Assembly (NCBI GenBank): GCA_013824115.1 | Contig: PNNG01000026.1 | Coordinates: forward strand, 62,001 to 126,000 | Reading direction: 5' to 3' | DNA: 64,000 nt | From: Sphingobacteriaceae bacterium | GTDB lineage: Bacteria; Bacteroidota; Bacteroidia; UBA7662 | Shown: piece by piece, positions 1 to 64,000 of the stretch | How positions within the stretch are numbered: the stretch's first letter is position 1 | How the letters are laid out: each line of letters begins with the position of its first letter | The notes under the pieces: model-generated | Databases searched by the model: none | The model's input: the letters and a program-made list of their open reading frames with translations, nothing else | What the model was told of the DNA's origin: nothing | Translations under genes and position numbers: made by a program

Positions 1-464
1 CTGTTTCTTCTTTGGCAGTTGCGCGCGAGGAGAATCCCGAAGAAGGCATTTTTGGTGCCACGGGCCGTTATGCCGTTTTGCTGGTCGACGACAACGGCAT
101 GAACAGGAGGGTAGCCCGGGCGTTTTTAGAAAGATGGGGATTGAAGGTAGAAGAGGCCGAAAATGGCTTGGAGGCCTTAGAGAAGTTGCAGCCAGGTCAT
201 GCTTTCGACTTGGTGTTGATGGATTTACACATGCCCGAACTCGATGGCTATGAAGCTACGCGCAGATTGCGGGCGCAAGGTGAACGCTTGCCGGTATTGG
301 CCCTCACGGCGAGTTTACCCAAGGAGGTAGAGCACGAGGCCTACCATGCCGGGGTAGATGGCGTGGTGGTGAAGCCCTTTCATCCAAACGATTTGTATCA
401 GCACTTGCATCGTTTTTTGCTGGGCAGCGAAAAAAATCGCGGTGATGTTAAAAGCGAATTTTAG
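1..464 (+). CDS. Response-regulator receiver domain, C-terminal end of a truncated hybrid kinase
   Basis: The reading frame is open from the first bases of the window, so this is very likely the 3' end of a longer gene rather than a free-standing regulator; the first possible start (TTG at 12) looks incidental. The visible part is a CheY-like receiver domain: the acidic pair in LLVDDNGMN, the phospho-acceptor Asp in LVLMDLHMP, the Thr/Ser site in ALTAS and the Lys in VVKPF. It closely resembles the C-terminal receiver of the next gene, 20 bases downstream and co-directional, including the shared DLHMP, DGYEAT and KPF blocks. The two are probably tandemly duplicated hybrid histidine kinases. 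The receiver would accept a phosphoryl group from its own or a neighbouring kinase. The input domain cannot be seen. Confidence 0.85.
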   Translation, partial: VSSLAVAREENPEEGIFGATGRYAVLLVDDNGMNRRVARAFLERWGLKVEEAENGLEALEKLQPGHAFDLVLMDLHMPELDGYEATRRLRAQGERLPVLALTASLPKEVEHEAYHAGVDGVVVKPFHPNDLYQHLHRFLLGSEKNRGDVKSEF

Positions 465-484
465 ATTTGAAGTAGATTCTTGAC

Positions 485-2875
485 ATGCAGCTATTTTTGA
501 AGCGCCTTCTGCTCTCTTTTTTTCTGTTGCTTTTGGGTGTTACGGGGCTTCATGCACAGCAGGCGGTTATCGATTTAAGGGCCAGCTCACCGCATCAAAA
601 GGCGGTAAGTTTGGCGGGTAATTGGCGCATGTTTTGGCAACAATTGTACACCCCCAACGAGCTCCCGGCCACAGGAGGCGCCTTGGTTGCTTTTCCTAAA
701 AAATGGACCGATACTCCATGGAAGGGCCAACCGCTTCCAGCCTTAGGCTACGCCACCTATGAAGTGCTTGTTTTGCTTCCTCCCAACAGCCAGGGCTTGG
801 GCATCGATTTACCCGATGTTTATACAAGCTATCATTTGTACGCCAATGGACAATTATTACAAGCCAATGGCCAGCCCGGAACCTCTGCAGCAACCACCAA
901 ACCTTTTTGGTTGGGCCGTACGCTTCCTCTACTAGACGGTATCGATAGTTTGCACTTGGTGCTTCAAATAGCCAATTTCCATCATTCCAAAGGGGGGCCT
1001 TACAAAGAAATTTATGTAGGCGATTATGAAAAGCTCAAAAACAATCGAAAACGCGATGGTGCCCTCGATTTGGTGATGAGTGGAGCTCTGTTGATGGGCG
1101 GCTTGTTCTTTTTCGGACTGTATTTGTTTGGTAAGTACGACCGGGCCATGTTGTTTTTTGCGCTTTATTGCATTACCTACAGCTACCGTCCGGTGGGTTC
1201 GCGTTTATACGTACTGCACGATATGTTCCCCCAGCTCAGCTGGCATGTGGCAGTACGGCTCGAATACTTCAGCTTGTTTGTGTCGCTGGGCTTTTTTGCC
1301 TTGTATACCCTCTACTTGTATCCCAAAGACCTCAACAAACGCTGGATCAGGACTTTGGCTTACAGCTGTTTGGCCTTGGCATCAACCACGCTTTTCGTTT
1401 CGCCCTATTGGTTTACGTTGGCGCTCAATCCGTTTTTGTTTCTCATGTTTGCCGTGGTGGCATATACCACTTGGGTATACTTCAAAGCGCGCCGCAACCA
1501 CCGCATTGGCTCGGGTTATGCTTTGGCGAGTACGGTGGTCATCATGATGGTGATGCTGCTCATCAATCTTGAGTACTTTCAGCTGCTTTTACCAGCCAGC
1601 ATCGTGCTCTTCATCGGGTATTTTTCGTTTTTGTTCCTGCAGTCATTGGTGTTGGCTTTCCGCTTTGCCAATATTCTCGACCAGGCCCGACAACAAGCCC
1701 TCATTGGACTGCGGGTGAAATCCGACTTTTTGTCGACCATGTCGCACGAAATACGCACCCCACTGAATGCTGTGATTGGCATGACCCATTTGCTCCTCAA
1801 AAGCAATCCGCGCGAAGACCAAGAGGAGCAATTGGGGGTACTGCTCTTTTCGGCGCGCAACCTGTTGAGCATTGTGAACGACATACTTGATTACAACAAG
1901 ATTGAGGAGGGGAAAATCTCCTTTGAATCTATTCCGGTTGACATGGGCCTCATTTGCAGGAACATTACCATGGGTTTGCGTACCCAAGCCGATGAGAAAG
2001 GAATTGCACTGCGGCTCAGTATCGACTCGCAAATAAAAAACAAAGTGCTTTCCGACCCCACGCGCATGACCCAAGTCATCAGCAATTTGGTTCACAATGC
2101 CATTAAGTTTACCAAATCAGGCGGGGTAGATTTGCGGTTGCAATTGCAGTCAATAACCAACCTTGCGTACCATTTGAGGGTGGAAATTGAAGATACAGGC
2201 ATTGGCATCCCGGCCGATAAATTGTCGGTTATTTTCGATCGCTTCACGCAGGCCGATTCGTCTACCAGCCGCAGCTTTGGAGGCACCGGTTTAGGTTTGA
2301 GCATCGCCAAGCGCATTCTTGAAATGCAAAAGAGCAAGCTTGAAGTACGAAGCGAGGTAGACAAGGGCACTGCTTTTTGGTTCGACATTGCCTTGCCACT
2401 CACCGAAGAGCCTGTAGAAGAAATAACCAGCAGGGGCTTACCCGCCAAAGAGTTGGTAGACGATTCAAAAGAACAACTGCTTAAAAATGCCTCCATTTTA
2501 TTGGTGGAAGACAATTTGCTGAACGTAAAAGTAGCTGCTGCGTTTTTGCAGCGATGGGGTGCACAAGTAGATGTAGCCCTCAATGGCGAAGAGGCTTTAC
2601 AAAAGCTAGATGTTAGCAAGCATCATTTGGTGCTTATGGATTTGCATATGCCGGTGATGGATGGTTATGAAGCTACCAAAAGGCTTCGCGACCGTGGCGA
2701 AAGCTTGCCCATTATTGCCCTCACTGCCAGCCTGGCCAAAGAGATTGAAGGTGATGCTTATAAGGCCGGCCTCGATGCCATCATTGTAAAGCCCTTTAAT
2801 CCCGACGACCTGCGCGAAACCATATGGCGCCAGCTTCGACGTACTACATGGAAAGCTGAAAAAACGATCAATTAG
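485..2875 (+). CDS. Hybrid sensor histidine kinase, 7TMR-DISM type
   Basis: Membrane-bound two-component sensor of 796 aa. A signal peptide (about 1-25, ending in LHAQQ) leads to a periplasmic region (about 30-180) and a block of roughly seven hydrophobic helices (about 190-395), the layout of 7TMR-DISM receptors. Then come HisKA with the H-box SHEIRTPLN (phospho-acceptor His421), and an HATPase domain with N-box NLVHNAIKFT, G1 box DTGIGIP, F-box FDRFTQAD and G2 box GGTGLGLSI. A C-terminal receiver (about 665-785) has its phospho-acceptor at Asp719 in LVLMDLHMP. No DNA-binding output is present, so signalling probably passes on through phosphotransfer or interaction. The stop overlaps the stop of the convergent helicase gene by 4 bases. 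The stimulus is unknown; 7TMR-DISM sensors are generally thought to sense periplasmic ligands such as carbohydrates. Confidence 0.93.
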   Translation: MQLFLKRLLLSFFLLLLGVTGLHAQQAVIDLRASSPHQKAVSLAGNWRMFWQQLYTPNELPATGGALVAFPKKWTDTPWKGQPLPALGYATYEVLVLLPPNSQGLGIDLPDVYTSYHLYANGQLLQANGQPGTSAATTKPFWLGRTLPLLDGIDSLHLVLQIANFHHSKGGPYKEIYVGDYEKLKNNRKRDGALDLVMSGALLMGGLFFFGLYLFGKYDRAMLFFALYCITYSYRPVGSRLYVLHDMFPQLSWHVAVRLEYFSLFVSLGFFALYTLYLYPKDLNKRWIRTLAYSCLALASTTLFVSPYWFTLALNPFLFLMFAVVAYTTWVYFKARRNHRIGSGYALASTVVIMMVMLLINLEYFQLLLPASIVLFIGYFSFLFLQSLVLAFRFANILDQARQQALIGLRVKSDFLSTMSHEIRTPLNAVIGMTHLLLKSNPREDQEEQLGVLLFSARNLLSIVNDILDYNKIEEGKISFESIPVDMGLICRNITMGLRTQADEKGIALRLSIDSQIKNKVLSDPTRMTQVISNLVHNAIKFTKSGGVDLRLQLQSITNLAYHLRVEIEDTGIGIPADKLSVIFDRFTQADSSTSRSFGGTGLGLSIAKRILEMQKSKLEVRSEVDKGTAFWFDIALPLTEEPVEEITSRGLPAKELVDDSKEQLLKNASILLVEDNLLNVKVAAAFLQRWGAQVDVALNGEEALQKLDVSKHHLVLMDLHMPVMDGYEATKRLRDRGESLPIIALTASLAKEIEGDAYKAGLDAIIVKPFNPDDLRETIWRQLRRTTWKAEKTIN

Positions 2876-5184
2876 GCTGTTTTTGAAACATATCCTTGCT
2901 GCATGATGCTTCTTGCGAGCAGTAAATCGCCATAGCTATAGGCTTCTTGGCAGGCAGCCAAAGCGTCGCTCATTTTTAGTTCGGTGAGATTGGGAACAGT
3001 CTTCACTATCTCATCAAAGAGTGCGGGTGCAATCAATTGCTCCAATGCCAAATCTCCAGTACCTATGGCACGCACCAATTGCGCTTGGATGGTGGTTTCG
3101 GCATAATCGCGTAGTTGGGCAATTTCTGCAATAGATTTGCCTTCCTTGAACAGCAACAACGATACACGGGTATTTTCCTCGGCCGAAAGCTTGTCGGCCT
3201 TCACCGGAATTTCGCCTAAAATCGGATGTGAATGCCGCTTGATAGCTGTTTTTTCAGCTGCTTCCTTCTCTTTTTTAGCCTTCTTGGCGGTTTTTGCGGG
3301 GGTAACTTCCACCTGCGTTACGAAGGCCTTGCGCCAGGAGGTATCGGGTGCAGATGGCAAAAGTTCGGTAGTAGGTTGCTGTAAATAGGCTTGTAACTGC
3401 GGCCATCGGGCAATGCGTTCCCAGCACGATAGCAGGGCCGTGTCAAGTTCGGCCAATTCGTTTCGGTAGCTTTTCATGCCCTTTTCTTTGGCTACCGTTT
3501 GTATTTGCATCAATAGCTGCAGGTTCAAGGCACGCAATCGTTGCTCCAAGGGCTGTAATTTTTCTTGCCATTGCGCTATGGTCCAAGGGCTAAGCAGTGC
3601 ATCCTGACCTTCATGCCGCAGGGCTTGACTGTTTTCAACCGTTTTGTTGAGCTGTTCTTCAAAGGCAAAAGCCCACGATTGCTCACCGGTTTTGCTGGCA
3701 TTTTCGCCCAGCTCGCTGTAATCGTCGAGGTGTTTGCGCCACATACGCACAAAACCACCCAAATCGAACAGCTGGTTGTAGGCAAATTGGCGGTATTGAA
3801 GTCGCCATTGTTGCAGGTTGTCTTCGGAGGGCAGTTGGCGTTTGGTTTTTTCGAAATGCGCCAACCGATCGGGAACGGCCACTTGCTGCCTCGGAAAACG
3901 GCTGCTGAGTACCAATCCCTCGGCGGTGCGCAATCGCGAAAGGGCCACATAAGCTTGACCGCCAGCAAAGGCCTGGGCAATATCAATGATGGCCCGGTCG
4001 AAGCTGAGTCCCTGACTTTTGTGTACGGTGATGGCCCAGGCCAATCGCAAAGGATATTGGGTAAAGCTACCGGCAACGGTTTCTGTGATTTGTTTGGTTT
4101 CAGGGTCGGTTTGGTAAACGGTATTGTTCCAAACCAGCTTGTTCACCACCAAAGCTTCCCCATTTTCAAAAGTTACTTCTACTACATTGTCTTCTAATCG
4201 ACTGATGCGAGCGAGTTTGCCATTGTAAAAGCGGTTCTCGGGCCCATCGTTTCGCACAAACATCACCTGTGCTCCAACTGCCAGTTCTAGTTGGGCATCG
4301 CAAGGGTACATGTATTCGGGGAATTCGTCTTTGACTTCGGCCGGGTAGGCAAATACGGCTTGTTTTAATGCCTGCAGTTCCTGCCGGTTAATGCGGTCCG
4401 ATTGCGCATTGTGGGTAGTAAGGGTAATCCAGGTTTCGGTACGGTTGGGTTGAAAATCGGGTTGAAAGCGGCCATCAAACCAGTCCATATCGGCTTCGGT
4501 GAGTTCGTTATAGCGCAAACGGTTGAGTAAATCGGTAAAGAAGGGCTGGCTTTGCCGATGAATTTTTTCGAGCTGCAAGTAAACCGGCCTGGCTTTTTTA
4601 ATTACCTGCGCGTCAAAGAAGAAGGGGGAAGCGTAATGTTTGCTCATAATTTCCCACTCTTCGCGCTTCACCACGGGGGGCAATTGCATCATATCGCCCA
4701 CCAGCAATACTTGCAGTCCACCAAATGGCTCGCTGTTGCGCCTCACTGTGCGAAGCATATTGTCAACGGCATCGAGCAAATCGGCACGTACCATACTTAC
4801 CTCGTCAATTACCAATAATTCGGCCCGTCGAATGACTTGCTTTTTTTCGGTGCGCATGCGGCTGTGCCTGCGCAAACTGCCCGCGGTTTCAAACTTGAGT
4901 TCTCCGGCCAACAAGGGTTCGTTTTGCTCGATGGGTAAATAGCCGCCAAAGGGCAACTGAAACATCGAATGCAGCGTAACTCCCCCGGCTTGAAGGGCGG
5001 CAATGCCAGTGGGTGCGGTTACCAAAACCTGCTTGTGGGTTGATTCAATAAAATGCCTTTGCAAGGTGGTTTTGCCCGAACCGGCCTTGCCTGTGAGGAA
5101 AACATGGCTGCGGGTTTGCTGCAGTAATTGCAGGGCCAAGCGGGCCGCAGGTTCAAGCTGTTGAAGTTGGTTGGTTGCAAGCAT
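2872..5184 (-). CDS. PIF1/RecD-like superfamily 1 helicase with C-terminal HTH domain
   Basis: ATP-dependent DNA helicase of 770 aa. Walker A is GKAGSGKT (residues 32-39), motif Ia lies around TAPTGIAAL, Walker B is LLVIDEVSMV, and the late motif ITVHKSQGLSFD with YVALSRL is typical of PIF1/TraA/RecD-type SF1B helicases. The C-terminal 130 residues are Lys-rich, then contain a winged-helix-like segment (SIAEIAQLRDYAETTIQ) matching the HTH often fused to bacterial RecQ and PIF1-like helicases. I chose the ATG at 5184 because the protein is family-like from there; the in-frame 26-residue upstream extension has no homology-like features. The gene stands alone, convergent with the sensor kinase and overlapping it by 4 bases at the stops. 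The role is inferred to be DNA repair or replication. Confidence 0.9.
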   Translation of the reverse strand: MLATNQLQQLEPAARLALQLLQQTRSHVFLTGKAGSGKTTLQRHFIESTHKQVLVTAPTGIAALQAGGVTLHSMFQLPFGGYLPIEQNEPLLAGELKFETAGSLRRHSRMRTEKKQVIRRAELLVIDEVSMVRADLLDAVDNMLRTVRRNSEPFGGLQVLLVGDMMQLPPVVKREEWEIMSKHYASPFFFDAQVIKKARPVYLQLEKIHRQSQPFFTDLLNRLRYNELTEADMDWFDGRFQPDFQPNRTETWITLTTHNAQSDRINRQELQALKQAVFAYPAEVKDEFPEYMYPCDAQLELAVGAQVMFVRNDGPENRFYNGKLARISRLEDNVVEVTFENGEALVVNKLVWNNTVYQTDPETKQITETVAGSFTQYPLRLAWAITVHKSQGLSFDRAIIDIAQAFAGGQAYVALSRLRTAEGLVLSSRFPRQQVAVPDRLAHFEKTKRQLPSEDNLQQWRLQYRQFAYNQLFDLGGFVRMWRKHLDDYSELGENASKTGEQSWAFAFEEQLNKTVENSQALRHEGQDALLSPWTIAQWQEKLQPLEQRLRALNLQLLMQIQTVAKEKGMKSYRNELAELDTALLSCWERIARWPQLQAYLQQPTTELLPSAPDTSWRKAFVTQVEVTPAKTAKKAKKEKEAAEKTAIKRHSHPILGEIPVKADKLSAEENTRVSLLLFKEGKSIAEIAQLRDYAETTIQAQLVRAIGTGDLALEQLIAPALFDEIVKTVPNLTELKMSDALAACQEAYSYGDLLLARSIMQQGYVSKTA

Positions 5185-5260
5185 GCCTGCAAGATAAAAC
5201 CCCTTCCTGGAGCCATCCAAATATTCGCGAGAAAGTATAACAATTAGCTGTAAACACAAC

Positions 5261-5287
5261 AAAGCCGGACCTCCCGGCCCGGCTTTT
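5261..5287 (-). terminator. Hairpin downstream of aceA
   Basis: AAAGCCGG (5261-5268) pairs with CCGGCTTT (5279-5286), giving an 8-bp stem. It lies between the aceA stop (leftward) and the helicase start. The U-tract on the minus strand is weak (CTTTGTTG), so termination efficiency is uncertain. Confidence 0.45.
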
Positions 5288-5333
5288 CACCTAAAAACAA
5301 ACCACAGGGCAGCTGCTTGCTGCCAAGCGTATA

Positions 5334-6611
5334 TCAATGAAATTGCGCCGTTTCGGTCGACCCAGCCATGGCAACCGTCGATGCTGTACCGGCCGTAATG
5401 GTGGTTTGAACGGCATCGAAATAGCCCGTGCCCACAAAACTTTGGTGCTTCACAGCTTTAAAGCCAAATTCCTGTAAGGCAAATTCGCGCTGCTGCAAAT
5501 CAGAGTAGCCGGCCATGCCGGTTTGACGATAAGCACGTGCCAACTCAAACATGCTCGTGTTTAGCGCGTGGAACCCGGCCAGGGTGATAAACTGAAAACG
5601 ATAGCCCAAAGCAGCCAGTTCTTCGCGAAAGTTCAACAATGCCTCCCGGTCGAGCTTCGAAGCCCAGTTGAAAGAGGGCGAACAGTTGTAGGCCAGCATT
5701 TTACTCGGATACACCGCATGGATGGCCTGGGCAAAGGCACGTGCTTCGGCCAAGTCGGGTTTCGAGGTTTCCATCCATATCAAATCGGCATAAGGTGCAT
5801 AGGCCAATCCACGGGCAATGGCTTGCTCGATGCCTGCATGCACGTAATAAAAGCCCTCCGCAGAACGCTCACCGGTGCAAAAAGGCTGGTCGGCTGGATC
5901 TACATCGCTGGTGAGCAGATTGGCGGCATCGGCATCGGTGCGGGCAACCAAGAGGGTGGGTACGCCCATCACATCGGCAGCCAAACGGGCGGCAACCAAC
6001 TTCTGAATGGCCTCCGAAGTGGGCACCAATACCTTGCCGCCTAAGTGGCCGCATTTTTTGGCCGACGACAATTGGTCTTCGAAATGCACACCCGCCGCAC
6101 CGGCTTCAATCATCATTTTCATGAGTTCAAAGGCGTTGAGGTTGCCTCCAAAGCCGGCTTCAGCATCGGCCACAATAGGGACCAGGAAATCCACTTCACC
6201 ATCGCCCTGCAGGCGTTGGATTTGGTCGGCACGCAAAAGCGCATTGTTGATGCGCCTCACCACGGCAGGCACGCTGTCGGCCGGATACAAACTTTGGTCG
6301 GGGTACATCTGTCCAGCCAAATTGGCATCGGCAGCTACTTGCCAACCGCTGAGGTAAATGGCATCCAAACCAGCCTGCACCTCTTGCACGGCCTGGTTGC
6401 CAGTGAGTGCGCCCAAGGCAGCCACATAAGGTTGTTGATGGAGCTTTTCCCAGAGCTTTTGGGCGCCAAAGGTGGCCAGGCTGTGGGCGATATCCACGGT
6501 GGGTCGAAGGCGTATTACTTCTTCGGCTTGGTAGGGGCGACGGATGCCGGCCCAGCGGGGATTGGTTTCCCAATCGGTGCGCAGTGCATCAATTTGTTGT
6601 TGCGTTTTCAT
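5334..6611 (-). CDS. aceA: Isocitrate lyase
   Basis: Splits isocitrate into glyoxylate and succinate, the first step of the glyoxylate shunt, in the cytoplasm. The 425-aa length matches the family (about 430). The hallmark KKCGHLGGK carries the catalytic Cys; [13 protein letters not shown] and [12 protein letters not shown] are conserved metal/substrate-site blocks, and NCSPSFNW is the late signature. It starts inside the end of aceB (overlap of about 23 bases), so the two are cotranscribed with aceB first. The divergent ScfR/RamB-like regulator upstream of aceB suggests control by acyl-CoA or acetate availability. Identity is secure. Confidence 0.98.
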
Positions 6612-8217
6612 AGGGGGTGGCGTTTAAAATTTTGGTTTCTTCTTGTAAAAGCAGCTCGTAAGCCGGTGTAGTGAGGAAAGGTTCGAAGGCATCGGTAATC
6701 ACCAAATCGAGCAGCAAACGCGTGGCACGGGGAATTTGACGCTGTAAATCGGTCCTGCCCTCGAACAAATGGGGCAAACGCCGCACTTCTCGGGCAATGA
6801 TTTCTTCTACCAGACTGCGGGTGATGCGACGACCATCGGTTAATTGGCTGCCATGCCGCAACCATTGCCACAGTTGGGCACGCGAAATTTCGGCCGTGGC
6901 AGCATCTTCCATGAGTTGGTGGATGGCGGCAGCGCCTTGTCCCGATAACCAATAGCACAAATACTGCAGTGCCACGTGTACATTGGTGCGCAAACCGCCT
7001 TCGGTAATGCTTCGGTCGGTGGGCAAGGTCAATAAATCGGCGGGATGCCAGTCGGCTAAGATTTGCTTCGATTTTTGGTGCGGTTTGTTTCCCAGCACTT
7101 CATCGAAAACAGCCCGGGCAACAGGCACTAGGCCAGGGTGGGCCACCCAACTGCCATCGTAACCCATTTTGGCCTCTCTTTCTTTGTCGGCTTTTACCTT
7201 GGCAAAGGCTTCGAGGTTGGCAGCTTCATCGCGGGCCGGAATGTAAGCGCTCATGCCTCCAATGGCGTGTGCGCCGCGTTGGTGACACACTTGCACCAAA
7301 CGTTGGGCATAGGCAGCCATAAAGGGCTGCTGCATGTGTAGGGCGGCTCGGTCGGGCAAGACGAATTCGGGCCGCTGTCGGAATTTTTTAATGACGGAAA
7401 AGAGGTAATCCCAACGACCGGCATTCAGGCCAGTGATGTTCGGCCGCAGCGCAAACAAAATTTCCTCCATGGCAAAGGCGGCCGTAATGGTTTCGATAAG
7501 CACGGTGCATTTGATGCTGCCTTGTGGTAAACCCAGATAGGTTTCGGCATGGGCAAAAACCTTGGTCCAGAGAGCGGCTTCTTTGGCGTTTTCGAGTTTG
7601 GGGAGGTAGAAATACGGGCCGCTACCGTTGGCCAGCAGCATTTCGGCGTTGAGGTAGAGGTAGGTGCCAAAGTCGAATAAACTGGCGCTCATGGCTTCCT
7701 CCTTCACCCGCACATGGGCTTCGTTGAGATGCCAGCCCCGTGGACGAACCATGAGGGTGGCTGTTTTTTCGGCGAGGGCATAGGTTTTGCCACGTGCTGC
7801 ATCGGTAAACTGCAGCTGCCGCCTGATGGCTTGGTAAAGGTTCCATTGGCCGTCGAGGAGGAGGTCCCAGCGCGGACAGCTCGCATCTTCAAAATCGGCC
7901 ATGAATACCGAAGCGCCTGAGTTGAGGGCGTTGATCACGGTTTTGCGGTCGACCGGACCCGTAATTTCTACCCGGCGCTCTTGCAAATCGGCCGGAATGC
8001 GCGCCACTTGCCAGGAGGCTTCCGCTATTTCCTGGGCGGCTTGGGAGAGGTGGGGGGTGTAGCCTTGGTCGAAGGCGGTTTGTAAACTTTCGCGCTCGGC
8101 CAGAAGTTGTTGGCGTTCGGCTTCAAAACGCTGGTGTAGCGATTGAAGGAAGGCCAATAAACCCGGCTCAAAGAGGGGACTGATGGGCGAATCGGGCAGT
8201 GAGTGGACTTTTATCAT
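6589..8217 (-). CDS. aceB: Malate synthase A
   Basis: Condenses glyoxylate with acetyl-CoA to malate, the second glyoxylate-shunt enzyme. The 542 aa match the AceB class (about 530) rather than the longer GlcB. Conserved blocks include [36 protein letters not shown] and [18 protein letters not shown], all typical of AceB. The ATG at 8217 (MIKVHSLPD) is preferred over an in-frame upstream start at 8262, because the upstream residues would lie in the operator region. First gene of the aceB-aceA operon; the promoter region between 8218 and 8347 is shared with the divergent regulator. Confidence 0.97.
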
Positions 8218-8230
8218 GTCGTTCTTTTCA

Positions 8231-8288
8231 GCGAATTTATGTATACAGCGAAAATTCGCCAAATAAATAATTTCGCGAAAGCGAAATT
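8231..8288. promoter_or_regulatory. Candidate operator cluster in the aceB/regulator divergent region
   Basis: Six copies of the pentamer GCGAA/TTCGC fall within 55 bp: 8231, 8248, 8255, 8272, 8275 and 8281. They form nested inverted repeats: AATTTCGC (8269-8276) with GCGAAATT (8281-8288); GCGAA (8248) with TTCGC (8255); and GCGAATTT (8231-8238) with AAATTCGC (8252-8259). The position between aceB and a ScfR/RamB-type regulator makes this the likely binding site of that protein. RamB is known to bind short AT-flanked GC-core sites near glyoxylate genes; the exact site here is inferred. Confidence 0.6.
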
Positions 8289-8347
8289 TTTTTCAAAATC
8301 TGCTCAGAGCCGTTGAAATGGCTTATTTTGGGGTGAAATTTTTTTGC

Positions 8348-9838
8348 ATGGCCCTGCGTGAAGAGAACATCCGTTTGATATTTGGACTGAAAATGCGGCA
8401 GTTGCGCATCGATAAAGGTCTATCGCTATCGGAGTTAGCCCAGCGAACGGGCATATCGGTATCGTATCTCACCGAAATTGAAAAGGCCCGCAAATATCCC
8501 AAAGCCGACAAAATAAGCCTACTGGCCGAAGCCCTTGAAACCTCGTATGACCAGCTGGTTTCGTTGCAACTCGATAAGCGCTTGGCAGCTGTATCGGAGC
8601 TCCTTCAGTCACATGTGCTCACCGACCTGCCCCTCGAAATGTTTGGTGTTGAACCCGCGAGCTTGCTTGAATTGTTGGCTGGCGCACCTACCAAATTGAG
8701 TGCTTTTGTAAGTACCCTCATTGAAATAGGACGCAACTATGGGCTGGGTTTCGAGGGATTTTATCTGGCTGTATTGCGGTCGTTCCAGGAAATGCACGAC
8801 AATTATTTTCCCGAATTGGAAGATGCCGTGGCGGCCTTTGCCCAATCGCACCGATTGCAAACTCCCCTTTCGGAAGAGCAGTTGAGTGAGCTGTTGGTTT
8901 CGGAATATGGCTATACCATTACTTATACTGCTTTCGACGATCAGCCTGAACTGCGACAATTGCGCTCGCTCACCTTGCCGGGTAAGTCGCCCCGCCTTTT
9001 GCTCCACCAGCAACTCAATGCCGAACAGCGGGCTTTTGCTTTGGGACGTGAGTTGGGATACAATTATTTGGGATTGGTTGACCGGCCCTACACCGCCACC
9101 TGGATTGAAGTAAATACCTTCGAACAAGTACTCAATAACTTCAGGGCATCCTATTTTTCAAGTGCTTTGCTGCTGCCATCGGTCGTACTTGAAAAAGAAC
9201 TGCAGCACTTTTTTGAGCAGAAACAGTTCGATACTCACTTTTTGCCTGGACTCATGCAGTCGTACGGCGTTTCTGCCGAAACCTTGCTCCATCGCATGAC
9301 ATCCCTGCTGCCTGCCCGTTTTGGATTGGGAGAGCTGTTTTTTTTGCGTTTCGAAAAGGTGCCTACGCCCGAGGAGTTTGTGCTCACTAAAGAGTTGCAT
9401 TTGAACGGACAGCACAATCCGCATGCTACGGTTTTAAACGAGCACTACTGTAGACGTTGGTTATCGCTTACGGCCATCCATGAATTGCAATCGGCTGGCG
9501 AAAACCTGCTCTGTACCGCCCAGCAATCGCATTATGTTGATAGCGACAACCAATATCTCCTCATGAGTATTGCCACCACCGCCTCGGCTTGGCAACCCAC
9601 CGATGGCAGTGTAAGCATTGGCTTGCGGCTCAACGCGGCGCTCAAGCGGAAGATTCGTTTTTGGAACGACCCCGCTTTACGCATCCGCACGGTAGGCGAA
9701 ACCTGCGAACGATGTCCCTTGGTCGACTGCGAGTCGCGTGCTGCTTCGCCCCGGGTAGTGCAGCAGCAACAAAAAACCGCTGCCATGAAGCAGGCAGTAA
9801 ATGCGCTATTGCTCAAAAACAAACAAGCGCAGGGATGA
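8348..9838 (+). CDS. ScfR/RamB-family transcriptional regulator (XRE HTH + DUF2083)
   Basis: Cytoplasmic DNA-binding regulator of 496 aa. An N-terminal XRE helix-turn-helix (about residues 10-65; LSLSELAQRTGISVSYLTEI) is followed by an IrrE/M78-like middle region. In that region the usual HEXXH is degenerate (GRELGYNYL), so protease activity is unlikely. The C-terminal DUF2083 domain ends in the conserved Cys cluster CERCPLVDC. This architecture defines the short-chain fatty acyl-CoA regulators (ScfR; RamB, PrpC, MccR), which control glyoxylate, propionate or acetate genes. It is divergent from aceB-aceA, supporting that role. The ATG at 8348 (MALREEN) is preferred over the one 30 bases upstream. 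It overlaps the next gene by ATGA, so the two are probably translationally coupled. Confidence 0.92.
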   Translation: MALREENIRLIFGLKMRQLRIDKGLSLSELAQRTGISVSYLTEIEKARKYPKADKISLLAEALETSYDQLVSLQLDKRLAAVSELLQSHVLTDLPLEMFGVEPASLLELLAGAPTKLSAFVSTLIEIGRNYGLGFEGFYLAVLRSFQEMHDNYFPELEDAVAAFAQSHRLQTPLSEEQLSELLVSEYGYTITYTAFDDQPELRQLRSLTLPGKSPRLLLHQQLNAEQRAFALGRELGYNYLGLVDRPYTATWIEVNTFEQVLNNFRASYFSSALLLPSVVLEKELQHFFEQKQFDTHFLPGLMQSYGVSAETLLHRMTSLLPARFGLGELFFLRFEKVPTPEEFVLTKELHLNGQHNPHATVLNEHYCRRWLSLTAIHELQSAGENLLCTAQQSHYVDSDNQYLLMSIATTASAWQPTDGSVSIGLRLNAALKRKIRFWNDPALRIRTVGETCERCPLVDCESRAASPRVVQQQQKTAAMKQAVNALLLKNKQAQG

Positions 9839-11265
9839 AACACCGCTTTGCCACTTTTCGTCAGTTTGCCGAAGACCTCTTGCCACACGAGTACCTGTTG
9901 CTGCAAGGCCAGGCTCGTTTTGAGGACGAGGAAAACCGTTATTTGCTGCGGCAGCTGGGTGAAATATGTGTGCACAGGCGCGAGGTCGATTTCCGGGAAG
10001 ACATTGACAAACGCAAATATTCGGCTCTCATCGGCTGGGCCCGCAAGCGTCTCGACCGGCTGGATGCCGATCGGCATTTTGAGCAGCTGAACGAATTGCA
10101 CCGGCGCATCATGACCGACCAAATTACGCCCGAAGATGAGAAAGCGCTTTTGGCCTTGTGCAACGAACCCCAGCCCGATTTTTACTTCAGTCGCTTATAC
10201 CACCTCCTGCTCGATTTTAGGCAGTTTTTACAAATCCGCTTACGCCACCGCGAACATGGGGTGGTAGATGCCTTTTTGAAAGCGCACGAAGAACTGTATC
10301 GTTATGGCCGGCAAACCCTAGAGGCACTACACGATGCAACTGCCCAAATCACCCACCAATACAGCACCGGAAAGGCCGTAGATGCCGATAAAACGAGCGC
10401 TTTGGCAACCTGGTTCAAAGACGAAAAACTCGATGGTTTTAGTAGATACAACGCTTTGGTGCGCCTCACCTTTATATACTACAACCAACGCAGCTATAAC
10501 GAATTGCTGCCCTTGTATGAGCAATTTGAGCAATGGCTGGTGCAAGGTAAATTTTACGCCCGCCGCATTTTGGTGAATTATTACGGCAACCGCTTGCTCA
10601 TGCACTCGCACCTCGATCAATTAAGTGAGGCCGAACGTTATGGTCGCCTGAGCTTGCGGGTACATACTACCGACTATTTGCATTACCTCAATAATTTAGC
10701 AGCAGTGCTGCACCGGGCGGGCAAGGCAAGTGAGGCCTTGGTACTGCTGCGCAATGGATTTACAGAGGTGAAGCATACCACCAATTTTCACAATCGCACC
10801 GGCTTTGTGGCCATTTACCTGCGCTGCCTCAATGCCTGTGGAAAAGCCCGCGAAGCCGAGCAATACGCCGAAACCTTTTTGGGGGCCTACCGTGAAGCTG
10901 TTTTTCAGCACCGCTGGCACCCCTTTTTCAGTGCTTATTTACAAGCTTTGGCCCAGCAACAGAAGTTTTCGAAATTGATGAGGGTAGTAAAACTCAACAA
11001 ATTGCTGTCTCTTGATGAAAATTACCGCAGCAGGGCCAGCTACTTGCCTATCATTCCTTGGCTTTTTCAACTGGCTGCTTATCGCGAAGCCCAGCGCGAT
11101 GCAGCAGAGGTAGAGCAGCAGATGAAAGCCCATATCAAGCAGCTTCAGCCCGATGCACATCGCCGACAGCAGCTCCTCAATTGGTGCGAAGAGTGGAAAA
11201 ATTTGGCGCCTGTCATTCTGCAAAAAATTAAGTCGGAATTGCAATCGGCAGACCTAATTAAATGA
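9835..11265 (+). CDS. Uncharacterised helical-repeat protein coupled to the ScfR-type regulator
   Basis: 476 aa with no family I can name. The start ATG overlaps the regulator's TGA (ATGA), which is strong support for this start. The sequence is rich in helices and aromatic/Arg residues, with TPR-like spacing in the middle and C-terminal parts (for example LNNLAAVLHRAGKASEALVLL and YLRCLNACGKAREAEQYAETFL). There is no signal peptide or transmembrane segment, so it is cytoplasmic. Tight coupling to the regulator suggests a partner or an output of the same acetate/fatty-acid response, but nothing in the sequence shows the function. Confidence 0.85.
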   Translation: MKHRFATFRQFAEDLLPHEYLLLQGQARFEDEENRYLLRQLGEICVHRREVDFREDIDKRKYSALIGWARKRLDRLDADRHFEQLNELHRRIMTDQITPEDEKALLALCNEPQPDFYFSRLYHLLLDFRQFLQIRLRHREHGVVDAFLKAHEELYRYGRQTLEALHDATAQITHQYSTGKAVDADKTSALATWFKDEKLDGFSRYNALVRLTFIYYNQRSYNELLPLYEQFEQWLVQGKFYARRILVNYYGNRLLMHSHLDQLSEAERYGRLSLRVHTTDYLHYLNNLAAVLHRAGKASEALVLLRNGFTEVKHTTNFHNRTGFVAIYLRCLNACGKAREAEQYAETFLGAYREAVFQHRWHPFFSAYLQALAQQQKFSKLMRVVKLNKLLSLDENYRSRASYLPIIPWLFQLAAYREAQRDAAEVEQQMKAHIKQLQPDAHRRQQLLNWCEEWKNLAPVILQKIKSELQSADLIK

Positions 11266-11393
11266 TAAACAGTTGATTGTCATTTTTATTTGAGTTCTTT
11301 ATTGCGTAAGTCGGATGAAAGCTTCGCCGCCCATTTCTATGCTTTTGATACAGGCTGCTTAACTTAACATTCACTTAATCTAAACGCTTTTGT

Positions 11394-11921
11394 ATGAACA
11401 AATTCCGTATTTCTGCCTGGGCAATGGTCCTGGTTTTGGCCGTAGCCGTGCAATCTTGTAAAGACGATACCACCACGCCAACGCCCGAACCTGAGCCTCC
11501 GGTAAATCCCCTCGTTGGTAACTGGCGCTCGCAAAGTGCCGATGTTGCTCCCTTGTTGCGCGTATTCTTTAATATCGACAGCATTGGTGCCACCTTTCGT
11601 ACCAACAATACCTATTCAGTGGCAGCCCGCGATACTGGCGGTACCGTCATCAATTATGCAGGTACCTATTCGGTTACTGCAAGTAGCGTAGCCAACATCT
11701 TCAACATTACCCTCAACCAATCGCAGCCTACCGAAGTTACTTCACAAGGCATTTACCGCGTTTGGGCAGCTTCTCCCGACAGCATGTACTACGAGGTGAT
11801 TCAAACTACCCCAAGTTTGCCTGGTACTTGGACTGCACCTACCGCAGCAGCTGGATTTGGCTCAACTGCTGGTCCGAACTTGCCCGCTGGCTGGAACCTG
11901 CAGAAGTTCCGCAAGAACTGA
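11394..11921 (+). CDS. Small secreted lipoprotein
   Basis: 175 aa. The N-terminus is a type II signal peptide with a Cys soon after the hydrophobic stretch (LAVAVQSCKDD), followed by a Thr/Pro/Glu-rich linker (TTTPTPEPEPP) typical of Bacteroidota surface lipoproteins. The rest resembles a lipocalin-like beta domain, starting at LVGNWRSQ and continuing with alternating beta-type segments (NTYSVAARD, YAGTYSVTA). The ligand is unknown. It has its own 128-bp upstream region and is followed by a hairpin terminator, so it is probably monocistronic. Confidence 0.85.
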   Translation: MNKFRISAWAMVLVLAVAVQSCKDDTTTPTPEPEPPVNPLVGNWRSQSADVAPLLRVFFNIDSIGATFRTNNTYSVAARDTGGTVINYAGTYSVTASSVANIFNITLNQSQPTEVTSQGIYRVWAASPDSMYYEVIQTTPSLPGTWTAPTAAAGFGSTAGPNLPAGWNLQKFRKN

Positions 11922-11930
11922 TTTTTATTA

Positions 11931-11979
11931 GGCCGTAGTTGTTTTTTCGCTCCAAAAGGCGGCAGCTACGGCCATTTTT
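11931..11979 (+). terminator. Rho-independent terminator after the lipoprotein gene
   Basis: GGCCGTAG (11931-11938) pairs with CTACGGCC (11966-11973), followed by ATTTTTA. It sits 10 bases after the lipoprotein stop and just before the start of the next gene. Confidence 0.65.
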
Positions 11980-11998
11980 ATGTACTTTTTTGCCTGTT

Positions 11999-13549
11999 AT
12001 GCCCAAGTTTTTATTCCTTTTGCTGCTGTTGGCCCTGGTCGCTCCTGTGGGAGCGCAAACCGGTCCCGACCGCACCATCCAGCTCTTCGACCGCGATGTG
12101 CCGCGTCCGGCCGATAAAGAATTGCAGTTCATTGCCCTGTTCTACAACCAATGGGTGCACAACAACCTGGAGGTAACGCAACCCTTTTTTCAGGGCCAGG
12201 TCATTGGGCGGATGTTTGGTCTCAACACAACCACCACCCACAAGGGACGGGGTTCGTATTTCGAGCAGCGCTTTTTGCCTTTTTTCATCTACACGCCCAA
12301 ACTCATGGATGGCAAGGTGGTACTCCGTACGTCTTTCGAAATCGACTGGACCTGGGGCGACAACAGTTACGGTGCAGCCGGTAACCAAGGGGCAGCCATT
12401 GGTGCCGACCAAGTGAACATCCAAACCCAAAACGTACAGCTAGAATTGCTGCCGGGCAATGGCTGGGCCATCAATATGGGTTTGATGCGCATGTTCGACA
12501 ATCCTGCCAATCCATACCGCACGCTTTTCGATCAATTGGCCAGCACGGGTTATCGACTGGCTTATTGGGGAACCGACGGTGCTGGCATAAATGCCCGCAA
12601 AGATTGGGATTTCAGCAGGTTGTCGTTTGGAGCTTATCAATTGTGGGAAAACGACATCCACCGCAACGACGATGTGCAGCTGTTTATGGCCAATTACGAG
12701 CGCGATTTTACCAAGCGCTTCAGCCAGGGCATCAGCGCCTGGTACGTGATGGACCGGGCCAATAACCAGGGAGGCACCCTGGGCAACGGTCCAGCTTCAT
12801 CTATCAACGATCTCAATGGCAGTCACCGTTTTGCTTTAAATGGGGTGCCCTACAATGCCGACATTGTTTGGTTGGGTACCCATTGGGCATACAATCCCGG
12901 TTTTGGCACAGGTAGAACCTTGATTTCAGGCTTTTTGAATGGCAATTTTGGAAGCATCAGCAGCAAAGCCACCGGCAACAACCTGGTTTCGGTTGCGGGT
13001 TTAGGTGCCAACTTACGCTGGGGTTACAAATACGGCCAAACCAATGAAGATGCCGTTTTGGGCGATTTGGTGTATGCCTCGGGCGACCAGAACTTTGGCG
13101 ACCGCAGGTATACTGGTGTAATTACAGGCAATACCTGGGGCACGCCGGCGGCCATTTTTATCAACCATGGCGCCTATTTGCTCTTCACCCATGGCAACGT
13201 GGTGAATCGTTTTGTTGCGGCTGTAAACGACCTATCGAATATGGGCTACGGACTTACCGGCGGCACCGTGAATTACCATCGCTCGTTTATTCCCAATAAG
13301 CTCGATGCCAAGGTGGGTGGCGCATTTGCCTTTTCCAATGCTACCCCCCAGGGTGGAGGATCTAATATCGGAACCGAACTGAATTTTAAGGTCCGTTGGA
13401 CTCCCAAAATCCTCATGGATTTTGAACTGCACGCCGCGCATTTGTGGCTGGGCGATTTTTACAACTCGGCTGCCGTTAATGGGAACCGTACCGAGCGGCC
13501 TGGCAATCCTTGGACTGTTTTTATGGTGTATCGCTGGTTAATGTTTTGA
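11999..13549 (+). CDS. Outer-membrane beta-barrel / porin-like protein
   Basis: 516 aa from the ATG at 11999; this start gives a clean type I signal peptide (MPKFLFLLLLLALVAPVGAQ) and an earlier in-frame start would bury it. The mature part alternates aromatic and polar residues in long beta-strand-like stretches rich in Gly, Asn and Trp, and ends in an aromatic C-terminus (YRWLMF), as expected for a barrel inserted by the Bam machinery. It resembles the alginate-export or porin class, but I cannot assign a substrate. The stop is 3 bases before the next gene, so the downstream hydrolase is probably cotranscribed. Confidence 0.8.
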   Translation: MPKFLFLLLLLALVAPVGAQTGPDRTIQLFDRDVPRPADKELQFIALFYNQWVHNNLEVTQPFFQGQVIGRMFGLNTTTTHKGRGSYFEQRFLPFFIYTPKLMDGKVVLRTSFEIDWTWGDNSYGAAGNQGAAIGADQVNIQTQNVQLELLPGNGWAINMGLMRMFDNPANPYRTLFDQLASTGYRLAYWGTDGAGINARKDWDFSRLSFGAYQLWENDIHRNDDVQLFMANYERDFTKRFSQGISAWYVMDRANNQGGTLGNGPASSINDLNGSHRFALNGVPYNADIVWLGTHWAYNPGFGTGRTLISGFLNGNFGSISSKATGNNLVSVAGLGANLRWGYKYGQTNEDAVLGDLVYASGDQNFGDRRYTGVITGNTWGTPAAIFINHGAYLLFTHGNVVNRFVAAVNDLSNMGYGLTGGTVNYHRSFIPNKLDAKVGGAFAFSNATPQGGGSNIGTELNFKVRWTPKILMDFELHAAHLWLGDFYNSAAVNGNRTERPGNPWTVFMVYRWLMF

Positions 13550-13552
13550 TGC

Positions 13553-14497
13553 ATGAAAAAGCTATTATTTTTTGGACTTGGGTTGATTTTATTGGCAGCT
13601 TGCGCTCGACCCTACCACTACACCCCGCTGAAAACTTTTGCCGATTTGCAGTATCCGCATGCGGTGAAACAACAAGCCATAAATCCCGAAACGAATTTGG
13701 CTTATATGGAAATTGGTCCAGCTAACGCTCCTGTATTGCTATTTATCCATGGTTTGGGAAGTTATGCGCCTGCCTGGAAAATGAACCTCGAAGCACTTTC
13801 AAGTCAGTATCGCTGCATTGCCATCGACTTGCCAGGGTACGGACAATCGAGCAAGGGAGCCTATTCTGGAAGCATGACTGCTTTTGCTGCTGCAGTGGCT
13901 CGGTTTATTGAGGAGAAACAATTGGGAGCAGTTACCTTAGTTGGGCATTCTATGGGAGGTCAAATTGCCATGACTTTGGCATTGACCCGGCCCGAATTGG
14001 TGCAACGTTTGGTTTTGGCAGCACCTGCTGGCTTCGAGACTTTTGGTCCGGGAGAAAAAGACTGGTTCCGCACTGGTTTAAGCGCCAAGGGAACGCGTTT
14101 AACCCCTGCCAAACAAATTGTACAAAATTACCACAGCAATTTTTACAATATGCCGGCCGAAGCCGATTTTATGATACGCGATCGGTTGGCCATGCGCACC
14201 GCGGCTGAGTTTGAGTGGTATTGCTACATCATCCCCGAAAGTGTGAAGGGCATGGTGAACGAGCCTATCTTTAACCGCATGTCGGAAATCAAGCAGCCTG
14301 TTTTGGTGGTCTTTGGCGAAAACGATGAGCTCATTCCCAACCGCTTCATGCATGGAGGCACCACCCGTTCGGTAGCTGAAAAGGGCATGGCGCAACTGCC
14401 CAACGCCCGCTTGGTGATGGTACCCAAGGCGGGGCACTTTGTGCAGTTTGAGGGGCATCGGCAATTCAATGAAGCCGTAAAGGACTTTGTGCGCTGA
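13553..14497 (+). CDS. Alpha/beta-hydrolase lipoprotein
   Basis: 314 aa. The signal peptide ends in a lipobox (LILLAACARP), so it is probably a membrane-anchored lipoprotein. The alpha/beta-hydrolase fold shows the oxyanion block FIHGLGSYAPAW, the nucleophile elbow GHSMGG, an acid in VFGENDELIP and the catalytic His in PKAGHFVQFEG. All three catalytic residues are present, so it should be an active esterase or related hydrolase. The substrate is unknown. It follows the porin-like gene by 3 bases, suggesting a shared transcript, and ends at a strong terminator. Confidence 0.9.
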   Translation: MKKLLFFGLGLILLAACARPYHYTPLKTFADLQYPHAVKQQAINPETNLAYMEIGPANAPVLLFIHGLGSYAPAWKMNLEALSSQYRCIAIDLPGYGQSSKGAYSGSMTAFAAAVARFIEEKQLGAVTLVGHSMGGQIAMTLALTRPELVQRLVLAAPAGFETFGPGEKDWFRTGLSAKGTRLTPAKQIVQNYHSNFYNMPAEADFMIRDRLAMRTAAEFEWYCYIIPESVKGMVNEPIFNRMSEIKQPVLVVFGENDELIPNRFMHGGTTRSVAEKGMAQLPNARLVMVPKAGHFVQFEGHRQFNEAVKDFVR

Positions 14498-14515
14498 GGA
14501 TTTGGGTTGCTAAAG

Positions 14516-14537
14516 AAAGAGGCTTCGGCCTCTTTTT
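14516..14537 (+). terminator. Rho-independent terminator after the hydrolase gene
   Basis: AAAGAGGC and GCCTCTTT form an 8-bp stem closed by a TTCG tetraloop and followed by a T-run. Confidence 0.8.
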
Positions 14538-14552
14538 ATATTAAATGTGCTG

Positions 14553-14584
14553 TTGTTCAGCAAGCTAGAATTCGCTTATCTTTG
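14553..14584 (+). promoter_or_regulatory. Bacteroidota-type promoter of the mntA/hepT pair
   Basis: TATCTTTG (14577-14584) fits the TAnnTTTG -7 element, and a TTG at 14553-14555 lies 21 bases upstream. The ATG of mntA begins 4 bases after the -7 box, so the transcript should have almost no leader. Confidence 0.6.
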
Positions 14585-14588
14585 ATTT

Positions 14589-14879
14589 ATGAGCGAGCTC
14601 ACTTCCATCAAACAAATTTTGACGGCACTCAAACCTGAGTTACGCCGCAAATATCATGTGGAATCATTGGGCTTGTTTGGATCTGTTGTCAGGGATGATT
14701 TCGGCCCTCATAGTGACATTGATATCCTGGTCGATTTCAGCAAACCCATTGGTATTGAGTTTATTGATTTGGCTGATCAACTGGAAATCGCGCTGAAGAA
14801 AAAAGTTGATTTGATATCAAAAAAAGGTGTCAAACCCACTTATCTGAAATCCATAGAATCAGATATTGTGTATGTCTAA
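14589..14879 (+). CDS. mntA: MntA-like nucleotidyltransferase antitoxin
   Basis: 96-aa minimal nucleotidyltransferase. The polymerase-beta-type core GLFGSVVRDD with the DID metal-binding pair (SDIDILVDF) and a third Asp (KKVDLIS) is intact, so it should be catalytically active. In characterised MntA/HepT modules the MNT protein adds AMP to the Tyr of the HEPN toxin and silences it. It overlaps hepT by 8 bases, and the pair sits between two terminator-like hairpins, like a small accessory cassette. Gene order (antitoxin first) is usual for the family. Confidence 0.9.
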   Translation: MSELTSIKQILTALKPELRRKYHVESLGLFGSVVRDDFGPHSDIDILVDFSKPIGIEFIDLADQLEIALKKKVDLISKKGVKPTYLKSIESDIVYV

Positions 14880-15207
14880 GCGTGAAGCGAAACTACTTAT
14901 TGGCGATATCATAGAAAGTGCTGAGAAAATCTTGGCTTATACCCAAGGAATGACTTATGATGATTTTATTGCTGATGAAAAGACCGTTGATGCGGTGATT
15001 AGGAATTTTGAAATCATTGGTGAAGCATCAAATAGGTTGCCCCTACCTTTTAAGCTTATCCATCCGGAAATTAATTGGAAACAAATGCGCGGATTTAGAA
15101 ATCGCATTGTCCACGACTACATTGGCATTGATTACACCATCGTTTGGCAAATCAAAGAGGTCTATCTGCCTCATTTATTGACTTTGTTAAAGGAGATAGG
15201 AGAATAG
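14872..15207 (+). CDS. hepT: HepT-like HEPN RNase toxin
   Basis: 111 aa, DUF86/HEPN family. The RX4HXY motif is present as RNRIVHDY (Arg, His and Tyr all intact): Arg/His give the RNase active site, and Tyr is the residue AMPylated by MntA in studied systems. It is all-helical with no membrane segment. I prefer the ATG at 14872, overlapping the mntA stop, to an upstream GTG at 14866. With MntA it forms a type VII-like toxin-antitoxin module, probably for genome stabilisation or phage defence. Confidence 0.92.
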   Translation: MSKREAKLLIGDIIESAEKILAYTQGMTYDDFIADEKTVDAVIRNFEIIGEASNRLPLPFKLIHPEINWKQMRGFRNRIVHDYIGIDYTIVWQIKEVYLPHLLTLLKEIGE

Positions 15208-15277
15208 CATCCGCGCAATGCCAGTTCAGAGCATAAATGACAACCTTTAATAAGCGGATGCGGTGAATAGAGCTATT

Positions 15278-15301
15278 ATTCGCCGCATTTTTGCGGCGAA
15301 T
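15278..15301. repeat. Perfect hairpin downstream of hepT
   Basis: ATTCGCCGCA (15278-15287) and TGCGGCGAAT (15292-15301) are perfectly complementary around a TTTT loop. There is no U-run after it, so it may be a boundary or REP-like element rather than a classical terminator. Confidence 0.6.
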
Positions 15302-15380
15302 AGCCACTTGCCATTCGTAAGGGGTGTAGTGAGCTGCATATGAGCGGTCAACACCCACCACATCTTCCTAACTTTACCCC

Positions 15381-15947
15381 ATGGAAAAGCCCAGCTTGAA
15401 GGCCCTAGGCCTGCGCCTGTTGAAGTATTTTGTGAATGGCCTGTTGCTGCTGAGTCCGGTGGCCATTACCGTGTATGTGGTGTATTGGGTCATCACTACG
15501 GTAGATGGTTGGTTAGGGCTCGGCATTCCTGGCTTGGGATTGCTCATCACTTTGGCGGGCATTACCCTTGTTGGTTTTTTGGGTGGGAACCTATTGATTG
15601 GCCCACTGCTGGGCTTCCTCGAAAACCTGCTCACACGGGCACCGTTCATCAAGCTCATTTACTCCAGCATCAAAGACCTAATGGAAGCTTTTGTGGGTGA
15701 CAAACGCAAGTTCAACCAGCCTGTGATGGTCACGCTCAGTGATGGCACGCTCAAGCCTGGTTTCCTCACCCAGGCAGATATGAAGCAAATTGGCTACCCC
15801 GGATTTGTAGCCGTATATCTGCCTCATTCGTATAATTTTTCAGGCAATATTTTCGTAGTAGCGTCAGAATCTGTCAAAAAGGTGGATGTGAATCCCACCG
15901 AATACATGAAATTCATAGTTTCGGGCGGAGTAACCGAAATTCATTGA
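15381..15947 (+). CDS. DUF502 family membrane protein
   Basis: 188 aa with two long hydrophobic segments near the N-terminus (about 15-40 and 50-80) and a soluble C-terminal domain. The sequence FVNGLLLLSPVAITVYV, the G-rich second helix and the MEAFVGDKRKFNQPVMV block are typical of DUF502 inner-membrane proteins, whose function is unknown. The stop overlaps the start of the acyltransferase by one base (TGATG), so the two are probably cotranscribed and linked to envelope or lipid metabolism. Confidence 0.88.
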   Translation: MEKPSLKALGLRLLKYFVNGLLLLSPVAITVYVVYWVITTVDGWLGLGIPGLGLLITLAGITLVGFLGGNLLIGPLLGFLENLLTRAPFIKLIYSSIKDLMEAFVGDKRKFNQPVMVTLSDGTLKPGFLTQADMKQIGYPGFVAVYLPHSYNFSGNIFVVASESVKKVDVNPTEYMKFIVSGGVTEIH

Positions 15948-16489
15948 TGCGCAGAAGTATAGCCCGTTTTTTGTTTGGTCTGGTCGGCTGGAAAATCACC
16001 GGAGGAGCACCTACCGTTCCCAAGGCCATTTTGGTGGTGGCCCCGCACACCAGCAGTTGGGATTTTCTGGTGGGTGTATTTTCAAGAGCCATTCTCAACA
16101 TCCGCATCAGCTTCATTGGCAAGGCCTCGCTTTTTAAACCTCCTTTTGGTTGGTTGTTTCGCTGGTTGGGGGGCTTTCCGGTTGATCGCGTGCAACAGCA
16201 AGACACCGTAAAGTTTGTCATCGACCTCTTCAACCGCCACGAAACCTTCTACTTTTCACTTTCTCCAGAAGGCACCCGCAAATACGCCCCCAAATTGCGC
16301 ACAGGATTTTATCACATTGCCTTGGGCGCTGAAGTACCTATAGTATTGGTGGGTTTCGATTTTGAAAAACGGGAAGTTCAAATTCAGCCTCCATTTTACC
16401 CAACAGGAAATATGGAAGCCGATTTGGAGCACATTTTGGCGTATTTTAGAACGGTGAAGGGAAAATACCCCGATCAAGGCATTCGCTGA
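15947..16489 (+). CDS. Lysophospholipid acyltransferase-like protein (PlsC superfamily)
   Basis: 180 aa, shorter than classical PlsC (about 240). It has the HX4D catalytic motif as HTSSWD, the FIGKASLF block, and SPEGTR, the acyl-acceptor phosphate-binding motif. It should transfer an acyl chain from acyl-CoA or acyl-ACP to a phospholipid precursor at the inner membrane; the short variants of this group are mostly uncharacterised. The ATG at 15947 overlaps the DUF502 stop by one base. An in-frame TTG one codon earlier is less likely. Confidence 0.88.
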   Translation: MRRSIARFLFGLVGWKITGGAPTVPKAILVVAPHTSSWDFLVGVFSRAILNIRISFIGKASLFKPPFGWLFRWLGGFPVDRVQQQDTVKFVIDLFNRHETFYFSLSPEGTRKYAPKLRTGFYHIALGAEVPIVLVGFDFEKREVQIQPPFYPTGNMEADLEHILAYFRTVKGKYPDQGIR

Positions 16490-16491
16490 GC

Positions 16492-17682
16492 TCAGTGCTC
16501 AAAAAAGGCCGAGCTGCCACCTACCCAATTGAAATCTTTGTTGAAGCGTACGCCAATGAGCTTGCCGCGACTCAACCGCGCCAAATTGGTTACCACCTCC
16601 GGCTTGTTGCTGCCTTCGGGCCACATTACCATCATGCGTATTTCAATTTTTACCCCGCCTTCGGGCGACTCAAGTACAGGGGCATATTCCACTTTGCGCT
16701 GCAGGAGGTAATGCTCAGGCTGGTCTACAGTTGCAATGGCTTCGGGGGTAACATCTACTTGCACCCCACTGCCCGCAAACGAATAAAGGGGCTTGAGTAC
16801 CCAGTTTTCTAAATCGGCAGGAATTTCTTGAAGTTCGCTTACAAATTGCGATTCGGGCACATAGCGGTTTTTGAGGAAGGGCAAGCTGTACTTGCTCATG
16901 CGAAAATACCAGTTGGGATGGCTTACCCATTCCACATCTACTTCTTGGGTGAGGTCGAAGTCGCCAATGAGGTCGGGTCGTTGCTCCAGTTCATCAAAAA
17001 TCACCCGGTTGTAAATGCGGTAAATGGGGGTTTTTACACCATCGCGCATGTAAAAGAGCTTTCGGTCTTCGCGAATCACCTTGCTCAAACAAACGGATTT
17101 TACCCCGGTTAGCTGCTCGGTGGCCATAAAATCGACCCGTGTTTTTTGCAGATGAGGCTCAAGTTCCAACAACACCACGTTTTCGGTGGGCACATTGCCT
17201 TTGATGAGGCGGTTAAGCAGCTCTACATAGGTATCGTGCGTATAGCCGCTTAAGTAGGGGCCGTAGTTTTGGGGAATCTGGTAAAGCTGGCGGTAGGTTT
17301 GGGCTAAAATAGATTGGTAACAGAAAAGGGAGGGAAATCCCTGCAGTTCAATGACCTGCGGATATAGCTTGCCGCTGTCATCCATGCAAATGGCAAAGTC
17401 GGTAATGAGCAAAGTGGGACGGCTATCGTCGCCCGGCACCCATTGATGAGCCGGAATGCCTTTTTTGCTTTGTTCGAGATAGGCAGGGTCCATGATGGCC
17501 TGGCCAATGAGTTCACAGGCCTCCACCAGTTGATCGCGCAGTTCAGCACCCACAAAAACAGGGCTTTCCGCTACCCTGAAATCAACCGCTTCACCCAGCT
17601 TTTCGGCCAGACTCAACAGCAGTTGCTCATACAAAGTGTCGCTGTATTGTGCGTTAATGGCTTGGCGTAGGTTGTTAATCAT
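16492..17682 (-). CDS. ATP-grasp-like protein of the amide-ligase cluster
   Basis: 396 aa, last gene of a three-gene leftward operon (GCS2 ligase, glutamine amidotransferase, this). The C-terminal third carries an ATP-grasp-like nucleotide site: WVLKPLYSFAGSGVQV (Lys plus Gly-rich loop), then LLQRKVEY and KIEIRMMVMW, where an acidic residue would bind Mg. The N-terminal part (LLITDFAICMDDSGKLYPQVIELQG) resembles the pre-ATP domain of carboxylate-amine ligases. I infer a peptide or amide ligase but cannot name a substrate. It overlaps the amidotransferase gene by ATGA, so the two are translationally coupled. The gene is convergent with the PlsC-like gene, with only 2 bases between the stops. 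Confidence 0.75.
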   Translation of the reverse strand: MINNLRQAINAQYSDTLYEQLLLSLAEKLGEAVDFRVAESPVFVGAELRDQLVEACELIGQAIMDPAYLEQSKKGIPAHQWVPGDDSRPTLLITDFAICMDDSGKLYPQVIELQGFPSLFCYQSILAQTYRQLYQIPQNYGPYLSGYTHDTYVELLNRLIKGNVPTENVVLLELEPHLQKTRVDFMATEQLTGVKSVCLSKVIREDRKLFYMRDGVKTPIYRIYNRVIFDELEQRPDLIGDFDLTQEVDVEWVSHPNWYFRMSKYSLPFLKNRYVPESQFVSELQEIPADLENWVLKPLYSFAGSGVQVDVTPEAIATVDQPEHYLLQRKVEYAPVLESPEGGVKIEIRMMVMWPEGSNKPEVVTNLARLSRGKLIGVRFNKDFNWVGGSSAFFEH

Positions 17683-18500
17683 GCGTGGGCCTCCGCTAAG
17701 CTGTACATGGCCATTTCCAGAAAGCGCGGAATAAGGGTGTTGTGCGTTAGCGTTATTTTATCGGAATCGTGCAAGTGCAACAACATGCTATCGTACTTCG
17801 CTTGCCCGTGGTTGTTGATGATTTGCGCTTTTTTCTCCTTGTCTTTCATATAGGCTATCATGCCCTGCGCATTGGCTTCGGGATGAAACTGCGTGCCGAA
17901 AAACTCATCGCTAAAGCGCACAGCCATGATGGCACGTTCGTAATCTACATGGTCACGGATTTTTTCGAGTGCCATGAGCTTGAATCCATGCCTTTCGATG
18001 GTTCTAAAATCGGGCTGTACCACCTGCCAATCACGCGAGTCAACCGCCCAAAAGGGATCTGGCAGTGTTTCAAGCAAGGGGTCATGAATACCGTCCTGGA
18101 ATTTGTGTACAGGAAAGGTACCGAAGGAGGTAGATCTACGCTTGGTTACTTCACCAATTCCAAAATGCTGGCAGGCCATTTGAAAGCTGTGGCAGATGAA
18201 AAACACATGCTTCTTTTGCTCGTGAACCCTGTTGTGCTTCCACAGCTGATCGATGAGCTTGAGCCAGTTTTTCTCCCAGGCAGCACCACTGAGCAGGGGT
18301 GAACCCGGACCGCCAGTACTAATGTAAATATCGTAGTCTAAACCTGGCAAGTGGTTGGCACCTCGAACATCGAAAATATCGTAACTGAGGTAAAACCGAT
18401 AGTCTTCCAGTATATCGCGCAAGTTGCGCATGCCTTGGTTGGCCGCTCCCTCGTACATATCGAGTACGGCTACCTTATAGTGTTTCTTTTTTGTATCCAT
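17679..18500 (-). CDS. Class I glutamine amidotransferase-like protein
   Basis: 273 aa. The catalytic Cys103 lies in FFICHSFQMA, with the triad His206 and Glu208 in QFHPEAN, so the triad is intact, though the usual Gly after the nucleophile is Ser. YISTGGPGSP is the conserved upstream Gly-rich motif. It should release ammonia from glutamine, or hydrolyse a gamma-glutamyl/isopeptide bond as the gamma-glutamyl hydrolases of this fold do. ATG 18500 is preferred over an in-frame TTG at 18518 because AGGGAGAAAGCAGG lies just upstream of it. It sits between the GCS2-type ligase and the ATP-grasp gene and may supply ammonia or trim the product. Confidence 0.85.
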   Translation of the reverse strand: MDTKKKHYKVAVLDMYEGAANQGMRNLRDILEDYRFYLSYDIFDVRGANHLPGLDYDIYISTGGPGSPLLSGAAWEKNWLKLIDQLWKHNRVHEQKKHVFFICHSFQMACQHFGIGEVTKRRSTSFGTFPVHKFQDGIHDPLLETLPDPFWAVDSRDWQVVQPDFRTIERHGFKLMALEKIRDHVDYERAIMAVRFSDEFFGTQFHPEANAQGMIAYMKDKEKKAQIINNHGQAKYDSMLLHLHDSDKITLTHNTLIPRFLEMAMYSLAEAHA

Positions 18501-18544
18501 CCTGCTTTCTCCCTGCAACTCCGCTGTAAAAATAACGATTCGGT

Positions 18545-19639
18545 TCAGATTCCTTTCAAGGTCTGGGCCATGTAGTAGTCAACCACTGCCCGCAGATCGT
18601 TGGTTTGTTCGTAAATGGCCAATTGCCTATCGGCTCCGGTACCGTTGTTCAAGATGTCGAATACGCGGTTGATTTCGGTACGGCTGCCTAATTCATCCAC
18701 CACATCGTCTACAAAAGCCATCAGTTCGTGGATGAGGCCACGTGTATTTACTTCCATCTCTTTGCCAAAGTCAATCATCTTTCCGTCGATGCCATAACGG
18801 CCTGCACGCCACTTGTTTTCGTTCACGAGGGCACGCTTGTAAATCATAAAATTGAGGTTCTGCTCGCGCAACTTGTACAGCTTGGCCACCAAAGCTTGAA
18901 TGAGTGCCGTAATGGCAATGGTTTCATCCACGGTCATGGGTACATCACAAATGCGGAATTCTATGGTATCGAAAAACGGATGCACGCGTACGTCCCACCA
19001 GATTTTTTTGGCATTGTCGATACAGTTGGTCTTCACCAGCAACTTCACATAGTTTTCGTATTCGGCAAAACTTTCGAAAAAATCGGGGATTCCGGTGCGT
19101 GGGAATTTGTCGAATACCTTGGAGCGGAACGACTTAAAACCGGTATTTCGGCCTTCCCAAAAGGGTGAGTTGGTACTGAGGGCATAAATGTGCGGTAAAA
19201 AGTAACGCACCGAGTTGGCAATGTGGATGGCCATTTCTTTATCGGGCATGCCTACATGCACGTGCAAGCCGAAAATGAGGTTCGAACGGGCTGCATCTTG
19301 CAACTCGTTTACAATTTCATTGTAACGCGGATGCTCAGTAATGAGCTGCGTTTGCCACATGCTAAAGGGGTGGGTGCCCGCTGCCCCGATGGCAAAACCC
19401 AATTCACCAGCCACTTGCGATACCACCCTGCGCAGATGCGATACCTCGGCGCGGGCCTGGTGTATGTCCTGACAAATACGCGTACCCACTTCCACCACTG
19501 CCTGGTGCATTTCGGCCTTCACTTGGTCTTCTAACAGTCGGTTGGCGGCCTCAACAATTTTTTGATCGTGGGAGGTAAGTTCGCGGCTAACGGGGTCAAT
19601 TACCTGAAATTCTTCTTCTACGCCCAGGGTAAACTTCAT
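18545..19639 (-). CDS. GCS2/YbdK-type carboxylate-amine ligase
   Basis: 364 aa, length and sequence of the COG2170 glutamate-cysteine ligase-like family. The N-terminal TLGVEEEFQVID carries the metal-binding Glu cluster, with VEVGTRICQDI, GLHVHVGMPD (conserved His pair), WWDVRVHPFFDTIEFRICDVP and ENKWRAGRYG further on. These enzymes join an amino acid carboxylate to an amine using ATP; E. coli YbdK makes gamma-glutamylcysteine weakly. The substrates here are unknown. It is the first gene of a leftward operon with the amidotransferase and an ATP-grasp protein. A terminator lies upstream, separating it from the second ATP-grasp gene. Confidence 0.92.
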   Translation of the reverse strand: MKFTLGVEEEFQVIDPVSRELTSHDQKIVEAANRLLEDQVKAEMHQAVVEVGTRICQDIHQARAEVSHLRRVVSQVAGELGFAIGAAGTHPFSMWQTQLITEHPRYNEIVNELQDAARSNLIFGLHVHVGMPDKEMAIHIANSVRYFLPHIYALSTNSPFWEGRNTGFKSFRSKVFDKFPRTGIPDFFESFAEYENYVKLLVKTNCIDNAKKIWWDVRVHPFFDTIEFRICDVPMTVDETIAITALIQALVAKLYKLREQNLNFMIYKRALVNENKWRAGRYGIDGKMIDFGKEMEVNTRGLIHELMAFVDDVVDELGSRTEINRVFDILNNGTGADRQLAIYEQTNDLRAVVDYYMAQTLKGI

Positions 19640-19674
19640 ACAACAGCTTTTAGGATTTAAGACGATGGCAAATT

Positions 19675-19705
19675 AAAAAAGCCCCGCGAGTTGCGGGGCT
19701 TTTTT
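19675..19705. terminator. Bidirectional terminator inside the ligase cluster
   Basis: AAAAAAGCCCCGC and GCGGGGCTTTTTT flank a GAGTT loop, giving a 7-bp GC stem with A/T tails on both sides. It ends transcription of the leftward AT-hook-tailed ATP-grasp gene before the GCS2 ligase gene, so partial read-through or a second promoter is needed for the trio. Confidence 0.9.
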
Positions 19706-19725
19706 GAAAAAAAATATTTGAAAAA

Positions 19726-21255
19726 TTATTGAGGGTCGTTCCCCATCATTTTTTCGGCAGCCAATACGGCATCTAATCCAATGAGTTCACCAAAGGGCTT
19801 CTCCATCTTCACGCGTTTTTTGCGCTCTGGCTTCTGCACTTTCGGTTTGGGACCGCGTTTGGCCTTGGGCGCTGGCTTGGGTATAGAGCCTGTGATGGCG
19901 GCTTTGGGCTTGCGACCTCTTTTTCCGACTGCTTTTTCAGCAGCAGGCGCAGCAGCGGCTTTGGCGGGACGGCCACGGCGCTTCGGCGCTTCAGTGATGT
20001 CGGTTGTGGTGATTTTGGCTTGTGCCGGACGACCCCGTTTTTTAGGAGTCACTGCTACCTTCACATCATCGGCTGATACCACCTTTGGTTTGCGTCCCCT
20101 TTTTTTGGGTTCGCTCGCAGCTGTTTCAACGATGGCCTTGGGCTTGCGTCCTCTTTTTTTAGGCGCTGTTTCCAAGTCAGTTGCTTCGATGGTAGTTTTC
20201 TCTTTGGGTTTGCGTCCACGCTTTTTGGGTGCCACATTCGCTTCCTGAACTTTGGCTTTGCGACCACGGCGTTCAGGCGTGCTCACCACTGCGGTTTCCA
20301 TGCGGAATTCGCCCATGCCTGCTGCGCCACTGCGCACGTAAGTTCCCCAAGTGAGGTTGTCTGCACCGGGCTTTTGGGCCAAAGCACGTTCAATGGCATA
20401 ATTGGCAGCCGTTTCAACTACCCATTCGAAGTTTTCGGCTCCTACCGAATTGATATCGGCATCGGGGGCAGGATTGCAGAAGTCGATAGCATAAGGAACG
20501 CCATCACGCACCGCAAATTCAACCGTATTAAAATCATAACCCAATGCATTGTTGAGTCTCAACACATAATCGGTAAGGCGTGCCAGCATTTGTTCGCTGG
20601 GCTTGCGGTCGGTTACATAACGGAGATGGTGTGGATTGCGCGGCTCGTAAGGCATAATGCGCACGTGTTTGCGACCAATGCAATAGCAGCGATAATACTC
20701 TTCGAAAACAATTTCTTCTTGAAGCATCATCACCAGGGTATCGGTTTCATTGTGTTTGGCGAAAAGATCGTCGAGATTTTCCACCCGGTAAACACTCTTC
20801 CAGCCTCCACCGGCATGCGGTTTCATATATGCCGGGAAGCCTATTTCATTTACAATGCCATCCCAATCCATGGGGTAGTGCAAATTGCGAAACGAGGCAG
20901 GCGTGGTATCGGGTGGCATTTGATTAGAAGGAAGCAATACCGTTCTTGGAACTGGTACACCTACTTGGATGGCCAAACAGTTGTTAAAGAATTTTTCATC
21001 GGCACTCCACCAAAAAGGATTGTTGATTACCGCAGTGCCTTGTAAAGCAGCATTCTTCAAATAGGCGCGATAAAAGGGCACATCCTGAGAAATACGATCG
21101 ATGATTACCGCATATCCGCTGTCTTTGCCTTGAATTACCTTGTCGATGAGTACTGGTTCTGCTAGAATTCCCGGAACGTTTTTGGAATTAATCCGTGCAA
21201 CCACAGCTTCTGGAAATGTATTTTCCTGACCGTGCAAAATGCCGATTTTCTTCAT
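19726..21255 (-). CDS. ATP-grasp ligase with long AT-hook-like basic tail
   Basis: 509 aa. Residues about 1-310 are a D-Ala-D-Ala-ligase/RimK-like ATP-grasp: AYMKPHAGGGWKSVY (nucleotide-binding Lys and loop), LVMMLQEEIVFEE, and the Mg site NTVEFAVRDGVPYAIDFCNP. Residues about 318-505 are a low-complexity basic region with at least six KKRGRKPK/RRGRPAK-type motifs (RGR cores) separated by Ala/Thr/Glu linkers, resembling eukaryotic AT-hooks or a histone-H1-like tail. The catalytic domain looks intact. The tail could bind DNA, RNA or polyanions, or be a substrate of the ligase system; this is inference. It is divergent from the esterase and followed by a terminator. Confidence 0.87.
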   Translation of the reverse strand: MKKIGILHGQENTFPEAVVARINSKNVPGILAEPVLIDKVIQGKDSGYAVIIDRISQDVPFYRAYLKNAALQGTAVINNPFWWSADEKFFNNCLAIQVGVPVPRTVLLPSNQMPPDTTPASFRNLHYPMDWDGIVNEIGFPAYMKPHAGGGWKSVYRVENLDDLFAKHNETDTLVMMLQEEIVFEEYYRCYCIGRKHVRIMPYEPRNPHHLRYVTDRKPSEQMLARLTDYVLRLNNALGYDFNTVEFAVRDGVPYAIDFCNPAPDADINSVGAENFEWVVETAANYAIERALAQKPGADNLTWGTYVRSGAAGMGEFRMETAVVSTPERRGRKAKVQEANVAPKKRGRKPKEKTTIEATDLETAPKKRGRKPKAIVETAASEPKKRGRKPKVVSADDVKVAVTPKKRGRPAQAKITTTDITEAPKRRGRPAKAAAAPAAEKAVGKRGRKPKAAITGSIPKPAPKAKRGPKPKVQKPERKKRVKMEKPFGELIGLDAVLAAEKMMGNDPQ

Positions 21256-21356
21256 AGAATAATTTTCTTTTGTTACAACTCTGTTATGCCCTCTAAATTA
21301 GAACAATTGTATTTAATAGCATGAATCTCAATCGATTTTTTTGGGTGTTGATATTT

Positions 21357-21391
21357 TTTGCAAGCCCTGTTTCGCTGAATTTGTATGTTTG
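21357..21391 (+). promoter_or_regulatory. Possible promoter of the esterase gene
   Basis: TATGTTTG (21384-21391) matches TAnnTTTG, with TTTG at 21357-21360 and a 23-base spacer, slightly longer than usual. If used, transcription would begin near or just after the ATG at 21398, which would favour the internal ATG at 21416 (MPAPAG) as the start. Confidence 0.4.
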
Positions 21392-21397
21392 CAACGC

Positions 21398-22225
21398 ATG
21401 AATATTGTCTCAAAAATGCCTGCTCCTGCTGGACTTCAACAACCTTTGGCCTTGTTGGATTTACAAAAAATAAGCTCCAATTATTTAGGAAGAGAGGTGA
21501 TATTCAACGTGTTAGTTCCAGCTCAGCATCCTGGCCCATGGAAATTACTGCTGATAAACGATGGTCAAGATTTGGAGGGCCTGCAGCTTTTCAAGCATAT
21601 GAATAAATTGGCCAGGCAGGGTGAAATACGACCTACATTGGTAGTAGCTGTGCATGCCGAAAACCGACTTCAGGAATATGGTGTGGCCGGAAATCCCGAT
21701 TATTTACAGCGCGGCGCAAAAGCAAGTCAATACACTTTTTTTGTGATGAAGGAATTATTGCCACTCATTGAGGGGCATTTTCCGATATCGAACAGGGCGT
21801 CGGATAGGGTTATTGCAGGTTGTTCTTTGGGAGGATTATCGGCCTTTGATATTGCGTGGAATTATGCTGCTAAATTCGGCAAAGTAGGTGTTTTTTCTGG
21901 TTCATTTTGGTGGAGAAACAAAGCGCTAAATGCCGGCTATACCGATGCCGATCGTATTGCACATCACATGGTTAGGGTAAGTAAGCCCGGAAGGAAATTG
22001 GAATTTTGGTTTGAAGCGGGTACAGAAGATGAAAAATCGGACCGCAACAACAACGGAATAATTGATGCCATAGACGATACACTCGATTTAATTACTGAAT
22101 TGGTCCTCAAAGGCTATGAATTAAATAAGCACATTAACTACGTTGAATTAAAAGGAGGTAAGCACGATTTGCCCACCTGGGCCAAAGTAATGCCCCAATT
22201 TTTGATTTGGGCGCTCAAAGAATAA
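21398..22225 (+). CDS. Putative esterase (enterochelin-esterase-like alpha/beta hydrolase)
   Basis: 275 aa from the ATG at 21398; an alternative ATG is at 21416. The fold is that of the esterase-D/enterochelin-esterase family (PF00756): LLINDGQDLEG, the nucleophile elbow VIAGCSLGGLSAFD, the FSGSFWW block and a C-terminal His in KGGKHDLPTWAK. There is no signal peptide, so it is cytoplasmic. Its position, divergent from the AT-hook-tailed ligase and at the edge of the cluster, suggests that it hydrolyses or activates the product of the ligases. Only 2 bases separate it from the DUF3078 gene. Confidence 0.85.
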   Translation: MNIVSKMPAPAGLQQPLALLDLQKISSNYLGREVIFNVLVPAQHPGPWKLLLINDGQDLEGLQLFKHMNKLARQGEIRPTLVVAVHAENRLQEYGVAGNPDYLQRGAKASQYTFFVMKELLPLIEGHFPISNRASDRVIAGCSLGGLSAFDIAWNYAAKFGKVGVFSGSFWWRNKALNAGYTDADRIAHHMVRVSKPGRKLEFWFEAGTEDEKSDRNNNGIIDAIDDTLDLITELVLKGYELNKHINYVELKGGKHDLPTWAKVMPQFLIWALKE

Positions 22226-22227
22226 GC

Positions 22228-23091
22228 ATGAAACATTTATTAATCATTCTAATGTCGTTTCAATCGGCCATGGTGGTGGGCCAAACCACCGATTCTACCA
22301 AATCGCCATGGACACGCCGCCTCGAAATAGGCCTCAACTTAAACCAAGCCAGTTTTACCCCCAATTGGAAGGGGGGCGGTACCAATAATTTTGCGATGGG
22401 CAGCTTGGTGAATGGCAGCTTGTTGTATACCAATGGCAAATTCACGTGGTCAAATGATTTGCAGCTTCAATATGGCTTTCAGAAAAACGAAGGTCAAACG
22501 CGACGGAAAACCCAGGATTTGGTATTTATTGACACCAAAGCAGGTTATGACATCAGCGAAAATCTAAACGCATTTGGTGCGGTAAACTTTGTGTCTCAAT
22601 TTGCTGAAGGTTTAAACTACAGCAAAGACCCTTTGGGCAATGAGGTTGCACGTGTAATGTCGCGTTGGATGGCGCCTGCTTATTTTACTCAATCGTTAGG
22701 GGTACAATACAAGCCCGTACCTTATTTTATGGCTCGCTTAGGCGCTTTGGCTATACGACAAACCTTTGTTACTGACCCGATGCTCAGCGCTGCTGGTGCT
22801 TTCGGAGTAGATAGTGGTAGTACCGTGAAAGTGGATTATGGCTATCAAATAGTGGCCAGCTTCGATAAAAACTTAGCCAAAAATCTGAACCTCAAAGCAC
22901 GCTATTTGTCGTTTGGCGACTACACCAATTTCCAGCGCACCAACCACCGTCTCGACTTGATTTTTGCTGCCCGCATTACACGCTACATCAATACCAATTT
23001 TACGGCGGTGATGCTTTATGATCGCAATCAGGATTTGGCAGTGCAATGGAGCCAAGTGCTTGCTCTTGGTGTATTGTTTCAGTTGCGCTGA
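22228..23091 (+). CDS. DUF3078 family outer-membrane-associated protein
   Basis: 287 aa with a type I signal peptide (about 1-19, ending in VVGQTTD). The body WTRRLEIGLNLNQASFTPNWKGGG, the repeated beta segments and the LDLIFAARITRYIN C-terminal part match DUF3078, a Bacteroidota-specific barrel-like family of unknown function. ATG 22228 gives the signal peptide directly. It begins 2 bases after the esterase stop, so it is probably cotranscribed, and it is convergent with the small gene at 23092 with no gap. Confidence 0.88.
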   Translation: MKHLLIILMSFQSAMVVGQTTDSTKSPWTRRLEIGLNLNQASFTPNWKGGGTNNFAMGSLVNGSLLYTNGKFTWSNDLQLQYGFQKNEGQTRRKTQDLVFIDTKAGYDISENLNAFGAVNFVSQFAEGLNYSKDPLGNEVARVMSRWMAPAYFTQSLGVQYKPVPYFMARLGALAIRQTFVTDPMLSAAGAFGVDSGSTVKVDYGYQIVASFDKNLAKNLNLKARYLSFGDYTNFQRTNHRLDLIFAARITRYINTNFTAVMLYDRNQDLAVQWSQVLALGVLFQLR

Positions 23092-23292
23092 TCAACGGCT
23101 TTTTCCTAACTCATCGAGCAGGTGAGAGGTCGATTCTAGATTCAGCCGTATATCGTGCAAATCCGCTCCTTCTTTCGCTTTGTCCAGATCTTTTGAAAAT
23201 GCCAGTTGATCCAATCGGTGCAAATTGTCTAGCAAACGCTCGCGCAGTGCTTTCAAATCGTCGGGAGATACGGGCGGAAGCTGTTCACTCAT
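23092..23292 (-). CDS. Small coiled-coil protein
   Basis: 66 aa, highly charged and helical (DDLKALRERLLDNLHRLDQL, LESTSHLLDELG). There is no signal or transmembrane segment. It abuts the DUF3078 gene stop to stop. I do not recognise a family; the compact helical composition and lack of any other gene in the gap support a real gene. It could be a small regulator or structural helper. Confidence 0.6.
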   Translation of the reverse strand: MSEQLPPVSPDDLKALRERLLDNLHRLDQLAFSKDLDKAKEGADLHDIRLNLESTSHLLDELGKSR

Positions 23293-23416
23293 TTGGCTAA
23301 GTTAAGGTGCTACGCTTTTTTTGTGGCATTTCTGACGAAAAATTAACATTGATGACGATTGTGTGACATCCACGTGGGCAATGCTGCGAGTGCAGGCTGA
23401 GGCAGAGTTATAAGCG

Positions 23417-24058
23417 CTATTGATAAAGTAACAGCTTCATTTTAGGCGATAATGAATAATTTTTGCCTTTTATATGGATATACGCTGCCGGTGTCTGAAA
23501 AAGGCCTTCTGATTCGAAAAGGAAATATTGAAAATCAGACGCTACCAACCCGGCTTTCAAGTAAAAGCAGGCACCCCACATTGTTTCCATATGGTCTTTC
23601 GGAAAGCGGTTGGGCTGAAGGCTGATAGAAAGCACAAAATGGTCATGTGTTTTTTGGCTAAGCATGGGGATCAACTGCAATTCCTTCAGCCCTTCCAGCT
23701 GCATCCACTTTTGGTAAAGCAGGGTAGATGCACAGCTTTCCAAATCGGTATAAACGAGGGATACTTCAAAGCTGTCTACCTCCAGGCATTGACATTCCAT
23801 CGGAATACTAACCTTTTGAATTTGGTAACCTGCTGGCCCTTGAAAAGGGGTGGAGGCAAATCGCTTTACAGGAGCATCCCAAAAGCTTATTCGCCCATTG
23901 CTGCGCATTCGGTTTTTGTGCTTGAGTGATTTGGTGGAAGCCTCCACCACCACGGTATCACCTGGCAGTGTAGGAGGTATGGTGCCGTTTGCCCAGCTGT
24001 TGCCTAAAAGTAAGTAAAGAGTAAAAACGCAAAAGAGGGGTTTAGAGATGGGGAGCAT
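23417..24058 (-). CDS. Secreted protein of unknown function
   Basis: 213 aa from the ATG at 24058. A signal peptide (MLPISKPLFCVFTLYLLLGNSWA) precedes a mature beta-rich domain with four Cys residues (two in MECQC). No named family is recognised. It ends with YSLSPKMKLLLYQ and is bordered on its upstream side by the palindromic repeat that bounds the first DUF4143 cassette. Confidence 0.7.
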   Translation of the reverse strand: MLPISKPLFCVFTLYLLLGNSWANGTIPPTLPGDTVVVEASTKSLKHKNRMRSNGRISFWDAPVKRFASTPFQGPAGYQIQKVSIPMECQCLEVDSFEVSLVYTDLESCASTLLYQKWMQLEGLKELQLIPMLSQKTHDHFVLSISLQPNRFPKDHMETMWGACFYLKAGLVASDFQYFLFESEGLFQTPAAYIHIKGKNYSLSPKMKLLLYQ

Positions 24059-24128
24059 GACGGATTTTGACGGATAGTGCAAGATAGGACATTCCGGGAA
24101 AAGCCAAAATCAACGGTTTGTGCGCTTA

Positions 24129-24175
24129 ATTATCCTTGCAATTTTAAAACGTACTTCGAAAATTGCAAGGATAAT
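24129..24175. repeat. Left palindrome of cassette A
   Basis: Perfect 17-bp arms, ATTATCCTTGCAATTTT (24129-24145) and its complement (24159-24175), around a 13-base loop. It lies just after the 3' end of the leftward ATPase gene. Confidence 0.85.
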
Positions 24176-24197
24176 AGCGTTATTCATTCCATGCCAC

Positions 24198-25361
24198 TTA
24201 CCAGCACCAACCCTTGTGGCGAATGATTTGGAGGGTCTCGAATAAGCTCAGCAAGAAAATACCCGGCCTGAACTCACCTACGCTGTTTGATGGGGTGACC
24301 ACATGGTGCGGGATGTTAGGGAAATCCTTCATCGCTTCGGTATTGCCTTTGCTCAAGTGCGGACTGTTGCTGTACTTAAATTCGAAGCTCGCCACAGGCT
24401 TGTTGTTTTGCACCAATAGCAAATCGAGTTCGGCACCTGCGGCCGTCCGGTAGAAATAAGGATGGACGGTAGGCTTGAGCATCGAAACGATTTGTTGGAT
24501 GCCAAATCCCTCCCAAGAGGCTCCTTTGATCACGTCTCCTTCCAAGGCATTGAGGGTATCAATACCAGCTAACAGGTGCAAGAGTCCCGAATCGCGGATA
24601 TACACCTTGGGACTTTTTACCAAACGTTTTTGCTGGTTGGTATGAAATGGCTGCAAAGTTCGGATCAAAAACATCTGCTCAAAAAACTGCAGGTAGTTTT
24701 TCACCGTGGGCAGACTCAGTTGTGTGGCTTGTGCCAAACTGCTGTAATTGATCAGTTGGCCATGCACTGAGGTCAGCAACTGTAAAAACTGCTCGAGCTG
24801 TTGGGGAGTGGTCCGCAATTCAGCCGTGCCCAATTCGCGTTGCACATAGCTTCGGCTAAAATCGAGCAGCCATTCAAAAGCATCTTCATCGGCAGGGGCC
24901 AGGTACGAAAGGGGATAGCCGCCACGCAACCAAAGATTATCTCTGCTTTCGGCGCCTGTTTCTAGCAGTTGGAAGGGGTGGAGCTCACGAAAGTGAATGC
25001 GGCCAGCCAGGTTTTCGGAACTGCTCACCAGCAATTGGTCGGAGGCAGAACCCAGCAACAAAAAGCGTCCCGGACGGCGGTCGGCATCCACCAAACTGCG
25101 CAGCACTGGGAACAGCTCAGGCATGCGCTGCACCTCGTCAATGACAATGCGTTTGTCGGCATTTTTCTCTAGAAAGAACTCCGGATCGCTCAAACGCAGC
25201 TGATCTGAAGGTCGTTCTAGATCAAGATACAGGCTGTTGGAAGGGTCTACCAGCTGCCTGGCGAGCGTGGTTTTACCCACCTGTCGCGGTCCCAACAAGG
25301 CCACCACTGGGTACTTTCCCAAAGCCTTTTGCAAGCCAGATATAGCCAGTCTTTCAATCAT
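24198..25361 (-). CDS. AAA ATPase with DUF4143 domain
   Basis: 387 aa. Walker A is LLGPRQVGKTTLARQ near residue 23, Walker B is RIVIDEVQRMPEL, and the sensor-1 block is LLLGSASDQLLVSSSENLAGR. A winged-helix-like stretch follows (SYSSLAQATQLSLPTVKNYL region). The C-terminal DUF4143 part contains a PD-(D/E)XK-like set, AELDLLLV followed 13 residues later by EFK. These proteins are common in accessory DNA, and their cellular role is not well established. The start codon lies 2 bases from the palindrome that forms the right end of cassette A. Confidence 0.9.
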   Translation of the reverse strand: MIERLAISGLQKALGKYPVVALLGPRQVGKTTLARQLVDPSNSLYLDLERPSDQLRLSDPEFFLEKNADKRIVIDEVQRMPELFPVLRSLVDADRRPGRFLLLGSASDQLLVSSSENLAGRIHFRELHPFQLLETGAESRDNLWLRGGYPLSYLAPADEDAFEWLLDFSRSYVQRELGTAELRTTPQQLEQFLQLLTSVHGQLINYSSLAQATQLSLPTVKNYLQFFEQMFLIRTLQPFHTNQQKRLVKSPKVYIRDSGLLHLLAGIDTLNALEGDVIKGASWEGFGIQQIVSMLKPTVHPYFYRTAAGAELDLLLVQNNKPVASFEFKYSNSPHLSKGNTEAMKDFPNIPHHVVTPSNSVGEFRPGIFLLSLFETLQIIRHKGWCW

Positions 25362-25362
25362 A

Positions 25363-25406
25363 ATCCTTGCAAATTTAAAGTGTACTTCGAAAATTGCAAG
25401 GATAAT
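25363..25406. repeat. Right palindrome of cassette A
   Basis: ATCCTTGCAAATTT (25363-25376) pairs with AAAATTGCAAGGAT (25390-25403) with one mismatch. It shares its central GTACTTCG and right arm with the left copy in direct orientation, and overlaps the promoter region of the ATPase gene. Confidence 0.85.
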
Positions 25407-25482
25407 TTGAAAGGTGCTACTTGATTATATGCTTGGAAGTTGGTAGTGCAGTGGGTTTTTATGCTTCCTTGATGAAATGTAT

Positions 25483-25521
25483 TCCCTGCAAAATTAAAAA
25501 ATAATTTTAAATTTGCAGGGA
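25483..25521. repeat. Left palindrome of cassette B
   Basis: TCCCTGCAAAATT (25483-25495) pairs with AAATTTGCAGGGA (25509-25521) with one mismatch. The last base is also the A of the ATG of the ATPase gene, so the palindrome replaces the normal leader. Confidence 0.8.
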
Positions 25522-26684
25522 TGATTGAAAGGGGCTTGGCAGAAAAGCTGCGGCAAAGACTTCAAAGATTTCCTGCTGTAGGTGTTTTGGGTGCACGTCA
25601 GGTGGGTAAAACCACGCTGGTTCGAGAACTTTTAGCGAGCCTGGCGCAGCCATTTGTCTTTATTGATGCCGAGCGCCCTTCTGACAGAAGGAAAATTGAG
25701 GTGAACCCGGAGTTCTTCTTGGAAATGCACCGCGATAAATTGGTGGTGATTGATGAAGTGCAACATTTGCCTGCTTTGTTTCCGCTTTTGCGGGCAGAAA
25801 TTGATGAAATACGCAAAGCAGGACGTTTTTTGCTATTGGGCTCTGGCAGTCCCGAACTTCTGCGCCAAAGCTCTGAATCCTTGGCTGGCCGCATCAGCTA
25901 CCTCGAACTAGGTCCTTTAAATCTGTTGGAAGTACCGACCGATTGGCAGCGCTTGTGGCTGTTAGGTGGTTTCCCTGAAATTTGGAAGGAATCGCTTAAC
26001 CAGTCGGATGCACATGAATGGCTACAAGCTTACATAGCCACCTTAATTGGACGCGATTTGCCCATGATGGGCTTGTCAGCGCGTAAACTCGATTTGTTCC
26101 GCTTTATTTCTATGTTGGCCTACCTCCAAGGGCAGCCCGAAAACGCTGCTGAACTGTCGCGTTCGTTAGGCGTGAGTCAGCCAACTGTGAAAAATGCCAT
26201 TGATTTTTTGGAACATGCTTTTTTGATCCAGCGCTTACCAGCCTGGCACACGAATTTGCCCAAGCGAATGGTCAAAGTACCGCGATTGTATTTTAGAGAT
26301 AGCGGCTTATTGCACCAACTCTTGCACATCTCCTCTTTAGACGAATTGCTTGCACATCCCATCGCAGGGCATTCGTTTGAGGGCTTTATCATCAGTCAGT
26401 GTAAAGCCTTGTTGCCAACCAACTGGGAGATGTATTTTTACCGCACCCAAGACGGTACCGAGGCGGATATTGTGCTGGTAAAAGCCAATAAAGTACGTTT
26501 TCTGGTCGAAGTTAAGCTAGGTGCTTCCGAAAAGGTTACTAAAAGCATGCGGCAGTCGATGTGCGACTTACAGCCCGACCGACTTTTGATTGTCGGCGCC
26601 AAGGAAGCCGATTTTATGCTCGACGAACAGATTCAAGTGCTAGGCCCTTCAGCATGGGTGACCTTTTTACACTCGTTGAAGTAA
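25521..26684 (+). CDS. AAA ATPase with DUF4143 domain (second copy)
   Basis: 387 aa, same length and layout as the gene at 24198 but clearly diverged. Walker A GARQVGKTTLVRE, Walker B LVVIDEVQHLPAL and LLLGSGSPELLRQSSESLAGR are intact. After a winged-helix-like block (ELSRSLGVSQPTVKNAI) comes DUF4143 with TEADIVLV, then 13 residues later EVK, the same PD-(D/E)XK-like spacing as in the first copy. The start codon is fused to the palindrome at its 5' side, and a matching palindrome lies after the stop. Function unproven; DUF4143 ATPases are scattered, often in multiple copies, in Bacteroidota. Confidence 0.9.
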   Translation: MIERGLAEKLRQRLQRFPAVGVLGARQVGKTTLVRELLASLAQPFVFIDAERPSDRRKIEVNPEFFLEMHRDKLVVIDEVQHLPALFPLLRAEIDEIRKAGRFLLLGSGSPELLRQSSESLAGRISYLELGPLNLLEVPTDWQRLWLLGGFPEIWKESLNQSDAHEWLQAYIATLIGRDLPMMGLSARKLDLFRFISMLAYLQGQPENAAELSRSLGVSQPTVKNAIDFLEHAFLIQRLPAWHTNLPKRMVKVPRLYFRDSGLLHQLLHISSLDELLAHPIAGHSFEGFIISQCKALLPTNWEMYFYRTQDGTEADIVLVKANKVRFLVEVKLGASEKVTKSMRQSMCDLQPDRLLIVGAKEADFMLDEQIQVLGPSAWVTFLHSLK

Positions 26685-26722
26685 AATGTGAATCGCAAAA
26701 AGCGAAGCTTTTAATCTCAAAG

Positions 26723-26757
26723 CCTGCAATATTAAAACGTAATTTTAAAATTGCAGG
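26723..26757. repeat. Right palindrome of cassette B
   Basis: CCTGCAATATTAAAA (26723-26737) pairs with TTTTAAAATTGCAGG (26743-26757) with one mismatch. Confidence 0.8.
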
Positions 26758-26776
26758 GATAATGGGAAGCTTGGGA

Positions 26777-27031
26777 TTAGGAAGCAAGATTAGACTTTGC
26801 CTTGTAATACCGCCATCCATGCCTGCAGGCTGCCACAGTACTTGTTAGCAGCACCAACTTTACCCCAAAGCCATCATGCTGCCACGCACCCATTGAGAGG
26901 AGCATGACGATGGTGAGTAAATAAATCACCGCTGCTCCCAAATCCAGCAATGGTTTGGTTACATAACGCTGAAGTACCAAGTATAGGCCAAGGATGCCGA
27001 TGAGTAACAAAATGAGCTGCACATTGGTCAT
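26777..27031 (-). CDS. Small three-helix membrane protein
   Basis: 84 aa from the ATG at 27031, with three hydrophobic segments (LILLLIGILGLYLVL, AAVIYLLTIVMLLSMGAW, LVLLTSTVAA) and a basic C-terminus. No family recognised. It is the only ORF between cassette B and the metH promoter and is probably real, but support is modest. Confidence 0.5.
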   Translation of the reverse strand: MTNVQLILLLIGILGLYLVLQRYVTKPLLDLGAAVIYLLTIVMLLSMGAWQHDGFGVKLVLLTSTVAACRHGWRYYKAKSNLAS

Positions 27032-27113
27032 GTGGTAAGAAGTTTGCAAATACAAGGTACAAACAAGATGTTGTTTTACCTGAGTTTTTTTGATTTATCC
27101 TGCCAAGCCATTG

Positions 27114-27145
27114 TTTGGCATTTTGAAACTTCTGCCTTACTTTTG
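27114..27145 (+). promoter_or_regulatory. Promoter of the SAM riboswitch-metH transcript
   Basis: TTTG (27114-27117), a 20-base spacer and TACTTTTG (27138-27145) match the Bacteroidota -33/-7 consensus exactly. Transcription would start at about 27150, directly before the riboswitch P1 helix. Confidence 0.8.
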
Positions 27146-27150
27146 CATCA

Positions 27151-27277
27151 GCTTATCCAGAAGGACGGAGGGAACGGCCCTACGAAGTCCTGGCAACCGC
27201 AGCGTGAGACACTTGCCTCGCGTTGGCCTGGTGCCAATTCCGCTGCCACTAACAAATACTTGAGGCAGGAGATGAGC
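27151..27277 (+). ncRNA. SAM-I riboswitch (S-box leader)
   Basis: The conserved elements appear in order: GCTTATCCAG, GGAGGGAACGGCCC, ACGAAGTCCTGGCAACC, GTGCCAATTCC, and a closing GATGAGC. P1 forms between GCTTATC (27151-27157) and GATGAGC (27271-27277). The aptamer binds S-adenosylmethionine and should turn metH off when SAM is plentiful. The match to the S-box consensus is unmistakable. Confidence 0.95.
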
Positions 27278-27343
27278 AGGCAGTAATCAGCTAAAAAGGG
27301 CTGTGTGCTACTTGCAAGTCGGTACCCGAATCCTTCGGGGATG

Positions 27344-27370
27344 AGCTAAACGAAACGTTTGGCTTTTTTT
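27344..27370 (+). terminator. Riboswitch-controlled terminator abutting the metH start
   Basis: AGCTAAACG (27344-27352) pairs with CGTTTGGCT (27356-27364), one G-U pair, loop AAA, followed by a T-run to 27370. The metH ATG starts at 27371. A second copy of GATGAGC (27340-27346) overlaps the 5' arm and could pair with the P1 5' strand when SAM is absent. Confidence 0.85.
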
Positions 27371-30300
27371 ATGCAGTACGATATTCAAGAAGAAGTAAAA
27401 AAGCGCATCCTGGTGCTCGATGGCGCCATGGGAACGCAAATTCAGAACTACAAACTCACGGAGGCCGATTACCGCGGCAGCCGCTTTGCCGACTGGCCGT
27501 CGGACCTCAAGGGCAACAACGAGCTCTTGTCGCTCACCCAGCCACACATCATCGGAAACATCCACCGCGCCTATTTTGAGGCAGGTGCCGACATTGCCGA
27601 AACCAATACCTTCAATGCCCAGCGCATTTCGATGGCCGATTATGGCATGGAGGAGCTGAGCTACGAACTCAATTACGCCTCGGCCCAACTGGCACGCCAA
27701 GTGGCCGATGAATTCACAGCTGCCAATCCCGCCAAGCCGCGCTTCGTAGCCGGTGCCATGGGCCCTACCAACCGCACGGCCAGTATCAGTCCCGATGTGA
27801 ACAACCCCGGCTACCGCGCTATCGTTTTCGACGACCTGGTGGCTGCCTATTACGAACAAATCCGCGGCTTGGTCGACGGTGGGGTAGATGCCCTGCTGGT
27901 AGAAACCATTTTCGATACGTTGAATGCCAAGGCGGCGCTTTATGCCATCGACCAATATTTCCGCGACCACCAACGTGCACCGCTGCCCATCATGGTGAGC
28001 GGTACCATTACCGACAACAGTGGCCGTACGTTAAGCGGACAAACCGTGGAGGCATTCCTTTATTCAATGTCGCATTTGCCCTTGTTGAGCATCGGTTTGA
28101 ACTGCGCTTTGGGAGCAGCCCAAATGCGTCCGCACTTGCAGGCCTTGTCGAAAGCTGCCAAATTCCGCATTTCGGCCCACCCCAACGCGGGTTTGCCCAA
28201 TGCTTTTGGCGAGTACGATGAGAGTCCAGCCATGATGCGTGCCCACATCAAAGACTTCCTCGACAACAATTTTGTAAACATCATCGGTGGGTGTTGCGGC
28301 ACCTCGCCCGACCACATCCGAGAAATTGCGGCGGAGGCGGCTCTGCATCAGCCTCGGACCATGCCTGCCTTGGAGCCGGTGATGCACCTCAGTGGTTTGG
28401 AGCCGGTGAGCATCACCAAGCAGACCAATTTTGTGAACGTGGGTGAGCGTACCAACGTGACCGGTTCGCGTATGTTTGCCCGCCTCATTAAAGAAGAAAA
28501 GTACGACGAAGCCGTGGAAGTTGCCCGCCAGCAGGTGGAAAACGGCGCGCAGGTCATCGACGTGAACTTCGATGAAGGCATGCTCGACTCCGAAGCCGCC
28601 ATGACCCTCTTCCTCAACCTCATTGCCGCCGAGCCCGACATTGCCCGGGTGCCGGTGATGATCGACTCTTCCAAATGGAGCGTGATCGAAGCAGGATTGA
28701 AGTGTGTGCAAGGCAAGGCCATTGTGAATTCCATCTCGCTCAAAGAAGGAGAGGAGCGCTTCCGCTACTACGCCCATCAGGTGCGCGCTTATGGTGCCGC
28801 CGTGATAGTGATGGCATTTGACGAGCAGGGCCAAGCCGATAGTTATGAGCGCCGCACCGAAATCTGCCAGCGCGCCTACAACATCCTGGTGAATGAAATT
28901 GGCTTTCCAGCTGAAGACATCATTTTCGATCCCAACATCCTCACCGTTGCAACGGGCATTGAGGAACACAACAATTACGCGGTCGATTTTATAAAAGCTA
29001 CGCGCTGGATCAAGGAAAACCTGCCCGGCGCCAAGGTAAGCGGCGGGGTGAGCAACATCAGCTTCAGTTTCCGCGGCAACGACAAAGTGCGCGAAGCCAT
29101 GCATGCCGCCTTTTTGTACCACGCCATTCAAGCAGGTATGGACATGGGCATTGTGAATGCCGGCCAAATCGAAGTGTACGAAGAAATAGATAAAGAGCTG
29201 CTTCAGCATGTGGAAGACGTGCTGTTGAACCGCAGGGAGGATTCCACCGAACGCCTCATCCAGCTGGCCGAACAATACAAAGGTGGCAAAGGCAAAGAAG
29301 CCGCTGCCAAAGACGAGACCTGGCGCCTTGAACCCGTACAAACACGCCTTACCCACGCCTTGGTGAAAGGCATTGATGAATACATTGATGTGGACGTGGA
29401 AGAAGCCCGTCACCAATTCAGCAAGCCGCTTCAGGTGATTGAAGGGCCCTTGATGGCCGGTATGAACGTGGTAGGCGACCTTTTTGGCGCCGGCAAGATG
29501 TTTTTGCCGCAGGTAGTAAAAAGCGCCAGGGTAATGAAAAAGGCCGTAGCCTATCTAATGCCCTATCTCGAAGCAGAAAAGCTGGCTAACCCAAGTGAAA
29601 ACCAGCAAGCCAAGGGTAAAATTCTGATGGCAACGGTAAAAGGTGATGTACACGACATCGGCAAAAACATCGTGGGTGTGGTGCTGCAGTGTAACAATTA
29701 CGATGTAGTAGATCTCGGTGTGATGGTAAGCTGCGAAAAAATTCTCCAAGCGGCCATTGAGCATGAGGTGGATGTGATTGGCCTTTCGGGCCTCATTACC
29801 CCTTCACTCGACGAAATGGTGTTTGTAGCTTCCGAAATGGAGCGTTTGGGCATTAAAAAGCCTTTGTTGATAGGCGGTGCTACCACCTCCAGAGCGCATA
29901 CTGCTGTGAAAATAGCTCCTGTTTTCAATGGCACAGTGGTACATGTACTCGATGCCAGTCGCTCTGTGCCGGTGGTAAGTTCGCTGCTCAGTCACGAGCA
30001 GCGGGATGCTTTTGCCGCCAATACCAAGGTGGAATACGACAAACTGCGTGAGGGCTATTTGAGTCGTGGCCGCGAAAAGGCCATGCTGACCATCGACCAA
30101 GCCCGCGCCAACCGCTTCCCCATCGATTGGAAGGCCGAAGATTTGGCGGTTCCTGCTCAGCCCGGTATCCACGAATTCCGGAATTACCCGCTCGAAACGC
30201 TGGTAAATTACATCGACTGGACGCCCTTCTTCCAGGCTTGGGAATTGCATGGCAGGTACCCCAATATCCTGCACGACGAGGTAGTGGGAGAAGCTGCTAC

Positions 30301-31597
30301 CAAGCTCTTCGAAGACGCACAACACATGCTCAAGGCCATTGTGAAGGAGCAATGGCTGGATGCGCGGGCGGTTTTTGGTCTGTTTGGGGCCAATGCGGAA
30401 GGGGATGATATCGTTTTAGCCTCACCCCCGGCCCCTCTCCAGAGGAGAGGGGAGAGTGATTTTGGTAGCGAGAATAATGATACTGAACGAGGTGAAAAAG
30501 GTAGAAAGTCGAATGTGTTTAAGGCTTCACCTGATGCTTACGGCTTCCTCAAGCCTATTGCACGCGAGTTTAGAAAGGAAATGACACCTGCAGAAGAATT
30601 GCTCTGGAAGCACGTTCGGAATAGCCAACTTGGACATAAAATCAGAAGGCAGCATATCATTGAGAACTACGTTGTTGATTTTGTTTGCATTCAGAAGAGG
30701 TTGGTGATTGAGCTTGATGGCGGGGTTCATGCTTCACAAATAGAAGCAGATCGTCAGCGCGAATTGGATTTGAACGGCAAAGGATTTCAAATCATCCGTT
30801 TTACGAATGAGCAGGTTTTTGCTGATTTGGCAAAGGTGATAAATGAAATCAAATCAGAATTGGATAGCCGGCCGAATGTTGATGGAATTGATAATTATCA
30901 CGATGAATCGGATTTTGAAGGAACTCTTAAAAGCGCAGAGGAAGCTAGCGCCCCTCTCCCCTGGAGAGGGGATGGGGGTGAGGCTGAACCTTTCCGCTTT
31001 TTGAGTTTGAGGCAACAAGCCAAAAAAGCCGATGGCCTTCCCAATCTCGCCCTTTCCGATTTTGTAGCCCCCAAAGAAAGCGGCTTGCAAGACCATTTTG
31101 GTTTGTTTGCCGTGGGTGTATTTGGTGCGGAGGAGCGCGTAAATGAAATGAAAGCCGCCCACGATGACTACAACGCCATCCTGTTACAATCGCTTTCCGA
31201 TCGTTTGGCCGAAGCCTTTGCAGAGCATTTACATGAGCGTGTACGTAAAGAATATTGGGGTTACGAGCCGCAAGAACAACTCAGCAACGATGACCTCATC
31301 GCCGAAAAATACCGCGGCATTCGACCTGCCCCAGGTTACCCTGCTTGTCCCGACCACCTCGACAAACGTACCCTCTGGAACGTGCTGCAGGTGGAAAAAA
31401 GAATTGGCCTGACCCTCACCGAATCGATGGCCATGTGGCCTGCCGCTGCGGTGAGTGGCTATTACCTTGCCCATCCTCAATCAAAGTATTTCGGAGTTGG
31501 TAAAATCGACAAAGACCAGGTAGAGGACTACGCCCAGCGCCGAGGAGTATCCTTGAAAGAGGCTGAAAAGTGGTTAGCGCCAGCGTTGAATTATTGA
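27371..31597 (+). CDS. metH: Cobalamin-dependent methionine synthase with in-frame DUF559 insertion
   Basis: Transfers a methyl group from methyltetrahydrofolate through cobalamin to homocysteine. The order is homocysteine domain (about 1-330; Zn Cys residues in GLNCALGA and GGCCGTSP), pterin domain (about 350-620; [13 protein letters not shown]), B12 domain (about 650-890; [10 protein letters not shown], whose His ligates cobalt) and SAM-activation domain ([12 protein letters not shown]). Total length is 1408 aa; the family norm is about 1220. The excess of about 190 residues is one block (about 1016-1205) within the activation domain, between EGDDI and [10 protein letters not shown], encoding a DUF559 endonuclease domain flanked by inverted repeats. 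The frame is unbroken. ATG 27371 follows the riboswitch terminator; the TTG at 27359 is unlikely. Activity with the insertion cannot be judged from sequence. Confidence 0.96.
30418..30452. repeat. Left terminal repeat of the DUF559 cassette
   Basis: 12-bp terminal sequence AGCCTCACCCCC, then a 9-bp hairpin CCCCTCTCC (30432-30440), loop AGA, GGAGAGGGG (30444-30452). Translated in the metH frame it reads [12 protein letters not shown]. Confidence 0.9.
30951..30985. repeat. Right terminal repeat of the DUF559 cassette
   Basis: Inverted copy of the left end: hairpin CCCCTCTCC (30951-30959), loop CCT, GGAGAGGGG (30963-30971), then GGGGGTGAGGCT (30974-30985). Both inner stems and outer 12 bases match the left end exactly. 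Confidence 0.9.
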
Positions 31598-31624
31598 AAC
31601 ACAGAGTTCACGGAGGCCACAGAG
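31597..31624. repeat. Left CACGGAG repeat
   Basis: AAACACAGAG followed by TTCACGGAGGCCACAGAG. It is inverted relative to the right-hand copy at 32157-32188, with three mismatches over about 25 bases. Confidence 0.8.
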
Positions 31625-31708
31625 AGTTTGACGACAAGTGTTTATCAAAATAAATTGCGGAATTTGAAATAAAGGAATCTGCGAAATTGCTGGTCTAAAA
31701 TTGAACTA

Positions 31709-32089
31709 ATGGACAAGCTTGTATGTGCAGAATTAACAGATAAGGTGCTAGGGGCAGCAATCAGTGTTCATCGGCAACTCGGACCGGGTTTACTGGAGAC
31801 TGCTTACAAGTTTGCCCTGAAGTATGAATTGGATGAAAGAAAAATAAAATATCAAACAGAAATACCAATCCCAATGATTTACAAGGGACAAAAGCTGGAT
31901 TGTGGTTATAGGGCTGATTTTTTGATTGAGGATCATTTGATTCTTGAGCTTAAAGCCGCCGAGCACATGCATAATCTTTTCAAAGCCCAGTTGATGACCT
32001 ATTTACGTTTGTCGGAAAGAAGGGTAGGACTGCTCATAAACTTTAACACTGAACTTTTAAAAAATGGAGTAATACGTTTAGTCATTTAG
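31709..32089 (+). CDS. GxxExxY family protein (PD-(D/E)XK-like)
   Basis: 126 aa, typical of the family. The signature GPGLLETAY is present near residue 30, and DFLIEDHLILELK gives the D-x9-E-x-K arrangement of PD-(D/E)XK nucleases. No signal or membrane segment. In Bacteroidota these ORFs are frequent orphans flanked by CACGGAG-type repeats, as here. The biochemical role is unproven; a nuclease is inferred from fold motifs. It lies between metH and metF without any evident link to methionine metabolism. Confidence 0.9.
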   Translation: MDKLVCAELTDKVLGAAISVHRQLGPGLLETAYKFALKYELDERKIKYQTEIPIPMIYKGQKLDCGYRADFLIEDHLILELKAAEHMHNLFKAQLMTYLRLSERRVGLLINFNTELLKNGVIRLVI

Positions 32090-32102
32090 AATTCCCCGTG
32101 CA

Positions 32103-32244
32103 CTCGGTGACCTCCGTGTTGAACCATCGCGAAGCCTCACAGCCATCTGAAGTTATCTCTGTAGCCTCCGTGACCTCCGTGTTTAACCCATAAGACCACC
32201 TCGCACACCCTTCTCCGTGACCTCCGTGACCTCCGTGTTTAACC
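32103..32244. repeat. Right CACGGAG repeat array
   Basis: Three tandem-related copies: 32103-32125, 32157-32188 and 32213-32244, each ending in CCTCCGTGTTKAACC. All are inverted relative to the left copy. The last ends 3 bases before the metF ATG and so forms its leader. Confidence 0.85.
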
Positions 32245-32247
32245 AAG

Positions 32248-33201
32248 ATGAAAATTACAGAACACATAAAATCAGCAACCAATACCCTCTTTTCGTTTGA
32301 AATCCTTCCTCCGTTAAAAGGGCAAGACATCAAGCAGATTTACGCCGGCATTGAGCCCTTGATGGAGTTCAATCCGCCCTTCATTGATGTGACCTACCAC
32401 CGTGAGGAGTTCATCATGAAACCCGTCTCCGATGGTACTTTCAGGCGCATCACCACCCGCAAACGTCCAGGAACGGTAGCCATTTGTGCGGCCATTATGA
32501 ACAAATTTAAGGTCGATGCTGTGCCGCACCTCATTTGTGGGGGCTTCAACCGCGAAGAGACCGAAAATGCCCTCATCGACCTGCACTTTTTGGGCATCGA
32601 CAATGTATTGGTATTGCGAGGCGATAATCTCAAGCACGAAACGGTATTCACTCCTGAGCCTGATGGTAATGCCAATGCCTTGGAACTTTTGTTGCAGGTG
32701 AAAGAAATGAACAATGGCATTTACCTCGATGAAGACCTTGTGAATCCGGTGGCAACCGATTTTTGCATTGGCGTAGCAGGTTATCCCGAAAAGCACCAGG
32801 ATGCCCCCAATTTGAAGTCGGATTTGCAATGGCTGAAAAAAAAGGTAGATGCTGGTGCCGAGTTCATTACCACGCAGATGTTCTTCGATAACAAGGCCTA
32901 TTTCGACTTTTTGGAAAAGTGCAAGAAACTGAATATCGACATTCCAATCATTCCGGGCATCAAGCCCATAGCAACCAAAAAGCAGCTAACGGTTTTGCCC
33001 AAAATATTTCACATTGACATTCCTGAAGCGCTTTCGGATGCTGTTGAAAAGGCCAAAGACGACAAGCAAGTGAAGGAAATAGGCATTGAATGGGCCATTC
33101 AGCAATGCAAAGAGCTCAAGGCTGCTGGCGTACCCGTATTGCATTTTTACACCATGGGTCGCAGTGAAGCCACCAAAGCTATTGCACAGCAAGTGTTTTG
33201 A
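32248..33201 (+). CDS. metF: 5,10-methylenetetrahydrofolate reductase
   Basis: 317 aa. Reduces methylene-THF to methyl-THF, the methyl donor for MetH, using FAD. The N-terminal LFSFEILPPLKG carries the catalytic Glu; VLVLRGD, FITTQMFFDNKAYF and IPIIPGIKPI are family signatures. Length is normal for a bacterial MetF. It follows metH in the same direction, as expected for a methionine unit, but the GxxExxY cassette now separates them and supplies the bases just before the start. A small membrane-protein gene starts 14 bases after its stop. Confidence 0.97.
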   Translation: MKITEHIKSATNTLFSFEILPPLKGQDIKQIYAGIEPLMEFNPPFIDVTYHREEFIMKPVSDGTFRRITTRKRPGTVAICAAIMNKFKVDAVPHLICGGFNREETENALIDLHFLGIDNVLVLRGDNLKHETVFTPEPDGNANALELLLQVKEMNNGIYLDEDLVNPVATDFCIGVAGYPEKHQDAPNLKSDLQWLKKKVDAGAEFITTQMFFDNKAYFDFLEKCKKLNIDIPIIPGIKPIATKKQLTVLPKIFHIDIPEALSDAVEKAKDDKQVKEIGIEWAIQQCKELKAAGVPVLHFYTMGRSEATKAIAQQVF

Positions 33202-33215
33202 TTGTATTTTGCAAC

Positions 33216-33605
33216 ATGGAAAATGCTAAAAAGTCAACCGGAAGAATAGATAAAGCAGGTCTCGGCTATGGATTATTCATTGTGGGCATTACAGCTGCTT
33301 TTTTTGAATTGGCATTCAGCGGCAAACTGTCGTTAAGCTTGCTGCTTGTTGGTGCAGGCGTAGTGCTTTTGGGCCTTTTCGACCGTATAACCTTATTGCA
33401 AATGATTTTTCCTTTCAGGCTCGATAGTGGTAAAAACTCTGCTCGCTATTTGGGTCTGATGGGTATTGTGACTTACACCTTGAGCTATGCCCAAGGATGG
33501 GTAGATCATCCCGATTACCCTTTGTTCACCGGATTGCTGCTTATTGCTGCATCCGCCAGCTGGTACCTCATTCGTTTGGTCAAATTTGGTGAACGAGGAT
33601 TATAA
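33216..33605 (+). CDS. Small multi-pass membrane protein
   Basis: 129 aa from the ATG at 33216, with four hydrophobic segments (GYGLFIVGITAAFFELAF, LLLVGAGVVLLGLF, YLGLMGIVTYTLSYA, LFTGLLLIAASASWYLI). No named family is recognised. It is immediately downstream of metF and ends at a terminator, so it is probably on the metF transcript. Confidence 0.7.
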   Translation: MENAKKSTGRIDKAGLGYGLFIVGITAAFFELAFSGKLSLSLLLVGAGVVLLGLFDRITLLQMIFPFRLDSGKNSARYLGLMGIVTYTLSYAQGWVDHPDYPLFTGLLLIAASASWYLIRLVKFGERGL

Positions 33606-33624
33606 AGCCAGCCAATATTTCATA

Positions 33625-33658
33625 AAAAAGCCCGATTCAATGAAGATTCGGGCTTTTT
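33625..33658. terminator. Bidirectional terminator between the metF unit and serS
   Basis: AAAAAGCCCGA (33625-33635) pairs with TCGGGCTTTTT (33648-33658). A/T tails on both sides serve the two convergent transcripts. Confidence 0.9.
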
Positions 33659-33674
33659 AATTTATTGCCAACAA

Positions 33675-34952
33675 TTACTTGGTGATGTACTCAAAGCCCG
33701 TGTAAGGCACCAAGGCTTTGGGGATGCGGATGCCTTGTGGCGTTTGGTGATTTTCGAGCATGGCAGCCACAATGCGAGGCAAGGCCATGGCTGAGCCGTT
33801 GAGGGTATGAGCCAGATAGTTTTTGCCGTCGGCCGCTTTGTAGCGCAACTTCAGGCGATTGGCTTGAAAACTCTCAAAGTTGCTCACCGAACTTACTTCG
33901 AGCCAACGACCCTGCGCTGCGCTCCACACTTCAAAGTCGTAGGTAAGGGCAGAGGCAAAGCTCATGTCGCCACCACAAAGACGCAAAACCCGGTAAGGCA
34001 ATTCGAGCGATTCAACCAGTTTTGCTACGTGGTTGCGCATTCGTTCCAAAACTTCGTAGCTATTGTCGGGATGAGCGAGTTCTACAATTTCCACCTTATC
34101 AAATTGGTGCAGTCGGTTCAAGCCGCGCACATCTTTGCCATATGAACCTGCTTCACGACGGAAACAAGGGGTATAGGCTGTATTTTGAACGGGAAAATCG
34201 CTCTCCTTCAAAATCACATCACGATATAAATTGGTTACAGGTACTTCGGCGGTGGGTGCCAAGTATAGGTTGTCGATGGTGGCATGGTACATTTGGCCTT
34301 CTTTATCGGGCAACTGTCCAGTACCAAAGCCAGAATCTTCATTCACCAAAATGGGTGGCTGAACCTCGAGGTATCCGGCAGCCGTATTTTGATCTAAGAA
34401 ATAATTGATAAGGGCACGTTGGAGCTTGGCGCCTTGACCTTTATATACAGGAAAGCCTGCGCCAGTAACCTTCACGCCTAATTCAAAATCAATGATGCCA
34501 TATTCGGTAGTCAGTTCCCAATGTGGTTTGGCATCGGCCGACAACTCCGGTAATGTGGGTACCTGAAAAACCACTTCGTTATCCTCAGGTGTTTTTCCTG
34601 CGGGTACCGAGGCATGCGGTAAATTGGGCAGTTTCACCAGTAGATCCTGTACAAGCTGCTCAGATGTATTCTTTTGTTGTTCTAATTCCTTGGAGGATTC
34701 TTTCAACGCTGCCACTTTGAGTTTCAGCGCCTCGCCTTCAGCTAAATGGCCATTTTTCATCAATTGACCTATTTCGCGAGCCAATTGGTTTTGTTCCGAT
34801 AAAGATTGGTCGAGTTGTGCTTGGAATGCCTTACGCTGATCGTCCGCATCGATGATGCCTTGAACCAGGCTATCGGCCTGCTGCAGGTGTTTGTGTTGTA
34901 AACGAGCAATGACAAGCTCGGGATTTTGACGAATGACAGAAAGTTGTAGCAT
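33675..34952 (-). CDS. serS: Seryl-tRNA synthetase
   Basis: 425 aa, the normal length. Charges tRNA-Ser. The N-terminal antiparallel coiled-coil arm (about 30-105; EQNQLAREIGQLMKNG, KESSKELEQQKN) binds the tRNA long arm. The class II core has motif 2 around YTPCFRREAGSYGKDVRGLNRLHQF and motif 3 around NGSAMALPRIVAAMLENHQ. It has its own putative -7 element upstream and ends convergently at the shared terminator. Confidence 0.98.
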   Translation of the reverse strand: MLQLSVIRQNPELVIARLQHKHLQQADSLVQGIIDADDQRKAFQAQLDQSLSEQNQLAREIGQLMKNGHLAEGEALKLKVAALKESSKELEQQKNTSEQLVQDLLVKLPNLPHASVPAGKTPEDNEVVFQVPTLPELSADAKPHWELTTEYGIIDFELGVKVTGAGFPVYKGQGAKLQRALINYFLDQNTAAGYLEVQPPILVNEDSGFGTGQLPDKEGQMYHATIDNLYLAPTAEVPVTNLYRDVILKESDFPVQNTAYTPCFRREAGSYGKDVRGLNRLHQFDKVEIVELAHPDNSYEVLERMRNHVAKLVESLELPYRVLRLCGGDMSFASALTYDFEVWSAAQGRWLEVSSVSNFESFQANRLKLRYKAADGKNYLAHTLNGSAMALPRIVAAMLENHQTPQGIRIPKALVPYTGFEYITK

Positions 34953-34976
34953 TTTGACAGGCTGAAATTAAGCTTA

Positions 34977-34984
34977 CAAAGCTA
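34977..34984 (-). promoter_or_regulatory. Putative -7 element for serS
   Basis: On the minus strand TAGCTTTG fits TAnnTTTG. No matching TTTG was found at the usual distance upstream, so this is tentative. Confidence 0.4.
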
Positions 34985-35000
34985 CGGATTGCAAGGCAAA

Positions 35001-37079
35001 TTAGCCACGTAACGGAAGTCTCAAAGTAAATACCGAGCCTTTACCCTCACGAGAATCGGCTGATATTTGACCCTGTAGCATTTCTGCATATTTTCGGGCA
35101 AGGGTTAAGCCAATACCTAATCCTTCGTAGCCGCGGTTGACCTCCATATTGCCAGTTCGAAAAGCTTCAAATATTTCACGTAGGTTCTCTTCTGAAATGC
35201 CTACACCGGTATCTACAATGCGGAAGCAATAGGCAGGCTCACCTGCCCACAGTTCTCGGAGCATTTCAATTTTGACGCTTCCCTTTTCAGTGAATTTGAT
35301 GGCATTTTCAAGTAAACTTTGAAGAATCCGATAAACATAGCGGCTATTTGTCCGTATTTCTTGGTCGCCAGCAAAATTCACTATTTCAAAATGCAGTCCT
35401 TTTGCCATAAAAGTTGGTTCTAATTCATAAAGCAATTTGGTAATGATTTCTTGTGGATCAACTTTCTCCAAGGGCAAAACTCTCCCCGTGGTTTCATAAT
35501 CAGATAACTCGAGAATATCGGTCATGGTTTTACTAAGCCGTTTGCCCGAGTCGAGGAGGTTTTCGGCAACCTGCCTAATTTCTGGTTCTGCAACGTTTTC
35601 GTGCAAGTATTCACCCATACCAATAATGGCATTCAGCGGCTTTCGGAGTTCGTGATTGATGTTAGATAGAAAGAAAGTTTTCAATTGACCTGCTTTTTCA
35701 GCTTGCACCAATGCGGTTTGAAGCTCTTTGGTTCGTAAATCAACTTTGTCTTCTAGGCTTGAGTTTAATTCACGCAATTCTTCCCGATTGCGCTTGGTAA
35801 TATTGAATCGATTGAATAGCAGCAACAAAAAGAGCAAAGAAACGCCAATAGCACCAATGTACACCTTGTTCAAAAGCGATTGCCTGTTCAATAGGGAGGC
35901 CTTTAATGAAGCATCTTTTTGTAATAATGCTATTTCTTGCTCCTTGCGCTCCGTTTCATAGCGTGATTGGTTTTCATTAAGCACTAATTTCCTGGTTTCA
36001 GCTTCAATGCTGTCTTTAACCATCATCAGCTCACGGGTGTAATTCAAACTGAGCTGTAAACTTCCCGTTTTTTCGTGTGCGTCTATCAATAATTGTAGCG
36101 CGCTTCTTTGCACGCCCCGATTAGATGCTGCCCGCGCTATTTCGAGTGCATTTTGAGCTAAATTGATGGTTTCTTTATAATTGCCATTCAGCTTGGCAAC
36201 CCTGGCAAGTCCGTTTAAAGCCTGACCAATGCTGGTAGGATTGGCGATTTCTCTAGCCAGTTGCAGCGATTTGTTTAAATGCTCATTGGCCAAGGCCAGC
36301 TGGTTGGTTTTGATATAGATTTCTCCGAGGTTGAGATACGACGATGCCATACCAAATTTATCGCCCAATTCTTTGTCGATGGCAAAAGCCTCCATATAGG
36401 CATTGATTGCTTTTTCAAGCTCGCCAGTTTCATCGAAAATGACACCCAAGTTGTTGTAGGTATATCCTATACCCATGCGGTTTCCCACTTTTACAAACAT
36501 CTCCTGTGCTTGCTCGTAGTGAATGCGTGCCTGTTCGTACTGTTTCTGGTTAATATAAATATTGCCAATGTTGCAACGCAAACTCGCAATGCCATTCAGT
36601 TGGCCCATGGCCTCTTTGTACTTCAAGGCACGGAGGTAATAATCGAGCGCTTGCTGAAAATTACTGCGATCGTAGTAAATGGTGCCCATGTTCGACAATA
36701 CCGCGCTTATGCCCGCACTGTCTTTCAATAAGTCGTAAAGATCCTGCGCTTTGCGCGCTTCATTGAGAGCTTCTGCCAGTCGGCCTTGCATCCGCAAAGC
36801 ATTGCTAAGCACACTATATGCATCTGCCTTTTGGGTAGGTGTTAGTTGATTTTCGCGGCTGCCGACCAAATCCTGCATCAGTCCTATAGCACTATCTGTA
36901 CTAACCTCGTTGTAGGCTTTGGCCAACTTGATGGTGAGTTCGATAGCTTCTGAGCCCTTGGCAGCATTTAACTGCTTGCGCAAAAGTTCGCGCCGATCTT
37001 GAGCCATGGTACTCGACACCAACCAGCATACACCCATAAGTGTAAGAAAGAGTCTTAATTTTGAGGCCACGTTCAACAA
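35001..37079 (-). CDS. TPR-repeat sensor histidine kinase
   Basis: 692 aa. A signal peptide (ending in TMAQDRR) is followed by six to eight TPR repeats (about 60-370; for example YTYNNLGVIFDETGELEKAI), a membrane helix (VYIGAIGVSLLFLLLLF, about 405-425), a coiled coil, and a kinase core. The H-box reads NHELRKPLNAIIG (Lys replaces the common Thr), the N-box LLENAIKFTEKG, G1 DTGVGI and the G2-type box GYEGLGIGLTLA. No receiver or DNA-binding domain follows. The TPRs would be periplasmic, a layout common in Bacteroidota. No cognate response regulator lies beside it. Confidence 0.93.
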   Translation of the reverse strand: MLNVASKLRLFLTLMGVCWLVSSTMAQDRRELLRKQLNAAKGSEAIELTIKLAKAYNEVSTDSAIGLMQDLVGSRENQLTPTQKADAYSVLSNALRMQGRLAEALNEARKAQDLYDLLKDSAGISAVLSNMGTIYYDRSNFQQALDYYLRALKYKEAMGQLNGIASLRCNIGNIYINQKQYEQARIHYEQAQEMFVKVGNRMGIGYTYNNLGVIFDETGELEKAINAYMEAFAIDKELGDKFGMASSYLNLGEIYIKTNQLALANEHLNKSLQLAREIANPTSIGQALNGLARVAKLNGNYKETINLAQNALEIARAASNRGVQRSALQLLIDAHEKTGSLQLSLNYTRELMMVKDSIEAETRKLVLNENQSRYETERKEQEIALLQKDASLKASLLNRQSLLNKVYIGAIGVSLLFLLLLFNRFNITKRNREELRELNSSLEDKVDLRTKELQTALVQAEKAGQLKTFFLSNINHELRKPLNAIIGMGEYLHENVAEPEIRQVAENLLDSGKRLSKTMTDILELSDYETTGRVLPLEKVDPQEIITKLLYELEPTFMAKGLHFEIVNFAGDQEIRTNSRYVYRILQSLLENAIKFTEKGSVKIEMLRELWAGEPAYCFRIVDTGVGISEENLREIFEAFRTGNMEVNRGYEGLGIGLTLARKYAEMLQGQISADSREGKGSVFTLRLPLRG

Positions 37080-37111
37080 TTCAAGAATAACCCCCGAAAA
37101 TCGTTAATCGC

Positions 37112-37555
37112 TTGTTTAGTCGTATCATTTTTTTTGTGACACTCTGCTTTTATGGCATGAATCGCCCCGTTTCGGCACAACAAGCGCCCATAGGTTCGGA
37201 GCTGGGCTTGAGAATAGGCGCTTTACCCGCATTGAGCTACCGATTTACACCTGCCGAAACACATTTGGTTGAATTGCTTTTTGCGAGAAGCAATCAAAGC
37301 CTGCTTTTTACAGCTTTGTACCAGCAACAACAGCCCTTTGGTCCGGCTGGATTTTATTACCGCTACGGCGGCGGTTTCTCTTTAGGCGGCTGGAATCAGC
37401 GCTTGGTATCGGGCTTTGATATGCAAGTGGGTGCCGATTATTATTTACCGGTGGTACCTGTGGTGGTCAGTCTTGATGTACGGCCTTGGCTGCGGCTTAC
37501 CGGCCTCTTGGAAGCCAGTGGAGAACTGGCGGCTACCGTTCGCTATGTTTTCTAA
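37112..37555 (+). CDS. Small secreted beta-barrel-like protein
   Basis: 147 aa. TTG start at 37112 gives a signal peptide (MFSRIIFFVTLCFYG through PVSAQQ); the internal ATG (residue 16) would remove it. The mature part is beta-rich and aromatic (YRFTPAETHLVELLFA, FYYRYGGGFSLGGW) and ends in VRYVF, a typical outer-membrane C-terminal aromatic. Unknown role. Confidence 0.65.
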   Translation: MFSRIIFFVTLCFYGMNRPVSAQQAPIGSELGLRIGALPALSYRFTPAETHLVELLFARSNQSLLFTALYQQQQPFGPAGFYYRYGGGFSLGGWNQRLVSGFDMQVGADYYLPVVPVVVSLDVRPWLRLTGLLEASGELAATVRYVF

Positions 37556-37733
37556 AGAGAAAAAAAATGCTTTCACCTTGTCATTTCTCTAATTAATTGC
37601 TAAAATTGCCTTCATCAATCGGTTCTAGTCCTTTTAACCGATTCCAATTCCCGATTTTTTCATTTCCGCACCGAGTCAATCGGTCCGTCAAATCAGGTCG
37701 GGAACACCCCAATTCTATTTCAACACCCAAAGC

Positions 37734-39470
37734 GTGACTGAGAAAAAACAACGTGGTCGCCCCAAAGCACCAGCTGCTGCGGAAGTAGCCCCCGCCGAAG
37801 AATCGGCAACCGCAAAGCGTCGCGGCCGTCCCAAAAAAGAGGAAACCGCCCGTCCCGAATTATTTGATGCTGCAACCGCTGCTTTCGATGCCGAAGTGAG
37901 TTACGAGCCCGTAGCCGACGAGCCTGAAGTGCCCGTAATGCCCGCAGCCGAAGCCACTACAGCATCGGAAGTTGAAGCCGCAGAAACCAACGAAGCACCT
38001 GCTCCGACTGAGTCAAACGAACAGCGCCCACCATTCGAACGACGCAACCGCGAGTTCAGAGAGCGCGACAACCGTGAGCGTGAACCTCGTGAGCATAGAG
38101 AAAACAGAGAAGTCCGAGAACAACGTGAACCGCGAGAAAACCGCGAACTACGTGAACCACGCGAAGCGCGTGAGCCCCGCGAAGGCCGCGAAAACCGCGA
38201 AGCCAGAGAAGGACGAGAAGTTCGTGAAAACCGCGAACCTCGCGAAAACCGGGAACCTCGCGAAAACCGGGAACCTCGCGAAAACCGCGATAATCGCCGT
38301 GAATTCCGCGAAAACCGCGAACAAAACCCTCGTCCCGAACGCCAACAATACGCCTTCGAAAACATTGTTAGCCACGAAGGGGTACTCGAAATGATGCCAG
38401 ATGGTTATGGTTTCTTGCGCTCGGCCGATTACCACTACCTCTCTTCACCCGATGACGTGTATGTGGCTCCACACCAAATCAAATCATACAGCCTCAAAAC
38501 CGGCGATACAGTGAAAGGCAATGTACGTCCACCCAAAGAAGGCGAGAAGTACTTTGCGCTTACCCGCATTGAGTCGATCAATGGCCTTACCCCGCAAGAA
38601 ATTCGCGACCGGGTGCCTTTCGACTTCCTTACACCCCTGTTTCCCAACGAGCGGCTCAAGCTGAGCAATAGGCCCGAGAACCTGAGCATGCGCATCATGG
38701 ACCTCTTTACACCCATCGGAAAAGGACAACGCGGACTCATTGTGGCCCAGCCTAAAACCGGTAAGACCTTCTTGCTGAAAGATGTGGCGAACGCCATTGC
38801 GCACAACCACCCCGAAGTGTACCTGATTATCCTCCTTATCGACGAGCGCCCCGAAGAAGTAACAGATATGGCTCGCTCGGTAAAGGCCGAAGTGGTGGCC
38901 TCTACCTTCGATGAGCCCGCTGACCGTCACGTAAAAGTGGCCAACATCGTACTTGAAAAAGCCAAGCGCCTGGTAGAATGCGGTCACGATGTGGTGATTT
39001 TACTCGACTCGATTACCCGCTTAGCCCGCGCCTACAATACAGTGCAGCCGGCATCCGGTAAAATCCTGTCGGGTGGTGTAGATGCTAACGCCCTCCACAA
39101 ACCGAAGCGCTTCTTTGGAGCTGCCCGCAAAATCGAAAATGGCGGATCACTTACCATTTTGGCAACCGCCCTCATCGACACCGGTTCAAAAATGGACGAA
39201 GTCATCTTCGAAGAATTTAAGGGTACCGGCAACATGGAATTGCAGCTCGACCGCAAATTGTCGAACAAGCGCATCTATCCGGCCATCGATGTGGTGGCGT
39301 CGAGCACCCGCCGCGAAGACCTGTTGCTTGACCGCGATGAGTTGAAGAAAATGTACATCCTCCGCAATCACCTTTCAGACATGACTTCACAGGAATCGAT
39401 GGAGCTGCTGCTGCAAAACATGCGCGGCACTTTTTCCAACGAAGAATTCCTGATGTCGATGAACCATTAA
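37734..39470 (+). CDS. rho: Transcription termination factor Rho
   Basis: 578 aa against about 420 for E. coli Rho. RNA-dependent ATPase that ends transcription. The N-terminal 200 residues are an extra region: AT-hook-like RGRPK motifs at the very start, an acidic-Ala section, then a long NRE/PRE/REx repeat tract (about 110-200). Then come the RNA-binding domain ([15 protein letters not shown]), Walker A AQPKTGKT, Walker [17 protein letters not shown] and the R-loop [12 protein letters not shown]-type block. Start is GTG at 37734. Long disordered N-terminal insertions are known in Bacteroidota Rho and are thought to influence RNA binding or condensation. Single gene with its own terminator. 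Confidence 0.97.
38227..38290 (+). repeat. 18-bp tandem repeat in the rho insertion
   Basis: Three and a half copies of an 18-bp unit (38227, 38245, 38263, 38281) encode NREPRE repeats. The units differ only by a C/G change, showing recent slippage. Confidence 0.9.
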
Positions 39471-39487
39471 CCGATTGCCGTCAACAT

Positions 39488-39512
39488 GAAAACCCGCTTT
39501 TGGCGGGTTTTC
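39488..39512 (+). terminator. Terminator after rho
   Basis: GAAAACCCGC and GCGGGTTTTC pair around TTTTG, 17 bases after the rho stop. The reverse orientation also has a T-rich tail and may serve the S9 peptidase. Confidence 0.8.
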
Positions 39513-39547
39513 GTGTTTTTGAGCACGTATGAAATGGTTAAGAAGGC

Positions 39548-41875
39548 TTACTGCGGAAGCAAGTGCTTGTTGAAATGCGCCAAAATGCGTCGGTATTCAT
39601 CGGTCCAGGAGCTGCTTTCAACAAAGCCATGATCTTCAACCGGGTAGGCAATAAGCTCCCAATTGGTTTTGCCGGTTTCGATAAGCCGTTGGCTGTAGCG
39701 CACAACATCCTGGTAATGCACGTTCACATCCACCACGCCGTGTAACATGAGCAAAGGGGCCGAAAGTTGCGGGGCAAAGAAAATGGGCGAACTGCGACGA
39801 AATGCCAGCGAATCGGTTTCGGGGGTATTGAGGATATTGCTGGTGTAACCGTGGTTGTAATGCGCCCAGTCGGTTACCGAACGCAAGGCAGCCCCGCAGG
39901 CAAAGGTGCCGGGTGGGGTAGTGGTGAGCGCCATGAGGGTGATGAATCCGCCGTAAGACCCGCCGTAAATGCCGATTCGCTTGGCATCTACCCCTTGCTC
40001 GGCCGCCAAATAGCGAGCTCCATCTACCTGGTCTTGCAAATCGCGGCCGCCCATGTAGCGGTAAATGGCGGTACGCCAGTCGCGACCATAACCCGCTGAG
40101 GCACGGTAATCGATGTCCAATACAGTATATCCCTGCTCAGCCAGCAAGTGGTGGAACATGTATTCACGGTAATACTGGCTCCACCACTGATGCACATTTT
40201 GCAGGTATCCGGCTCCGTGCACAAAAATGACTGCCGCTCCATTGCTTTTGCCGGTTGGTTTATAGATGCGGGCAGGCACTTGTGCGCCATCGGAGGCTGG
40301 AATTTCCACAATTTCAGGCACACGCCAAGGGTAGGCAGCAAATGCCACCGTTTGGCTTTGGGTGATGGATTTAGCTATTGCCCCGGGCTGATTGGCTTGC
40401 ACATACAATTCGGTGGGTCGGTTGGCAGTGGAGTGGAGGATGGCCAGCCACTTTTCATCGGGCGACAGCGTTGCTTCGTGCTTGCCGCGGCCAGTGGTGA
40501 GTCGGGTCATTTCGCCTCCTTTCACTGGCAAGCGGTAAAAGTGCTGTTCAAATGGACTCTCTCGGTTGCTGTGCAGGTAAAAAAACTGTCGGTTGCTGCT
40601 TAACTGTACATTCAGTACTTCAAATTTGCCTGAAGTAAGTGCGCGTGTGCTTTTGTTCGAGACATGGAAAGCATAAAGGTGCGAAAAGCCTGTTTTTTCG
40701 CTTTGGAACCAACATTCCTGCTCGTTGAGCCAGCCGAGTGAGCCGGCGTTGATGCCAGGACCACCAATCCAAGCTGTATCGCTTTGGTGGTCGACCATTT
40801 GCCAGCTCACTTGGGCAGCATCTACCACCACCAGCCAGCGGTCTTTGTTGTCATTCGATCGCATTTGTACCAGGGCAAGCTTGCCTGAGGGGTTAAAAAC
40901 AGGCCAAGAGATGCTGAAAGTACGCTCGTTTTTGAGGGTATCTGCATCGTTCTTACGCATAAACGCGGGTTTTTGACGGATTGCCGGCAAATGGCTGAAC
41001 GTGAGGTAGCGCACCGAATCGGTTTCGCTGTCGTATATGCCATATCGCTGGATGCCGGCCTTTTCGCTGCCTACTTTGGCCCGGGTAGGAAGGTCTTGGG
41101 TATAGCCTGAGGCATCCATGTAATCGGGTATCTCGGTGCGTTTGCTTTCGGTGGGGGTGGAGAGTGCAAAGTGGATGTAGCGGCCGTCGGGACTGGCTTC
41201 CGACCACAGCAGCCTGTCAGCCCCCTGGTAAATGGCTTTGGGCAGCTTCATTGCCAGGCGTTCGCGGCGGGCTTCGAGGCTGTCGGCCACCTTTTTCCGC
41301 TTACTCAGCACATCAAAAAGTTGGTACTGCTCTTCTCGCAGCCGATCGGTTTTGTCTTTTTCGGCCGCTTTGCCGCTTTGGAATTGGGTGAGTTGGCGGC
41401 TACTGCCCTCGCGGGTAGACCATGCGAACCATTGTCCCCCGCTTTGGTACAAAAGGGCATCACCCTTTGCTGTGAAGCGGGGTCGACTTACGCTCAGCAA
41501 CTGGCGGGTGAGCTGAATGGGCTTACTGCCGGCATCGCGCTGGTAGAATAACTGGCCTTGTTTCACCCAGGCTTGTTGGCGGCGGTCGTTGTCGAAGACA
41601 CGTTCGGCGGTTTGTAAGGCAGCCACCTCTTCTTCTTTGAGTTTCCGTGGTTTTTGGCCAGAGGCGTTGCTGGCATACACCTCTGCGAGCAAGGTCGAAT
41701 CACGTTTCCAGTCGAAATACAATGCCTTGCTATCGGCACTCCAACGCGGATTTTCAGGCGAATGGCCGATGAAGTCGTAGCCTTGCATGAGTGTTTCGAG
41801 GGGAGGAAGGGTTTGAGCAAGGCCAGAGCTGCCAAAAAACAGGGCGGTGAAGAGCAGGTTGAGGAGGTGCTTCAT
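39548..41875 (-). CDS. S9 family serine peptidase (DPP IV / prolyl oligopeptidase type)
   Basis: 775 aa, secreted by a signal peptide ending in SSGLAQ. An N-terminal beta-propeller (about 30-500) is followed by an alpha/beta-hydrolase domain. The catalytic Ser is in IYGGSYGGF, the Asp in GVVDVNVHYQD and the His in PVEDHGFV. DWRTAIYRYMGGRDLQDQVDGA and RASAGYGRDW are standard S9 blocks. It should cleave small peptides, probably in the periplasm or attached to the outer membrane. Stands alone; a terminator of the neighbouring mutase lies upstream. Confidence 0.95.
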   Translation of the reverse strand: MKHLLNLLFTALFFGSSGLAQTLPPLETLMQGYDFIGHSPENPRWSADSKALYFDWKRDSTLLAEVYASNASGQKPRKLKEEEVAALQTAERVFDNDRRQQAWVKQGQLFYQRDAGSKPIQLTRQLLSVSRPRFTAKGDALLYQSGGQWFAWSTREGSSRQLTQFQSGKAAEKDKTDRLREEQYQLFDVLSKRKKVADSLEARRERLAMKLPKAIYQGADRLLWSEASPDGRYIHFALSTPTESKRTEIPDYMDASGYTQDLPTRAKVGSEKAGIQRYGIYDSETDSVRYLTFSHLPAIRQKPAFMRKNDADTLKNERTFSISWPVFNPSGKLALVQMRSNDNKDRWLVVVDAAQVSWQMVDHQSDTAWIGGPGINAGSLGWLNEQECWFQSEKTGFSHLYAFHVSNKSTRALTSGKFEVLNVQLSSNRQFFYLHSNRESPFEQHFYRLPVKGGEMTRLTTGRGKHEATLSPDEKWLAILHSTANRPTELYVQANQPGAIAKSITQSQTVAFAAYPWRVPEIVEIPASDGAQVPARIYKPTGKSNGAAVIFVHGAGYLQNVHQWWSQYYREYMFHHLLAEQGYTVLDIDYRASAGYGRDWRTAIYRYMGGRDLQDQVDGARYLAAEQGVDAKRIGIYGGSYGGFITLMALTTTPPGTFACGAALRSVTDWAHYNHGYTSNILNTPETDSLAFRRSSPIFFAPQLSAPLLMLHGVVDVNVHYQDVVRYSQRLIETGKTNWELIAYPVEDHGFVESSSWTDEYRRILAHFNKHLLPQ

Positions 41876-41898
41876 GGGCTAAAGATAGCAGGCAGCAC

Positions 41899-41929
41899 AA
41901 AAAAAGGGAGGCCGATCTGACCTCCCTTT
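41899..41929 (-). terminator. Terminator after the phosphohexomutase gene
   Basis: AAAGGGAGG (41903-41911) pairs with CCTCCCTTT (41921-41929); on the minus strand the stem is followed by a U-run of seven. Confidence 0.9.
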
Positions 41930-41946
41930 GCTTGGTTCGGGCTCTA

Positions 41947-43680
41947 TCAAATGATTTCCTGCTTGATGCGCTCTATAATGGCATCTAATTCGGCCAACTT
42001 GGCATTATACAATTTCACATCGGCCAACTGGGTGTTGAGGCTGATGTAGTATTTGATTTTGGGTTCGGTACCGCTCGGACGGGCCGAAATGATGCCGCCA
42101 TTTTCGGTGATAAACTGCATCACGTTTGATTTGGGCAGGTCGATAGGCCAGGTTTTGCCGGTGCGCAAATCGGTTTCAATGCGTTGCTCATAATCCTTCA
42201 CCCGCATGATGTTCATGCCGGCCAGGGTTTTAGGTGGATTGGCACGGTAACCAGCCATGAGCTCCTGGATTTCTTCAGCACCCCGTTTGCCAGCTTTGGT
42301 GAACGACAACAAGGCTTCTTTGTACAAACCGTATTCGCGGTAAATGTCGATCAGCACCTCATACAGGCTCTTGCCCTTGTTTTTGTAGTGTGCACACATT
42401 TCGGCCAGCATGGTGCAGCCTACCACGGCGTCTTTGTCGCGCACATGGTCGCCAACGAGGTAACCATAACTTTCTTCGCAACCGGCAATGAAGGTTTTTT
42501 GGCCTTGCAGTTGGGTCATGAGGGCGCCAATGAATTTAAAGCCAGTGAGGGTATTGTAGCAAGTCACCCCTTTGCTTTCGGCCATTTTGTCGATGAGGTA
42601 GGTGGTTACCACGGTTTTGATGATGTACTCGTTTCCGTTAAGCATGCCCTTGCTTTCCCACTGGTTGAGCAGGTAGTAAAAGAGGAGGCTTCCGGTTTGG
42701 TTGCCATTGAGCAGAATGTATTCGCCTTGCGGATTGCGGATGGCAATGCCTACGCGGTCGGCATCGGGGTCGGTAGCCATTACAATGTCGGCACCCACAG
42801 CCTCGGCCTTACGCAGGGCGAGCGTCATGGCTTCGTGCTCTTCGGGATTCGGATAAACCACCGTGGGGAAGTTGCCATCGGGGATGCATTGCTCCTCCAC
42901 CAGGTGCACATTGGTAAAGCCCAATTGCTTGAGTGCGCGGGGAACAATGTCAACCGCGGTGCCATGGATGGGCGAAAATACAATCGACAAATCGTGCTGG
43001 GCTGCAATGGCTTCACGGTCGATGCTTACTTTGGCGATGGTATCGATGAAGAGCTTGTCGATTTCGGCACCGATGCGTTCAATCAATTCGGGACGGGCCA
43101 TGAACTTGATTTGCGCAACATCGGTGATTTTCATCACCTCACCAATGATGTTTTTATCGTGCGGGGCGATGATTTGGCCACCATCGTTCCAATAAGCCTT
43201 AAAGCCGCTATACTCTTTGGGATTGTGAGAAGCCGTCAGCATCACGCCGCTTTGGCACCCGAGGTGACGGATGGCAAACGACAGTTCGGGAGTAGGTCGT
43301 AAAGCGTCGAAAAAGTATACTTTGATGCCATTTGCTGAAAATACATCGGCTACAATTTGGGCGAAAATGGTGGCGTTGTTGCGTGAATCGTGCGCTAAAG
43401 CGACTTTAATTTCCTGCCCCGGGAATTGCTGCAGCAGATAATTGCTGAGGCCCTGGGTAGCTGCGCCAATGGTATATTTATTCATGCGGTTGGTGCCTAC
43501 TCCCATGATGCCACGCATACCCCCTGTACCGAATTCTAGATCGCGGTAAAAAGCATCAATAATAGCATCGGCATCGTTGCTCTGGAGCAGGGCTTGTACG
43601 CCTGCTTTGGTATCGGCATCATAGTCGCCATCGAGCCAGGCTTGCGCACGGGCCAAGGTGGCTGCATCTATCTTATTCAT
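41947..43680 (-). CDS. Phosphoglucomutase/phosphomannomutase family enzyme
   Basis: 577 aa, the length of the PGM/PMM type that includes phosphopentomutase-like PgcA. Catalyses transfer of phosphate between C1 and C6 of a hexose (glucose or mannose). The active Ser is in MLTASHNPKEYSG, the metal-binding loop is ATDPDADRVGIA, the sugar-binding loop is GCEESYGYLVG, and the phosphate-binding loop near the C-terminus is SARPSGTEPKIKYY. All four signatures are intact. Monocistronic. The exact sugar specificity cannot be told from sequence. Confidence 0.95.
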   Translation of the reverse strand: MNKIDAATLARAQAWLDGDYDADTKAGVQALLQSNDADAIIDAFYRDLEFGTGGMRGIMGVGTNRMNKYTIGAATQGLSNYLLQQFPGQEIKVALAHDSRNNATIFAQIVADVFSANGIKVYFFDALRPTPELSFAIRHLGCQSGVMLTASHNPKEYSGFKAYWNDGGQIIAPHDKNIIGEVMKITDVAQIKFMARPELIERIGAEIDKLFIDTIAKVSIDREAIAAQHDLSIVFSPIHGTAVDIVPRALKQLGFTNVHLVEEQCIPDGNFPTVVYPNPEEHEAMTLALRKAEAVGADIVMATDPDADRVGIAIRNPQGEYILLNGNQTGSLLFYYLLNQWESKGMLNGNEYIIKTVVTTYLIDKMAESKGVTCYNTLTGFKFIGALMTQLQGQKTFIAGCEESYGYLVGDHVRDKDAVVGCTMLAEMCAHYKNKGKSLYEVLIDIYREYGLYKEALLSFTKAGKRGAEEIQELMAGYRANPPKTLAGMNIMRVKDYEQRIETDLRTGKTWPIDLPKSNVMQFITENGGIISARPSGTEPKIKYYISLNTQLADVKLYNAKLAELDAIIERIKQEII

Positions 43681-43758
43681 GGTGATTCAATTGCGGTTTA
43701 GCGCTCCGAAGTTCGTGATTTTTTCATGCGCTGCGTAAAGAAACAGCATTTTTACGCC

Positions 43759-44484
43759 TTAATTTTCGGCTGTGTTCTTAGGCTTTATTTTGCCGTATTT
43801 CAGCGTGTACCACCAACTGGCAAAAGGATAAGGCATTTCCTTAAAATAAGGCTTTTTGCAGTGGTACTTGGCAATCATTTCGTCGCATTCTTGCTGAGCA
43901 GGTGTTTTTAGCAATTTATACAGGCTGCGGCCACCTACTGGTTTCGAATGCCAAACCGCAATCTGATCGAGCACTCCTATGCCTTTGCGCCCCAGCAATT
44001 CAGTCCACGCCAAATCATAACCCCAACTGCTTTGGTTTTCCTTGAAAGTGGAGAGCAACTTTTTAACGGTATCACGGGTCATGAGCGGACACATCACTTC
44101 TACATGGCTCACGCGTCGATACCCCTTGCCTTTTTGCAGCAATACACGCCAGCTGTGGTGGCTGTTGTGGGTGAGGGCAGGTTGTGCAAGTACAAAAGGT
44201 CCTTGGGCAAAGAGCTCAAAAAGCTGGTTGATGTCGGCGGTGGTGGTGACAATGTCGTCGTCGGGGAACCAAAAATAATCGTATTGATCGATCAGCTCGG
44301 GAAGAAAATCGGCCAGCATATGCCATTTGAAGCCGCGCAAATGCTGATGGTAGGTCGATGCAGGTCGGTTGGCCACGCCTTCAGCCGTATAATCGAGCAA
44401 TGCCAAATCAAAATGCGCTTCGCCCTGCACCCAGTCTTGGATAACATGATCGTGTCCGATGGGTGCGGCAACCAGGCATTTCAT
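43759..44484 (-). CDS. DUF707-like putative glycosyltransferase
   Basis: 241 aa from the ATG at 44484 (MKCLVAAPIG). The sequence contains a DXD-like acidic block FWFPDDDIVTT preceded by YDYFW, then a W-rich C-terminal domain with HSKPVGGRSLY. This resembles DUF707, related to GT-A-fold glycosyltransferases. No signal peptide. Function not proven; a sugar transferase is inferred. The leftmost 20 residues are basic (KYGKIKPKN). It lies just downstream of the SDR gene, with 24 bases between. Confidence 0.75.
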   Translation of the reverse strand: MKCLVAAPIGHDHVIQDWVQGEAHFDLALLDYTAEGVANRPASTYHQHLRGFKWHMLADFLPELIDQYDYFWFPDDDIVTTTADINQLFELFAQGPFVLAQPALTHNSHHSWRVLLQKGKGYRRVSHVEVMCPLMTRDTVKKLLSTFKENQSSWGYDLAWTELLGRKGIGVLDQIAVWHSKPVGGRSLYKLLKTPAQQECDEMIAKYHCKKPYFKEMPYPFASWWYTLKYGKIKPKNTAEN

Positions 44485-44508
44485 GCCGCAAATATGCACA
44501 ATCTCTTC

Positions 44509-45318
44509 CTATCCCAACAAGCTGGCCATCTTTTTGGCAATGAAGCGGGTGGCAAAGGCAGGATGAAAGCGGTAAAGCTTGTCGAGAAAGGCGGCGTCGC
44601 TGCCCACCAGCACCCTGAAGCGGTTGGCTTCCACCGCGTCGAGCAGGATGTTGGCTGCTTTTTCGGCGGGAAGGGCTTTGAACTGCTTGGCGGCTTTTTC
44701 GGCGGCGAGACCACCCGGTGCCTGCACCCCCGAATTGGTGGTGATGTTGGTGGCAATGGCACCGGGAAAAGCCACCGTTACATGAACCGGCGTGTGCTGA
44801 AGCTCAGCAAAAAGCGCTTCGGTGAAGAGTTTGACGGCTGCCTTAGCCGCTCCGTAAATGGCTTGTCCGGGCACCGGCAAGAAGCCACCCATACTCGAAA
44901 TATTCAATATATGCGCCTCAGGCCGCTGCATGAGTTGGGGCAGAAAGGCACGGGTCATCCACAGGGTGCCGTATAAATTCACGTCCATTACCCGCTGAAT
45001 GGCCGATTCGTCGAGGTCAGCCACTTTCACAAAGGGCTGTATGATGCCGGCGTTGTTAATGAGGCCATCTATGCTGCCATGTGCGGCCAACACTTGCTGG
45101 GGCAGGGCTTCTACCCCGGCACGGTGGGTGATGTTGAGTTCATGTAGCGATAAACGACTGGCCATGCTGCCAGCCAGGATGCGGGTTTCTTCGAGGCTGT
45201 TGGGGTGCATGTCGACCGCAGCTACCCGGCCGCCGCGGCGCAAAATTTCTAGCACCAGGGCGCGGCCTATGCCACTGCCCCCTCCCGTAACCACCCAGGT
45301 TTTGTGTTGTACTTTCAT
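44509..45318 (-). CDS. Short-chain dehydrogenase/reductase
   Basis: 269 aa. NAD(P)-binding TGGGSGIGRA near the N-terminus, a second-strand VDMHPN, NNAG at about 87, Ser (NISSMGG) and the catalytic YGAAK with its Lys. A classical SDR with no membrane segment. The C-terminal region after FPGAIATNI is family-like. The substrate cannot be inferred. The next gene upstream is 83 bases away, so it may have its own promoter. Confidence 0.93.
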   Translation of the reverse strand: MKVQHKTWVVTGGGSGIGRALVLEILRRGGRVAAVDMHPNSLEETRILAGSMASRLSLHELNITHRAGVEALPQQVLAAHGSIDGLINNAGIIQPFVKVADLDESAIQRVMDVNLYGTLWMTRAFLPQLMQRPEAHILNISSMGGFLPVPGQAIYGAAKAAVKLFTEALFAELQHTPVHVTVAFPGAIATNITTNSGVQAPGGLAAEKAAKQFKALPAEKAANILLDAVEANRFRVLVGSDAAFLDKLYRFHPAFATRFIAKKMASLLG

Positions 45319-45401
45319 GGTGTATGGTTTTAAAGGCCTTTTTGCAGCGCGACCTTCGCGTTACACCGAAAGTTAACAAAATGGATGAAATTATCCAAAT
45401 A

Positions 45402-47291
45402 TTACCTGAACCTACCGGGCATCACTACCAATTGAATAAAATTGACTTCAAGCTGGTCGACCCGCATCTGGCCCGCTCCGCTGCTCAGTCTTTGCCCGGG
45501 GAAGTAGCGCAAGCTGGTGCGTAGGTACCAGCGCTGGAGTTCGTCGGGACGGATATCCCAACCGGCCGTTATGCCCGGTGACAGCAACCAGCCATTGTAA
45601 TTGAAAGCGGTCTGATTGATTTCTGGGTTGAGTTGGGTTTGCACCTGCCATTGGTCGGCACTCAAAACAAGGCCAACATAAGGAACAAAGCCATGGTAAT
45701 CGGCAAAAAAGTGGTAGCCCTCCAGACTGATGGCGCGACGGTTGATTTCCTGGCTATTTCCGAAGGCAGAGATGCTGCTGTTCATCGACCGATATACCAA
45801 GCTCAGCTGCACATCGCGCGGTTGGTAATAATAGCCCAGCATGAGTTCGAGCATCGTACTGCCCGCATGTTGGCCGAGCCAAGGCAATTGTTGGTTCAGG
45901 TAGTCGGCTTTAGACAGAAAAAAGCCAGCGGATGGCCCTATACCCACTGTCCAGCTGTTCAGACGGCCGAGTTTCGAAAGGGTGTCGGTGAGGTAGGCGG
46001 TGCGCCCACTTTTCCAATTTTTTTCAGCTCCGAGGGTGGTGTCGAACATCCATTTGTAGCTGAGGCTGAGGGCGCCTCCAGGCAGTTGGGCCTTGCCTTG
46101 TGCCGTTGTGCCAAAGTGGTAGTTCCAATCGTTGCTGAAAGTTTGGCGCCAACCCACTTCAAATAAATGCGCGCCCTGCAGGTAATACAATCCTGCCTGT
46201 AGGGGCAACCGGTTGCGTGAAAGGGTTGCGCCATCGTTGAAACGAATGCGGTCGACCATGTGCGAAAAACCCACGTAGGGTCGCACTTTGGCGCTTTCGA
46301 GGCGCCAAGGCAGGTAGCGAAAACCGGTTTCGACGCCGCCACGCTGTCTTTGATCGCCGGTAGTTAGTATAGGGAAGGCCACGTAAAAATCGGCGTGACC
46401 CCAAAAATGGGTTCCACCTATGAGCAGGCGGTGGTTTCCTTCGGTGCCCAGTGGGGTAGGGGTGGTCAAGTTGGGGATGTTGGTTTGCAGTTGGCTGTTG
46501 CCCATGCGGAAGGTGCTGCTGGCTCCAAGGGTGATTTGTGCAAAGCGGTGGCGGGTATTACCTCCTTCCACATACGGCTGGGCGGCACCGGGTTGTGTCC
46601 ACAGCAACATGGCCATGGCAGCAGCCGCAAGCGTGGGTTTGATGCGGCTTTTTTTAACGGGTGGTTTTCCTTGGCCGAGACGCACATTCCAGTAGATGAG
46701 CAAGGGGGTAAAAGCCATGGTCGGACCCAGCCAAATGAGCCAATGGCCATTGCTGTTCACCACCAGAAAAGCGGTAAACACAGCGATGTAAGCACCTATC
46801 ATATTGCCCAAATGACGGCGCAACCAGGCCATGGGAGGCAGCTTATTGCCGCGGCTCCGCACCCACCAGCCATGCACGTCTTGAAGGGCCAGGCCGAGTT
46901 GGATGCCGCCAAATACCATCAACACCATGTTCATGCTGGCTAGCATCAAGGCACCGTTGATCAGCCCTAAAATGCCTAAAAAGTAATCGAAGAGGTAAGG
47001 CCGCAGGGTTTTATCGCGCACCGAGCGATAGCCGGCATTCACCTGATAAAAAGTAAACAAGCCGATGTGCAGCAGAAAAGTGGCGTTTCCTGCCAGGTTG
47101 AACCAGCTTTTCCAGCCGGCAATGGTGATGGCTGTAAAGGCCACGCCCAAAACACTGTAGTAAAATAGGCGGCCACTCGTGCGGTGGGTTTGTTCCCATT
47201 TGCGTGCAAAGAGGGCAGGTATGCCAGCCACCAGGGCCATGCCTCCGCAAACAACGTGGATGAAAAGAGCGGTGTGGTACAAAAAGTCCAT
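45402..47291 (-). CDS. Inner-membrane DUF2306-like domain fused to an outer-membrane beta-barrel
   Basis: 629 aa from the ATG at 47291 (MDFLYHTALF). Residues 1-205 contain about seven transmembrane helices in the pattern of DUF2306/COG-type small membrane proteins. After a basic linker (KKSRIKP) comes a second hydrophobic stretch ending in GAAQP (about 206-230) that looks like a complete type I signal peptide. Residues about 235-629 form a beta-barrel domain with alternating aromatic strands and an aromatic C-terminus. No stop separates the parts. It could be a true fusion, a processed polyprotein, or two genes with an internal start. It follows a LytTR gene, probably in one operon. Confidence 0.75.
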   Translation of the reverse strand: MDFLYHTALFIHVVCGGMALVAGIPALFARKWEQTHRTSGRLFYYSVLGVAFTAITIAGWKSWFNLAGNATFLLHIGLFTFYQVNAGYRSVRDKTLRPYLFDYFLGILGLINGALMLASMNMVLMVFGGIQLGLALQDVHGWWVRSRGNKLPPMAWLRRHLGNMIGAYIAVFTAFLVVNSNGHWLIWLGPTMAFTPLLIYWNVRLGQGKPPVKKSRIKPTLAAAAMAMLLWTQPGAAQPYVEGGNTRHRFAQITLGASSTFRMGNSQLQTNIPNLTTPTPLGTEGNHRLLIGGTHFWGHADFYVAFPILTTGDQRQRGGVETGFRYLPWRLESAKVRPYVGFSHMVDRIRFNDGATLSRNRLPLQAGLYYLQGAHLFEVGWRQTFSNDWNYHFGTTAQGKAQLPGGALSLSYKWMFDTTLGAEKNWKSGRTAYLTDTLSKLGRLNSWTVGIGPSAGFFLSKADYLNQQLPWLGQHAGSTMLELMLGYYYQPRDVQLSLVYRSMNSSISAFGNSQEINRRAISLEGYHFFADYHGFVPYVGLVLSADQWQVQTQLNPEINQTAFNYNGWLLSPGITAGWDIRPDELQRWYLRTSLRYFPGQRLSSGAGQMRVDQLEVNFIQLVVMPGRFR

Positions 47292-47430
47292 TTGATGTCG
47301 ATTTGGTTTCGGCAACAAACATGGGCAGTTGTGTGGATGCCACCATGGGCTTTGTGACCAATGGCAATTTTAGGGCTGAATGGCAAGCTTTTGTGACGAA
47401 TGGGAAGGTCGCGAGGGCTCAAAGGTGGGC

Positions 47431-48315
47431 TCAAACTTTGGCGCCGTGTCTGCCGTATTGATGTAAGAGGTTGGGCAAGGCGGCATTCAAACTGCGTGAA
47501 ACCGGTACTTCATGTCCCCCGGCATCCAAATGCAGGCGGTAGCCCTGTGCATTGCCTGAGGTGCGCACCACCCGTTGCAGGTTTACCACATAACTCTTGT
47601 GGCAGCGGAGCAGGGCGGGATAGGGGGCCAAATCGACTTCGAGCTGCTTCATGCTCTTGCGCAAAAGTTGGGTGTGCACTTTCCCTGCCGATTCATACAC
47701 CAACTCCATGTAGTTTTCAGCGGCTTGAACCAGCAACAGCTCGTTCCAGTGCAGTTGTACCACTTCGTCTTGGTTATCGCCCTTGATGAGCAGCTCTGAC
47801 GAGGCCGGATTGGCGTTATTTGGCTGAACCTCCTTCAAATCGGCATTGAGGGCAAGTGCCCCTTCACGGTATCGTTTTTCGAGGATCCATTGGTTCACCA
47901 TATAACTGCCTGCTACCGGAAAAATACCCACACCTATGGTCACTAACTCGAAGAACAACAAACGCCCAAGGCTCCAACCACCACCCAAAGCCCAAGTGGT
48001 GTAAAGCGCATTGGCACCCCCAATGAAGGCAATGTGCAACATGGTAACGGCTATTTCTTTGCCGGTGGTCCAGTGTTTTTCGCGAAATAGCTGTGGGAAA
48101 AGCGCCATCAACATGGCAGTTACAGCAAACATGGAGGCCGACGTTACCAAGCCGTAACCCAAGGCATGCAGCTCAAAATGCGGCAAGCCGGCAATGCCAA
48201 AGGGTTGAAAAAGCCATAGAAAGAGGCTTACGAAAAGTCCGAACAGCACATTTCTCCGCTGCCTATTGGCACGTGATTCGTTAAGCGGATAGGGTTGTTG
48301 CAGGATGCGAAACAT
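47431..48315 (-). CDS. Membrane-bound LytTR DNA-binding regulator
   Basis: 294 aa from the ATG at 48315. Four hydrophobic helices (about 30-160) precede a C-terminal LytTR domain: LLVQAAENYMELVYE, then LRKSMKQLEVDL, LLRCHKSYVVNLQRVVRT and VPVSRSLNAAL, the classic LytTR pattern. It lacks a receiver domain, so the membrane part is likely the sensor or anchor. It is upstream of the fusion gene in the same direction and divergent from a very small ORF. Confidence 0.88.
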   Translation of the reverse strand: MFRILQQPYPLNESRANRQRRNVLFGLFVSLFLWLFQPFGIAGLPHFELHALGYGLVTSASMFAVTAMLMALFPQLFREKHWTTGKEIAVTMLHIAFIGGANALYTTWALGGGWSLGRLLFFELVTIGVGIFPVAGSYMVNQWILEKRYREGALALNADLKEVQPNNANPASSELLIKGDNQDEVVQLHWNELLLVQAAENYMELVYESAGKVHTQLLRKSMKQLEVDLAPYPALLRCHKSYVVNLQRVVRTSGNAQGYRLHLDAGGHEVPVSRSLNAALPNLLHQYGRHGAKV

Positions 48316-48420
48316 CCGTGCAAAATACACATTGCCTCCCATTGGCAGATAATTTAGGTCAAAAGCCTGCGCGATTTTACGCCCCCCTGCTTATCTTGCA
48401 CCCACTAAATCGGAATACGT

Positions 48421-48504
48421 ATGATTGGCTGGGTTATTTTTGCCGTAGTGGCACTGGGTGGTTTTGTGTATGTGCTGACCAAATACACCAAAGAACCGCA
48501 TTAA
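48421..48504 (+). CDS. 27-aa single-helix membrane peptide
   Basis: ATG at 48421 to TAA at 48504 gives 27 aa with one transmembrane helix (VIFAVVALGGFVYVL) and a polar KYTKEPH tail. A near-consensus -7 sequence, TATCTTGC (48392-48399), lies upstream, and a perfect terminator hairpin with a GAAA tetraloop begins 4 bases after the stop. This promoter-ORF-terminator arrangement argues for a genuine short gene, though no homologue can be named. It is divergent from the LytTR gene. Confidence 0.6.
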   Translation: MIGWVIFAVVALGGFVYVLTKYTKEPH

Positions 48505-48507
48505 AAC

Positions 48508-48537
48508 ACAAAGGCAAGCTGAAAAGCTTGCCTTTGT
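48508..48537 (+). terminator. Perfect hairpin terminator after the 27-aa ORF
   Basis: ACAAAGGCAAGCT and AGCTTGCCTTTGT form a 13-bp stem with a GAAA tetraloop. It is bidirectional in appearance and also lies downstream of the leftward gene at 48570. Confidence 0.85.
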
Positions 48538-48569
48538 TGCTGTTGGGGTTGTTGAGTTGGGTTGTTTGT

Positions 48570-48920
48570 TTAGCGATGCAGGTTGAGCTGCAAGCTGAAT
48601 CGTTCGCCCGTTAGGGCCTCGGCATCATAGGTTTTGATGCTTTCGAAGGCGCGAGTCAGCTGTTTTTCCAAAAACGCGCTCTCGGTTTCCACGTCGAGCA
48701 CTTTGAGGTAGCCCAGGCTGTCGATGGTGAAGTGTACCACCGGACTTTCGCCTTCGCACAAATCGAATACTTTTGAAGGAATCCGCAACTCTTCGCGGAT
48801 GGTGCTGTACATGCGCTTTACGCGGCTGTCTTCGGCCGAAAGCTTGTTGTCGGCCAAACTGCTACCGATGGTCGAGATGGTCATCAGTAAGCTGAGCAGG
48901 AGGGTTTTGAGGGTTTTCAT
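48570..48920 (-). CDS. Small secreted protein
   Basis: 116 aa from the ATG at 48920; signal peptide MKTLKTLLLSLLMTISTIGS ahead of SLADNK. The mature part has one Cys (FDLCEGESP) and a TonB-C-like pattern VHFTIDSLGYLKVLDVE, where a beta-strand pair binds or resembles the TonB C-terminal fold, followed by ESIKTYD. Unknown role. Upstream of the start lies a GGGTT-rich stretch. Confidence 0.7.
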   Translation of the reverse strand: MKTLKTLLLSLLMTISTIGSSLADNKLSAEDSRVKRMYSTIREELRIPSKVFDLCEGESPVVHFTIDSLGYLKVLDVETESAFLEKQLTRAFESIKTYDAEALTGERFSLQLNLHR

Positions 48921-49080
48921 GGGTTGGTTTTTTAGGGTTTGTTGTTGCTGTTGGTTTCGGTGGTTGGGTTGGGTTGGGTTGAGAACCGTTACGAATAGCA
49001 GACGCACAAAGGTAGGCAGAGGTTGCATGGGGGGTAGTTAAATGGATGTTAAGGGGTGCTAAGGATATGTTAAAGTGGGT

Positions 49081-49166
49081 GGCCCTAGCGGACCTGTGGT
49101 TGGCCTAATGGCCTGTGGTTGGTCCTAGCGGACCTGTGGTTGCGCTTCGCACTGTGTTTTGCAGTG
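49081..49166. repeat. Left hairpin array (TGTGGTT units)
   Basis: Units at 49081, 49102, 49121 and 49142. The stems differ but pair internally: GGTCC/GGACC, GGCC/GGCC and TGCG/CGCA. The heptamer TGTGGTT is constant in the first three. The first unit has one mismatch in its stem. A CACTG/CAGTG hairpin ends the array. Confidence 0.85.
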
Positions 49167-49180
49167 TAGTATCGTACTAT

Positions 49181-49579
49181 TCAGTTTCTCGCAGTTGAAG
49201 TGCTGGTGCTTTCAGATTCTTTTTTAATCAGATAGGCGGTGAATCGCTCAATCTTATTGACTACCTGATCGAGTTCAAGTCGGAGTTCCACGTATTTGTC
49301 TTTGTTGATGTATCCGAGGTCATGCGCGCCTATGATATGGTCTAAAACTTCAAGACAGCTGGCGTAAGCCATGTTGACAAAGCGTACTTTGTCCTTAAAA
49401 CCCAATCTGCCCGCACCTTCTGCTAAATTGGCAGTGATGGAACTTGCTGCTCGTTCTATTTGGCTTGTAAGTCCAAATTTTTCCGAAGGTGGAAAGGTTT
49501 TACTCACTTGGTAAATTGACCGTCTGAAGGCCCGGGCTAACTTCCATGCTTCTAGTTTTTCAAAGAGATATTCTCGCAT
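49181..49579 (-). CDS. Four-helix-bundle protein (23S rRNA IVS/S23 family)
   Basis: 132 aa. Matches the four-helix-bundle family found in 23S rRNA intervening sequences and as free-standing ORFs: FEKLEAWKLARAF at the start, FGLTSQIERAASSITANLAEGAGR in the second helix, and SCLEVLDHIIGAHDLGYI. The family includes bAvd, the accessory protein of diversity-generating retroelements, but no reverse transcriptase or variable repeats are seen here. The protein is a pentameric-type nucleic-acid-binding candidate (inference). It is flanked by inverted hairpin arrays. Confidence 0.93.
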   Translation of the reverse strand: MREYLFEKLEAWKLARAFRRSIYQVSKTFPPSEKFGLTSQIERAASSITANLAEGAGRLGFKDKVRFVNMAYASCLEVLDHIIGAHDLGYINKDKYVELRLELDQVVNKIERFTAYLIKKESESTSTSTARN

Positions 49580-49713
49580 ACAAGCATCTTTTCTTTAAAT
49601 TTCGATAACCAGATAATATCAGACAAGTGTTTATCGAGTTTTCTAAAAAAGATGCGCAGAAAGCATAAGTTGCTGACTTAGATTGCCGTATAATGGAAAT
49701 ATCACCCGAAGTC

Positions 49714-49823
49714 ACCCACAGACCGACAGGTCAACTACTTGCCACAGTCATCGGCGCATTCACAGCCGCAGGCAACCACAGTACCGCTACTGCGGAACAC
49801 CCACAGGCCAGAGGCCACCCACA
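49714..49823. repeat. Right hairpin array (ACCCACA units)
   Basis: Hairpins GACC/GGTC (loop GACA, from 49721), GCC/GGC (from 49765), CCGC/GCGG (loop TACT, from 49784) and GGCC/GGCC (loop AGA, from 49806), each preceded by a CACA-ending heptamer such as ACCCACA. These are the left units inverted. Confidence 0.8.
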
Positions 49824-50047
49824 TTTAATGCATTGCAATTCCGAAAATCACCTATATTAGCCCCATGCTTCTGCAGCAACATACCAACGTTTCCTTCGGC
49901 AATGTGATGTCCCTCGATGGCATTTATGCCCGCTGGTGCCGAATGCAGGCCTGATAGCTACAGGCCCAAATTGCTGCGCGTTCCCCCCAACTGAGGGTTC
50001 AAATCGGTTGAAAATCAATTATTTTTCATTTATTAATCATCACTAAC
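49824..50047. other. Leader region upstream of the arginine operon
   Basis: 224 bases with no clear gene. It holds a possible 29-aa ORF (ATG 49865 to TGA 49954, with Arg codons near its end) whose stop overlaps a hairpin (GGCCTG 49948-49953 with CAGGCC 49961-49966), then an AT-rich inverted repeat at 50009-50028. Nothing else was recognised. Confidence 0.5.
50009..50028. promoter_or_regulatory. Possible ARG box
   Basis: TGAAAA and TTTTCA flank an 8-base AT-rich centre, 20 bases upstream of the first gene of the arginine operon. Similar in layout to ArgR sites; no ArgR gene is in the window. Confidence 0.35.
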
Positions 50048-50755
50048 GTGACGAAACATCCATTTGTGGTCAGGGTGGCCACAGGGAATGATTTGCATTA
50101 CGCAGATCAAATTACCCAGGAAATGGAAACATCGGCCAAGGCCCGCGGAACAGGCATTGCCAAGCGCACTCCGGCTTATATCAAAGCCAAGATGCTCGAA
50201 GGCAAAGCGGTGATTGCCGTGACAAAAGATGCTTCTTGGGTAGGGTTTTGCTACATCGAAGCTTGGGAGCATGGCCGCTATGTGGCCAACTCGGGGCTTA
50301 TTGTCTCACCAGAATTTCGGGGAAGCGGGGTGGCCAGCGCCATCAAAGCCGAAATTTTTAAACTGTCGCGCCAGAAGTTTCCGGAGTCCAAGATTTTTGG
50401 ACTTACCACCGGACTGGCAGTCATGAAAATCAACTCAGCCTTGGGCTACAAACCCGTGACTTATTCGGAGCTTACCACCGATGAGGCTTTTTGGGCGGGC
50501 TGCCAAAGTTGCGTGAATTACGACATCCTCCAAGCCAAGGAGCGGAAAAACTGCCTATGTACCGGCATGTTGTACGATCCAGCTGAAGAAAAAGCCTCGG
50601 CCATTCGCAAAGGTTGGCTGGGTGAAAAAACGGGAAGTTTACTGCGGCGACGATCACGACCCTTTGCCGCTCACCTCAAATTGTACGAACGCTGGATGCG
50701 TTTGAAGCAACATTTGATGCTGGGCGTTAAAAAAGGCCCAGATAGTCCCTTGTAA
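50048..50755 (+). CDS. GNAT acetyltransferase, first gene of the arginine operon
   Basis: 235 aa, GTG start. GNAT fold with the acetyl-CoA P-loop-like SPEFRGSGVASAI (Q/RxxGxG/A). Following blocks GCQSCVNYDIL and NCLCTGMLYDP contain a conserved Cys cluster. It is the first gene of the operon argG-argC-argD-argF'-argBE-argH, in the position expected for the enzyme that acylates glutamate (ArgA role). It is not a classical ArgA, so the role rests on context. It could use acetyl-CoA or succinyl-CoA. Confidence 0.8.
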   Translation: MTKHPFVVRVATGNDLHYADQITQEMETSAKARGTGIAKRTPAYIKAKMLEGKAVIAVTKDASWVGFCYIEAWEHGRYVANSGLIVSPEFRGSGVASAIKAEIFKLSRQKFPESKIFGLTTGLAVMKINSALGYKPVTYSELTTDEAFWAGCQSCVNYDILQAKERKNCLCTGMLYDPAEEKASAIRKGWLGEKTGSLLRRRSRPFAAHLKLYERWMRLKQHLMLGVKKGPDSPL

Positions 50756-50775
50756 TTCACTCAAATCGCAATTTC

Positions 50776-51981
50776 ATGAAATCAAAAATATTGCTCGCCT
50801 TTAGCGGCGGGCTCGACACTTCTTTTTGCGTTCGCTACCTGCAAAAAGAAAAGGGCTTTGAAGTCCATACCGCCACTGTGCAAACGGGTGGTTTTTCGGA
50901 TGAAGAACTAGCCACCATCGAAGCCCAGGCTTATAAACTCGGATCGGCCAGCCATACTACGCTTGACTGCACCCACGACTATTACCAGCGCGTCATTCGC
51001 TTTTTGGTGTTTGGCAATGTGCTGCGCCACCAGACCTATCCGCTGAGTGTGAGTGCCGAGCGCATGTCGCAAGCCCTGGCCTTGGCCGAACATGCCCAAA
51101 AACAAGGCTTCACAGCCCTTGCCCATGGCAGCACGGGTGCAGGTAACGACCAAGTACGTTTTGATTTGGTGTTTCAGGCCTTGCTACCTGAAGCCGAAAT
51201 CTACACCCCCATCCGCGAACTGCGCCTGTCGAGAGCCGAAGAAGTGGCTTATCTGGCCGCCGACGGCATCCCATTCAATGCCCAAAAGGCAGCTTACAGC
51301 ATCAATCAGGGCCTTTGGGGTACTTCAGTAGGTGGGGTAGAAACGTTGAACTCGCTGGGTAGCCTGCCCGAATCGGCCTGGCCAACACCGGTAACCGCTA
51401 CTGAGCCGGTGACCGTGGTGCTTTCCTTTAAACAAGGCGAGTTGGTAGGATTGAATGAGCAAACCTTCGATCATCCGGTCGACGCCATCCGCGCCTTGCA
51501 GGCTTTGGCGGCGCCCTATGGCATTGGTCGCGACATCCACGTTGGCGACACCATCATCGGTATCAAAGGGCGCGTGGGTTTTGAAGCAGCCGCACCCTTG
51601 CTTATCGTCAAGGCACACCTGGCCCTCGAAAAGCACGTGCTCAGCAAATGGCAGCTGCAGTGGAAAGAACAAGTGGGCTCGTTCTACGGCAATTTTGTGC
51701 ACGAAGGATTGTACCTCGATCCGGTGATGCGCGACCTCGAAGCCTTGCTGCTGAGCAGTCAACAACGCGTTACGGGCAAGGTGCACCTGCGTTTGCATCC
51801 CTACCGCTTCGAAACCCTGGGCATTGAAAGTGATTTCGACCTCATGTCGGCCAAGTTTGGAAGTTATGGCGAGATGAACCGTGGCTGGACCGGCGCCGAT
51901 GTGGCTGGATTTACCCGCATTTATGGCAACCAAATACGCATGCACCAACAAGTAGGCCGCAAAGGGGAGGAAAAAGTATGA
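50776..51981 (+). CDS. argG: Argininosuccinate synthase
   Basis: 401 aa. Joins citrulline and aspartate using ATP. The N-type ATP pyrophosphatase loop LAFSGGLDTSFC is intact, followed by family blocks AHGSTGAGNDQVRFD and ELRLSRAEEVAYL. Normal length. It overlaps argC by ATGA and sits second in the operon; the enzyme acts late in the pathway, after deacylation of acyl-citrulline. Confidence 0.96.
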   Translation: MKSKILLAFSGGLDTSFCVRYLQKEKGFEVHTATVQTGGFSDEELATIEAQAYKLGSASHTTLDCTHDYYQRVIRFLVFGNVLRHQTYPLSVSAERMSQALALAEHAQKQGFTALAHGSTGAGNDQVRFDLVFQALLPEAEIYTPIRELRLSRAEEVAYLAADGIPFNAQKAAYSINQGLWGTSVGGVETLNSLGSLPESAWPTPVTATEPVTVVLSFKQGELVGLNEQTFDHPVDAIRALQALAAPYGIGRDIHVGDTIIGIKGRVGFEAAAPLLIVKAHLALEKHVLSKWQLQWKEQVGSFYGNFVHEGLYLDPVMRDLEALLLSSQQRVTGKVHLRLHPYRFETLGIESDFDLMSAKFGSYGEMNRGWTGADVAGFTRIYGNQIRMHQQVGRKGEEKV

Positions 51982-52940
51982 TCCGGGCGGGTATAGTAGG
52001 TGCAGCAGGCTATGTGGGTGGCGAACTCATGCGTTTGCTGCTGTTGCACCCCGAGGTGGAACTGGTATTTGCCCAAAGCAGGCATTTGGCGGGTAAATCC
52101 TGGTCGGCAGCTCACCCCGATTTGGCCTTGCTAGGCGAAGGAGATTTTGTTGCTGAGGCCGATTTGTTTTCAGTTGACGTGCTTTTTATGGCACTGGGCC
52201 ATGGCGAATCGGCGGCTTGGTGGCAACAAAACAGCCTGCCCGCCAGCTTGAAGGTAATCGACATGAGCCAGGATTTCAGGCTCGATGAAAAATCAGGTTT
52301 TGTGTACGGCCTGCCCGAATTTCAACGCGAACGCATTGCTACAGCAAAATATGTGGCGAATCCCGGTTGTTTTGCCACTGCCCTGCAATTGGCTTTGTTG
52401 CCGCTGGCAGCTGCCAATCAATTGTATGAAGTGCATGCCACTGGCATCACCGGAAGTACCGGCGCCGGCCGGGCTTTGGGCGATACCAGCCATTTCAGCT
52501 GGCGTGCCAACAACCTGGCTGCTTACAAAAGTCTGCAGCACCAGCACCTGGCCGAAGTGCAGCAAACGCTGTCGAAAAGTCTGGGCGAAAGCTACCAAAG
52601 CCTTCATTTTGTACCCTGGCGGGGCGATTTTACCCGTGGCATTTTTGCAAGCCTGCAGTTTAAAAGTGAGGTATCATTGGAGGACTTGAAAGCACAATAT
52701 GCAGCCTATTATGCCGGCCATCCCTTCACGGCTTTGGCCAAGGGTTCGCTCGACCTCAAGCAAGTAGTTCAAACCAACCACGCCTTGTTGGCCATCGAAA
52801 AAGTGGGTGAACAGGCCGTGGTGCATGTGGCCATCGACAATTTGCTGAAAGGCGCAGCCGGACAAGCCGTGCAGAACATGAATTTGATGTTTCAATTGTC
52901 GGAAACGGCCGGATTGCGGCTCAAACCCAGCGCATTTTAA
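51978..52940 (+). CDS. argC: N-acetyl-gamma-glutamyl-phosphate reductase
   Basis: 320 aa. Reduces acylglutamyl phosphate to the semialdehyde with NADPH. Rossmann start GAAGYVGGELMRLL, the catalytic Cys in VANPGCFATAL, the GSTGAGRAL substrate loop and the HFVPWRGDFTRGIF block are all present. Overlap with argG (ATGA) supports coupled translation; argD follows after 5 bases. Confidence 0.97.
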   Translation: MIRAGIVGAAGYVGGELMRLLLLHPEVELVFAQSRHLAGKSWSAAHPDLALLGEGDFVAEADLFSVDVLFMALGHGESAAWWQQNSLPASLKVIDMSQDFRLDEKSGFVYGLPEFQRERIATAKYVANPGCFATALQLALLPLAAANQLYEVHATGITGSTGAGRALGDTSHFSWRANNLAAYKSLQHQHLAEVQQTLSKSLGESYQSLHFVPWRGDFTRGIFASLQFKSEVSLEDLKAQYAAYYAGHPFTALAKGSLDLKQVVQTNHALLAIEKVGEQAVVHVAIDNLLKGAAGQAVQNMNLMFQLSETAGLRLKPSAF

Positions 52941-52945
52941 TCACC

Positions 52946-54076
52946 ATGGCACTATTCGACGTATATAAATTGCAACCCATCACCCCGGTAAAAGCCAGTG
53001 GCTCGTGGTTATGGGATGAAAAAGGGCAGCGCTACCTCGATTTTTACGGGGGACATGCCGTCATCAGCATTGGGCACAACCACCCGCATTGGGTCGATGC
53101 CCTCCAGCAGCAACTCAGCCGCATCTCTTTTTACAGCAACAGCATCCAAAATCCGCTGCAGGAAGCGCTGGCCGAGCGTTTGGCCAAACAAAGCGGCTAC
53201 CCCGATTACAGCCTGTTTTTGTGCAATTCGGGCGCCGAAGCCAATGAAAACGCCCTCAAAATCGCCTCTTTCATCACCGGCAAGGCAGGCGTGGTAGCCT
53301 TCAACAAGTCCTTTCACGGGCGCACTTCGGCGGCGGTGGCGGCTACCGACAATCCCAAAATTGTTGCGCCGGTGAATGCCGGTCACCAAGTACGCTTTCT
53401 CCCTTGGAACGACATTTCGGCCCTCGATGCGGGTTTGGATGAAAGCATCGGTGCGGTGATCATCGAAGGCATTCAGGGCGTGGGCGGCATTCATGAACCC
53501 GATGCGTCCTTTTTGCAGGAACTCGAGCGCCTCTGCCAGCAACGCAACATCTTACTTATTCTCGATGAGGTGCAAAGCGGTTGTGGTCGTACCGGTCAAT
53601 TTTTCGCCCACCAATGGGCGGGTATTCGTCCACCGCTCATCACCATGGCGAAGGGCATGGGCAACGGCTTTCCGGTGGGTGGGGTGCTCATTTCGCCCGA
53701 TATTGCTGCCTGGAGCGGGATGTTGGGCACCACTTTTGGCGGTAATTACCTCGCCTGTGCCGCTGCTTTGGCGGTGTTGGAAGTGCTGGAGCAGGAAAAT
53801 CTGCTTGAAAATGCGCTTCAACAAGAGCAGGTCATCAGACAAATGCTGGCCGATTTTCCGGGCATTTCTCCTGTGCGCGGCCGCGGACTGATGCTGGGTT
53901 TTGAAGCACCAGAACATCTGCCTTTGAAGAAATTATTGCTCGAGCAGTACCACATTTTCACCGGTGAGGCGGGTCTGCGCACCTTGCGTCTGCTGCCGTC
54001 GCTGGCCATTGGTGCCGAAGAAACCAGCTACCTGGCCGAAGCGCTTCAACAACTCAGCAAGGAGGTAGTAGAATGA
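52946..54076 (+). CDS. argD: Acetyl/succinylornithine aminotransferase
   Basis: 376 aa, class III PLP aminotransferase. Converts acylglutamate semialdehyde to acylornithine with glutamate as donor. The PLP Lys is in MAKGMGNGFPVGG; NSGAEANENALK binds the cofactor phosphate; LDEVQSGCGRTG contains the Asp that pairs with the pyridine ring. Overlaps argF' by ATGA. Confidence 0.95.
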   Translation: MALFDVYKLQPITPVKASGSWLWDEKGQRYLDFYGGHAVISIGHNHPHWVDALQQQLSRISFYSNSIQNPLQEALAERLAKQSGYPDYSLFLCNSGAEANENALKIASFITGKAGVVAFNKSFHGRTSAAVAATDNPKIVAPVNAGHQVRFLPWNDISALDAGLDESIGAVIIEGIQGVGGIHEPDASFLQELERLCQQRNILLILDEVQSGCGRTGQFFAHQWAGIRPPLITMAKGMGNGFPVGGVLISPDIAAWSGMLGTTFGGNYLACAAALAVLEVLEQENLLENALQQEQVIRQMLADFPGISPVRGRGLMLGFEAPEHLPLKKLLLEQYHIFTGEAGLRTLRLLPSLAIGAEETSYLAEALQQLSKEVVE

Positions 54077-55017
54077 AGCAGTTTTTTTCGCGGGCCGATG
54101 TGGCCGATGGCGAAACGCTTTTACAGCAGGCACGGGCTTACAGGAAGCAACCGCGCCTTGATTTTGGCTTGGGTACTGGCAAGACCCTCGGACTGGTATT
54201 TTTTAATGCCAGTTTGCGCACCCGCCTCAGCACCCAAATCGCTGCCCGCAACCTCGATTTGGAAGTGCTGGTGATGAATATGAACCAAGATGGCTGGACC
54301 ATCGAAACGCGCGAAGGAGCCGTGATGGATGGCGGCGCTGCCGAACATTTGAAAGAGGCGGCCGGCGTTTTGGGTCGTTACTGCGATGTGCTGGGTCTAC
54401 GCAGTTTTGCCGGTTTGCAGGATGCCGAAGCCGACCGTGCAGATGCCTTGTTTCATCAGTTTGCGGCTTATGCGGGCAAGCCTATGCTGAACCTCGAAAG
54501 TGCCACGCGCCACCCGCTGCAAAGTCTGGCCGATTGGCTCACCATCCGCGACCGTGCCCCAAAAGACCGTAAAATCAAAGTGCTGCTGCGCTGGGCGCCC
54601 CATGTGCGGGCCTTGCCACAGGCAGTTCCCAATTCCTTTGCCGAATGGATGCTCGCAGATGAGCAGGTGGAGTTGCACATCAGCCAGCCCGCGGGATTCG
54701 AACTGCATCCCGAATTTTCGACGGGTGCACAGCTGCATCATTCGCCAGAGGCTGAATTGACCGATGCTGATTTTATTTATGTGAAAAACTGGTCGGCCAC
54801 TACGCCATACGGCCAAATTGGCAGCGACCCCGCCTGGATGCTTACTGAAAAGCAACTCCAAGGCAGCCCCGCCCACATCATGCACTGCTTGCCGGTGCGC
54901 CGCAATGTGGTGCTGGCCGACGAACTGCTCGACGGGCCTCGCGCCTTGCACCTCGAACAAGCCGAAAACCGCATTTGGGCTGCCCAAGCTGCCCTAGCCA
55001 ACCTCCTGCAGCCATGA
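54073..55017 (+). CDS. N-acyl-ornithine carbamoyltransferase (AOTCase/SOTCase)
   Basis: 314 aa. Transfers a carbamoyl group to N-acetyl- or N-succinylornithine. The carbamoyl-phosphate loop is NASLRTRLS, replacing the usual STRTR; HCLPVRRNV is the C-terminal signature. At position 90 (GAAEHLKEA) this protein has Ala. In characterised enzymes this site is Glu92 in the acetyl-specific AOTCase of Xanthomonas and Pro90 in the succinyl-specific SOTCase of Bacteroides fragilis, so a small residue here favours the succinyl type. The enzyme means citrulline is made as an acyl derivative and deacylated afterwards. Confidence 0.9.
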   Translation: MKQFFSRADVADGETLLQQARAYRKQPRLDFGLGTGKTLGLVFFNASLRTRLSTQIAARNLDLEVLVMNMNQDGWTIETREGAVMDGGAAEHLKEAAGVLGRYCDVLGLRSFAGLQDAEADRADALFHQFAAYAGKPMLNLESATRHPLQSLADWLTIRDRAPKDRKIKVLLRWAPHVRALPQAVPNSFAEWMLADEQVELHISQPAGFELHPEFSTGAQLHHSPEAELTDADFIYVKNWSATTPYGQIGSDPAWMLTEKQLQGSPAHIMHCLPVRRNVVLADELLDGPRALHLEQAENRIWAAQAALANLLQP

Positions 55018-56879
55018 AAAAGACCTTGTTTGTGGTAAAACTGGGCGGTGAAGTGCTCGATGATTCCCAATTATATACCACAACGCTGAAGCAATTGCAA
55101 GCCTGCGAGCAACCCCTGTTGGTAGTGCACGGAGGAGGTAAAATAGCCAGCGAAATGGGCAAGCGATTGGGCTTGGAACCGCAGTACCACCAGGGCCGCC
55201 GCATTACCGATGCAGCCACCCTCGAACTGGTGACCATGGTGTACGGCGGATTGCTTAACAAGCAGCTTACCGCCGCCCTCAATGCGGGTGGAAGAACCGC
55301 CTTGGGCCTCTGTGGTGCCGATGCAGGCTTGCTTCCTGCCCAAAAGCGCCCAGTGGGTGAGGTTGATTTCGGTTGGGTGGGCGATTTGTTGCCCGAAAAA
55401 CTGCCCATAGATCGTTGGTTAGGACTGCTTGAGGCCGGATTTACCCCCGTAGTTGCACCCCTGAGTGCTGACGCGTCGGGACAATTGCTCAACACCAATG
55501 CCGATACCCTGGCTGCGCACCTGGCCATTGCCTTGCAGAGTCAATATGAGGTGCGTTTGTTGTATGCCTTTGCCTTGCCTGGACTGCTGCGTGATATCCA
55601 AGATGCCGACAGCTTGATTGAACAGATCGATTTGGCTTCGGCAGCGCAGCTAAAATCAGCAGGCATACTCCAAGACGGTGTTTTACCCAAGGTCGACAAT
55701 GCCTTGTTGGCTGCCGAAAAGGGTGTTTCGCAGGTGTGGATTTGTCATGCCCAAGCACTGGGCGGCCATTTTGCCGGAAAAGCCAGCGGAACAAACGTAG
55801 TTGCGGGTGAAAAACCAGTTGACTTTACCGCCAATACACCGTTGGAGCTACTGACTGCGCTCTTGCGTATCCCTGCTTTCAGTGGCGAGGAGGCTGCCAA
55901 GGCCGATGGTCTGCAGGCTTGGTTGGCTGCGAAAGGCATTGCCGTGAACCGACTGGGCAACAACCTCTGGTGCGTAAACAAGCATTTTGATGCCCAAAAG
56001 CCCACCATTCTGCTCAATTCGCACCTCGATACGGTGAAGCCCAATGCCCAATACACCCGCGATCCTTGGTTACCCGAAGTGATGGATGGTAAATTGTACG
56101 GACTCGGAAGCAACGATGCCGGCGGTGCGCTGGTGAGCCTCATTTTTACCTTTTTGACATTCGAAGCGGCGCCCAACCTGGCCTATAATCTATGTTTTTT
56201 GGCCTCGGCCGAAGAAGAAAACAGCGGTTCGGGAGGGGTGGAACTGGTGTGGTCGCATTTGCCAGCCATCGATTTTGCCCTTGTGGGAGAGCCTACCAGT
56301 GGCGAGTTGGCCGTAGCCGAAAAAGGACTGCTGGTGGTAGATGCCACCGTGCATGGCCGTGCCGGTCATGCCGCCCGCGACGAAGGCGACAATGCCCTTT
56401 ACAAAGCCCTGGCCGACTTGGAATGGGTGCGCCACTACCGTTTTGAGCGCGTGTCTGATACACTAGGCCCGGTGAAAATAACCGCCACCATCATCTCGGC
56501 GGGGAGTCAGCACAATGTGGTGCCTGGCACTTGCCGCTATACGCTCGACATCCGCTTGAACGACTGCTATACCCACGAAGAAGTGCTCGAAACCCTGCAG
56601 CAACACTTGCAAGCCGAACTCCAGCCTCGTTCGTGCAGGCTTCGGCCGTCGCATTTACCCGAGGGTCATCCCTTGCGGTTACAGGCTGAAAAGCTGGGCA
56701 TGCACTGCTATGGCTCGCCCACCACCTCAGATCAGGCGCTCATGCCGGTGCCCTCGGCCAAGCTGGGTCCTGGCGACTCGGCCCGCTCGCACACGGCCGA
56801 CGAATTCATTTATGTTGAACAACTGCAGGCTGGGGTAGAGCTCTACAGCCGCCTGCTCCAACCCCTATTGCTGCCATGA
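55014..56879 (+). CDS. ArgB-ArgE fusion: acylglutamate kinase + acylornithine/citrulline deacylase
   Basis: 621 aa from the ATG at 55014 (ATGA overlap with argF'). Residues about 1-265 are an amino-acid kinase (ArgB): VVKLGGEVLD, LLVVHGGGKIAS and LNTNADTLAAHLA. Residues about 275-621 are an M20 metallopeptidase (ArgE type): LLNSHLDTVKPN (His/Asp), GLGSNDAGGALV (bridging Asp), ASAEEENSG (catalytic Glu) and SARSHTADEFIY (last His). The linker is short and no stop or frameshift intervenes. In most bacteria these are separate enzymes. Here the kinase uses the acyl-glutamate and the peptidase would deacylate acyl-citrulline. Confidence 0.95.
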   Translation: MKKTLFVVKLGGEVLDDSQLYTTTLKQLQACEQPLLVVHGGGKIASEMGKRLGLEPQYHQGRRITDAATLELVTMVYGGLLNKQLTAALNAGGRTALGLCGADAGLLPAQKRPVGEVDFGWVGDLLPEKLPIDRWLGLLEAGFTPVVAPLSADASGQLLNTNADTLAAHLAIALQSQYEVRLLYAFALPGLLRDIQDADSLIEQIDLASAAQLKSAGILQDGVLPKVDNALLAAEKGVSQVWICHAQALGGHFAGKASGTNVVAGEKPVDFTANTPLELLTALLRIPAFSGEEAAKADGLQAWLAAKGIAVNRLGNNLWCVNKHFDAQKPTILLNSHLDTVKPNAQYTRDPWLPEVMDGKLYGLGSNDAGGALVSLIFTFLTFEAAPNLAYNLCFLASAEEENSGSGGVELVWSHLPAIDFALVGEPTSGELAVAEKGLLVVDATVHGRAGHAARDEGDNALYKALADLEWVRHYRFERVSDTLGPVKITATIISAGSQHNVVPGTCRYTLDIRLNDCYTHEEVLETLQQHLQAELQPRSCRLRPSHLPEGHPLRLQAEKLGMHCYGSPTTSDQALMPVPSAKLGPGDSARSHTADEFIYVEQLQAGVELYSRLLQPLLLP

Positions 56880-58159
56880 AAAAACTGTGGGACAAAGGCC
56901 AAGGCCTCGATGCCGATATAGAAGCCTTCACCATAGGGCAAGACCGTGAACTTGATTTGCGCCTGGCGCCTTACGATGTATTGGCTAGCAAGGCCCACGC
57001 GCAGATGTTGTGCAAAGTGGGTTTGTTGAGCGACGCCGAATGGCAGCAGCTTGCGCCGGCTTTTGATGCCTTGTACGAAGAGGTGCTGCAGCCTGAGTTC
57101 AAGCTCGATGAAGGGGTGGAAGACATCCATTCACAGCTCGAAGGCATGCTCACGGTGCGTTTGGGCGAAGTAGGCAAAAAAATTCACAGCGGTCGTTCAC
57201 GGAATGATCAGGTTTTGGTGGCCCTCGCTTTGTACTACCGCGATGCAGTGCAGCACTTGCGGCAATCGTTGAACGCACTCATCAGCAGCCTGCTCGATGC
57301 CGCCGAAAAGCACCAAGGGCACCTCATGCCGGGCTATACCCACATGCAAACCGCCATGCCATCGTCCTTCGCCCAGTGGTTTGCTGGTCATGCCGAAAAC
57401 CTGCTCAACGACCTTGAACAAGGCGAAGGCTTACTGAAATACCTTGGCCGCAATCCGCTCGGCAGCGGGGCGGGTTACGGCACATCTTTTCCCCTAGACC
57501 GCGCCTTAACGGCCGAGCTGCTGGGCTTTAGCGACCTGCATTACAACGCCATAGCCGCGCAATACAGTCGGGGTAAAAACGAGCGCCTCCTCACCCAATG
57601 GCTAGCCGAATTGGCACATGGCTTGGGCCGTTTGGCCATGGATATTTGTTTGTACAACGGACAAGAATTCCGCTTTTTCGTGCTGCCTGATGCCTTTACC
57701 ACCGGTTCGAGCATCATGCCGCATAAAAAGAATCCCGATGTGTGGGAGCTGCTGCGTGGGCATGCCAACCGACTGCAGGCGCTACCCAATGAAGTTCGTT
57801 TGCTTACTTCCAACCTGCCTACCGGTTATCACCGCGAGTTTCAGCTGTTGAAAGAAGCTGTTTTTCCGGCCATCGACCGCATGGAGCAGCTGCTCTTTAT
57901 GGCCAAAAAAGGGGTGGAAGCGTTACAAGTACGTGCCAACATTCTCGAAGATCCCATTTACCAGTCGCTTTTCACGGTGGAAGCGGTGAATGCGCTGGTA
58001 TTGCAGGGACATACCTTCCGCGATGCTTACCGCGCTGTAGGCGAGGAGGTGGCAGCCGGAAGATTTGCTTGGAAAGGGAATCTGCAGCATACCCATGCCG
58101 GAAGCATTGGGGATGTGGGGATAGAAAAGTTGCGTAAGCGGCAAGAAGTGGCTATTTAA
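56876..58159 (+). CDS. argH: Argininosuccinate lyase
   Basis: 427 aa. Releases arginine and fumarate. The HSGRSRNDQVLVAL region, GYTHMQTAMPSSFAQW and the flexible-loop signature GSSIMPHKKNPD, which carries the catalytic Ser, are complete. It overlaps the ArgB-ArgE gene by ATGA and closes the operon. The length is slightly short of the usual 450-460, with the difference at the C-terminus. Confidence 0.97.
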   Translation: MKKLWDKGQGLDADIEAFTIGQDRELDLRLAPYDVLASKAHAQMLCKVGLLSDAEWQQLAPAFDALYEEVLQPEFKLDEGVEDIHSQLEGMLTVRLGEVGKKIHSGRSRNDQVLVALALYYRDAVQHLRQSLNALISSLLDAAEKHQGHLMPGYTHMQTAMPSSFAQWFAGHAENLLNDLEQGEGLLKYLGRNPLGSGAGYGTSFPLDRALTAELLGFSDLHYNAIAAQYSRGKNERLLTQWLAELAHGLGRLAMDICLYNGQEFRFFVLPDAFTTGSSIMPHKKNPDVWELLRGHANRLQALPNEVRLLTSNLPTGYHREFQLLKEAVFPAIDRMEQLLFMAKKGVEALQVRANILEDPIYQSLFTVEAVNALVLQGHTFRDAYRAVGEEVAAGRFAWKGNLQHTHAGSIGDVGIEKLRKRQEVAI

Positions 58160-58321
58160 AGTGGGGTTTAACGTAAGCCGAGCTGCACTGGCGTCTTTGG
58201 GGCGGCATTTACCGTATTTTGCAGTTGCCCATTTGAATCATCCTCACAACGATGTAATATTTTTTGCGCTTGCTTTTTGGCTGAGAAATCTTTGCTATTA
58301 TTGAACGTTAACAAATAGCAC

Positions 58322-61300
58322 ATGAAATCAAAGTTCATCGGCCCTCTGTTGGTAATGGCATTGGCTTGTTTGGGGAGCAATGCCCAAGAGGTGACACTGC
58401 AAAACTCTGGCAATATGCTCAAAAAAGCCTCAGAGCATTACCGTGCCGATCGCATGGGTGCAGCAGAGCGCTTGGTAGAGAGCATTTATCCTGGCGATAC
58501 CAATTACATTACCGCCCAATTGTACGCTGCTGAGATAGCTTTTAACCAAAAGGAATACCAGAAGGCCAAAAACCACTGTTTACTGGGCTTGATGGAGCCC
58601 TCCACCATCCGAAATCAGTTTTACAACATCCTTTCGCTTTCCTATCATTATTTAGGAATCAACGATTCGAGCGATTATTACTCTGAACAGGGGATGAAAG
58701 AATACCCATTCGATCACCTCATTGCTTATAATCGCGGCTTGGTGCTCGATGCGCGGGGCAAGTGGTCGGAAGCGCTTTCGTTTTATTTCAAGTGTATCAA
58801 TCTGAATCCCTTGTTCAGCATGGCGCACTTCAGGGCAGGTTACTTGGCCATCAGGGCCAACCGACAATCGCAAGCCTTGTTGGCTTGGGGCTTTTACCTC
58901 ATGACCGAAAACGATGATACCGACATGAGCAACGACATTGAGAATGTGGCTTCCTTGCGGTTGGAATTAGATGATGACGACATCATTTTTGACTTGGGTG
59001 TTCCCAACGCCTTGGCTGCAGTTGACAGGCGCGTCATGGCGGGAGAAGCACTGAATAAAGGCTTTAAAACAGGGGTAAAGCTCGATTTTAAATTGGTAAA
59101 TCAGTACAAACTATTGATAGATGCCCTCGACCAAATCACAGATACAAACGATCCATTTATCAAGCACTACCGTAAATTCTATCAGGAGATAAAGCAGGAA
59201 AAATTGTTTGAGCCACTGGTAAGGTCGATAGTGAAGCCAGTGAAAATCGATAAAAACAATGCCTGGTTAGCCAAAAATGAGAAAGCTGTAGGTACGGTCT
59301 TTCAAATTGCAGGACGACAAGCATCGGCCATGATGGACCGCCAAACCTTTACTTTCGACGGTAAGTCCTATGATTTGGAGTGTTGGTATGAGCGCTTCAA
59401 AATTCAATCTTTGGGAGAAGTGGATGGAGGCAAGGCCGAATTGAAAAAAGGAACCTGGTTTTATTTGAACAGCAACAAAGCCGTTGAATCGGTAGGCAAT
59501 TACAGAAACTACAAAAAGAACGGCTGGTGGAAGTACTACAATGAAGAAGGCTGGTTGAATGCAGAGCTTCACTATGTAGACGACCTGTTGGATGGCGAGC
59601 GCATACGTTTCGACATCAGCGGAAATGTGATTGAACGCATGCATTTCAAGCAGGGTAAGGTGGTAGATACTGCTTTCTATTACTATCCCTGCGGACAGTT
59701 GAAAATGGTAAGTGCCACACGCAATGAGCAAAAGCACGGCGTAGAACGCGAGTATTATCCCAATGGCGTCTTGTTTGGACTGTCATACTATAATGAGGGC
59801 AATATGGTAGACACAGTTCGCCGGTGGCACGAAACCGGGGTGCTGTTTCAGCAATATCAACTCGATGCGGAATCGAAACGGTATGGTGCCTTTGTAGAAT
59901 GGAACGAAGAGGGTAAAATGGTTGTAAAAGGTCAATTTACCCGAGACCAGCGTCAGGGTTTGTGGCAAGGATTTTACCCCAACGGCAATTTGCAATACGA
60001 GGGAATGTATAACGATTCGGGTCTTGCCGAAGGGCCATGGAAGTATTTCAAAGAAGATGGCAAAACCGACAGGCTGTTGGCCTTTAGAAATGGCCTATAT
60101 GAGGGTGTTTTGGAGTATTTCAAGGAGGGGCGTTTGCAAGCGCGTTACAAGGTTGTAGATATGGGCAAATTCGTTGAGGCCACTTACTTCGACGAAAAGG
60201 GCCGGGAAATAAGCAAGTTTGGGGATCCAAATGGCAATTTTTCGCTGCAGAGTTACGGTATCGATGGTATAAAAGTTTCGGAGGGACAATACAAGAATGG
60301 CTTTATGGACGGCGAATGGAAATTCTTCGACAAATACGGCAACCTGGTAAGAAGAGCCCAATTCAAGGAAGGGATGCTTCATGGAAAGGAAGTGCATTAC
60401 GATGCTTTGGGGAATATTCGAATCGAAACAAACTATGTAGACAACGAGGAGCAAGGCTATTATAGACAATTGTATGTAGACGGCACCTTGTCGTCCCAAG
60501 GTTACCACCAAGCGGGCAAGCAAATTGGGAGATGGGAGTTTTACCACGAAAATGGAAAAATCAGGGAAGCTGCATTTTTTGATGATGGCACTAAAACAGG
60601 ACCGGTCTATCATTATGCTGCCAAGGGTGGTTTAAAGCGCATGGAATTATGGAATCAGTCGGCAGTGCGATTGGAGCGATATTACGATGCAGATGGCCAG
60701 GTCTATCATGTCAACAGTTATCCTGGTGGTAACGGCATAGAAATTTGGCCTTTTGCCCAGGGCAAAATCCGCTTTAAAACAACGGTGCGCTGCGATTCGA
60801 AAATTGATTCGGCCATATCATATCATGCCAACGGTGCTGTAGCCATTCGTTCGTTTTATGTGAATGATAAAAAAGAAGGAAAAGAACAAAGCTATTTCGA
60901 CAACGGGCGACTCGAAGCTGAATTGACCAACCTCAATGGTGTGCCGCATGGCATGTACAAGGAGTACTACAAAAATGGCAAAGTCCGTAAAACTGGTCGT
61001 TATCAAAAAGGCAATCAGGTGGGCGAATGGAAGTGGTACTTCGAAAATGGCACATTGGAAATGCTCGAACGCTTCAATGATCAAGGTTATTTATCTGGCT
61101 GGACCCAGTTTTATGATCAATTGGGTCAATTGGCCTTTGAGCGACTTTGGGAAGACAACGAGCTGAAGGCCCTCCGGTATCTGCTCCCTAGTGGACAATA
61201 TTCACCGCCAATTGCACTCAATCGCGATACCATCACCATGGTTACCTATTTCAGAAATGGCAAGGTTTCATCCATTCATAGGTTCAAAGCCGGACTCAGG

Positions 61301-61606
61301 CATAACGAATTGCTGCAGTACCACAGCGATGGCAGTTTGTTGTCGCGCAGCAATTATGTGTTGGGAGTATTGCATGGCGCCTATGAGTTGGGTGATCCCG
61401 CTCAGGTGATTAGGCTGCGTGGAAACTATCTAAACGACGATTGGGATGGTGTACGAAGCACTTACGACCAAAAGGGCAAACTCGAGAGAGAGGAGACTTA
61501 TCATGCAGGCTGGAAAGAAGGCTTGGTGACTTATTACCAGCCGAATGGCCAAGTTGCCAAGAAGGAAACTTGGTGGCAGCATGAAGGCCTCCCAACGAAT
61601 GAGTGA
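58322..61606 (+). CDS. Large secreted TPR + MORN-repeat protein
   Basis: 1094 aa with a signal peptide ending in CLGSNAQEV. The first 230 residues are TPR-like (AEIAFNQKEYQKAKNHCLLG, LVLDARGKWSEALSFYFKCI). From about residue 380 to the end there are more than 15 MORN_2 (YwqK-type) repeats of the form YYxNGxL/GxW (GWWKYYNEEGWLNAE, GLWQGFYPNGNLQYEG, GEWKWYFENGTLEMLE). MORN_2 repeats are common in Bacteroidota secreted proteins and are thought to bind partners or lipids. No catalytic domain is seen. It has its own upstream region of 162 bases and is transcribed alone. Confidence 0.85.
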   Translation: MKSKFIGPLLVMALACLGSNAQEVTLQNSGNMLKKASEHYRADRMGAAERLVESIYPGDTNYITAQLYAAEIAFNQKEYQKAKNHCLLGLMEPSTIRNQFYNILSLSYHYLGINDSSDYYSEQGMKEYPFDHLIAYNRGLVLDARGKWSEALSFYFKCINLNPLFSMAHFRAGYLAIRANRQSQALLAWGFYLMTENDDTDMSNDIENVASLRLELDDDDIIFDLGVPNALAAVDRRVMAGEALNKGFKTGVKLDFKLVNQYKLLIDALDQITDTNDPFIKHYRKFYQEIKQEKLFEPLVRSIVKPVKIDKNNAWLAKNEKAVGTVFQIAGRQASAMMDRQTFTFDGKSYDLECWYERFKIQSLGEVDGGKAELKKGTWFYLNSNKAVESVGNYRNYKKNGWWKYYNEEGWLNAELHYVDDLLDGERIRFDISGNVIERMHFKQGKVVDTAFYYYPCGQLKMVSATRNEQKHGVEREYYPNGVLFGLSYYNEGNMVDTVRRWHETGVLFQQYQLDAESKRYGAFVEWNEEGKMVVKGQFTRDQRQGLWQGFYPNGNLQYEGMYNDSGLAEGPWKYFKEDGKTDRLLAFRNGLYEGVLEYFKEGRLQARYKVVDMGKFVEATYFDEKGREISKFGDPNGNFSLQSYGIDGIKVSEGQYKNGFMDGEWKFFDKYGNLVRRAQFKEGMLHGKEVHYDALGNIRIETNYVDNEEQGYYRQLYVDGTLSSQGYHQAGKQIGRWEFYHENGKIREAAFFDDGTKTGPVYHYAAKGGLKRMELWNQSAVRLERYYDADGQVYHVNSYPGGNGIEIWPFAQGKIRFKTTVRCDSKIDSAISYHANGAVAIRSFYVNDKKEGKEQSYFDNGRLEAELTNLNGVPHGMYKEYYKNGKVRKTGRYQKGNQVGEWKWYFENGTLEMLERFNDQGYLSGWTQFYDQLGQLAFERLWEDNELKALRYLLPSGQYSPPIALNRDTITMVTYFRNGKVSSIHRFKAGLRHNELLQYHSDGSLLSRSNYVLGVLHGAYELGDPAQVIRLRGNYLNDDWDGVRSTYDQKGKLEREETYHAGWKEGLVTYYQPNGQVAKKETWWQHEGLPTNE

Positions 61607-61693
61607 GGTGGTAAGGCATGTGATTTCGAATTCACTTCGTCCTTAGAAGCCTATCAAATTTTTGTTGCTGAAGTATTTGAATTTGAGAGAATC

Positions 61694-61701
61694 TAACTTT
61701 G
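61694..61701 (+). promoter_or_regulatory. Putative -7 element of bshA
   Basis: TAACTTTG fits TAnnTTTG. It lies about 127 bases before the bshA ATG, so the transcript would have a leader; no good TTTG was found at the usual upstream distance. Confidence 0.5.
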
Positions 61702-61827
61702 CGTACATTCGTTGCAAGCCCGCAGAGCGAGTGCTTGGAAAGGGAACGCAAGGTTCGATTCGGTTTTTTTTCTCAAATTGCCACTTTTTCTACCCATCGC
61801 TGTTTATATAGCCACATTCACACACCA

Positions 61828-62961
61828 ATGAACATAGGCATCGTTTGTTACCCTACGTATGGGGGAAGTGGCGTAGTAGCCACCGAATTGGGCAAGGGAC
61901 TGGCTGCCCGCGGGCACAAAGTGCATTTTATCAGCTATACCCAACCCGCCCGACTCGATATTTTCATGGAGAACATTTTCTACCACGAAGTGGCCATGGT
62001 GCATTATCCCCTTTTCGAGCATTCGCCCTATGTGTTGGCGCTCACCGGCAAACTGGTTGACGTGGTGAAATACGAAAAAATTGATGTTTTGCACGTGCAT
62101 TACGCCATTCCCCATGCCACGGCCGCCCATTTGGCACAGCAGATTTTGGCCTCGCAAGGCATCAGGGTGGCAGTAGTAACCACTTTGCATGGTACCGATG
62201 TGACTTTGGTGGGCAAAGATCCTACCTACGAACCGGTGGTGAGTTACGCCATCAACCAAAGTGATGCGGTGACTGCGGTTTCCGAATTCCTCAAGGCCGA
62301 CACCTACCGCCATTTTCACGTAAACCGTGAAATTGAGGTCATTCCTAACTTCATTGATTTAAATCGCTTTTCTCACAAAGCCAAGAGCCACTTCAAAATG
62401 GCCATAGCCCCCAATGGCGAACGCATTGTAACCCACGTTTCCAACTTCCGCAAGGTAAAGCGCATCGATTTGGTGATACAGGTGTTCAAAGGCATCCGCG
62501 ATGCCCTGCCCGCCAAGTTGATTTTGGTGGGCGACGGTCCCGAACGCCAAAAGGCCGAGCAGCTCTGCCGCGAGCTTCAGCTGTGCGATGATGTGCGCTT
62601 TTTAGGCAAGCAAGAAGCCATTGAAGAAATTCTATCGGTGAGCGACCTGTTTTTGATGCCTTCCGAAACCGAAAGTTTTGGTTTGGCAGCCCTAGAGGCC
62701 ATGGCCTGCCAAGTGCCTGTGGTGAGTAGCAATGCGGGCGGCTTGCCTGAGGTGAATATTGAAGGCCAAACGGGCTTTTTGTCACCCGTGGACGATGTGG
62801 CTGGCATGATCAAAAACAGCATTCATATCCTCAGCGACGACGAAGTGCTTCGGCAGTTCCGCGATGAAGCCCTGCGCCAGGCCCTGCGTTTCGATTTGGT
62901 GAACATTCTGCCGCTTTACGAAAATCTGTACGAACGGACGTTGGCGCTGCAGGCTGTTTGA
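61828..62961 (+). CDS. bshA: N-acetyl-alpha-D-glucosaminyl L-malate synthase (bacillithiol pathway)
   Basis: 377 aa, GT4 glycosyltransferase. The N-terminal [20 protein letters not shown] is diagnostic of BshA; later blocks are [21 protein letters not shown] and [17 protein letters not shown] with the EX7E donor-site pattern. It joins malate and UDP-GlcNAc in the first step of bacillithiol synthesis, the low-molecular-weight thiol of many Bacteroidota and Firmicutes. The ATG at 61828 is preferred; the longer frame from the TTG at 61699 has no family features. bshB and bshC are not in this window. Confidence 0.96.
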
Positions 62962-63021
62962 TTTGACATCAATTGGTTACTGGTACTTACCATTCTTTGC
63001 ACCCCAGCGGTTTCAAAACAA

Positions 63022-63690
63022 TTAAGCACTCAGTAGAAGCCAAGCGGCTACAATCATGTTTACTATTAAGGGAATTGCGAATATGGTCAAGCTCAAGGTG
63101 CCAATTGTAAACGCAGCGATAGCAATTTGATACATCATGAACAAAGAGCCCAACAGGCCTCCCATGATGCCAATTATAGCCATCCATTTTCCTGAATAGC
63201 CCCAAGGAGCCCTTTTGATTTTCCTCAAGGCAAAAGCGCCCATGGTTAAGGCTGCCATGGCGGGCAGAAATAAGAAAGAGAATGGAGGAATCACAGCAAG
63301 AATGCCCAATACCATTGAGCTCAAGGCCAAGAAGTTGGTCGGCCGTTTTTTTTTCCTTTTTTCAACAAAAGACCCTTCCTTTTGGTCAAGGGGCTTCTGT
63401 TGAGTGCGTAACCTCTCCGAGTTTTCGTTTGACCTCCATAGCGCTGTGATCAACCGCCCAGAGGGAGTTGGCTCGTTCACATCATGTCGAAGGTTAAATG
63501 AAACTTCGTGACCTGTGTCAATGGCTGCTTTTAGGCTACTTAAAGTTTCGTGCACCAAAGGCTCAGTACCAGGTACTTCAAAAGATGATGGCCCTTCTGC
63601 CAGCCTGCTAGCAGTTTGTGGAGAACAAGCGGGCAAAAGGGCGACCATCACCCATATCCAACTTTCGAATGAACGGTTTTTTGTTGCCAT
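63022..63690 (-). CDS. Lipoprotein with C-terminal DUF4190-like membrane domain
   Basis: 222 aa. Signal peptide with lipobox-like LLPACS (about 16-22), a polar, Ser/Glu-rich middle, a highly basic EKRKKKRP, and then three or four hydrophobic segments at the C-terminus (FLALSSMVLGILAVIPPFSFLFLPAMAAL, then WMAIIGIMGGLLGSLFMMYQ and the last 45 residues) similar to DUF4190. The combination is unusual, because a lipid-anchored N-terminus and a polytopic C-terminus must share the same protein. Function unknown. Convergent with bshA. Confidence 0.7.
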   Translation of the reverse strand: MATKNRSFESWIWVMVALLPACSPQTASRLAEGPSSFEVPGTEPLVHETLSSLKAAIDTGHEVSFNLRHDVNEPTPSGRLITALWRSNENSERLRTQQKPLDQKEGSFVEKRKKKRPTNFLALSSMVLGILAVIPPFSFLFLPAMAALTMGAFALRKIKRAPWGYSGKWMAIIGIMGGLLGSLFMMYQIAIAAFTIGTLSLTIFAIPLIVNMIVAAWLLLSA

Positions 63691-64000
63691 AAAGCAATGG
63701 GTTGGAGTTGATTAGCGAATCCTGAAATGAAACAGAAATCAATTTGCCACTACCGTTTTTAAAGCCGCAAATTACAAGGTCGAAGTTAACTCAATGTGTT
63801 TTCACAAATGAAGTTGATTTTTTTAATTCACATGTGATATCTACAAACTAGATGTGTTGAAATCCTGGAAAAATCAGTTTGCACAGCAAGTAAGAAGCCC
63901 TCAGAAAATGACATTTGCAAAACGCTGCTAATAACAGCCGCAACCTGGGGGCCTCAAAACGTATAAAACCACGAGCAAAGCGGCAAGGGAAAAGAATAGG
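63691..64000. other. 310 bases without a recognised gene
   Basis: AT-rich sequence upstream of the leftward lipoprotein gene. No ORF of useful size, tRNA, terminator or clear promoter was recognised; a small palindromic CACATGTG lies near 63828. Confidence 0.6.

Follow-up and report, generated by a model that had tools for sequence, protein, structure and literature searches.

Five open reading frames lie together at about positions 16492 to 22225 of the window, the whole 64,000-nucleotide stretch of DNA that was analyzed. The earlier note had described them as two ATP-grasp-type proteins, a GCS2 ligase, a class I glutamine amidotransferase (GATase) and an esterase, and all five reading frames and family calls were confirmed. 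The features of the locus are:

16492..17682, minus strand: AGa, a 396-aa ligase with the eukaryotic-type glutathione synthetase/GspS/YgiC fold
17679..18500, minus strand: GAT, a 273-aa protein of class I GATase fold, predicted to be a γ-glutamyl peptidase-like hydrolase
18545..19639, minus strand: GCS2, a 364-aa YbdK-type carboxylate-amine ligase
19675..19705, minus strand: terminator-like hairpin with a 13 bp stem, in the interval between AGb and GCS2
19726..21255, minus strand: AGb, 509 aa, a RimK/Ddl-like ATP-grasp ligase with a K/R-rich tail
21398..22225, plus strand: EST, an esterase (PF00756), divergent from AGb

The minus-strand genes are transcribed in the order AGb, GCS2, GAT, AGa, and EST in the opposite direction, with its start placed at the ATG at 21398 and not at the TTG at 21341. 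GAT and AGa overlap by 4 nt (ATGA). A single transcript for the minus-strand genes is not assured because of the strong terminator-like hairpin between AGb and GCS2, which comes with a U-tract and has an RNA folding energy of -21.8 kcal/mol (z -5.2). This hairpin was missed by the consensus scan. AGb may possibly form a separate transcript in the window genome.

The set is bordered at one end by genes for an acyltransferase and a DUF502 protein and at the other by a gene for a DUF3078 protein; these bordering genes look unrelated to it. None of the five proteins matched a PADLOC defense model, and an anti-phage defense system was therefore rejected.

Family assignment of the ligases and hydrolases

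By sequence, GCS2 is a YbdK/PRK13515 carboxylate-amine ligase. It passes the cut-offs of NCBIfam NF010039 (551.5 bits, cut-off 371) and TIGR02050 (307.8 bits, cut-off 176.4), gives a profile match of 1.3e-68 to YbdK (1r8g), and has an intact GhExE signature with G6, E8, E9 and E10 invariant. Since it scores below every glutamate-cysteine ligase equivalog cut-off (360 vs 409, 305.7 vs 332 and 74 vs 249 bits), we infer γ-glutamyl chemistry only from its fold relatives.

For the window AGa, no Pfam family scored above its cut-off, and the profile match to YgiC was weak (E = 0.014). The predicted structure (AF2, pLDDT 93.2) matched 3n6x (Mfla_0391; 1.4e-13), yeast glutathione synthetase (GSS; 1.7e-13) and YgiC (3e-12) in Foldseek searches, as well as human and plant glutathione synthetase, GspS, YjfC and the fungal ligase Cp1B. 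Matches to the GSS/GspS/YgiC superfamily had E values from 1e-13 to 1e-10 and a TM score of about 0.6. Because the predicted structure has the glutathione synthetase/GspS fold and PF03738 (glutathionylspermidine synthase) matches six of the 49 AGa orthologues (best 5e-5, the window AGa being unmatched), we regard AGa as an ATP-grasp protein. The modeled fold and the conserved ATP/Mg residues assign it to the eukaryotic-type GSS/GspS/YgiC superfamily. Residues E112, Q114, K297, E347 and R349 are invariant in the orthologue alignment, and the position of E112xQ114 before K297 suggests a circularly permuted ATP-grasp. Profile comparison detected no relatedness between AGa and AGb.

AGb has a RimK/Ddl-like ATP-grasp ligase at residues 1-312, with 24.6 bits (E 1.4e-5) against the RimK family TIGR00768, whose cut-off is 143.4 bits. 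Mean column identity across 21 orthologues is 59%, and K145, E246, D258 and N261 are invariant. Residues 313-509 form a K/R-rich tail with AT-hook-like repeats and a GLDAVLAAEKM segment near the end. The tail is of the same kind in the close relative L131, K/A/P-rich in some lineages and missing in others; since it differs among orthologues, the AT-hook-like tail was rejected as a core feature of AGb.

GAT scored 33.9 bits with PF00117 (cut-off 22.8). The triad Cys103/His206/Glu208, earlier noted as intact, proved invariant in 33 orthologues, as are S105 and Q107. The nucleophile elbow of the window protein reads FICHSFQ and does not conform to the canonical GxCxGxQ. The top six Foldseek matches of the predicted structure (AF2, pLDDT 94.5) were all Arabidopsis γ-glutamyl peptidase 1 (GGP1; 9k7i, 2.5e-13), at about 14% identity. 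The fold likeness is broad, and ammonia-supplying GATases match too, at about 1e-10.

EST matched PF00756 with 94 bits (cut-off 22). The alignment shows Ser143 in GCSLGG, His256 and an invariant EF-hand-like DRNNNGIID loop. There is a weak match to S-formylglutathione hydrolase. In many relatives a second PF00756-like hydrolase, ESTB, lies directly upstream of AGb; in the window genome an ESTB-like gene is located elsewhere. Inspection by eye revealed no signal peptide in EST or ESTB, and from this absence both probably act intracellularly.

Conservation and replacement of the genes in Bacteroidota

The five genes form a linked amide-ligase cluster that fits no known pathway model, as had been claimed, and their order recurs in other Bacteroidota. 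We compared 59 AGa loci and 80 AGb loci, the latter being the best 80 from a scan of a genome collection. Nearly all of these AGb loci are titled Bacteroidota, including Chitinophagaceae, Saprospiraceae, Cyclobacteriaceae, Spirosoma, Runella and Mucilaginibacter. The conserved order, whole or partial, is EST(divergent)-[ESTB]-AGb-GCS2-GAT-AGa, with the divergent EST beside AGb or ESTB as a conserved placement. Exactly the five genes occur in eight of these best 80 named AGb loci and the five plus the second esterase in six more; EST-AGb-GCS2 is present in 40, within the DNA fetched. The intergenic gaps are short (medians 37, 34 and 15 nt). AGb-GCS2 and GAT-AGa lie apart in many genomes.

Among 198 Bacteroidota genomes, AGa was found in 60, GCS2 in 62, the AGb catalytic domain in 72 (after three tail-only entries were dropped from 75) and GAT in 50 (51 listed, one marginal). 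AGa and AGb were both present in 58 genomes, both missing from 124 and found singly in 16 (Fisher p ~7e-34). For AGa and GCS2 the numbers were 56 with both and 132 with neither, and pairwise co-occurrence of AGa, AGb and GCS2 had p values from 1e-31 to 1e-37. Across the 69 genomes of 11 families with mixed presence, AGa was concordant with AGb in 66 and with GCS2 and GAT in 65 each. The observed concordance was reached in none of 20000 within-family shuffles, which control for family and not for finer phylogeny. Co-occurrence persists where the genes are unlinked (G033, G150 and G027): AGa lies at 4.77 Mb and AGb-GCS2 at 1.58 Mb in G033, and AGa is on a separate contig in G027. Conserved order and co-occurrence together exceed what chance would give. 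AGb is single copy in the window genome. Carriage by plasmids or viruses was rejected, since tblastn gave no plasmid matches for AGa or AGb and AGa was not found in viral contigs.

Individual members can be missing or exchanged. GCS2 was not found in four f6 genomes and is therefore not always needed, and GAT is absent from 21 of the 60 AGa genomes. In two loci without GAT (L053 and L068), an M29 metallopeptidase occupies the same operon position between GCS2 and AGa. Conversely, all six examined loci with GAT and without AGa have a CP_ATPgrasp_2 protein (circularly permuted ATP-grasp type 2) between AGb and GAT; its sequence homology to AGa is weak (hhalign E 0.0026, probability 12%). An Amidohydro_3 enzyme adjoins GAT or AGa in 14 loci, and M24 peptidases are close to GAT in three (L100, L102 and L108). 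A fusion of EST with a DinB_2 domain, which also scores weakly to mycothiol-S-transferase, occurs in one genome only (L064). From these exchanges, additional enzymes and fusions, the conserved theme is carboxylate-amine ligases together with amide or ester hydrolases, swapped within each class. A Uma2 nuclease gene that separates AGb from GCS2 in several relatives was judged a passenger.

The statement that no transporter lies beside the genes holds for the window, but in two relatives AGa carries a fused Na+/solute symporter (L069) or has one adjacent (L088). Relatives also have a second esterase and an amidohydrolase as partners beyond the five genes.

Candidate product and alternative explanations

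The genes are linked and inherited together, folds could be assigned to their products, catalytic residues are conserved, and analogous ligases or peptidases replace some of the parts. The substrates, the order of reactions, the direction of the hydrolases and the γ-glutamyl nature of the product are what we infer. We tentatively propose, as the best of the readings although it falls a little short of probable, that the module makes and turns over an intracellular γ-glutamyl-type peptide or amine conjugate by a glutathione-like logic in which GAT cleaves and does not supply ammonia. GCS2 would activate a glutamate-type side-chain carboxylate to give a γ-glutamyl (or similar) amide, AGa would couple the resulting acid to one more amino acid or to an amine, and AGb would add another unit. 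GAT would cleave γ-glutamyl bonds in the manner of a γ-glutamyl peptidase, and EST (plus ESTB in many relatives) would remove or edit an acyl or ester group. By analogy, an amino acid or a polyamine is a plausible partner substrate of AGa, because of the fold that it has in common with YgiC and YjfC, which are peptide-spermidine ligases according to a reference quoted by PMC12568646, and with Cp1B, a pseudodipeptide-forming ATP-grasp enzyme (PMC12568646).

The role of GAT decides whether an amidated metabolite should be considered instead, in which GAT would hydrolyze glutamine and hand ammonia to one ligase to form a primary amide. Ammonia supply had been part of the earlier picture of the cluster, and it agrees with the PF00117 score, the complete Cys-His-Glu triad and the 4-nt overlap of GAT with AGa, an arrangement frequent for partner subunits. 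However, because GGP1 is the best structural match, the nucleophile motif is FICHSFQ and an M29 peptidase takes the place of GAT in two lineages, GAT is more likely a hydrolase, as judged from its modeled structure. The M29 replacement and the AGa genomes that lack GAT also mean that ammonia supply by GAT is not essential. We consider an amidated product unlikely.

The resemblance of AGb to RimK raises the question of tagging, i.e., that AGb and AGa modify proteins or peptides with amino acids or amines, with the basic tail of AGb serving for nucleoid or ribosome targeting or as the modified substrate, and with the hydrolases reversing the modification. K/R-rich tails do recur in several lineages, but many orthologues have the same catalytic domain without a tail. 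Furthermore, the neighborhoods contain no conserved gene for a tag precursor or target, and the known substrates of GCS2 and GGP-like enzymes are small molecules. The peptide tag suggested by the earlier note found no direct support, and tagging appears quite improbable.

A pathway for a low-molecular-weight thiol or for glutathione itself, which would make γ-Glu-Cys-X beside bacillithiol with EST acting as an S-formylglutathione hydrolase-like thioesterase, seems equally doubtful. The folds do parallel glutathione and glutathionylspermidine metabolism, with a GCS2 family member, a GSS/GspS-fold AGa, a GGP1-like GAT and an EST with a weak S-formylglutathione hydrolase match; the mycothiol-S-transferase score of the EST-DinB_2 fusion also points this way. 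On the other hand, none of the proteins attains the cut-off of a glutathione equivalog, the DinB fusion is limited to a single genome, and the module also contains PF00756 esterases and, as its third ligase, one of RimK/Ddl type. The bacillithiol gene BshC was found in 196 of the 198 genomes, the window genome included, so there is no missing thiol to explain, and such a need was rejected as a rationale. On the same grounds of unmet equivalog cut-offs and near-universal BshC, canonical glutathione synthesis was rejected. By family membership none of the genes belongs to glutathione synthesis, in keeping with the earlier note, but AGa does have a glutathione synthetase fold.

A ribosomal peptide modified by ATP-grasps in the manner of graspetides is hardly credible: graspetide clusters are defined by their ATP-grasp ligases (PMC8939145), but the median gaps of 15-40 nt leave no room for a precursor gene, no small ORF recurs in the neighborhoods and an exporter is absent within the window. 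A RiPP precursor was rejected, as no linked precursor peptide gene was found and the gaps are too short for one. A LysW carrier-protein pathway with a LysX-type ligase was likewise rejected, since the LysW carrier (TIGR01206) had no match in the window genome (85% complete), and a Thermus control was positive.

Stand-alone amidoligases with peptidases are an already known kind of system, of which this gene set is a variant. Iyer et al. reportedly surveyed the neighborhoods of ATP-grasp and GS-like amidoligases in 2009 and made predictions for them. That survey aside, the gene set, the AGa fold, the GGP-like GAT and the replacements were undescribed in the literature searched. Compared with the E. 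coli acid-amine ligases YgiC and YjfC, AGa has a like fold with about 13% identity in structural alignment, and the gene partners differ. In proteobacteria, a ligase family of GCS2 size adjoins a GATase-like thiol peptidase (PMC2588565), but this family is separate from GCS2, and the Bacteroidota module includes esterases and two more ligases. NRPS-independent pseudotripeptide pathways of the E-64/dapdiamide type also use stand-alone amide ligases in sequence, and the Cp1B fold is that of AGa. The E-64 pathway relies on an oxygenase dedicated to forming the warhead and on an amide synthetase that works by adenylation (PMC12568646); genes for these enzymes are not recurrent around the present module.

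We thus return to the γ-glutamyl-type conjugate. The enzyme set is all-or-none and occurs in about one third of the sampled Bacteroidota genomes, a pattern that usually indicates a pathway and not loose genes. It is possible, and we say this with some reserve, that the product is a widespread uncharacterized Bacteroidota metabolite, e.g., a γ-glutamyl peptide or a peptide-polyamine conjugate, with its own cycle of synthesis and recycling beside bacillithiol and with interchangeable ligases (AGa or CP_ATPgrasp_2) and peptidases (the GGP-like GAT or an M29 enzyme). If one metabolite is made by the module, proteins that are now hypothetical or loosely named, such as AGa without a family and GAT as an amidotransferase, would gain a testable role. 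If the proposal is true, a glutathione-like peptide cycle would operate in bacteria that carry a bacillithiol gene.

Esterase EST and its loop

21398-22225, + strand: EST, the PF00756 esterase

Alignment of EST orthologues shows that an EF-hand-like DRNNNGIIDSIDD loop close to the presumed catalytic Asp is nearly invariant. Such a loop is surprising here, as no signal peptide is visible in this esterase. At one locus, EST and a DinB_2 domain are joined in a single fused protein (L064:13963-15525), and the DinB_2 domain of this fusion gave a weak mycothiol-S-transferase match.

Neighbors and extensions of the ATP-grasp ligases

19726-20320, - strand: C-terminal tail of the ATP-grasp-type ligase AGb
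L069:7637-10240 and L088:10484-11869: symporter with AGa, fused or directly upstream

The AGb tail carries AT-hook-like KKRGRKPK / RGRPAK repeats, and no stretch resembling it was found elsewhere in its own genome. Immediately 3' of AGb, seven relatives (L146, L155, L167, L173, L183, L200 and L201) have a Uma2-family nuclease gene, which lies between AGb and the gene for the carboxylate-amine ligase GCS2 in those with both genes in the fetched DNA. For AGa, the other ATP-grasp-type ligase, a sodium:solute symporter is either fused to it or encoded immediately 5' of it, in one family.

Other genes in the window

14589-15207, + strand: nucleotidyltransferase (MNT) and HepT-like pair
24198-26684: two adjacent, mutually related AAA_14/DUF4143 ATPases in divergent orientation
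27374-31597, + strand: methionine synthase MetH ORF, 1407 aa

The arrangement of the MNT and HepT-like pair is typical of toxin-antitoxin systems. Within the MetH ORF, a DUF559 endonuclease-like domain (residues 1061-1163) splits the activation domain in frame and is bordered by segments that resemble an 11-residue and a 12-residue sequence; it looks like a mobile in-frame insertion.

Follow-up and report, generated by a model that had tools for sequence, protein, structure and literature searches.

Two adjacent AAA_14-DUF4143 cassettes in a Bacteroidota genome, each probably packaged with a recognition site for its own nuclease

Two single-gene cassettes lie next to each other in the window analysed here, a stretch of 64,000 nucleotides from a 2.84 Mb Bacteroidota draft genome (G000), and each probably combines the gene of a self-specific, ATP-dependent PD-(D/E)XK nuclease with the site that this nuclease recognises, the upstream copy of which would be autoregulatory. 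Comparative sequence analysis establishes the palindromes, the boundaries of the units, a residue-base code and the occurrence of solo sites. The evidence is comparative throughout, and most of the genomes that contribute to it are drafts and MAGs.

Both ORFs match the AAA_14 and DUF4143 HMMs above cut-off, and both also match the PADLOC HMM for PDC-S01. The Walker and PD-(D/E)XK residues (K30, T32, D75, E76, E311, D313, E327 and K329; residue numbering follows ORF A) are invariant in 78 sequences that include A and B, and a PDB sequence search returned only weak matches to ATPases (2qen and 2fna). PDC-S01, the same family as A and B by HMM, is a very widespread single-gene phage-defence candidate and reportedly ranks fourth in frequency among the putative defence systems of prokaryotes; its listing rests on genomic association, and most such defence candidates still await experimental validation (PMC12988326). 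The family is already known as this PADLOC candidate, and its palindromes and code are apparently unreported in the open-access literature, where the passages on PDC-S01 yielded no description of palindromes, a recognition code or cassette boundaries. The cassettes share with the candidate the fusion of an ATPase to a PD-(D/E)XK domain in one gene; a role in defence is not needed to explain the data presented here.

Two DUF4143 cassettes and their palindromes

ORF A (24198..25361, minus strand) and ORF B (25521..26684, plus strand) have the same domain architecture, an AAA+ ATPase (AAA_14), a wHTH and a PD-(D/E)XK nuclease domain (DUF4143). A first-pass annotation of this DNA had described two adjacent DUF4143 cassettes on opposite strands, each with its own palindrome family, and had noted that the ORFs are equal in length yet diverged. 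The ORFs, HMM matches and coordinates bear out the first statement, and the second is correct as well, with both proteins 387 amino acids long and 42-44% identical (42% over the full alignment).

The ends of both cassettes are imperfect palindromes arranged as direct repeats, with the two ends of a cassette in the same orientation, a feature that the first-pass annotation does not mention. The 47-bp upstream palindrome of cassette A (25360..25406, minus strand) overlaps the start and holds a promoter-like element, TTG-N19-TAAATTTG, and its downstream palindrome (24129..24175, minus strand), the outer arms of which are perfect over 17 bp, lies 22 nt past the stop codon. The upstream palindrome of cassette B (25479..25525, plus strand; 47 bp) also holds TAAATTTG, and the downstream one (26717..26763, plus strand) lies 32 nt past the stop codon. 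The right end of the upstream B palindrome overlaps the ATG, as had been claimed; the spacing of two bases given for cassette A needs correction, with the core of that palindrome ending one base before the ATG and its outermost bases overlapping it. The ends do match better inside a cassette than between cassettes, at 43/47 positions in A and 37/47 in B compared with 30-36/47 between A and B palindromes.

The half-palindrome pattern has eight matches in the window, all of them at cassettes A and B, where 0.20 would be expected, and none of 100 shuffles reaches eight. Across the 2.84 Mb genome with its 11 DUF4143 genes, palindromes of the form TCCYTGCAA..TTGCARGGA are confined to the two cassettes.

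Two familiar kinds of repeat were considered for these ends and rejected: dispersed repeats of the REP or MITE type, since there are no other copies in the genome, and a DDE transposon or insertion sequence with inverted terminal repeats, since the ends are palindromic direct repeats and there is no DDE domain. Two distant DUF4143 genes of the same genome, L001 (877-918) and L008 (886-926), have unrelated upstream palindromes (AGTTATAACT.. and TACTTAATA.., respectively) without a matching downstream copy.

Palindromes among the relatives

The first set of relatives comprised 80 from GTDB genomes and six from viral contigs, and later additions from whole genomes and plasmids gave an enlarged set of 160 non-redundant genes from several phyla. 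In the first set, with upstream palindromes counted at a score of at least 10, 57.5% of relatives have such a palindrome, and the rate is only 1.7% for dinucleotide shuffles and 4.7% for the other genes of those loci; the corresponding figures for a downstream palindrome are 33.7%, 0.8% and 11.1%. Elsewhere in the loci of this set, no second copy turned up. In the enlarged set, 105/160 relatives have a palindrome just 5' of the start codon and about a third have no clear palindrome by the score used. Most centres precede the ATG by about 19-22, 30-34 or 38-42 bases. A second copy is present in 27 of the 114 relatives with a usable palindrome, and all but one of these copies fall at -5 to +32 nt of the stop codon. 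When half-sites are compared without sequence-based alignment, G10 (99%) and A12 (95%) are near-invariant, and positions 6-9 and 11 are variable.

Several phyla contain relatives, as do 354 plasmids. The members on proteobacterial plasmids retain an upstream palindrome (in one example, ATCCTTGCAAAT..ATTGCAAGGATGATT, it encloses the ATG) and are without a second copy. Phage records contain only distant relatives, at 23-29% identity.

The palindrome centres also group at intervals of about 10 bp (-19/-20, -30 to -34, -38 to -42 and -50 to -54), as though aligned along the same side of the helix. Two nearby DUF4143 cassettes are found in three further loci (L042, 2995-5443; L213, 1494-3943; L099, 3001-7109), which suggests that side-by-side cassettes recur; those of L042 are 100 bp apart and have different palindromes.

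A residue-base code for predicted recognition

When protein columns are compared with half-site positions by mutual information, the pair formed by residue 308 and position 8 stands far ahead of all else. Counted over half-sites, an acidic residue 308 goes with C8 in 84/84 cases (D 80/80, E 4/4), a small one with T8 in 59/62 (A 47/50; G and T 12/12), an amide with A8 in 22/22 (Q 16/16, N 6/6) and histidine with G8 in 8/8; K, R, S and V at this residue are ambiguous for position 8. His307 is accompanied by A at position 11 in 56/72, and other residues at 307 mostly by C or T. Both residues directly precede E311 and D313 of the PD-(D/E)XK motif, and it is from the E311/D313/E327-x-K329 motif alone that we infer how they are placed relative to the DNA. 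In the recognition helix of the wHTH, residue 218 pairs with inner position 18 (K and H with G; P, V and I with A), and residues 216 and 217 rank next, for positions 19 and 17, once uninformative DNA positions are removed. These pairings agree with familiar contacts between amino acids and bases.

The observed value was reached over all pairs in 0/200 permutations for 308/8, 0/200 for 218/18 and 2/200 for 307/11; the associations of residues 216 and 217 fail this test on their own (28/200 and 36/200). Associations involving positions 10 and 12 were excluded as artefacts of near-invariant bases. A distance-matrix (Mantel) test gave only r = 0.31, and hid a signal that the residue-level test later revealed.

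Shared ancestry was addressed with phylogenetically independent contrasts, for which the tree was built without residues 300-318. Position 8 changes independently at least 21 times on the tree, and residue 308 comes first of all columns in the contrasts (0.71; next 0.43). Among 17 independent pairs of tips with differing position-8 bases, both tips fit the code in 11 and the same residue is found in a single pair, which involves a GC-rich and probably spurious palindrome. With the rule fixed beforehand, new cassettes with a median identity of 52% to the training set fit it at position 8 in 38/42 half-sites, for His307 with A11 in 14/14 and for residue 218 with position 18 in 25/28.

Cassettes A and B obey the same code. 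Half-site positions 11 and 8 would be read by the Ala-Ala of codons 307-308 in A (24438..24443, minus strand), with C11 and T8, and by the equivalent Gln-Asp of codons 310-311 in B (26448..26453, plus strand), with C11 and C8; Ala308 is found with T8 in 4/4 half-sites, and Asp with C8 in 4/4. The two palindrome families that the first-pass annotation had distinguished, TTGCAAGGAT for A and TTGCAGGGAT for B, differ at this very position. The inner positions 17-19 would be read by codons 216-218 of the wHTH recognition helix in A (Ser-Leu-Pro; 24708..24716, minus strand) and by their equivalents in B (Ser-Gln-Pro; 26175..26183, plus strand). The downstream copy of the palindrome also follows the code of its protein.

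A natural contrast is provided by the asnS-metH locus within one genus, where genomes with His307 have A11 and two others (G027 and G028) have Gln307 with T11 in 4/4 half-sites. A further cassette at this locus (L161, in G032) has His307, with T11 in the left half and A11 in the right half of both its palindromes, and would appear to be an evolutionary intermediate.

The annotation had suggested recognition specific to each cassette and had proposed a check on co-variation of the palindrome with the HTH or the nuclease part. Co-variation is seen with both, and similar palindromes were not found at unrelated genes. These results support a predicted self-specific recognition of a long palindrome by the protein of the cassette itself.

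Promoter overlap and a model of self-recognition

A -7 box of the Bacteroidota type, TAnnTTTG, has a fixed position relative to the palindrome centre, 6 bases beyond it in the near class and about 27 bases in the far class, and usually starts 12-13 bases before the ATG. Because this position is fixed, the palindrome contains or abuts the promoter, and the earlier suggestion that the palindromes could be operators or carry promoters is strengthened accordingly. The palindrome thus lies over the promoter from which its own predicted binder would be expressed, as an operator would, and this arrangement makes it likely that the cassette gene is autoregulated via its upstream palindrome.

In the model that we favor, a dimer of the protein would occupy the 47-bp palindrome, each protomer covering one 23-bp half-site, with the wHTH recognition helix touching the inner positions (17-19) and a loop beside the nuclease active site reading the outer ones (8 and 11). 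On the upstream copy, over the promoter and the start codon, the protein would most likely hold its own expression low. From the comparison of sequences we infer, besides dimeric binding and autoregulation, cleavage at or near the palindrome; cutting of its own palindrome would need protection of the carrier chromosome, which the model leaves unexplained. The second palindrome of the two-copy form, near the stop codon, bounds a pal-ORF-pal unit that is found at different loci in different lineages and that, in this model, was lost repeatedly with one palindrome left behind. Cassettes A and B would then be two units of different specificity that are now side by side.

A rival reading, to which we assign somewhat less than even probability, is that the palindrome is an autoregulatory operator and nothing else, with the nuclease acting elsewhere (for instance on phage DNA) and the downstream copy arising as a by-product of local duplication. 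It would account well for an upstream copy that is general and lies over the promoter and for a downstream copy that is optional, and it fits the listing of the family as phage-defence candidate PDC-S01 (PMC12988326). However, specificity is determined by more than the wHTH, its strongest determinant being in the nuclease part of the protein, adjacent to the catalytic residues, and the downstream copy, which autoregulation does not explain, recurs near the stop codon in several independent lineages and obeys the code of the protein.

Unit boundaries, solo sites and probable loss

Where cassettes of similar sequence have unrelated flanks, homology ends at the edges of the palindromes (for example in cassettes with 76-79% nucleotide identity, such as L058 with L059 and L065 with L066). 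The shared stretches run from -59 to +38 in L058 and L059, from -60 to +39 in L057 and L058 and from -63 to +41 in L118 and L239, and the one-copy members L065 and L066 share exactly -42 to 0. Decay of similarity outside constrained sequence could also contribute to such edges, but at 70-89% nucleotide identity many orthologous flanks would still be alignable.

Single palindromes are found in places where relatives have a cassette. A congener (G001) has an orthologue of A (84%), and the place of B holds one solo B-type palindrome; another (G002) has neither cassette and shows a decayed palindrome-like sequence. At the asnS-metH locus, cassettes coexist with solo palindromes (G041, G034 and G043), with a remnant made up of the C-terminus of the ORF and one palindrome (G036) and with a scar (G037). 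In three of the four cases the solo site is joined on its left to the flank that precedes the left copy and on its right to the flank that follows the right copy; in the fourth, G001, the flanks have diverged too far for this comparison. Duplication was not seen beyond the palindrome. Since the cassette tree agrees with the asnS tree at this locus, the solo sites would most simply be repeated losses, for which a recombination event across the pair of 47-bp direct repeats would be enough and in which the enzyme's own action may have taken part. That the solo palindromes are pre-existing targets in the host is not supported, as other genera have no palindrome upstream of metH and the phylogeny points to loss.

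A homing-like or transposing mobile element, in which cleavage of a solo palindrome by the nuclease is followed by copying of the pal-ORF-pal unit into it, would make the palindromes both target and ends. Such mobility would add to self-recognition and is compatible with it; we regard it as possible, on the doubtful side of even. Cassettes at unrelated loci that share sequence just to the palindrome edges (L058 with L059, L065 with L066), solo palindromes at the same site in relatives, at least 10 changes of the two-copy state on the tree, differing cassettes adjacent here and in L042 and L213, and the spread over phyla and plasmids described above all speak for it. Against this, cassette and host trees agree at the best-sampled locus, the seven genomes with matches in a scan have one cassette each and no free solo copies, three quarters of the palindrome-bearing relatives are without a second copy, and the target would survive insertion intact; no case was seen in which a cassette had entered a pre-existing palindrome, and other genera of the family lack one upstream of metH. 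Self-driven mobility of the cassettes is plausible on these data, and only tentatively would we regard AAA_14-DUF4143 genes as a new class of minimal mobile element, with a 47-bp palindrome that an ATP-dependent nuclease reads by a simple code of two modules and that serves as operator and ends and is cut for spread or excision.

It is very improbable that the palindromes are RNA hairpins (terminators or attenuators) or chance AT-rich inverted repeats whose co-variation reflects phylogenetic inertia: the arms could pair in RNA and cassettes within a clade are related, but the palindromes are enriched over shuffles and other genes, the code is upheld by contrasts, permutations and held-out data, the last of which already contradict such a reading, and the upstream copy, spanning promoter and start, is probably mostly untranscribed.

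Two cassettes that are 97% identical (L088 and L090) have a neighboring 1.87-kb segment that is to the left of the cassette in L088 but to its right in L090, which suggests rearrangement or movement, and repeats of about 219 bp surround the L088 cassette.

Comparison with known systems

Homing endonucleases of the I-Ssp6803I type have a PD-(D/E)XK fold and a long, pseudo-palindromic, self-specific target. The cassette protein resembles them in self-specificity, as judged by co-variation, but it has a fused AAA+ ATPase and a wHTH, it has no host intron or intein, and the target stays whole, with full palindromes at one or both ends of the gene. In restriction-modification systems with control proteins and in toxin-antitoxin operons, a palindromic site over the promoter is bound by the operon's own product; the cassette site, unlike those operators, is apparently read by the nuclease domain too and often has a second copy close to the stop codon. 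REP/RAYT and IS200/IS605 elements likewise have short palindromes that end a single-gene unit, whereas the cassettes have no HUH/Y1 domain and their palindromes are not dispersed.

Knowledge of the site and the reading residues of each PDC-S01 member makes the family directly testable, and specificity tests for A and B can be designed from their sequences alone. A modular, readable code in a nuclease with a long site is also relevant to the field of DNA recognition. The defence label of these genes should be used with caution, as it may be wrong or incomplete; were they mobile elements, the abundance of the family would reflect selfish spread instead of, or besides, defence.

Sequences adjoining cassette B

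Directly beyond cassette B and upstream of metH, a SAM riboswitch is present at 27150-27278 on the plus strand (Rfam RF00162, 71.7 bits). The MetH ORF of the window (27359-31597) encodes 1412 amino acids, about 185 more than the open frames of the congeners G001 and G002 (1227-1229). By eye, the additional part (about 30400-30960) resembles a DUF559/Vsr-like endonuclease domain inserted in frame.

What the first reader, a model, noticed from the sequence alone, without database searches (positions are those of the whole stretch)
49081..49823. Hairpin arrays with constant heptamer and compensating stems around a four-helix-bundle gene
Left units read hairpin plus TGTGGTT; right units read the inverse (ACCCACA or AACCACA plus hairpin). 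The stem bases change from unit to unit (GGTCC/GGACC, GGCC/GGCC, TGCG/CGCA, CCGC/GCGG, GACC/GGTC) while pairing is kept, which points to selection on structure rather than sequence. The ORF is of the family seen in 23S rRNA intervening sequences, which are themselves hairpin-bounded insertions. This looks like a free-living relative of an IVS.
Basis: partly seen in the sequence, partly recalled or inferred. Interest (0 to 1): 0.75.

Follow-up and report, generated by a model that had tools for sequence, protein, structure and literature searches.

The report
Inverted seven-base arrays around IVS-type gene
A small gene related to the protein found in ribosomal-RNA intervening sequences sits here, as in many other bacterial loci, between two mirror-image arrays of short repeats that usually have a seven-base rhythm; each array pair is private to its locus yet its two sides match, which marks the unit as a little-understood inserted genetic cassette and ties it to the unexplained 23S intervening sequences.

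Summary
Window 49074-49823 holds a 132-aa PF05635/TIGR02436 (23S IVP, four-helix-bundle) gene between inverted arrays of seven-base tags alternating with short hairpins. The spacers are far more palindromic than chance, and the arrays are private to this locus in the genome. The hairpins are a local variant. Across 122 IVP loci of the same class the gene is flanked by inverted arrays with a 7-nt period. They have one polarity, differ in sequence between loci, and match between the two sides of one locus. 104 of 121 loci lie between two co-directional genes; other genomes show the same junction empty, sometimes with an array hairpin but no gene. IVPs at several recurrent sites form clades with divergent but still matched arms, so the two arms change together. 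The pattern repeats in Verrucomicrobiota. Mismatched arm positions show no G:U excess, which argues against selection on RNA pairing. PD-(D/E)XK 'GxxExxY' genes (one in this window) have a similar layout with another grammar. 'Free-living relative of an IVS' is supported for anatomy; 'selection on RNA structure' is not. I read it as a promoterless insertion cassette whose arms act on DNA. No description of this architecture was found in the paper library.

The parts
49181..49579 (-). IVP gene: 132-aa four-helix-bundle protein, PF05635 / TIGR02436 (23S rRNA intervening-sequence protein)
   Evidence: Pfam E 2.7e-32, NCBIfam E 1.1e-28; phmmer hit to solved structure 2gsc XCC0516, E 8.4e-16
49074..49150 (+). 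Left array (3' arm on the gene's sense strand): four tags (AGTGGGT, TGTGGTT x3), each followed by a short hairpin
   Evidence: TRF period 21 x3.3
49714..49823 (-). Right array (5' arm on the gene's sense strand): TGTGGGT/TGTGGTT tags alternating with hairpins, inverted relative to the left array
49072..49084 (+). Outer end, left: AAAGTGGGTGGCC, terminal inverted repeat with 49813-49825
   Evidence: the repeat finder I6, 13 nt, 92% complementary
49813..49825 (-). Outer end, right: GGCCACCCACATT; homology with the G005 ortholog starts at 49838, just outside
49584..49655 (-). Leader stem-loop directly upstream of the IVP start codon (28-nt arms, 79% complementary)
   Evidence: the repeat finder I1
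52941..52945 (+). Five-base argC-argD gap in this genome: an empty example of a junction that holds an IVP cassette in four other genomes
31709..32089 (+). Second array-flanked gene in the window: PDDEXK_3 (GxxExxY) nuclease-fold gene
   Evidence: Pfam E 7.2e-39; inverted CACAGAG / CTCCGTG arrays on both sides

Best explanation
The locus is one member of a very common class of single-gene insertion cassettes. A gene for an IVP/Avd-like four-helix-bundle protein, apparently without a promoter of its own, lies between two inverted arrays, in most loci built on a seven-base ruler. Shown: the architecture, its specificity to the gene, its locus-private but matched arms, its preference for junctions inside operons, empty and gene-less versions of the same junction, and purifying selection on the protein. 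Inferred: the arms are the ends of the cassette and act at the DNA level. The two arms pair with each other in single-stranded or extruded DNA, or are brought together by the oligomeric IVP protein, which reads spacing and strand polarity rather than a fixed sequence; this lets the ends be kept alike while their sequence drifts. Co-transcription with the host operon supplies expression. In 23S rRNA the same arms would form the stem that RNase III removes, so 23S IVSs would be cassettes of this class that happen to sit in rRNA. In this genome's two copies the unit is a tag plus a mini-hairpin.
For: Inverted match of the two flanks, 122 loci: mean score 16.95 vs 9.44 across loci; 10,000 permutations never exceed 10.24; direct orientation 10.8. 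59 of 61 arms with a bias have G>C on the strand entering the gene. Identity at lag 7/14/21/28 is 0.48/0.47/0.42/0.37 vs about 0.27 at most other lags; 104 of 126 arms peak at 7. Period-7 arrays lie within 350 nt of 88 of 122 genes; 5.7% and 9.6% of positions in the nearest 100 nt on the two sides vs mostly 0-0.4% beyond 300 nt. 104 of 121 loci lie between co-directional genes, median gaps 61 and 49 nt. fadB-fadA junction: empty (2-30 nt), array-only, or with IVP (15, all sense). sufBC, argCD and other sites are clades on the IVP tree, yet own arms match better than those of other genomes at the same site (sufBC 19.5 vs 10.8, 9 of 9). No G:U excess. dN/dS 0.05-0.14. Replicated in the phylum of a Pedosphaera genome. 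The Coxiella IVS has heptamers and a 28-bp stem.
Against: No movement was seen: within a genome the copies are divergent (median 40% identity; only one near-identical pair, a neighbouring one), and several sites look vertically inherited, so mobility is rare or ancient. The cassette encodes no nuclease or transposase. No binding data. Matched arms could also come from gene conversion or template switching between inverted repeats without any function. This locus itself is not inside an operon (its 5' neighbour is divergent), and no two-sided empty site was found for it. Loci were drawn from the best-scoring family matches, which may favour some subfamilies. Absence of a promoter is inferred from context, not tested.
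Confidence: 0.5

Rival explanations
1. RNA processing cassette, as in 23S IVSs: the arms pair in the operon transcript, RNase III cuts the stem and releases the IVP message, and selection keeps the RNA stem.
For: Sense insertion inside operons; arm length (median 32 nt) fits an RNase III substrate; published RNase III excision of the Coxiella IVS with heptamers and a terminal stem.
Against: No excess of G:U over A:C in mismatched arm positions (118 vs 135), whereas selection on an RNA helix should tolerate G:U; this locus is not in an operon.
Confidence: 0.2
2. Neutral by-product: short inverted repeats beside a gene are expanded by slippage and kept alike by template switching or gene conversion; neither arrays nor protein act on each other.
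For: Arms change together at fixed sites; copy number of Coxiella heptamers varies between strains; array-only junctions exist.
Against: Arrays crowd around IVP genes and fall to background within 300 nt; the period is 7 for IVP but about 8-10 with a shared CACAGAK motif for PDDEXK_3; polarity 59 to 2. A neutral process would not be expected to follow the gene family.
Confidence: 0.15
3. REP/RAYT-type repeats: the tag plus hairpin units are REP elements moved in trans by the Y1 transposases of this genome.
For: The genome has three Y1_Tnp genes, themselves among tagged hairpin arrays; published REPs have GTAG/GTGG tags 5' of a hairpin (PMC6006769), and GTGG lies in the tag here.
Against: Units are private to this locus, not dispersed; arms of different IVP loci in one genome are scarcely alike (9.8 vs 9.4, helped by one neighbouring pair); most IVP arrays have no hairpins.
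Confidence: 0.07
4. Regulatory arrays: repeated binding sites through which the IVP protein or another factor regulates its own operon.
For: Arrays directly abut stop and start codons in operons; the gene is under purifying selection.
Against: Sites of a sequence-specific regulator would be conserved between loci; only a weak WNWWAGW consensus is shared (2.97 vs 2.39 bits). It does not explain the inverted second arm or gene-less copies.
Confidence: 0.08

Closest known systems
23S rRNA intervening sequences with S23/IVP ORF (Coxiella burnetii helix 45, Leptospira)
   Same: Homologous protein family; element bordered by complementary ends with the ORF between; tandem heptameric repeats next to the ORF in Coxiella (PMC4990558)
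   Different: Here the element is in a protein-gene region, not rRNA; arms are repeat arrays; no sign of selection on RNA pairing; RNase III processing unknown
REP elements and RAYT/TnpA_REP genes (REPtrons)
   Same: Single gene flanked by inverted tagged hairpin repeats; GTGG in the tag
   Different: No Y1 nuclease in the cassette; units not dispersed in the genome; the general unit is a 7-mer without hairpin
Avd, accessory protein of diversity-generating retroelements
   Same: Same superfamily: CDD cd16375 holds Avd and IVP proteins; structures 4DWL and 2GSC are reported as homologous (PMC10053308)
   Different: No reverse transcriptase or template/variable repeats were looked for at this locus
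Heptanucleotide repeat arrays (Beggiatoaceae TAACTGA repeats, PMC4679880; cyanobacterial STRR repeats, the latter from my own knowledge)
   Same: Seven-base tandem unit, intergenic
   Different: The TAACTGA repeats are one sequence in many sets per genome and the paper does not mention IVP genes; here each locus has its own sequence and an inverted partner
PDDEXK_3 / GxxExxY genes
   Same: Small gene between inverted short-repeat arrays; one lies in this window
   Different: Repeat motif CACAGAK shared between genomes, period about 8-10

Membership tests
PF05635 / TIGR02436 four-helix-bundle (IVP) protein family | Sequence match above curated cut-off | tested here: met
   111.6 bits vs 33.8 and 99.6 vs 24
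23S rRNA intervening sequence | Located inside a 23S rRNA gene | tested here: not met
   No rRNA in the window; Rfam finds only a SAM riboswitch
23S rRNA intervening sequence | Complementary ends with the S23/IVP ORF between them | tested here: met
23S rRNA intervening sequence | Excised from the transcript by RNase III | not testable with these tools
   Needs RNA data; the indirect wobble test gives no support for RNA pairing
REP element / REPtron | GTAG or GTGG tag 5' of a hairpin | tested here: met
   GTGG inside TGTGGTT/TGTGGGT tags next to hairpins
REP element / REPtron | Many dispersed copies in the genome and a cognate Y1 transposase between them | tested here: not met
   Only this locus carries the unit array; the cassette gene is IVP, not Y1_Tnp
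IVP cassette with inverted arrays (class defined here) | Flanks match each other in inverted orientation above the cross-locus 95th percentile (12.0) | tested here: met
   Score 22.5 inverted vs 7.5 direct for this locus
IVP cassette with inverted arrays (class defined here) | Period of seven bases | tested here: inconclusive
   Here seven-base tags alternate with 9-18-nt spacers (TRF period 21); period 7 holds for most other loci
IVP cassette with inverted arrays (class defined here) | Between co-directional genes (usual, not universal) | tested here: not met
   104 of 121 loci yes, but here the 5' neighbour (GNAT gene) is divergent
Avd / diversity-generating retroelement | Reverse transcriptase and template/variable repeats nearby | not tested
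   No dedicated search was made

The most novel reading that the evidence does not exclude
A large, unrecognised class of selfish or domesticated cassettes in Bacteroidota, Verrucomicrobiota and probably candidate phyla, in which a small protein keeps two inverted DNA arrays alike by reading a seven-base ruler rather than a sequence. Each cassette family (IVP, GxxExxY nuclease) would have its own array grammar, and the 23S rRNA intervening sequences would be one landing site of this class.
Probability: 0.35. Interest if true: 0.9.

Novelty: new variant of a known kind. Interest (0 to 1): 0.75.

Why it matters
Intervening sequences in 23S rRNA and the S23/IVP protein have no agreed function or origin (PMC4990558). 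The survey shows that the same protein family, present in 188 of 247 genomes sampled from the class and 100 of 145 from a second phylum, mostly sits in cassettes with a shared and unusual anatomy: inverted, polar, seven-base-period arrays that are private to the locus yet matched. That gives a concrete candidate substrate (the arms) and a sharp prediction (7-nt spacing, self-matching ends) to test for a very common protein of unknown function, and it shows that many conserved operons carry such inserts between their genes.

Tried and rejected
(1) Units as ordinary dispersed repeats: rejected by the genome-wide pattern searches. (2) Units as REPs of the resident RAYT genes: rejected on the same ground. 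(3) Arrays as a genome dialect shared by all IVPs of one genome: same-genome loci score 9.8 vs 9.4 for others, helped by one neighbouring pair. (4) Selection on RNA pairing: wobble test negative. (5) Direct-repeat or target-duplication structure: direct orientation is near background. (6) Recent transposition within genomes: no near-identical copies apart from the neighbouring pair L022/L026. (7) A two-sided empty site for this very locus: in the congener G005 the right flank is conserved from window 49838 on, but another gene lies to the left. (9) Known RNA families: none at this locus.

Full report
WHAT IS THERE. The ORF at window 49181-49579 (-) is a 132-aa member of PF05635 (23S_rRNA_IVP; E 2.7e-32) and TIGR02436; its only solved relative found by sequence is 2gsc, XCC0516. 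Read on the gene's sense strand, the 5' side carries TGTGGGT/TGTGGTT tags alternating with short hairpins, and the 3' side carries the inverse. The outermost 13 nt on each side are 92% complementary (49072-49084 and 49813-49825). The nine spacers between tags average 88% self-complementarity against 36% after shuffling, 0 of 20,000 sets as high. Tandem Repeats Finder reports the left array with period 21. In the 2.84-Mb genome, TGTGGKT-N5-16-TGTGGKT occurs 8 times (3 for the control), and only the three hits here have palindromic spacers.

A SECOND COPY. The genome has one other IVP gene (L002; it carries one in-frame stop). It also lies between inverted arrays: on its sense strand, GCTGGGA-type tags with hairpins such as GCACTTCGTGC on the 5' side and 14-nt TCCCCAGCGAAGCA-type units on the 3' side. 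A third case of tag plus hairpin (GTTTACN tag, stems GCC/GGC and CACC/GGTG) is L284, in a Flavobacteriales genome. The window's form is thus a variant that recurs.

THE GENERAL ARCHITECTURE. I collected 122 IVP loci with full flanks from the same class; the window's own taxon is not named, and membership in Bacteroidota is inferred from its nearest named relatives. Local alignment of the 5' flank with the reverse complement of the 3' flank averages 16.95. The same test between different loci averages 9.44, 10,000 label permutations never exceed 10.24, and direct orientation averages 10.8; 84 of 122 loci exceed the cross-locus 95th percentile, against 18 in direct orientation. The arms have a period: identity at lags 7, 14, 21 and 28 is 0.48, 0.47, 0.42 and 0.37 against about 0.27 at most other lags, and 104 of 126 arms have 7 as best lag. 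Period-7 arrays lie within 350 nt of 88 of 122 genes and fall to background within about 300 nt; no other period behaves so, although 15 loci show period 8. The arms have polarity: the strand that reads into the gene has more G than C in 59 of 61 loci that show a bias. Across loci the heptamer shares only a weak consensus, WNWWAGW (2.97 bits against 2.39 for permuted heptamers). Of 45 genes in the window used as controls, only four reach a high inverted score: this gene, a PDDEXK_3 gene, and the two genes of a divergent DUF4143 pair.

INSERTION CONTEXT. 104 of 121 loci lie between two genes on the same strand as the IVP gene, with median gaps of 61 and 49 nt. Sites recur: fadB-fadA (17 loci), downstream of fadA (9), sufB-sufC (9), argC-argD (4). 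For fadB-fadA I compared 90 genomes. In 76 the two genes could be placed; many gaps are 2-30 nt, including the window's genome (5 nt) and a congener (10 nt); 15 gaps hold an IVP gene, all in sense; 21 other long gaps gave no IVP match and were not analysed. Two genomes whose FadA proteins are 95% identical differ as 481 nt with cassette against 3 nt. Several gaps of 80-135 nt hold an inverted array without any gene, for example L254 and L261 with period 7. In the window itself the argC-argD gap is 5 nt; in four other genomes the same gap holds an IVP cassette that runs from just after the stop codon to just before the start codon, each with its own repeat and each matched on both sides.

THE TWO ARMS CHANGE TOGETHER. 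On the IVP protein tree the sufBC, argCD and three other recurrent sites are each one clade among the grouped rows, which points to inheritance at the site; the two fad sites are not. Yet a locus's own arms match each other far better than they match the arms of relatives at the same site: 16.2 vs 10.5 over all sites; sufBC 19.5 vs 10.8, 9 of 9 loci. Two small sites (lpd, s40) do not show the difference. Arms of different IVP loci in one genome are scarcely alike (9.8 vs 9.4). Sequence is therefore free, matching is kept.

DNA OR RNA. If selection kept an RNA stem, mismatched positions should be enriched in G:U on the sense strand. They are not: 118 G:T/T:G against 135 A:C/C:A, 28 loci against 33. 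This favours a DNA-level process, although RNA processing could still occur as a consequence. The protein is under purifying selection (dN/dS 0.05-0.14 in eleven pairs, several with saturated dS) and the window's copy is basic (pI 9.2; family median 8.0).

BEYOND THE CLASS AND BEYOND THE FAMILY. In the phylum of a Pedosphaera genome (Verrucomicrobiota), 100 of 145 genomes have IVP genes. Of 28 loci tested, 20 exceed the cross-locus 95th percentile, periods are 7 or 8, and polarity is 12 to 2. A candidate-phylum genome (Levyibacteriota) shows repeat arms by eye, with one of three loci clearly above background by score (L292, 15.5). PDDEXK_3 (GxxExxY) genes, one of them in this window, are also flanked by inverted arrays (17 of 27 loci), but with a shared CACAGAK motif and spacing of about 8-10 nt, not 7. 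Array grammar therefore follows the gene family, which is the main reason to think that protein and arrays work together.

LINK TO 23S INTERVENING SEQUENCES. The published Coxiella IVS has an S23p ORF, a 28-bp terminal stem cut by RNase III, and two or three tandem heptamers GACAGAT just upstream of the ORF, with copy number varying between strains (PMC4990558). This matches the anatomy found here. I could not fetch 23S IVSs to run the same tests on them. IVP and the retroelement protein Avd are placed in one CDD family (PMC10053308).

MECHANISM. My commitment is to a promoterless insertion cassette whose arms are DNA ends, matched to each other by pairing or by synapsis through the IVP oligomer, with seven-base spacing and polarity as the recognised feature. 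The anatomy is shown; the action on DNA is inferred from the wobble test, the private but matched arms and the family-specific grammar; movement itself was not observed. Nine searches of the open paper library found no description of this architecture; subscription journals and preprints are not covered.

LIMITS. Loci were the best-scoring family matches. Start codons were assigned by rule. Flank tests used 350 nt. The locus in hand is atypical in two respects: hairpin spacers instead of a plain 7-mer, and a divergent 5' neighbour.

Noticed in passing
window 31600-32250: PDDEXK_3 (GxxExxY) gene 31709-32089 flanked by inverted CACAGAG / CTCCGTG arrays; 17 of 27 such loci in the class show inverted arms with a shared CACAGAK motif and 8-10-nt spacing.
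   Followed up: partly
window 24198-26684: Two divergent AAA_14/DUF4143 genes with similar inverted sequence around their starts.
   Followed up: no
L003, L004, L005 (G000:C40, C35, C4): Three Y1_Tnp (RAYT-like) genes of the same genome, each among tagged hairpin arrays, L003 with GGGTAGCCCCGTCAGGGGC units.
   Followed up: partly
L261, L249, L254 (fadB-fadA junctions): Inverted 7-nt arrays without any gene between them, at a junction that holds an IVP cassette in other genomes.
   Followed up: partly
fadB-fadA junctions such as L212, L216-L218, L223, L230, L232: Gaps of about 600-960 nt without an IVP match by my profile; content not analysed.
   Followed up: no
window 27150-27278: SAM riboswitch (RF00162, 71.7 bits).
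   Followed up: no
window 38107-38321: Tandem repeat array of 9, 18, 27 and 54 nt units (GAAAACCGC type).
   Followed up: no
window 49584-49655: Stem-loop directly upstream of the IVP start codon; a similar GCATCTTTTTT leader stands before the second IVP gene of the genome (L002).
   Followed up: no
G266 (Chitinophagaceae genome of L066): 28 IVP matches in one genome, several with stops or broken, so IVP genes decay as well as persist.
   Followed up: no
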